Below the pieces are notes generated by a model. It worked only from the letters and a program-made list of their open reading frames with translations, was not told where the DNA came from and searched no databases. A stretch of 37,839 bases of DNA from a virus. The position numbers and the translations under genes were made by a program. The stretch is from the IMG/VR virus record IMGVR_UViG_3300042879_001828, positions 1 to 37,839 of that record. One strand, 5' to 3'. This document shows, one piece after another, positions 1 through 37,839 of the stretch. How positions within the stretch are numbered: the stretch's first letter is position 1; every line of letters begins with the position of its first letter.

Positions 1-277
1 GTCCCTGTGGTCCTTGTATACCTTGTGGCCCTTGAGGTCCCTGTGGTCCTTGTATACCTTGTGGCCCTTGAGGTCCCTGTGGTCCTTGTATACCCTGAGG
101 TCCCTGTGGTCCTTGTATACCTTGTGGCCCTTGAGGTCCCTGTGGTCCTTGTATACCCTGAGGTCCCTGTGGTCCTTGTATACCTTGTGGGCCTTGCGGT
201 CCCTGTGGTCCTTGTATACCCTGAGGTCCCTGTGGTCCCTGTGGCCCTTGTATACCCTGTGGTCCCTGTGGTCCTAC
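1..277 (-). repeat. Collagen-triplet coding repeat (GPQ/GIQ), 9-nt periodicity
   Basis: The stretch consists of degenerate copies of a 9-nt unit (CCTTGTGGT and variants on the + strand), encoding Gly-Pro-Gln and Gly-Ile-Gln triplets on the minus strand. It is nearly identical in unit sequence to the collagen tracts at 4330-9400, making recombination between the two fibre genes likely. Confidence 0.9.
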
Positions 278-3200
278 TGCCTGTAATCCGTTAGCGTAAA
301 AAAATTCGCCAGAAGTTATAACATTGCCAGCTATTACATTTCCAGTGACATTTAAACTTGAACCTATATTGGCGTTATTATTGATAGATAAAGAATTAGC
401 GGTTAATGAATTATTCAATATAATAGAATTTGCTAAGACATTAGTACCTATCAAATTACCACTTAGACTTAATCCAATTAACGTTCCAACATTTGTTATG
501 TTGGGCTGATCAGATGTAGTAATTAATCCAGATATGCTTGTAGAATTTAACGTGTCTATATAGGCATTAGCCCAATATGCAGTGGTATTGCCCAAATTTA
601 ATATTGCATTACCTAAAGGAGAAAATGCAACGTTAGTTTGCCAACTATTTAGAGATGTACTATATTTTAAAGTTATTAAACTAGCACCATTAGAATTACC
701 TATCAAAATACCAGCGTCATTAAGATCGGATATATTTGACGTATTATTTGCAAGTAAAATATCTTTATCATTAACTGTAAATATCGTACTATCAATGTAA
801 GTTAAATTTCCAGTTACACGTAAATTTCCCTGAATAATTACATTTCCAGTGCTTCCAACATTTGCAGGTTCAATAGTTATAGTATCACTAGTACTAGATA
901 TTGTATTATTTGAAATATTAAATTCGCCGATAGTAAGTGATGATCCAACCGATGTTATATTGGATTGACTTGCTGTTACTAAAGTCCCGGTAATTAATGA
1001 TGTAGAATTACCAATAAACGAGGCGATAATTTCATTCGATGTTATTAAAGTAGCTACGTTTAAATTGTTTGCACTGATGTTGCCCGTGAACGTGCCAGTT
1101 GTACCGCTTATGTTTCCATTTAGAGTGTCCGCTGAGATGTTGCCCGTGAACGTGCCAGTTGTACCACTTATGTTTCCATTTAACGTATCTGCCGAAATGT
1201 TGCCAGTAAATGTACCAGAATTGGCACTTACATTATTTGTTACAAAAACATCAGAGAATGTGGGACTATTTTGAGTGCCTACACCTAAATTTACAGAAAA
1301 AGTTGTTCCAGCACTTGTAAATACAGATAGATTACTGGTTGTTATATCATATGTAACATTACTCACACCAGCAACTGGTGTAGTATTTGCTAATGTAATT
1401 CTACCCTTAGTATCAACTGTTATAACTGGAACAGCACTAGCATTCCCATATGTACCAGATTCTACACCACTATCTTGAAGTCGTTGAGTAACTACATTGC
1501 CATTAGAATCTATCACAGTCTGGCCAGCTACAACAACATTTGCAGAGGTATTGATATTTCCAGAAACGACTAATTGATTATTTTGACCTATTTGGCCAAT
1601 ATAAACATTAGACGTTCCATCTGGCTGTAATACAATATTATCATTTGAATTTATGACATAAATCGTATTGTCTAAAATAGTTAGATTTGACAAATAGGCT
1701 TGACCAGACGCAGTTAAATCACCAAGTATTGTTACACTATTGGACGATTTATCAAAAGTAAACCCAGCTGTTCCGTTAATTATACTTTCATCATTGAATA
1801 AAACTTGTGTGTTAGCACCCGCTGAACTAATATTTCCAGATATATTACCAACAACATTTCCAATAAAATTTTGTGCTGTAATATTTGAACTAACATTTAA
1901 ATTACCAGGAGTGTCTAAATTACCTCCTGTTGTAAACGTCCAAGATTGAGTTCCAGAAACGGTTACTACTACATTTCCATCTGTAAAAACTTTTACATTG
2001 CTAGTACCATTTTGTATGCTTGTCGTATCTATACCAGTTAAAAATCTACCATTTCCCTGAAAATAATTTCCCGTGATATTTCCAGAAACATTTGCATCAG
2101 ACGTTAATATTAAATTGCCAGTTTTAATAGTGCCGTAAGTACCAGAAACAATATTGCCTATTTCACTTTCTACATTACTATAGTATTCGAAATAGCCCGT
2201 AGAGTTTTTTCTACCAAAAAATGAAGATTTATTTTCTGTATCATAGTAATAAGTTCTTACACCACTATCAAATCCATCATCATATATTAACGGTGCACCA
2301 TTTGGTCCAGTATTCAATGTAATGATCGGATCAACAACAGACAAATCACGTATATTAAAGTATGTTATGTTGCCTTGTACACTTAAATTTCCTTGTACTA
2401 ATAAATTACCATTAATATTAGCAGTTAATGCATCTAAATTTGTTAATGTGCCTAGTTGCGTTATGTATGGTTGAGATGAAGTTGTTAATATTGCTGATGT
2501 GTTGCCAGTATATATTGGCAAATACGATGCTACGTTAACATTACTATAATTACCTACTGGTTCATCATCAATAAATAGTTGACCACCCTGTACTGAAACA
2601 TTTGCACCAGAAATTACAAGACTATTACTTAAATATAAATTAGAAAAGTTGTAATCAACATTACCAAGTGTATAAATCGCATTAGCAGTAGGGATTAGAT
2701 TAGTGATAGTTGTAATAGCACCACTACCAATAGGTTCGCCGTTAGGATAAAAAGCTCCAGCTGTTATTACATATCCAACAGTTTCAATATTTCCATATGC
2801 AAATACGTCATTGGTTCTTACATTACCGCTATTCCAAATGTTGTTGGAAACAATAACATTAGCATTTATCTCAGTGATGCCATTGCCTTGAAAAACACTG
2901 TATAATTCCGTAAAATTTTGATTTATCTTACTGAATGCAACATATAAATCATCACCTGTTTGAGTATTTGGACCTTCTCCTAAGTCAATTAAATAATTAT
3001 TTGATTGTATAGTTAAAACTTCAATACTAGAAATTACGGGCTGTTCTTCGACACTTAACAACATTGGAAATTCATTTAATGACTCGTCTTGTGATTCTTC
3101 CTCTATAATTTCATTAATTTCTAAATTAGGTTGATCTTCCTCTAAAAGTATTAATTCTTCTTCCGGAGATTCTGAAGATACTTCAACTATAGGTAAATGA

Positions 3201-3637
3201 GATAATATGATTGAATTAAAAATATTGAATAATTCTGTAAAATTTTCGTTTATTTTTGTAAACGCAACATAAAAATCATCACTCTGATTATTACCTAAGT
3301 TAACTAATTTTGGATAAAGTTTTGGACTACTAACAACTATATTGTTATAAACATTATAAATCGCATTAAAATTTTGATTAGTTTTATTAAATGCTGTCGA
3401 TATATCATCAATAATATTATTTGATGCATCAAGAGACAAATTTATTGTTTTAGGTGTGGTGTTCGCATATCGTAAAGTTGTTACTTTATACGCAGGAACA
3501 AAAATTTCCAGAATTCCTGGTTCAAAAACTCTGAATAATTCATTAAAATTTTCATTGATTTTTGTAAAGGCCGAGTATAGATCATCACCTGTTTGACTAT
3601 CTGGTCCTGTGCCTAAATCAATTATTCTCTGGGACAT
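1..3637 (-). CDS. Tail-fibre-like virion protein with collagen tract, C-terminus outside window (partial)
   Basis: Open on the minus strand from the ATG at 3635-3637 to the window edge (1212 complete codons). Residues 5-35, 111-139 and 215-247 are copies of a motif of the form LGxGPxxQTGDDLYxAFxKINxNFxELY, and residues 64-95 are a degenerate copy; this motif is common at the N-terminus of phage fibre and whisker proteins. An acidic linker (about 151-200) separates copies. Residues ~260-1120 are a Thr/Asn/Gly/Ser-rich beta-type shaft with repeated TxxQPxITxxGTL elements and a 20-residue tandem repeat. From residue ~1122 the protein becomes GPQ/GIQ collagen triplets that run off the window. It probably forms a trimeric fibre for host contact. 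A late-promoter-like box lies 26 nt upstream. Overall architecture matches the neighbouring 2360-residue fibre, so the two may be paralogues. The exact role (long fibre, whisker, side fibre) is not determinable. Confidence 0.85.
1076..1233 (-). repeat. 60-bp tandem repeat in fibre shaft (2 full copies plus a diverged third)
   Basis: Units beginning near 1076, 1136 and 1196 repeat with few changes in the first two copies. On the minus strand they encode a 20-residue unit containing [18 protein letters not shown], a beta-solenoid-like shaft repeat. Confidence 0.8.
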
Positions 3638-3663
3638 CGTGTAATCCAATAAATCTATAAGTA

Positions 3664-3671
3664 TATTTAGC
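3664..3671 (-). promoter_or_regulatory. Late promoter box GCTAAATA
   Basis: GCTAAATA on the minus strand, 26 nt upstream of the fibre gene start at 3637. It fits the T4-type late promoter core read by gp55, allowing the NCTAAATA variant seen several times in this window. Confidence 0.5.
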
Positions 3672-3695
3672 AAAAAGAGATTTATCAGTTAATGC

Positions 3696-3724
3696 AAAAA
3701 GGACAAATTTAATTTGTCCTTTTT
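3696..3724 (-). terminator. Rho-independent terminator after the giant fibre gene
   Basis: Inverted repeat AAAAAGGACAAATT / AATTTGTCCTTTTT with a very short loop, 22 nt past the stop of the 2360-residue gene. On the minus strand the stem runs into a U tract. It is symmetric, so it could act in both directions. Confidence 0.85.
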
Positions 3725-3745
3725 ATTTCATGTGATACTAATTAA

Positions 3746-6700
3746 TTAGTGTTTTACTACTATTTCTATAACTGATGTTAAGTTATCATTATTTGCAGTA
3801 AAATCTTCTAACGCTTTTCCTATTACGCTACCCACAACTGGACTACTGCATGCTTGTGCGAATCCATTTGCAGCAGATACTAATATGTCACCTTTTTTGA
3901 CAGAACCGATAATTTTAACTGGAACTCTACCCTGTAACGCGACAGCTACTACATGAGTTGATGACAGTTCGCTATTCATTAAATAAGCTGGATTTGTACT
4001 AACTACTCCTGCAACCGAAGTAGACATATTCGTCGTAGTTATAGTTACTTCTTTTGTTCCGCCAAACTCTAATACTGTGCCTGGACTGTAATTTGCATCA
4101 GCTATGTATAATTCAGCAAGGTCGGCATATTGTGCAGACGTAGCAGTTCCAAAAAATTTACCTCCAATAATGACATTACCTGCACTAGCTCCGGATATGT
4201 TTAAGTTACCCGTTCCTGGATTGTATCTTAAGCCAGGATCATCGGCATATGCAATTTGACTTGATCCAACTGCAGGAACTAAAACTGGATAAAAAGTAGA
4301 ATTTGATGCAGTATCGGTTGCATTTATGATGGTACTAGGACCAGTTGGACCTTGTGGTCCAGTGGGACCTTGTGGTCCAGTTGGGCCTTGTGGTCCAGTA
4401 GGTCCTTGTATGCCCTGCGGTCCTTGCGGGCCCTGTGATCCTTGTGGTCCAGTAGGTCCTTGTATGCCCTGAGGTCCTTGCGGGCCCTGTGATCCTTGTG
4501 GTCCAGTAGGTCCTTGTATGCCCTGTGGTCCTTGTGGTCCTTGTGGTCCCTGAAGACCTCTTGGTCCTTGTGGTCCTTGTGGTCCAGCGACAGAACTTGC
4601 TGCTCCCTGTGGGCCTTGTGGACCAGTTGGTCCCTGTGGTCCCTGTACTCCTAAATTACCTGTTCTAGTGAAAGATATTGATAATATTTCATTATTTGTT
4701 GGAATTGAACCAGATATATACGTTACAGTTATTTTCCAATAATTAGTAGAATCTACTGAGGCTCCGGTAATTTTAAATATATTAATTGTTGTTTGAGTTG
4801 CCGCTGCCCCACGGATAATTAAATATCCTCTATCAGTTGTTGTTGTAGAGTCATCCCACTCTCCTATGAAAGCGGACTGATTTATACCATTAAAATAATC
4901 AATATCATTAATGTATAATGTTGTGACTGACCCAATTGTACCACTACTGTATTTTATTTTTCCAGTACCTGGATCAGAGTCCGTGGTGTTGTTACTCCAC
5001 TGGTAAAGAACTCCAGTGTTATATGCGTCACTTCCTGGATTTCCTTGTGGTCCTTGTGGTCCTTGTGGTCCTTGTGGTCCCTGCAAACCACGTGGTCCTT
5101 GTGGCCCCTGCGCGCCTTGTGGCCCAGGTACAGAACTTGGTGCTCCCTGTGGGCCTTGTATGCCTTGAGGTCCTTGTGGGCCTTGTATGCCTTGGGGTCC
5201 CTGTGGTCCTTGTATGCCCTGTGGTCCTTGTGGTCCTTGTGGTCCCTGTGCGCCTTGTGGTCCAGGTACTGTACTTGCATCACCAGGTAAACCACGGGGT
5301 CCTTGTGGTCCTTGTATTCCCTGCGGTCCTTGTGGTCCCTGTATACCCTGTGGTCCTTGTGGTCCTTGTGGTCCCTGTATACCCTGTGGTCCTTGTGGTC
5401 CTTGTGGTCCTTGTATGCCCTGTGGTCCTTGTGGACCTTGTGGTCCTTGTGCGCCTTGTGGTCCAGGTACTGTACTTGCATCACCAGGTAAACCACGTGG
5501 TCCTTGTGGTCCTTGTGGTCCTTGTATACCCTGTGGTCCTTGTGGTCCTTGTATGCCCTGCGGTCCTTGTATGCCCTGCGGTCCTTGAAGTCCTTGTGGT
5601 CCTTGTATGCCCTGTGGTCCTTGTGGTCCTTGTGATCCTTGTGGTCCAGTAGGTCCTTGTATGCCTTGTGGCCCTTGTGGTCCTTGTATACCCTGTGGTC
5701 CTTGTGGCCCTTGTGGTCCTTGTATACCCTGTGGTCCTTGTGGTCCTTGTGGTCCTTGTATGCCCTGCGGTCCTTGAGGTCCTTGTGGCCCTTGTATGCC
5801 CTGTGGCCCTTGAGGTCCTTGTATGCCCTGTGGTCCCTGTGGCCCTTGAGGTCCTTGTATGCCCTGTGGTCCTTGCGGTCCCTGTATACCTTGCGGTCCC
5901 TGTGGGCCTTGTGGTCCCTGAGGTCCACTCGCACCTACTGCACCATTTAAATTTACTGTCCAAGAACTAAATGTGGTTTCGACACCTGCTACTATAGTTA
6001 CATTAACAATTAATGTAGAATCAGAGTATGAGGTCACTGTTCCTATCATGTAATTACTGGAAGAATTTGCAATAATTACAGCTTGTCCTATCGAATAAGC
6101 TAAGCCTGTTCCTATTTGAAGAGTTTTTTCACCAGTAGAATTTAAAAGCGAACTGCTAGATGTTGTTGAATATGTATCCCCCACTGGACCTCTTGGTCCT
6201 TGTATACCCTGTGGTCCCTGTGGTCCCTGTATTCCCTGAGGTCCTTGTGACCCTTGTATACCCTGTGGGCCTTGTGGTCCTTGTATACCCTGTGGTCCTT
6301 GTGATCCTTGTGTTCCAACATCACCGACTGCACTTATAGTCCATGAATCAAAAGTTCCAGATCCAGAGGTATATACTGAATTAATTGCAAAATTTGTTCC
6401 ACTATATGTAGTTATTAATCCTTCCATATAAGTTGTTGGAATAATTGTGTAAATAATTCTAACTCGTTGACCTACTGTAAATGCACTTTGTGTATTTGAC
6501 TTATTTACTGTAAAAGTTTTAGTTCCATTTCCGATCGAAACGGAAGTTGATGAAGTCAATGTTTCATATCCAAGTCCAGTCGGTCCTTGTGATCCCTGCG
6601 GCCCTTGTATGCCCTGTGGTCCTTGTGGACCCTGAGGGCCTTGTAAACCTCTTGGTCCTTGTGGTCCTTGTATGCCCTGTGGTCCTTGTGGTCCTTGTAT

Positions 6701-9700
6701 GCCCTGTGGTCCTTGTGGACCTTGTGGCCCTTGTATACCCTGTGGACCTTGTGGTCCCTGTATACCCTGCGGCCCCTGTATGCCTTGTGGTCCTTGTGGT
6801 CCCTGTGATCCTTGAGGTCCAGAAGGTCCTTGTGGCCCAGTTGCGCCGACCGCACCCGAAAGTGCAACTTGCCAACTATTATATGTTCCTGAACCAACAT
6901 TTGATACTGAGTCAACTATCATTCTTCCATTACCAGAAGCATACGATGACACTGTACCTATCCAATAATTACTTGAGTTATTAGATATTGTAACTGATTG
7001 CGCAGTAATATAAGCTAAACCCGTCGCCACGATAAATGTGACTTCTGTAGGATGAGAGATAGGTATTGCAAAGTTTGTACTACTTGTTGTTGCATATCTA
7101 TCACCAACGGGTCCTTGTGGTCCTTGCGATCCCTGTGGTCCTTGTGGTCCTTGTGGTCCTTGTATACCCTGTGGGCCTTGTGGTCCTTGTATACCCTGTG
7201 GTCCTTGCGGTCCTTGTGGTCCTTGTATGCCCTGTGGTCCTTGCGATCCCTGAGGTCCCTGTATCCCCTGAGGTCCTTGTGGTCCTTGTATGCCCTGAGG
7301 TCCTTGTGGTCCAGGCACAGAACTTGCTGCTCCCTGTGGTCCTTGTGGACCCTGAGGCCCTTGTGGTCCTTGTATACCCTGTGGTCCTTGTGGTCCTTGT
7401 GGTCCTTGTATGCCCTGTGGACCTTGTGGTCCTTGTGGTCCTTGTATGCCCTGTGGACCTTGTGGCCCTTGTATGCCCTGTGGTCCTTGTGGTCCTTGTG
7501 GTCCTTGTATACCCTGTGGTCCTTGTGGTCCTTGTGGTCCTTGTATACCCTGTGGTCCTTGTGGTCCTTGTATGCCTTGAGGTCCTTGTGGTCCTTGTAT
7601 ACCCTGTGGTCCTTGTGGTCCTTGAGGTCCAGAAGGTCCTTGTGGCCCAGTTGCGCCGACCGCACCCGAAAGTGCAACTTGCCAACTATTATATGTTCCT
7701 GAACCAACATTTGATACTGAATCAACTATCATTCTTCCATTACCAGAAGCATATGATGACACTGTACCTATCCAATAATTACTTACATTAAAAGAAACAG
7801 TTACTGACTGAGCAGCTATATAGGCTAATCCAACTTCTACAGTAAACGTAACTGTTGTTGGATGAGAAGAAGGTATCGCAAAGTTTGTGCTACTTGTTGT
7901 TGCATATCTATCACCAACGGGTCCTTGTGGTCCTTGCGATCCCTGTGGGCCTTGCGGTCCCTGTGGTCCCTGTATACCTTGTGGTCCTTGTATGCCCTGT
8001 GGCCCTTGTGGCCCCTGTGGGCCCTGTATACCCTGTGATCCTTGCGGTCCCTGTATACCCTGTGGTCCCTGTATACCCTGTGGTCCTTGTGGGCCCTGAG
8101 GGCCTTGTGGTCCAGGCACAGAACTTGCTGCTCCCTGTGGTCCTTGCGGTCCTTGTGGCCCTTGTATACCTTGAGGTCCTTGTGGTCCTTGTATGCCCTG
8201 TGGGCCTTGCGTTCCTTGTGGACCTTGTATGCCCTGTGGTCCTTGTATGCCTTGAGGTCCTTGTGGTCCTTGTATGCCCTGTGGGCCTTGCGGTCCCTGA
8301 GGTCCCTGTATGCCCTGAGGTCCTTGTGGGCCTTGTATACCCTGTGGGCCTTGTATACCCTGTGGGCCTTGTATACCCTGTGGTCCTTGTGAACCTTGTG
8401 GTCCAGAAAGACCTTGTGGTCCTTGAGGTCCAGAAGGACCTTGTGGACCAGTTGCACCGACCGCGCCCGAAAGTGCAACTTGCCAACTACTATATGTTCC
8501 AGTTCCTATGTTTGACACTGAGTCAACTATCATTCTTCCATTGCCAGAAGTATAAGATGACACTGTGCCTATCCAATAGTTACTTGAGTCATAAGATATT
8601 GTAACTGATTGAGCAGCTATATAAGCTAAACCAGTTTCAACAAAAAATGTTACTTGTGTTGGATGAGAAGTAGGTATTGCAAAGTTAGTGCTACTTGTCG
8701 TGGCATATCTATCACCAACGGGTCCTTGTGGTCCCTGTGTACCCACTGGGCCTTGTGGACCTTGTATACCCTGTGGACCCTGTGGGCCCTGTGGTCCAGG
8801 CACAGAACTTGCCGCTCCCTGTGGTCCTTGCGGTCCAGTAGGTCCCTGAGGTCCCTGTGCTCCTTGTGGTCCAGGTACATTACTCACACCACTAGGTCCT
8901 TGAGGTCCTTGTGGACCTTGAGAACCTTGCGGCCCTTGTGGACCGCGATCACCTTGAGGTCCTTGTGGACCTTGACTACCCTGTGGTCCCTGCGCACCTA
9001 AATTACCTATAGGTCCTTGAGGTCCTTGAGGTCCTTGTGTTCCAACGCCACCCGCTACACCTTGTGGTCCCTGAGGACCTTGTGGTCCCTGAGAACCAGA
9101 AGGTCCAGAAGGTCCTTGTGGACCCGGAACAGTGCTTGCTGCACCAGTAGGTCCTTGTGGTCCTGGAGGACCAGATGGACCAGGTACGGTACTTATAGGA
9201 CCAGTGGCACCAGTAGGTCCTTGAGGACCAGACGCTCCGGTAGCTCCGCTAGGGCCACGTGGTCCTTGTGCGCCACTTGGTCCTTGTGGTCCCTGAGGAC
9301 CTTGCACTCCTCTTGGTCCTTGTGATCCTTGTGGTCCAGAAACTCCCGAAGGACCTTGCGGACCTTGCGCTCCCTGTGGTCCAGTTGGTCCTTGAGGGCC
9401 TACCGCTCTTACACCATTTGCATAAAAATAATCACTTGCTATTACATTGCTTGTAAATGTAGAATTAGCAGCATTAACAACAAAAACATTTGAAATGCCA
9501 GCAATACTTGTTGCTACATTTCCACTTGAATAGACAATAACATTACTAGAACCATTTTCTATTCTTGTACCACCTGGTAATCCAGACAAGAAATAACCAT
9601 TACCTAGAAAGTATTCTGCATCAACATTACCTGCTACTGTTAACAAATTTGCTTGTTTTTCGAATGTAAATCCTGTACTTCCTGCTAACACATTAGCATC

Positions 9701-10828
9701 GTTGAACATTACTTGTGTATTTGCTCCAGCAGCACTAGCCACTACTAGAGTTTGACCAGCACTTAAGAATCGTATGTCAACATAAGGATCAGTTACACCT
9801 ACATTATAAGCAAAAGTTATTGCATTTCCACTTACTGTATAGTCAACATTTGGTTGCAATACAACATTACCCTGTATTGCCAAAATACCTTCGGCAGTCG
9901 TTACTTGATTTAGTGGATATGTTGCCGAATTATTTCCCTGAATAATTTGTTCTGTAACTAGGCCGGAAACTGGAATCCAATCAGTTCCATTATAATATTC
10001 TAGTACAGTCGTATCAGTGTTATATCTGATTGCACCCGTTGCCGTAATTGATGATCTGTCTCCAGTAGATCCAACTGGTAAAGTCAAAGCCCCAGTTGTG
10101 TTTATTGTTACTAATTTGTTAAGACCTGGAACTATTTCTAAGTTCGCCAACACATTCGTAGAACTTATGGTATTACCAATTATAGAAATATTTCCTACAT
10201 TTACAGTAGTAAAGAATGCCGCAGCAGGATTAATATTACCTATTATCGTGCTTTGTAAACCCCCATTGGCGATCAATGTTGTTCCAAATGTGCCACTATT
10301 ATTGATAATTAAATGATTGCCATAAATATTACCGCGAACAATTAAATCCTCTAAAATTTCTACATTGCCGCCGAAGAAACCATCACCATTTACATTTAAA
10401 TTGCCACCAAAATTGCCATCACCGTTTACGTCTAAATTTCCACCGAAAGAACCATTGCCGTTTACGGCTAAATTTCCACCGAAAGAACCATTGCCGTTTA
10501 CGTCTAAATTTCCACCGAAAGAACCATTGCCGTTTGTTTCTAAATTTCCACCGAAAAATCCACTACCGTTTACTTCTAAATTTCCACCAAATATTGCACC
10601 ACCATTGAACGATACATTACCTGCACCACCGGATAATAAATCAGCAGCATTAGCCCATGTTCTTGAACCATCAACATTACCGATAAGAACATAGCCATTA
10701 CCCGACGGTAATCCAAGATCGGGTTCAGCGTCACTTAATCCAAGGAAGGTATATCTACCTGGATCAGCATTAGCACTTGGAGTTTTCGGTACTCTACCGC
10801 TTATGAGATTGTTACTAATTTTAGACAT
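3746..10828 (-). CDS. Giant collagen-like tail fibre protein with interspersed beta domains
   Basis: 2360 residues. Residues 1-80 form an N-terminal region with no motif I can name; 80-163 hold seven 12-residue repeats of FGGNLxVNGxGx; 164-475 are a Gly/Asn/Thr-rich shaft. From ~476 to ~2165 the chain is Gly-Pro-Gln-type collagen triplets interrupted by six globular inserts at about 704-793, 971-1060, 1240-1330, 1420-1504, 1550-1634 and 1934-2057. The first three inserts are close copies, the fourth and fifth are diverged relatives, and the sixth is different. Residues ~2168-2360 are a C-terminal head with [19 protein letters not shown] and [11 protein letters not shown] elements, which I recognise from cyanophage-type fibre and structural proteins. 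Likely a trimeric host-contact fibre. It starts 3 bp after the stop of the upstream gene and probably shares its transcript. Confidence 0.88.
6570..8718 (-). repeat. ~800-bp tandem supermodules (collagen arm plus ~90-residue domain)
   Basis: Three copies of a ~265-bp non-collagen block lie at about 6840-7110, 7651-7917 and 8452-8718, spaced ~800-810 bp apart by collagen tracts. The first ~130 bp of the 6840 and 7651 blocks differ at only a couple of positions, while the middle of each block is clearly diverged. This indicates recent duplication or gene conversion within the fibre gene. Confidence 0.85.
10355..10591 (-). repeat. 36-bp tandem repeats encoding FGGNLxVNGxG units
   Basis: About six and a half copies of a 36-bp unit, each encoding a 12-residue Gly/Asn-rich repeat (residues 80-163 of the fibre). 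The last copy degrades into [12 protein letters not shown]. Likely a small beta-helical shaft segment. Confidence 0.88.
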
Positions 10829-10831
10829 ATT

Positions 10832-11164
10832 TTACTTTGTTTCCAATAAACTTAGAGTAATTTTTAATGCACTATTAGTATTAGAACTAGCTTTAAAACT
10901 TTGCCCCGCAGTTAATACTAATTTACCAACTAAAATACCAACAGCATCCGCAACTGGTACTGTAAAATCTTTTATTAATTCCGTTTCAGTTGAACTTGCA
11001 TCATCATAGTGACTAGCAGACACTGTTGCCGGAGAAGTATCAATATTAGCAACTTGAGCCATTAATATTATTGTAGACGTAATTGCCGGTGTGGTGTACA
11101 GTGTTTCGTTAGTTGTTGTTAATGTTGCCGTTACGGTTTTAAACGTATTAATTGGTGTTGCCAT
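10832..11164 (-). CDS. Small virion structural protein, function unassigned
   Basis: 110 residues starting MATPINTFKTVTATLTTT, with alternating beta-type sequence throughout, no signal peptide and no membrane segment. It resembles small structural proteins regularly found near fibre genes of T4-like cyanophages (TIYT...P...TTIILxAQVAN, then VxxGKLVLxAGxSxKA), which I recall as virion-associated but of unknown job. The start has a recognisable AAGGAT ribosome-binding site. It sits 3 bp upstream of the giant fibre gene and 3 bp downstream of the beta-helix gene, so it is translated in a tight cluster. A fibre adaptor or decoration subunit is possible but unproven. Confidence 0.8.
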   Translation of the reverse strand: MATPINTFKTVTATLTTTNETLYTTPAITSTIILMAQVANIDTSPATVSASHYDDASSTETELIKDFTVPVADAVGILVGKLVLTAGQSFKASSNTNSALKITLSLLETK

Positions 11165-11167
11165 TTT

Positions 11168-12454
11168 TTATCCTTCTATTGACAATATATAGGGTGTCAT
11201 TACTGCAAACAAACTTCTATTAAAATCATCACCCTCAATAGTGCCAGTCGCTCGAACTACTGATAATCCTGGACCTATTCTAAAATCACCTTTATGATCG
11301 GTGCTTGTGAAGTTCACACGCCCATAGTTTGTTTCACGAACTTCATTAGCGGGTATTGGTATACCACCGTATTGTGGTAATGCAGTTGCTGGATTAGTAC
11401 CAGCTCCGACGTATTCAAAAGTATGAGCACTCGCACTAATTGTACTCACTTGATATCCTGTTGTAGCGGTTGAATTAGAAATAATATTTCCAGTATTAGT
11501 GCTAAATCTTGATGAAATATTTACATTCCATACATTACCATGTGTACCACCGTAATTAGCAGTAATATTACTAAATGTAGTTATAAAATACATATTAGTA
11601 TCACCTGCAAATAATATACCATTATTTGTTCTGGGCGGCGAAGTTACTTGCGCTATATTACAGCTAGTAGCTCCTACTTGAATATTTCCTAATACATTAC
11701 CTGTAAATTGTTGATCAATGCCATCAGCCCACAGTCCATAATTACCAATACCATTGTCACTACCATTAAGTGTTAAGAAACTACCAGATTCAACTTTTAT
11801 ACCAACATCACAGCCAATGGTGTATAAATTAACTGATTGACTATATGCACGATTTTGCATTATTAAGCCATAACCGCCGCGATTTATACTAGTAATAAAA
11901 CCTAAAATAAATGCTCTAGTGCTTATAACATTCAATGTTTTATTTGCATCTATTAATACTGTAGTTCCAGTTGTAGTAAAACTTGTTACATTCTGTATAT
12001 ATGGACTTACTGTAACTGGCTCAGAAATACCACCTGGTGGAAAACTAAAAGCTGCACCTAAATAATTTTGAACAGTTATGCCCCATATATAAGTTCCACC
12101 ACGCATATAAAACATATCATTACTTGACGTACTAGGCTGCACAAAAACGCTACGAATAGTGTCTCCAGTTATTGCTACATTTGCTGGGACTTCAAATGGC
12201 ATATCTTCGGTATAAACACCACTAGCTACTTTTATTGCGGTTCCTGACGTTGCCGCCTCACAAGCTGCTTTTATAGTTAATTTGGGTGTAGCTAAACTTT
12301 TACCATCATTCGCATCATTGCCATTTTTAGCAACATATAGTGTATTTGAAAACGTACTGTTGGCAACAGTCAAAACAGGACTATTGTTTGATAGTACCTG
12401 TGTTGCACTTAATGTGGCTATTTCTATTTCAGGATTTTTTACAGAACGTCCCAT
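11168..12454 (-). CDS. Right-handed beta-helix virion protein
   Basis: 428 residues. After a short N-terminal segment (1-38) comes LYVAKNGNDANDGKSLATP, the entry motif of DUF1565-like, pectate-lyase-type beta-helix proteins. Repeating beta strands with Asn and small residues follow (about 40-400), including SPYIQNVTSFTTTGTTV, which I recognise from cyanophage structural proteins. No catalytic residues for polysaccharide cleavage can be assigned by eye, so it may be a receptor-binding or tailspike-like structural protein, or a depolymerase. It lies in a closely packed minus-strand run of virion genes (12 bp after the upstream gene, 3 bp before the next). Confidence 0.78.
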   Translation of the reverse strand: MGRSVKNPEIEIATLSATQVLSNNSPVLTVANSTFSNTLYVAKNGNDANDGKSLATPKLTIKAACEAATSGTAIKVASGVYTEDMPFEVPANVAITGDTIRSVFVQPSTSSNDMFYMRGGTYIWGITVQNYLGAAFSFPPGGISEPVTVSPYIQNVTSFTTTGTTVLIDANKTLNVISTRAFILGFITSINRGGYGLIMQNRAYSQSVNLYTIGCDVGIKVESGSFLTLNGSDNGIGNYGLWADGIDQQFTGNVLGNIQVGATSCNIAQVTSPPRTNNGILFAGDTNMYFITTFSNITANYGGTHGNVWNVNISSRFSTNTGNIISNSTATTGYQVSTISASAHTFEYVGAGTNPATALPQYGGIPIPANEVRETNYGRVNFTSTDHKGDFRIGPGLSVVRATGTIEGDDFNRSLFAVMTPYILSIEG

Positions 12455-12466
12455 GTTTAAATCACT

Positions 12467-12778
12467 TTACACCGTTGTATATGTTAGAGTACAAGAAATA
12501 GTGTTATTTGCATTAGCATAACCGCAAAGTCTATCACCATTTTCTAAAAATATTCTTTCTCGATCCATCACATATGTATCTCCAGCTACAACAAGAACAT
12601 TACTATATAAAACATTTAAATTACCAGGTTGATTGCCACTAGGCACTGCCCACAAACTAAAGGTGGCATTACTTGAAGTAGTATAGTTAGAAAAGTAAAA
12701 GGTCATTGCGGCGGTGGAATCACTACTAACATAAATGTTAGACGTAGTGGTAGTTAAATTTGCATTTTGTATTGACAT
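12467..12778 (-). CDS. Small virion-cluster protein, unassigned
   Basis: 103 residues, beta-rich (MSIQNANLTTTTSNIYVSS..., ending SCTLTYTTV), soluble, no signal peptide. I do not recognise a domain. Length, composition and position resemble the 110-residue protein at 10832-11164, so the two may be distant paralogues forming similar small beta domains in the virion. It begins 5 bp after the upstream gene. The leader contains GGATAAATC just before the ATG, which may be a ribosome-binding site or a weak late-promoter-like sequence. Confidence 0.7.
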   Translation of the reverse strand: MSIQNANLTTTTSNIYVSSDSTAAMTFYFSNYTTSSNATFSLWAVPSGNQPGNLNVLYSNVLVVAGDTYVMDRERIFLENGDRLCGYANANNTISCTLTYTTV

Positions 12779-12783
12779 ATGAT

Positions 12784-13311
12784 TTATCCAAAAATTATTC
12801 CGTATTTTCTTATTTTAGTAGTCGTAACTAATTCATCGGAAGTTGAACCAGCATTTACATAAAGACCACTACCACCGGCTCCAGCAGTATTGCCAGTAAG
12901 TACAACGTAACCTGCTTCACCCGTTGGCTGATTAGTTGTTTGATCAATTTTAATGTTGTAACTTGTAAGTATTGGTCCTATGTTACCAACTGAGTTATTC
13001 GCTACCCATTGACCAGAATACACACCAGATTCATACCAATATAATCCTATATTACTTACGTTTCCACGATTGTTTTCAAATCCATTTATTCCAGTTCTTG
13101 GAGCATCTCCAGTAGTCAAGTCAGCATTTATTTGAAATATTTGTTTAGTAGTATCAAATGCTTGAACATTCGCTGTATTACCAGTAACCTCAAGATTTCC
13201 AAAAATCTTTAGGGTATGGGTTAGTACATTGACGTTACCATCAGGATTGCCATCATTCTTAAATGTGTCAATGGTGTAATCACCCGTATTGATTCTCTTA
13301 GTTACACTCAT
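12784..13311 (-). CDS. Virion structural protein, fibre-related, unassigned
   Basis: 175 residues: MSVTKRINTGDYTIDTFKN, then a beta segment LKIFGNLEVTGNTANVQ and a C-terminal glycine-rich region. The GNLEVTGN element is the same kind of shaft strand seen in the two large fibre proteins, suggesting it is a short fibre or fibre adaptor. First gene of the small virion cluster: an ACTAAATA late-promoter-like box ends 19 nt upstream, followed by an AGAGAAAC ribosome-binding region. A terminator separates it from the upstream gene. Function is inferred from context only. Confidence 0.72.
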   Translation of the reverse strand: MSVTKRINTGDYTIDTFKNDGNPDGNVNVLTHTLKIFGNLEVTGNTANVQAFDTTKQIFQINADLTTGDAPRTGINGFENNRGNVSNIGLYWYESGVYSGQWVANNSVGNIGPILTSYNIKIDQTTNQPTGEAGYVVLTGNTAGAGGSGLYVNAGSTSDELVTTTKIRKYGIIFG

Positions 13312-13330
13312 ACTGTTTCTCTATTTCTAG

Positions 13331-13338
13331 TATTTAGT
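13331..13338 (-). promoter_or_regulatory. Late promoter box ACTAAATA
   Basis: ACTAAATA on the minus strand, 19 nt before the ATG at 13311 and just downstream of a terminator, the expected place for a new late transcription unit covering 13311 to 3746. Confidence 0.5.
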
Positions 13339-13363
13339 CAAACTGAAATTTATTCTAAAATGA

Positions 13364-13388
13364 AAAAATGGGCATTATGCCCATTTTT
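13364..13388 (-). terminator. Rho-independent terminator
   Basis: Perfect 11-bp inverted repeat AAAAATGGGCA / TGCCCATTTTT with a 3-nt loop. It lies 24 bp past the stop of the 310-residue gene and reads into a U tract on the minus strand; it is symmetric and possibly bidirectional. Confidence 0.9.
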
Positions 13389-13412
13389 CAAATATAAATG
13401 AGATTATTCATC

Positions 13413-14345
13413 TCATGCGTTTGCCACCTGCACAAACACATCACTAGGACTACTAAACCAATAACGATATCTGTTAGGATTATTTGCACCAGTGAATCCA
13501 CCACCAGAGCTTGAGTGTGGTTCGCCATCGCTTAAAAAGTCCCATACGTATTTGTTAGAAATCTTACTTGCTAAGAACGTTACTGTACCAGCAGAAGCAT
13601 TGGAAGCAAATGTTTGATCAGTTGATGTAACGATAGTCAAGTTGGTAGTTGTATTGATTTCACCAACTGTGAATGCACCTGATACGTTTGAATTTGTAAG
13701 GTTTACTGTTTGACCTACTTTAAATAAACTACCTGCGCCAGTGGTCCATGTTAGATATGCTGCTGTTCTATTTGTATAACCAGATATTGTACCAGCTCCT
13801 ATATTTGCAATTGTGCCATCAGTAAAAGTTGCTGCTGTGCAAAGAATACTCATGGTATTTGCGTCAGTTGGAGTAGTTAAATTCACTAATGTGCAAGTAC
13901 TAACATTCTGTACTGTTCCGTTATCAACAGTAGCTGCTGAACCATTAATAGTGGCAGTAAATATGTCGTTTGTATTCGCATTGGAACCTGCACCAAACTG
14001 TGACCAATCTGTGCCACTTACCGAACTAATTCTATATTCTTGCCCAGCGACGATATCTTCATCTTGTACAGTATTTTCATCTGATACCAAAAATTTATGT
14101 GCACCTTTTTGTGCAAGTATGCTACCAGACGTAGCAGTTTCGCCACGTACCTTAACAGTGGGTTGTATTGTTGGTATAGTTTGAGTTGTAAAACCACCTA
14201 CACCACCTTCGTAATTACCACTACTTGATGCAGTGCCCGCACTATCTAATTTCTGATTATTTGCGTAGCTGTCCACTACTATAGTTGCGCCCGCTTCGTA
14301 ACCAGCTCCGCCTGTTCTTGTATGTTGTATTTTTAACTTTGCCAT
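13413..14345 (-). CDS. Virion structural protein, unassigned
   Basis: 310 residues, Ser/Thr/Gly/Asn-rich. The N-terminus (MAKLKIQHTRTGGAGYEAGA) and the C-terminus (YVWDFLSDGEPHSSSGGGFTG then RYRYWFSSPSDVFVQVANA) look like conserved structural ends. The middle, about 95-145, holds VAGQEYRISSVSGTDWSQFGAG followed by NDIFTATINGSAATVDNGTV, a small beta repeat seen in many phage structural proteins. It stands alone between two terminators with its own late-promoter box 74 nt upstream, so it is a single-gene late unit. This insulation and its place next to the capsid module suggest high expression, for example a decoration, neck or whisker component; that is inference. Confidence 0.75.
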   Translation of the reverse strand: MAKLKIQHTRTGGAGYEAGATIVVDSYANNQKLDSAGTASSSGNYEGGVGGFTTQTIPTIQPTVKVRGETATSGSILAQKGAHKFLVSDENTVQDEDIVAGQEYRISSVSGTDWSQFGAGSNANTNDIFTATINGSAATVDNGTVQNVSTCTLVNLTTPTDANTMSILCTAATFTDGTIANIGAGTISGYTNRTAAYLTWTTGAGSLFKVGQTVNLTNSNVSGAFTVGEINTTTNLTIVTSTDQTFASNASAGTVTFLASKISNKYVWDFLSDGEPHSSSGGGFTGANNPNRYRYWFSSPSDVFVQVANA

Positions 14346-14419
14346 TTTATTACTTTCCTTTAAATTGTTAGCGTTCTAGGCTACCCGGAGTGGCGCTCCG
14401 AGAGTTCAGTGAACACATG

Positions 14420-14427
14420 TATTTATC
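14420..14427 (-). promoter_or_regulatory. Late promoter box GATAAATA with long structured leader
   Basis: GATAAATA on the minus strand, 74 nt upstream of the ATG at 14345. The predicted leader contains a CGGAG/CTCCG hairpin (about 14387-14401) and ends with an AAAGGAAAG ribosome-binding site. Confidence 0.65.
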
Positions 14428-14440
14428 ATTAAATGTAAAA

Positions 14441-14460
14441 AGGACACCCGAAGGTGTCCT
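14441..14460 (-). terminator. Rho-independent terminator with UUCG loop
   Basis: On the minus strand AGGACACC, loop UUCG, GGTGTCCT then UUUUACA. It lies 36 bp past the stop of the HNH gene. The UUCG tetraloop gives an especially stable hairpin. Confidence 0.88.
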
Positions 14461-14496
14461 AGTCTTCCCATCCCGATTGAAAATTTATACTTTTAT

Positions 14497-15252
14497 TTAT
14501 CTCATCTTACAATTATCGCCATGCCAACGTGCATATCCATTAACTGCCACAAGTTTCTGACAATGTGGGCATAATTTCTTTTCTCTTTTTTTGCCTATAT
14601 TTGCCATACCTCTAGCAATCTTTTCTTCTTCCGTTTGCTTTCTACCACGAATTTTATCGCCAATTTTTTTGCGAGTTTCCGCACTTATGTTACCATTAAA
14701 TCCCGGTTGTTTACTTTTGTGATTTTTTGATAAATTTTCTAACCATTCATGACTAAAAGACTCTCGTTTTTTGCCAATTTTAGATTCTGATATTTTCTTT
14801 CGTGTTTCTGGACGTTTAGCAGCATTTTTATCACCAGATATTGCTTCTTTGTGTTTAAGATATCCTTCCTTGCTACGATAAAACTTATCGCCGTACATGG
14901 GATTTTTTTCTCCACTGTATCGTTGACTCTGAAGTTTTGAATATTCTTCTTTTAAATTGGAGTAAACTCTTGCTGTTATCTTCGTTGTATATCGTTTTTG
15001 TCTTGGATTTTCTGCTCGCATCATTCTGAATGCATTAACCATTTTCCAATGTTCTTCACCTTCAGTATATATTTTTGTCAATAGCCAGTGACATATAAAA
15101 TGTTCTCTAGCCGTTAATCTCGTTAAATTCACGACATCATCTGATCCTCCTAAACTTTTAGGTAAAATATGATGCGTTTCGGTGTATTCGTGTGTGACCC
15201 TGTTTTGAGCGGATTCTGTGATATTTTTATACCATTTTTCGTATTTGTTCAT
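14497..15252 (-). CDS. Free-standing HNH homing endonuclease with NUMOD repeats and zinc finger
   Basis: 251 residues. HNH core at residues ~20-60: tandem His27-His28, GG at 35-36, Asn42 in NLTRLT, then REHF with His51 and His55. Residues ~113-215 hold NUMOD3-like DNA-binding segments (GEKNPMYG, SGDKNAAKRPETRKKISESK, SAETRKKIGDKIRGRK). The C-terminus forms a CPHC...H...C zinc finger (C228, C231, H244, C248). Such enzymes cut a specific intron-less allele and spread by repair. It sits just downstream of capsid gene 23 as an insertion-like cassette with its own terminators on both sides and a perfect TATAAATA box 5 nt before the ATG, so its mRNA would have essentially no leader and no Shine-Dalgarno. 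Target is presumably near gene 23 of related phages (inference). Confidence 0.9.
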   Translation of the reverse strand: MNKYEKWYKNITESAQNRVTHEYTETHHILPKSLGGSDDVVNLTRLTAREHFICHWLLTKIYTEGEEHWKMVNAFRMMRAENPRQKRYTTKITARVYSNLKEEYSKLQSQRYSGEKNPMYGDKFYRSKEGYLKHKEAISGDKNAAKRPETRKKISESKIGKKRESFSHEWLENLSKNHKSKQPGFNGNISAETRKKIGDKIRGRKQTEEEKIARGMANIGKKREKKLCPHCQKLVAVNGYARWHGDNCKMR

Positions 15253-15257
15253 GTAAG

Positions 15258-15265
15258 TATTTATA
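15258..15265 (-). promoter_or_regulatory. Late promoter box TATAAATA abutting HNH start codon
   Basis: Perfect T4 late consensus on the minus strand; only 5 nt (15253-15257) separate it from the ATG. T4 late transcripts start about 5-7 nt past the box, so the RNA should begin at or next to the AUG. Confidence 0.8.
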
Positions 15266-15312
15266 TTAGTAAGGTCTACATAATATAATACTATTAAGCT
15301 AAAGTCAATAAA

Positions 15313-15332
15313 AAACCCGCCGAAGCGGGTTT
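15313..15332 (-). terminator. Rho-independent terminator after capsid gene 23
   Basis: Minus-strand stem AAACCCGC, loop UUCG, GCGGGUUU followed by more U residues, 21 bp past the stop of gene 23. It ends the head-gene transcript. Confidence 0.9.
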
Positions 15333-15353
15333 ATTTTTACTATTTTGTAAAAA

Positions 15354-16538
15354 TTACTGGAAGCTCAAGTTAGCAACTGAGATTTCTGATAGATAATCTC
15401 CAGCATTGCCTAAAGAACTTGCAGTATTTGTCAATTCGACGTAGCCATACCTTGTCATAAATCCAACTACTGGTTCAAAGGTACTTGGATCAAGTACTAC
15501 TCCAGAACTCATTAGAGGAATGTATGGGCAATAGAATGCAGCAGCATCGGCCTCACTGGATCCCTTGTAACCAACTAATACAGCTTGTGTATCAGAAGCA
15601 TAGCTGTCTACATAGATACGCATAGCACCGTTTAGTGTACCAACAAACTTAGTATTTGTTGGAGCTTCGAATGTACCTTCTGTGGTACGTGCGAATGCAC
15701 TGGTTGTAGCACTCTGTAGAACAGTTAGTGCAGCAGGTGATACTACTGCCCAGTTACCTGCACCACGACGAGTACGCTGAGCGATCAAGTTAGCAGCACG
15801 GTTAACTAGAACAGCTAGTGCAGCGTGTTCATCGCCAACGAATGTTGCGGTACCTGATACAGCAGCCTGATCATAGGCAAAATCTGTAGCTGATAGTGAA
15901 CGTAGGGAACCAAGAACTTCTTGGTCGATTTCGACTGTGATTTCTTGAGCAAGTGCTGCCATGATTTCAGCTTCGATGTCAAGACCGTGCATGCTTTGGG
16001 CGTCTTGAGCAGCCTCAAATGTCCAACGTGCGCTTAGCTTACGTGTTTTAGCTTCAACAACTTGTTTCAAAATTTGAACGTTGATTTTACGTCCTGGTAC
16101 ACCTTCTAATGAAGATGTGCTAGCTGCACGACCGGTAGTTAAACTACCAGAATATGCAGTTGCGATCTTGAATGGGCTTAGTGCTTCGTCACCAGCGGTT
16201 GTGCTTGTGTCGAATGGACTTGGAGCGGTTGCGGTTGCTGTTTCAGCATAACGCACACGTAGTGTGTGAATTTGTGCAACTGGACCAGTCATTGGCTGAA
16301 CACCAACGATTTCGTTAGCAATAACGGTTGGCATAACACGACGGATAACAGGTAGAATTACACGGTTTAGTGTTGCTACGTTACCAGCTGCGGTTGCACC
16401 AGCGGTTGCATTTTCAAGAAGATTTTTGCGAGTATTTTCTAATACAACGCCCATTGTGGTTCTACGAGAACCTTGTAGACCTTCTAACAGGGCTTCTTTA
16501 GTTTCGCCCCAACGGCCTTCTAGTAATACTTGTGTCAT
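15354..16538 (-). CDS. gp23: Major capsid protein gp23
   Basis: 394 residues; forms the hexamers of the T4-type head. Collinear signatures with T4 gp23 include EIVGVQPMTGPVAQIHTLRVRY (near residues 77-98), VVEAKTRKLSARWTFEAAQDAQ, HGLDIEAEIMAALAQEITVEID, RGAGNW, TKFVGTLNG and YKGSSEADAAAFYCPYIPLM. It is much shorter than T4 gp23 (521): the stretch between the RVRY segment and the VVEAKTR segment is about half the T4 length, so the insertion domain seems absent. The N-terminal ~60 residues are a charged, presumably cleaved or scaffold-contacting segment; the gp21 cleavage site is not obvious by eye. The start has a strong purine-rich ribosome-binding region (AAGGAAAAAGGAAAA). It is last in the 20-core-21-22-23 run and is followed by a UUCG terminator. 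Confidence 0.96.
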   Translation of the reverse strand: MTQVLLEGRWGETKEALLEGLQGSRRTTMGVVLENTRKNLLENATAGATAAGNVATLNRVILPVIRRVMPTVIANEIVGVQPMTGPVAQIHTLRVRYAETATATAPSPFDTSTTAGDEALSPFKIATAYSGSLTTGRAASTSSLEGVPGRKINVQILKQVVEAKTRKLSARWTFEAAQDAQSMHGLDIEAEIMAALAQEITVEIDQEVLGSLRSLSATDFAYDQAAVSGTATFVGDEHAALAVLVNRAANLIAQRTRRGAGNWAVVSPAALTVLQSATTSAFARTTEGTFEAPTNTKFVGTLNGAMRIYVDSYASDTQAVLVGYKGSSEADAAAFYCPYIPLMSSGVVLDPSTFEPVVGFMTRYGYVELTNTASSLGNAGDYLSEISVANLSFQ

Positions 16539-16561
16539 TTTTCCTTTTTCCTTTTTAGGGT

Positions 16562-17668
16562 TTACTTAAGCCCTGCTAAACGTTTAATTTCGATGACATT
16601 ATTATCACCGGTTTCAACGCTGACCTTAGCAGTTTTATCACCAGTTACTTCTGTACAACTTTCAACTAACATCGTAGATTTCTCTACAGACTTAGTTGTA
16701 CTAGAATGGTTGTTCAGAACAGCTGGAAGATACTTATCAAATGCAGACCTTAATTTTTCGGTCTGAACATTCTCTAATAGCTGCATCATAACGCCTTGCT
16801 TTTCTTTGTTTAATGGTTTAAGCAATTCGTTAAGAGTTTCTTTGCGCTCTTGTGATTCCTTTAGAATACGAATTTCGCGTTCTTTGGATTCAATTAGTGT
16901 TGCTTTCTGATGCTCGGCTTTTTTAGCCTCTGCAATAATAGCTTCACGTTGTTTAACTGCTTTTTGCAACTTAGCGATTTCTTTGTTCTCATTTAAGTGA
17001 GTAACGGCGAATTCAGTAGCAAAAGCTTCGAAAAGTTTACGTCCAAAATTGTTTTCTCTAGCAATTTGGATGTCTTCTTTCAATTGTGACATCTCAGCGG
17101 ATAGATTTTTGGTTACAGATTCATTAACAAGACGAGCGGAACGTTGTACAAACTCTTTTTGTATGTTGGCAAGTTTTGACTTTGCCTCTCTGACGAGTTT
17201 AACTTTAGTTTCGACCAAATCTTTTTTGTCTTGATGAAACTCTTGAATTTCTTCAGATAAAGAACTTATAACAAAATTTTCTAATTTGTTAATGTTCTGT
17301 TTCTGAGCGGCACGATCAGCACGTAGTTCTTTGATTTCTTCGGCTAGTTTTTTAACTAGGAATCTATCAAATTTTTTAGCGTTTTCAGACATCATTCTTG
17401 TAAAACGAACTCTATCTGCTGACAGTTGTGTTTTTTCTTCCACAAATTCACGAATTTCTTCTTGGAGACCTTCTGTTACCATTTTGTCTATTGCTTCGAC
17501 CATTACACTTCTATCGTGGTCATATTTACGAGCAAATTCTTCGCGTATTTCCGCACGAAGTTGTTGTCTCGCTTCATTCAACTTAGACTCCCAAGCTTCG
17601 CTTATTGCTGTCTTGGTTTCTTCGTTAATGATACCACTGTCTATTAATGGCTTGATAGCGTCAAACAT
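16562..17668 (-). CDS. gp22: Prohead core scaffolding protein gp22
   Basis: 368 residues, almost entirely charged alpha-helix and coiled coil (long runs of Glu/Lys/Arg heptads from about 20 to 300), the expected composition of the T4 internal scaffold that is digested by gp21 during head maturation. The N-terminus MFDAIKPLIDSGIINEETK and position directly between genes 21 and 23 support the call. The C-terminus (IEIKRLAGLK) is conserved-looking and probably contacts the capsid. It has an AGGAGAAT ribosome-binding site and is 23 bp from gene 23 and 14 bp from gene 21. Longer than T4 gp22 (269). Confidence 0.93.
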   Translation of the reverse strand: MFDAIKPLIDSGIINEETKTAISEAWESKLNEARQQLRAEIREEFARKYDHDRSVMVEAIDKMVTEGLQEEIREFVEEKTQLSADRVRFTRMMSENAKKFDRFLVKKLAEEIKELRADRAAQKQNINKLENFVISSLSEEIQEFHQDKKDLVETKVKLVREAKSKLANIQKEFVQRSARLVNESVTKNLSAEMSQLKEDIQIARENNFGRKLFEAFATEFAVTHLNENKEIAKLQKAVKQREAIIAEAKKAEHQKATLIESKEREIRILKESQERKETLNELLKPLNKEKQGVMMQLLENVQTEKLRSAFDKYLPAVLNNHSSTTKSVEKSTMLVESCTEVTGDKTAKVSVETGDNNVIEIKRLAGLK

Positions 17669-17682
17669 GTATCATTCTCCTG

Positions 17683-18318
17683 TTAAATTTTTAAGTCCGT
17701 AATGAGGCGTTTTACTTCCTCTGCCAAATATTTTTGGACTCTTACATTGGCATTTGCATCCTTAACCATTTCTAATACTCTATGACCATGTCGCATGTTC
17801 ATTAAGCCTTCATAAACTGGTTTAGGATATGCATTTGGGGCACTTGGTTGAGCTACTATATCAACCGTTACAATATCAAAATCACTTACATGACCCGTGC
17901 TTTCATTAACATTACCACTGCCTCTGCTGGATACGCCTAATTTAACACCTGATTCAAGCATAGTTGTTACTAATTGTCCCATAGGAGTATTAAGTATTTT
18001 TAACTTGCCATAACCATTTGGTCCATCCATCCACATGTCAGTAATCATGTGACATACACGATCAAGATTGATTTTTAGATCGTCAGGATGATCTAACTCA
18101 CCAAGAACACTGTAACCGCCTTTAACTTGTTTTATTACACTTTCAACGGCTTTAGAAATTTCATCTACGGGATAAACACGTTGATTGGCATTTTTGACAC
18201 CACCCTGTACAAAAATGCCTTTCATGTATAAATTTTTACCCTTGCCGTCTGGAGCTGATTCAGTCATCAACTCCATTCTTGCACCGTCAAAGCTTAAATG
18301 TTCTTGTAGCAATAACAT
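17683..18318 (-). CDS. gp21: Prohead core protease gp21
   Basis: 211 residues, similar length to T4 gp21 (212). The assemblin-like serine protease cleaves scaffold, core and capsid N-termini before DNA packaging. Visible signatures: GELDHP with candidate catalytic His77; LGVSSRGSG with Ser130/Ser131 as the candidate nucleophile; then DFDIVTVDIVAQPSAP, the conserved strand following the active site. The start is the ATG behind an AAAGAG ribosome-binding region, 11 bp after the acidic core gene. It is transcribed with 22 and 23. Confidence 0.95.
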   Translation of the reverse strand: MLLLQEHLSFDGARMELMTESAPDGKGKNLYMKGIFVQGGVKNANQRVYPVDEISKAVESVIKQVKGGYSVLGELDHPDDLKINLDRVCHMITDMWMDGPNGYGKLKILNTPMGQLVTTMLESGVKLGVSSRGSGNVNESTGHVSDFDIVTVDIVAQPSAPNAYPKPVYEGLMNMRHGHRVLEMVKDANANVRVQKYLAEEVKRLITDLKI

Positions 18319-18329
18319 TGTTTATCTCT

Positions 18330-19382
18330 TTAGTGTCCTAACAAACTCTTTTTGTCTACACTCATAGAACCTGCAGTGGTCTGACCTTCTTTGTCATGAG
18401 CTTTTGAGTATTCTTTGCCAGCACTAGTTTTGTAACCGGTTTTACCAGCATTGGCACCAGGACTATTTTGTACTTTACCAATTAGATCACCACCTTTTTT
18501 CAATAAACCACCTGGCTTATTACTTGGTGTTCCTTTTGGATCAGATTCTGAACCACCACGTGCGATATTTTGTGTAGTACCACCCATGTCATTCTTGCCA
18601 GCAACTATACTTTTTGTATTGAGTGACGCAGAACCACCAGCACCTACTTCACCTGTTTCTGAATTTTTACCAGGAAATGGCTCACCAATTTTTTCTACAT
18701 ATTCACGAATCCATTCAGCTTCGGTCATTTTCTTTTTAGCCTTGGCTTTCTTATCTTTGAGCATTTCTTCTTTTTTCATTTTTCTGGCTTCAGCTACACT
18801 ACCCCTTGAGTCAGGTTGATCATAGTCTGGTACAACTTCTAAATTTTCTGCCATGTCATCTTCCATGTCCATGCCTGCGTCCATGTCCATGTCTGTATCC
18901 ATGCTTGCGTCCATGTCGCCACCCATTTCATCGCCTTGACCCATTAATTCTTCAAATTCACGTTTTAGATCATCTAATGAATCTTCTAGGTCCATGATAC
19001 GATTTTCTAGATCCTCGTCACCCATGTCTTCTGAATCTTCTTCGTCGCCCATTTCCATGTCCATGTCTTCTGAATCTTCTTCGTCGTCCATTTCCATGTC
19101 CATGTCTTCTTCGTCTTCGGCATCCCCCATGTCCATGTCATCGTCGTCCATGCCTACACTGTCGTCATCATCCTCTGCTTCAAGCATGCCATCTTCGTCA
19201 GCAGTGATTTCGTCAACTAAATCTTCTACTTCGTCGCCGCCGATTTCAGCTAAATCTTCTTCATCAATTAATGACTCATAAATTTGGCGTGAACGTTCAA
19301 CAACTAGTTGATGAAATAGTTCACGGGCTTTTTCATCTTGTTCATTAACAATATATTCAATTAACTTTTCGTATTTTGACAT
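18330..19382 (-). CDS. Acidic prohead core protein (gp67-like N-terminus with long extension)
   Basis: 350 residues. Residues 1-50 (LIEYIVNEQDEKARELFHQLVVERSRQIYESLIDEE) have the same helical plan as T4 gp67 (an ARxLF helix followed by a region rich in acid). Residues ~44-185 are extremely acidic, with repeating DMDM/EMEM/EEDSEDM units and a short coiled coil (LENRIMDLEDSLDDLKREFEELMGQ). Residues ~200-350 are basic and glycine-rich, ending in low-complexity sequence. In T4 two small genes (67, 68) occupy this place between 20 and 21; here one larger protein does. Likely a prohead core component destroyed by gp21. The ribosome-binding site is AAAGGAAT. A weak late box (CTTAAATA, 19421-19428) lies upstream. 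Confidence 0.82.
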   Translation of the reverse strand: MSKYEKLIEYIVNEQDEKARELFHQLVVERSRQIYESLIDEEDLAEIGGDEVEDLVDEITADEDGMLEAEDDDDSVGMDDDDMDMGDAEDEEDMDMEMDDEEDSEDMDMEMGDEEDSEDMGDEDLENRIMDLEDSLDDLKREFEELMGQGDEMGGDMDASMDTDMDMDAGMDMEDDMAENLEVVPDYDQPDSRGSVAEARKMKKEEMLKDKKAKAKKKMTEAEWIREYVEKIGEPFPGKNSETGEVGAGGSASLNTKSIVAGKNDMGGTTQNIARGGSESDPKGTPSNKPGGLLKKGGDLIGKVQNSPGANAGKTGYKTSAGKEYSKAHDKEGQTTAGSMSVDKKSLLGH

Positions 19383-19420
19383 TTTTTATTCCTTTATAAA
19401 AATATCCAATTGAGTATAAT

Positions 19421-25793: not shown

Positions 25794-27572
25794 TTAATTT
25801 TTTACTACCTCAATGTCCGAATCGTATTTAGTGAATCCACTTTCCTTGATTACGTGTAGTATGTTATTCACTCTGCTTGCTAGTTCATCTTTATGACTTA
25901 CTAACCACACTGATCTTCCACCATTTCTGGCCATTTGCTTTAGAATTTTTAGTGAGTTTTCAACGCCTGAACTATCCATGCCAGAATCAACTAGTTCGTC
26001 AATAAACAACAAATTAATTGGTTGATATAAACTTTCCCATACATCACGAAATGCCCAACTTAAACTTAAGATAAGTCTATTGCGTTCACCACGTGATAGA
26101 TTATCAAAGTCTAACTCACGACCTAATTCTTCAATACTGACAGATAAATCATTGTTAAATTTCACAGTGTGTGGCAAATCAATGTCACTTAAATAATAAG
26201 CTAGACGACCATTTAAGAAAGCCAAGTTCTGATCTATGATTTGTTTTCTAATGAAACTATCTTTGTTTGTTAGAAGTTTTAATAGAAACTCCTGATGATC
26301 ACGCATACGTGTTAGTTTATTAATCATATCATAGGAAATTTCTTCTATACCATCTTTTTCCATCTCAATTATTTGTTCAGCGTATGGATCAGTTTCTGTT
26401 ACTTTTTTCTCTAGTTGTGACAGTAGATGTTCTATACTGCTCTTGTGTGTTATAGCCTCGGATTCAGTTGCATAAAATACAACAGGTTCCTCACCGAGTT
26501 CACCTGCATTCGTAATTTTACTATTTACACTCTCAAGATCAATTTTGATTTGATCAATTATTTTTTGAGTTTTTGCAAGTTCACTAGTTTTTGTTTCCAG
26601 TAGCTGAGTATGATTGTCATCATGTAATTCTTGACCGCAGCTATGGCATTTATGATTTTTTAATGAATCAATATCGATTTTATATTGATCTAGTGTTTTT
26701 TGTTCTCTTATTAAATCCTTGGATAAAGATTTTTTATTTTTATCTAGATCGGACAATAATGTTTTCTTTGCTTTGAACGCTACAAGATTTTTATGCGCCG
26801 CAAGTTCTTCATCTATGTTCAATTTTAACAAATCTTCGTAAGCTGTACTTAGATCAAGTAGATCCCTTTCATGCTTGTCGAGCCACAGTTTTTGTCTACG
26901 TTTAGTTGAGTTGATTTGTTCTTGAATACGGGTGTTTGCATCTTTAACCGCTTTGATCCTAAATTCTTCTTGTTGAATGCCATCTTTAGTTAATCTAATT
27001 TGTTCCTTCAATAGATCAGCTTTTTCACTCAGAAGTGTGATGCCTAGTAATTGTTCAATGATAGTTCTCTGATCATTAGCCTTAAGACTTAAAAATGGTT
27101 CAGTGTATGTATTCAGAGCCACAATATGTTTGAACATATCGTGTTTCATGTTAATCAGTTTTTCTATTTCTTGTTGTGTTTCTCTACTGTCACCTTGACT
27201 GTTGTCATCTGAACTCTCAACTTCACGATCATTTATGAAAAACTTTAGAACATTAGGCTTTCTTCCACGTTCTATTCTGTAATTTTTGTTATTACACTCA
27301 AAATCAACGGTAACTAACATATTTTTGCCGTTGGTTTTGTTAATCAAATTATCTTTTTTGATGTTTGTCAAAGCTTGACCATAGAAAGCATAACTTAACG
27401 CATTGATAATGGAAGTTTTTCCTGTGCCATTACGACTGCCAGCATCGTCACCGCCTAAGTCTATATTACTACCAAGAACTAGTGTTAAATTCTCCCTGTC
27501 AAAATTTACAGCTTGTGTTTGATTTCCTATTGAAAGAAAGTTTTTTGCTGTGATTGTTTTGATTTTTAACAT
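25794..27572 (-). CDS. gp46: Recombination endonuclease subunit gp46 (Rad50/SbcC-like ATPase)
   Basis: 592 residues (T4: 560). With gp47 it resects double-strand ends for recombination-dependent replication. Walker A GSRNGTGKT at 45-53; Q-loop region near 155-160; coiled coils from ~175 to 300 and ~330 to 440 meet at a zinc hook CHSC (309-312); ABC signature LSRGERNRL (492-500); Walker B LLFIDE (521-526) followed by a D-loop VDSGMD; switch His in WLVSHKDE. All key ATPase residues are present. It is 7 bp downstream of gene 47 and clearly co-transcribed. Confidence 0.96.
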   Translation of the reverse strand: MLKIKTITAKNFLSIGNQTQAVNFDRENLTLVLGSNIDLGGDDAGSRNGTGKTSIINALSYAFYGQALTNIKKDNLINKTNGKNMLVTVDFECNNKNYRIERGRKPNVLKFFINDREVESSDDNSQGDSRETQQEIEKLINMKHDMFKHIVALNTYTEPFLSLKANDQRTIIEQLLGITLLSEKADLLKEQIRLTKDGIQQEEFRIKAVKDANTRIQEQINSTKRRQKLWLDKHERDLLDLSTAYEDLLKLNIDEELAAHKNLVAFKAKKTLLSDLDKNKKSLSKDLIREQKTLDQYKIDIDSLKNHKCHSCGQELHDDNHTQLLETKTSELAKTQKIIDQIKIDLESVNSKITNAGELGEEPVVFYATESEAITHKSSIEHLLSQLEKKVTETDPYAEQIIEMEKDGIEEISYDMINKLTRMRDHQEFLLKLLTNKDSFIRKQIIDQNLAFLNGRLAYYLSDIDLPHTVKFNNDLSVSIEELGRELDFDNLSRGERNRLILSLSWAFRDVWESLYQPINLLFIDELVDSGMDSSGVENSLKILKQMARNGGRSVWLVSHKDELASRVNNILHVIKESGFTKYDSDIEVVKN

Positions 27573-27579
27573 AACTTAC

Positions 27580-28596
27580 TTATAGTCCTCTATACAATTC
27601 CAACAGAAGACCAGGATCATATTGATCACTATTAATCTGATTAAGTTGATTAGTAACGATTTGATCAACGGTTTGGAAATTTATATTACCTTTAATTTCG
27701 TATTGATCCATGTCTGAACTTTTGTTTCTCATGATTGAGATTTCACGTAGTCCATGTGATTTGATAAAGGTTTCTTTGATGAAGTTTGCCTCTTCATATG
27801 AGATATCAATATCAATATTTACTCTCACATGCATTTTGTGTTTTAATACTTCATCAGTCTTATTGAGTAGATCACTAAGTGTAAGAACTCGATAGGTTGG
27901 TTGATCAGGCCACGTATGATAAACTGGCTTTTTGCCCCACTCAAGAATCATTGCACCACGTGCATCATCACCAGCATCAGCATAATTGTGTGGGAAACAA
28001 TTACCAATATAGGTAATGTTATTATATGTTTGACGTTTATGAAAATGACCACTGAACACGTGATCAAAGTGTTCAAAATGTTCACGTTTGATTTCACTGT
28101 GATCTGGCATTGCTACCATTGCATTCATCAAGAAATGAGGCAGTTCAAAGTGTCCAAAAATGTATTTGGCTTTTAGTTTTGGAATTTTTTTGTAATCGTC
28201 GCCTAACATCCAAGGAGCAATGATGACATCGCCTTCCTTGTGCCAGTCGTTACAAATAACTACCTTATCTAGATGTTTGGCCCATTCGACACTTTGAATA
28301 TCACGTTTGTCTTTATAGTAAAGATCGTGATTTCCGGGAATGAAAAATACTCTATTAAAATTAGCATTAAGATGCTCAAGTGCTTTAATACTATAGTTGA
28401 GAGTAAGGATGTTTATTGCCGCACGATTATTATTCCAGTCTCCTAGAAATAATGCGGTATCACAGCCTTGTTCTACTCCTAATTTAGTCGCCCACTTTAT
28501 AAAAGATAAACAGTCATCATTATGTAGTTGACTGTTTGTCTTTAATCCAAAATGGATATCCGTGCAAACTAATGCTTTTTTAAATAAATTGTTCAT
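27580..28596 (-). CDS. gp47: Recombination endonuclease subunit gp47 (Mre11/SbcD-like nuclease)
   Basis: 338 residues, the same size class as T4 gp47 (339). Metallophosphoesterase motifs are complete: D13-I-H15, GDWNN at 52-56, GNHD at 88-91, FGHF at 147-150 and GHFH at 183-186. It provides the Mn-dependent nuclease of the gp46/47 complex that prepares ends for UvsX. The start ATG follows a weak ribosome-binding region; an 8-bp hairpin (28614-28639) lies just upstream in the gap after gene 55 and may affect translation. Confidence 0.96.
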   Translation of the reverse strand: MNNLFKKALVCTDIHFGLKTNSQLHNDDCLSFIKWATKLGVEQGCDTALFLGDWNNNRAAINILTLNYSIKALEHLNANFNRVFFIPGNHDLYYKDKRDIQSVEWAKHLDKVVICNDWHKEGDVIIAPWMLGDDYKKIPKLKAKYIFGHFELPHFLMNAMVAMPDHSEIKREHFEHFDHVFSGHFHKRQTYNNITYIGNCFPHNYADAGDDARGAMILEWGKKPVYHTWPDQPTYRVLTLSDLLNKTDEVLKHKMHVRVNIDIDISYEEANFIKETFIKSHGLREISIMRNKSSDMDQYEIKGNINFQTVDQIVTNQLNQINSDQYDPGLLLELYRGL

Positions 28597-28613
28597 CTAG
28601 ATATTGTAAACGA

Positions 28614-28639
28614 ATTGAGATGGCTAAGTCAATCTCAAT
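28614..28639 (-). promoter_or_regulatory. Hairpin between genes 55 and 47
   Basis: Perfect 8-bp stem ATTGAGAT / ATCTCAAT with a 10-nt loop, in the 52-bp gap. No U tract follows on the minus strand, so it is more likely an RNA-processing or translational element than a terminator. Confidence 0.45.
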
Positions 28640-28648
28640 ATTACCAAA

Positions 28649-29512
28649 TCATTCTTCGTACATTCCGCTGCCAGTGGCCATATTTTGTCTGGTATAGCTA
28701 GGATTCAAATTGTTTAATTCTAGAATATCATCACGTAGATTTTGATTCCGTTTTTCAATATTTAAAACTCTCGTAAAAGCATTTGTTATCGCCGCAGTAT
28801 AGTAGGCAAATGGATTTAAACTTTTGCTCTCATCAAACTGAAGACCAATTTGACTTAACTGAAGTAGTGCTTGACTACGCATTTCATCATTGTATGTATA
28901 GCCTCGCCAGTTGCTACGGGTAGCATAGCGTTCACATAATTTCATGAACATATGTGCAAGTTTGTTAGTCATTTTTCCATGATCTTTACTAAAATGTCCA
29001 TCAGTTAAAGATCCCTTCCAGTGACTTCTACCTACGAGGTAAGGATTGACTTCCGAATCAACTTTATAGTGTACAAATGGTGGAAAATTAACTTTTATAT
29101 ATTTGGCTGGTTTAACGTCTTCTTCATCGTATTCAGTATGGATGATTTCGTCATCATCGTCATCTTGTACAATGTCCTTTGCTTTTGATAATTTTGATGT
29201 ATCATTTGGCACATGTTCCCATGTCATAACTCTAAAAACTAAATCAGTAACTTTAATATCGCTTTCTTTAATTTGACAGTCGTCTAGTTTTTTCTTTTCT
29301 TGTGAATCAGTAGAACTTCTTTCAAGTTCCAACTTTGACAATCGTTCGGCACGATTTTTAATTGCCTCTTCTATATTCTTATTGATATCAGACACATTGC
29401 TTAGAATAATGTCGTAGTGTTCGCAGGTTGAGTCTAGATAACTGCAATATGAATTTTTGCTTTTATGAATTTCTTTAAGAATATCCTTGTTGTTTAAGTA
29501 ATTGGTTTTAAT
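28649..29512 (-). CDS. gp55: Late-transcription sigma factor gp55, probable AUU start
   Basis: 287 residues from an ATT at 29510-29512, or 248 from the GTG at 29395. Core signature (near the C-terminus): NKLAHMFMKLCERYATRSNW, RGYTYNDEMRSQALLQLSQI, GLQFDESKSLNPFAYYTAAI and FTRVLNIEKRNQNLRDDILE, the T4-type late sigma region that binds core polymerase and reads TATAAATA. I prefer the upstream start: 39 codons before the GTG stay open and encode KTNYLNNKDILKEIHKSK and NSYCSYLD segments that look like the N-terminus of marine-phage gp55 as I remember it; AAGGAG lies 7 nt before the ATT; the GTG has no ribosome-binding site. No ATG, GTG or TTG exists in the extension. An acidic linker (DDDDDEIIHTEYDEED) lies mid-protein. 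Confidence 0.88.
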   Translation of the reverse strand: MKTNYLNNKDILKEIHKSKNSYCSYLDSTCEHYDIILSNVSDINKNIEEAIKNRAERLSKLELERSSTDSQEKKKLDDCQIKESDIKVTDLVFRVMTWEHVPNDTSKLSKAKDIVQDDDDDEIIHTEYDEEDVKPAKYIKVNFPPFVHYKVDSEVNPYLVGRSHWKGSLTDGHFSKDHGKMTNKLAHMFMKLCERYATRSNWRGYTYNDEMRSQALLQLSQIGLQFDESKSLNPFAYYTAAITNAFTRVLNIEKRNQNLRDDILELNNLNPSYTRQNMATGSGMYEE

Positions 29513-29518
29513 TTTAAT

Positions 29519-29525
29519 TCTCCTT
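29519..29525 (-). promoter_or_regulatory. Strong Shine-Dalgarno AAGGAGA before an ATT codon of gene 55
   Basis: AAGGAG (29525-29520), 7 nt, then ATT (29512-29510) in frame with gp55. There is no ATG/GTG/TTG in frame or at proper spacing. This site decides the proposed AUU start. Confidence 0.7.
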
Positions 29526-29535
29526 CAAACAAAAC

Positions 29536-29564
29536 ATGGTAACACATAGAAAACTGTTTGTCAA
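29536..29564 (-). promoter_or_regulatory. Sigma70-type promoter for gene 55
   Basis: TTGACA (29564-29559), exactly 17 bp, then TACCAT (29541-29536) on the minus strand: a perfect -35 and a 4/6 -10. It would give a ~20-nt leader ending at the AAGGAG site. Makes sense for a gene needed before late transcription. Confidence 0.6.
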
Positions 29565-29588
29565 CATAATAAACATATATTATTATGA

Positions 29589-29596
29589 GATAAATA
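29589..29596 (+). promoter_or_regulatory. Late promoter box GATAAATA for the baseplate module
   Basis: GATAAATA on the + strand, 22 nt before the ATG of gene 48. First gene of the + strand baseplate run. Confidence 0.7.
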
Positions 29597-29618
29597 TTTT
29601 CACTAACTATGGAATATT

Positions 29619-30542
29619 ATGGCATTAAGTGGCGTCAATCCCGGTTTCTATGAATCTGATGGTTCAGCAAGCACTATAACTTCACCTGGAAATTCAGCAT
29701 TAGGTAATAGTTTAAGCCCAGCTGATTCTGTCGGTGCTAGATTGGCAACGGCAGGATTAACATCTGGCGCTAACGGTTTACTAACTGATATAGCCGGTAG
29801 TGTATTTAACATAGATTTTCAAAACACTGATGGAACACAAATTTCACCAGAAGATGATTGGCGCGTAAGAATCAGTATGGGTCAGACAATGGCTGGTATG
29901 TTTTATGATAATCCTGCCAATACATTATTGAGACCATTAAACAGCAGAATAGGAACTGCTGGAGTTGTTTTTCCCTATACGCCCACTATAACATTGTCTC
30001 ATACCGCACGTTATGGTTCTCAAGTTCTTACACACTCCAATTACAATAGTTACTTCTATGAAGGAAGTGAAGTTGGAGCTGTTCAGATAAATGGAGAATT
30101 TACTGTTCAGAACATCGCAGAAGGTCAATATTTGATGGCAGTTATTCAGTTTTTTAGAATTTGTACCAAGATGTTTTTTGGCGCTGATCAATACGCAGGA
30201 TCTCCACCTCCACTGGTATTTTTAGATGGATACGGAGCAGCGTATTTGCCACATATTCCATGTGTTGTAACACAATTTTCACACACAATGCAAGGTGAAG
30301 TTGATTATGTATCAGTTCCTATTGGTGTTGATTTGGGACCTGGGGGGAATTCTGTATTTCCAGGAAATATGACAGGCGATTCATATGGTAAGTCAGTACG
30401 TTTACCGACTGATAGTACTATAACAGTAACACTACAGCCAGTTTACAGTAGAAAAAATATTGCTGATAACTTTACACTTGAGAAATACGCACGTGGGCTA
30501 ACTATTAAAGATGGTAATAGTAATAGAGGAGGATTTATATAA
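29619..30542 (+). CDS. gp48: Baseplate tail-tube cap gp48
   Basis: 307 residues. The block FPYTPTITLSHTARYGSQVLTHSNYN (near 115-145), then GEFTVQNIAEGQYLMAVIQFFRICTKMFFG and PPPLVFLDGYG, is the characteristic pattern of T4-type gp48/gp54 tube initiators in cyanophage-like genomes. The C-terminus (TVTLQPVYSRKNIADNFTLEKYARG) matches as well. It caps the baseplate hub and nucleates the tail tube. The neighbour order 48-53-hub-5-25-6 fits gp48 better than gp54. The stop codon overlaps the ATG of gp53 by one base (TAATG), implying coupled translation. Confidence 0.9.
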   Translation: MALSGVNPGFYESDGSASTITSPGNSALGNSLSPADSVGARLATAGLTSGANGLLTDIAGSVFNIDFQNTDGTQISPEDDWRVRISMGQTMAGMFYDNPANTLLRPLNSRIGTAGVVFPYTPTITLSHTARYGSQVLTHSNYNSYFYEGSEVGAVQINGEFTVQNIAEGQYLMAVIQFFRICTKMFFGADQYAGSPPPLVFLDGYGAAYLPHIPCVVTQFSHTMQGEVDYVSVPIGVDLGPGGNSVFPGNMTGDSYGKSVRLPTDSTITVTLQPVYSRKNIADNFTLEKYARGLTIKDGNSNRGGFI

Positions 30543-30844
30543 TGGCCGAAGTTACTTATACTAAAAATAGTTTATATGCTCGCACCAAATTTTATGGAAA
30601 TTACCTAGATGTAGCAGAATTTCCGAATATGCCAAAAAATGTAGATGATGTTTTATTTGAAATAAACAAAACATATCAAAATCGTCCAGACTTATTAGCT
30701 TTTGACTTGTATGGTGATTCTAGCTTGTGGTGGGTATTTGCTCTTAGAAATCCCAACACAATCAAAGATCCAGTTTTTGATATGAAGGCCGGTAGAAAAA
30801 TTTATTTACCTAAAAAATCCACGCTTGATACTCTATTAGGATGA
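30542..30844 (+). CDS. gp53: Baseplate wedge protein gp53
   Basis: 100 residues, about half of T4 gp53 (196) but typical of the short marine forms. The hallmark is LLAFDLYGDSSLWWVFALRN followed by a LysM-like end (DPVFDMKAGRKIYLPKKSTLDTLLG), the same fold used by tail proteins that clamp the baseplate hub to wedges. Overlaps the end of gp48 and is preceded by GAGGAGG inside it, so the ribosome-binding site is strong. Confidence 0.92.
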   Translation: MAEVTYTKNSLYARTKFYGNYLDVAEFPNMPKNVDDVLFEINKTYQNRPDLLAFDLYGDSSLWWVFALRNPNTIKDPVFDMKAGRKIYLPKKSTLDTLLG

Positions 30845-30848
30845 ATTA

Positions 30849-33362
30849 ATGGCAACAGACGGCGACATATCCAGATTTGGTACGGGCGGAATTAGATTAA
30901 CTCCACAACAAGTTGCACAGTTCGGAGTGGTGACACCATCGATAGCCACTCCCAGTGTAACTGCATCACAAGAGCCACCCAGTGAAGCTCTCAGTCAAAG
31001 AAATAGAACACGCACAGATACTGGCACAACAGGTGATCTGCCTACTGCAACACCTATAGAAAATCCGTTGCATGAATATGCATCATATACATATAATCTT
31101 AGTTTACACATTCTATCCATTGACACATACAATCAAATAATTAACAATAATTTTGTCAATGACAGCCCTACACCTTATGTTCCAGAAAACGTAATTATCA
31201 GCGGAGCAGGACGTTATAACGATACTGATTTTAAACGTAATAGAAATTTCAAAGAAGATTTTTATTTCGAAGATTTTAAAATGCAAACGGTCATAACGTC
31301 AACGATGAGAAATAGAAATACGAATTTAATTGAATGTTCGTTCACTATTATAGAACCAAATGGATTTACTCTAATAAACAGAATGATAGCGGCAGCCAAT
31401 GAAGTAAACAAAAATTTTGTTTCTGCTCCAGAATCTTATGCAAGAATACCTTATGTATTACAAATAGATTTTTTTGGTTATAAAGATATTGACGACGCTA
31501 AGCCAGAAAAAATTCAAAGTCTTACAAAATATATACCGATTTGTTTTACAAATGTAGAAACACACTTAAGACAATCAGGTGCAGAATATAAAATGGAAGC
31601 AGTTGCCTACAATCATCAGGTTTTTAGTCAACTTATGAATGCTATACCTTTTAACACAACTGTTCAAGCCTCAACAGTGTCAGCAGCATTTAATGCAGGT
31701 AGTGGAAATGACGCGACAGTTTCTGAGTTTTATAATAGAATAACAAATCAACGAGATGTTTCGCGTGAGATTACTCAATTACAAATATTAAGAAATCAAA
31801 CTATAGATACTTTAAATAATATAGGTTTTTCCGACGCAACAGCGGGTAATTTGCAGGACATTGATACAAAATTAAGTAGTTTGACTGCACAGTTAAACAA
31901 TTTAAATAATACAAATATTGAATCTAGGGGTATATGCAGTGCATTTACCGATTATTTTAAAGCACTTACAAAAATAGGTGATATTAATTATCCTACCGCT
32001 TATAGAGTTGAATTCGATGAAGAGATAGGCAATTCAAAATTAATGCCAGGTCCTCAGCCAATAACTCCAAATAGTGCCAATTCAACTACAAAACCCAACT
32101 CGCAACTATCTTATCGTAGTGGTGTTATTAACGTGCCTGCAGGTACTACCATAGATAAATTAATAGATTTTATGCTCCGTCATAGTTCCTATATACAAGA
32201 TCAACTGAAAGTATTAGGTGTTGATATTAAAGGTAATGAATCGGTGGAAACTTTAGTTAATTTAGCCAAACAGCCACTGAAATGGTACAAAATAGTTCCT
32301 ACGATTCAGGTAGGCCCATGGGACAATAAAGTTAAAAGATTTTCGGCCACAACCGTAGTATTTTATGTAAGAAAATTTACTGTAAATTCCAAGTATCCAT
32401 ACGGTCCACAAGGCAAAACTCCGGGTTATGTTAAAATCTATGATTATATGTTCACGGGTAGAAATCGTGACGTTTTAGATTGGAATATAAGTTTTAATAC
32501 TCTATATCTATTAGCAGTAACTGGTGGACTTAGTAAAGAAATACAAGGCACTACATCTCCTGCTACGAATCCAGCAGGTCAAAGCGCAGCACCCGGTAAT
32601 AAACTAAACACAGTTGTTCCAAGTTTACCAGGGGCTGATCCTGTAGCTCAGCCAGGAATTGCAGTGATAGCTGGCAATAACAATTCAACCGTGATCGACG
32701 GCGGCAACATACAGAAATCAACTGCTGCATCTGATCTAGCAAACTCACTATTGCTTGGCTCACGTGGTGATATGATTGAATTGGATCTTAAAATTATAGG
32801 TGATCCACATTTTATAAAACAGGATGACGTTTTTTACAGTAGACCAGGTAAAAATCAAAACGCTGCGCTAACACCAAATAACAGTTTGTATATGGATACT
32901 GGTGAGTTATACGTGTTTGTAAATTTTTTAAGTCCTGTTGATTACAATGAAGAAAAAGGTTTAGCAGAAATTAGAGCTAATGACATACTAGGTTATCAAA
33001 ACGTAGCAAAAAGTTTAGGCTATAGCAATTTTAGTGGTGTATACAAATTAATTACAGTTGATTCTACATTTTCGCATGGCAAATTCGAGCAGAATTTACG
33101 TCTAGTAAAAGTATTAACAGATCAATTAGGAAGAAATATAACAACCACTGTTAGAGAAGATAGTTCTCAGGCTGCAATTCAGCCATCAGAAACATATGTA
33201 CTTGGTGAAAATGTTAGATTGGGAAGAAGTACACAAAATTCTCCTGACTCTGAATATCAAGTAAATAATAGTGTTGAACGAATTCTAAGCGATTCGGCTT
33301 CAATACCAACTCCTGTTATTATTGATGCGGGTTGGACTTTAGATGATGGCACACTAGGATAG
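30849..33362 (+). CDS. Large baseplate hub or structural protein (gp27 position)
   Basis: 837 residues. I recognise the general type from cyanophage-like baseplate clusters, not a T4 gene by sequence. N-terminal ~80 residues are a Thr/Pro/Ser-rich tail; ~80-270 look like a beta-barrel domain (ASYTYNLSLHILS, IECSFTIIEPNGFTLINRM, RIPYVLQIDFFGYKDI, YIPICFTNVETHL); a coiled-coil segment lies near 295-360; ~430-560 is a second beta domain; another low-complexity linker (560-640) precedes the C-terminal beta region (LDLKIIGDPHFIKQDDVFY, then VYKLITVDSTFSHGKFEQNL). Placed directly before gp5, it is the best candidate for the hub trimer that T4 makes with gp27 (391), but much larger. No Shine-Dalgarno stands out except GGATG. 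Confidence 0.72.
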   Translation: MATDGDISRFGTGGIRLTPQQVAQFGVVTPSIATPSVTASQEPPSEALSQRNRTRTDTGTTGDLPTATPIENPLHEYASYTYNLSLHILSIDTYNQIINNNFVNDSPTPYVPENVIISGAGRYNDTDFKRNRNFKEDFYFEDFKMQTVITSTMRNRNTNLIECSFTIIEPNGFTLINRMIAAANEVNKNFVSAPESYARIPYVLQIDFFGYKDIDDAKPEKIQSLTKYIPICFTNVETHLRQSGAEYKMEAVAYNHQVFSQLMNAIPFNTTVQASTVSAAFNAGSGNDATVSEFYNRITNQRDVSREITQLQILRNQTIDTLNNIGFSDATAGNLQDIDTKLSSLTAQLNNLNNTNIESRGICSAFTDYFKALTKIGDINYPTAYRVEFDEEIGNSKLMPGPQPITPNSANSTTKPNSQLSYRSGVINVPAGTTIDKLIDFMLRHSSYIQDQLKVLGVDIKGNESVETLVNLAKQPLKWYKIVPTIQVGPWDNKVKRFSATTVVFYVRKFTVNSKYPYGPQGKTPGYVKIYDYMFTGRNRDVLDWNISFNTLYLLAVTGGLSKEIQGTTSPATNPAGQSAAPGNKLNTVVPSLPGADPVAQPGIAVIAGNNNSTVIDGGNIQKSTAASDLANSLLLGSRGDMIELDLKIIGDPHFIKQDDVFYSRPGKNQNAALTPNNSLYMDTGELYVFVNFLSPVDYNEEKGLAEIRANDILGYQNVAKSLGYSNFSGVYKLITVDSTFSHGKFEQNLRLVKVLTDQLGRNITTTVREDSSQAAIQPSETYVLGENVRLGRSTQNSPDSEYQVNNSVERILSDSASIPTPVIIDAGWTLDDGTLG

Positions 33363-33372
33363 GATTAAATTA

Positions 33373-37839: not shown

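Follow-up and report, generated by a model that had tools for sequence, protein, structure and literature searches.

Gene 55 of an uncultured phage probably starts at an AUU codon behind a strong Shine-Dalgarno sequence, a pairing that recurs among its relatives

The late transcription sigma factor (gp55) encoded in the window, the whole 37,839-nucleotide stretch of viral DNA analyzed here, is strongly supported by sequence comparison as starting at an AUU codon at position 29512. In the reading that we prefer, with a probability of roughly 70%, gene 55 is translated from this AUU, the combination of a weak codon and a strong Shine-Dalgarno (SD) sequence sets a low, IF3-sensitive dose of gp55, and the alternative combination of AUG with GGAG is selected against. 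The features on which this reading rests are collected in Table 1.

Table 1. Features of gene 55 in the window, and genes of a second family with ATT starts in related contigs (L, contig handles)
Feature	Position	Strand	Remarks
Gene 55, late transcription sigma factor	28649..29512	-	287 codons counted from ATT 29512
AUU start codon (strongly supported)	29510..29512	-	ATT/ATC/ATG/GTG/TTG at the same position in relatives
Shine-Dalgarno AAGGAG	29520..29525	-	7-nt spacer to AUU
Sigma-70-type promoter TTGACA-17-TACCAT, extended -10 (TGn)	29536..29564	-	Predicted
Conserved gp55 N-terminal segment, codons 2-39, upstream of GTG 29395	29396..29509	-	Synonymous changes, identity, homologue extents, T4 N-terminus
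GTG, first conventional in-frame codon, rejected as start	29393..29395	-	Without SD; inside the conserved protein
PHROG 16202 genes with ATT start	L365-L368, L408, L425, L436-L438, L442, L444		
PHROG 16202 gene with ATT start behind GGAG/GGGGA	L326:17707-18222	+	

The gp55 frame (29524..28649, minus strand) opens after the stop codon TGA at 29527-29525 and contains no ATG, GTG or TTG upstream of GTG 29395 (window positions 28649-29524, minus strand). This frame scan bears out an earlier note on the same DNA, which had described that GTG as the sole conventional in-frame start and as lacking an SD; the placement of ATT exactly 7 nt after AAGGAG was re-checked and is correct. AAGGAG (29525-29520) is the strongest well-placed SD among the long-ORF starts scanned in the window. 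The promoter that the note had placed just upstream is likewise present, with TTGACA at 29564-29559 and TACCAT at 29541-29536 separated by a 17-nt spacer, and carries an extended TGn -10 element as well. From these boxes the gene 55 mRNA is predicted to start at about 29529, with a leader of ∼17 nt. A promoter-like pair is present in 55 of 58 AUU/AUC gp55 leaders, compared with 29 of 135 shuffled sequences. The amino acid inserted at the AUU is presumably fMet. Elsewhere in the window, two ORFs on the minus strand (6556-6915 and 7015-7725) show start-codon and SD patterns that recur with an offset of 810 bases, which suggests that a segment is repeated there.

The identity of the gene is supported at the level of both sequence and neighborhood. 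Its product matches PHROG 12791, ‘sigma factor for late transcription’ (E = 5.8e-78, the match beginning at residue 2), PHROG 234 (E = 6.3e-24) and the T4 gp55 chain of PDB 7d7c_F (E = 3e-5), and the gene adjoins the 47/46 nuclease genes in the same order as in PA5oct and 121Q. Megablast returned no close GenBank phage to the window. The tblastn alignment with jumbo-phage gp55 runs from residue 1, homologues overall starting at residues 1 to 5, and the N-terminal block NYLNNKD, common to the window and its relatives, reads NYVNNKE in T4 gp55 (window N-terminus: IKTNYLNNKDILKEI). Compared with the sister sequences L107 and L201, the 39-codon segment retains 87-89% amino acid identity, no lower than the rest of gp55, while having accumulated 15 synonymous codon changes against each. 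Together with the shared NYLNNKD motif, these values indicate that the upstream 39 codons are coding and under purifying selection, as expected if they form the gp55 N-terminus that the earlier note had proposed. All 58 of 58 homologues of the window gp55 reach far past the first conventional codon, and the same is true for gp55 of G001, a 338-kb contig from a jumbo phage relative. In a start-extension scan of 500 ORFs with relatives, drawn from the window and three large relatives, these two gp55 genes were the outliers. The possibility that relatives lack the extension, which would have told against an AUU start, is not borne out.

A census of relatives places the window within a larger group. 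IMG/VR gp55 genes were aligned on the NYLNN block, and the codon three positions before it was scored in 205 non-identical genes. ATT occupies this position in at least 39 genes and ATC in at least 7 that have no conventional in-frame start at all, giving at least 46 strict gp55 genes, the window included, for which ATT/ATC is the only possible start; the search patterns for ATT relatives fixed codon 2, so that these are counts rather than population frequencies and codon 2 is not comparable. At least 13 further genes have ATT at the same codon, and the conventional codons that lie upstream of it in these genes have a weak SD or none. Among the matches listed, a conventional codon stands there in the remaining classes (ATG 64, GTG 12, TTG 1), and neither ATA nor CTG occurs as a strict start, the ATA cases inspected having an ATG 2-4 codons upstream. 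The rest of the 205 genes have different N-termini. A start-agnostic set of relatives contains strict ATT in 4 of 68 distinct gp55 genes. Cyanophage matches aside, which number in the hundreds, the few cultured phages inspected (PA5oct, 121Q, Phosso, Atu_ph07 and Vibrio 2.275.O) have annotated gp55 starts near the conserved N-terminus; the match to Salicola SCTP-2 begins only at residue 82. The earlier note's suggestion that relatives might begin with ATG at this codon therefore holds for many of them (others having GTG or TTG), but dozens again carry ATT or ATC.

The non-canonical codon is coupled to a defined upstream module. GGAG precedes 44 of 46 de-replicated AUU/AUC gp55 genes but only 2 of 57 conventional relatives; the spacer is exactly 7 nt in 39 of the 46, and codon -1 is AAA in 36 of 46, compared with 5 of 57 conventional relatives. 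In other genes of these phages GGAG occurs at 5-16%, whichever start their gp55 has. A small test on seven independent pairs from supported branches points the same way, the SD following the codon in 5-6 of 7 and the opposite occurring in none (median p ∼0.06). The combination of AUG with GGAG is nearly missing among gp55 genes, which suggests that gp55 overproduction is avoided. Many gp55 promoters carry a dyad, GTTAG-N5/6-CTAAC, across their -10 region, which could be an operator, and in some others unrelated small hairpins lie before the SD (noted upstream of gp55 in L130, L098, L155, L121, L202, L004 and L015); a leader hairpin as a conserved class in gp55 is not supported (mean z about -0.3).

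Phylogenetic analysis indicates that this state is inherited within clades and has been switched repeatedly, as the start state is strongly clustered on the gp55 trees (none of 500 shuffles gave so low a number). Counted regardless of direction, changes between AUU/AUC and conventional starts number 14 in a quick 160-protein tree whose alignment columns exclude the start codon, 7 of them forced by starred branches, and 9 in a careful 79-protein tree, again with 7 forced. The signature is also gene-specific. In ∼1.55 Mb, made up of the window plus 14 related contigs, GGAG before ATT with no conventional start defines 8 ORFs, and 8/8 are gp55; genome-wide use of AUU starts was looked for in these phages and not found. 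A second gene, PHROG 16202 (function not assigned), starts at ATT downstream of GGAG or GGGGA in some relatives (Table 1). Its ATG homologues mostly lack an SD and show TAAATA shortly before the ATG (L369-L434), an arrangement reminiscent of a T4-type late promoter whose mRNA would be almost leaderless. Taken together, the alignments and trees indicate that AUU/AUC starts recur in dozens of contigs for a single viral regulatory gene, in which the SD co-evolves with the codon and at least seven switches are well supported.

How such a start would be read depends on the initiation factors available. No IF3 gene was found in 14 IMG/VR contigs (13 with AUU gp55 and one with GUG), among them the 338-kb AUU relative G001. 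This genome (L306, L307) carries an array of ∼39 tRNA genes in which no initiator tRNA was recognized, its three CAT tRNAs being judged non-initiator by eye. Host factors would therefore act on this start, and gene 55 presumably uses the host initiation machinery. Escherichia phage 121Q encodes an IF3 C-domain protein (L300, 34184-34438, E = 6e-15), and its gp55 start is conventional. In the proposed mechanism, AAGGAG at exactly 7 nt would hold the 30S subunit on the short leader (∼17 nt by prediction). Because the initiator tRNA pairs imperfectly with AUU, initiation would then proceed slowly, leaving IF3 the opportunity to reject it. The weak codon and strong SD would together set the late sigma factor at a low level, with gp55 dose rising when IF3 discrimination is relaxed and falling when IF3 is abundant, and selection would disfavor AUG with GGAG as a pairing that overproduces gp55. 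We infer both the involvement of IF3 and the effect on dose by analogy with infC and Streptomyces sigR; these and pcnB make the IF3 sensitivity of gp55 synthesis that the earlier note had suggested plausible, and the AUU start may also have a role in timing. Many relatives manage with AUG or GUG and a weaker SD at gp55, and the AUU is therefore not essential to the late switch.

Some rival explanations concern whether or how translation begins at the AUU. Mistaking ATG for ATT through sequencing or assembly error, a concern that the earlier note had raised for positions 29510-29512, is suggested by nothing but the rarity of AUU. ATT also stands at this codon in the two closest relatives and in over 40 further contigs, and ATC in 7, together with GGAG-N7; this excludes an error and leaves it a negligible probability. 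Initiation at GTG 29395, with the upstream codons untranslated, has in its favor that this is the first conventional codon in frame. It would, however, proceed without an SD and delete an N-terminal block that is conserved in relatives and T4 and under purifying selection; this conservation contradicts it, and we consider it extremely improbable. A frameshift or re-initiation that would bring ribosomes in from a mini-ORF upstream (ATG 29537, MFCLKEN) is scarcely better placed and very improbable: its stop codon, TAA 29516-29514, does lie close to the AUU, but the mini-ORF is probably not transcribed because its ATG overlaps the -10 box. In L003 and L111, moreover, an in-frame stop directly abuts the ATT on its upstream side, and as a class the hairpins in the leader do not reach significance.

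Other explanations accept the AUU and differ in what it does. AUU/AUC with a strong SD may simply equal AUG with a weak SD in gp55 output, so that switching is near-neutral and carries no regulatory role, a reading that we regard as somewhat unlikely. It accounts for the joint change of codon and SD in gp55 and for the existence of canonical sisters (L253 with GTG beside L008 with ATT), and compensation between start codon and SD is a known prokaryote trend (PMC5622118). In that same survey, however, switches from AUG to AUU are near-absent, at 1 in 61,358 ancestral AUG starts (PMC5622118), whereas gp55 alone shows 9-14 changes; almost no other gene in these phages uses AUU, and AUU is kept through whole clades though one transversion restores AUG. 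Less probable again is a timing function in which free IF3 drops relative to 30S during infection, so that gp55 synthesis from AUU increases and turns on late transcription; the late switch would then sense the translation state of the host. Non-canonical and leaderless starts are IF3-sensitive (PMC2268962, PMC5472188), and the PHROG 16202 gene shares the module while its ATG homologues look leaderless; against this reading, neither a phage IF3 nor an initiator tRNA was found in the large AUU genome. A low, IF3-sensitive set-point of gp55 remains our preferred interpretation.

More tentatively, and with the odds somewhat against it, uncultured jumbo-type phages may have repeatedly evolved the AUU/AUC and GGAG-N7 module such that passage from early to late expression depends on the start-codon fidelity of the host (IF3 availability). 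If true, a viral transcription switch would be subject to a checkpoint at the level of translation. If confirmed, the AUU, AUC, AUG and GUG orthologues would form a natural set for testing the effects of start codon, SD and IF3 on sigma dose. It would also imply that gene callers restricted to ATG/GTG/TTG cut gp55 short in these phages and lose its conserved N-terminus. Within the incomplete coverage of the open-access literature, no reports of AUU starts in phages or of unusual gp55 starts were found.

Known systems offer partial parallels. T4 gp55 is likewise a late sigma factor with the N-terminus NY[LV]NNK[DE], but it starts at AUG behind AGAGGTG, and the window gp55 is a larger protein. 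The broader prokaryote trend also pairs weaker start codons with a stronger SD (PMC5622118); there, however, the codons are GUG and UUG and almost never AUU, whereas in gp55 they are AUU/AUC and the pairing is gene-specific and recurrent. Two E. coli genes are known with an AUU start, infC and pcnB, and IF3, the infC product, acts against the AUU start of its own gene (PMC9410913), in line with its general destabilization of non-canonical codon-anticodon pairs at initiation (PMC2268962, PMC5472188). infC resembles gene 55 in combining AUU with a strong SD (start region: GGAGGAATAAGGTATTAAA), and its AUU is also followed by AAA (GGAGGAATAAGGT-ATT-AAA). Unlike gene 55, a phage late sigma gene for which no phage IF3 was found, infC and pcnB are host genes, and infC is a case of direct IF3 autoregulation. 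The closest anatomical match is Streptomyces sigR, a sigma factor gene whose GTC start and long SD are IF3-repressed and in which a conventional codon leads to unregulated overproduction (PMC5472188). Its start is conserved across the genus and serves dose control of its regulon (PMC5472188). sigR differs in its GTC codon, its anti-sigma factor and its place in a bacterial stress response, and the IF3 effect was demonstrated there by experiment; nevertheless, the AUU and GGAG of gp55 share the anatomy of the GTC and long SD of sigR, a sigma factor gene with a non-canonical start behind an extended SD.
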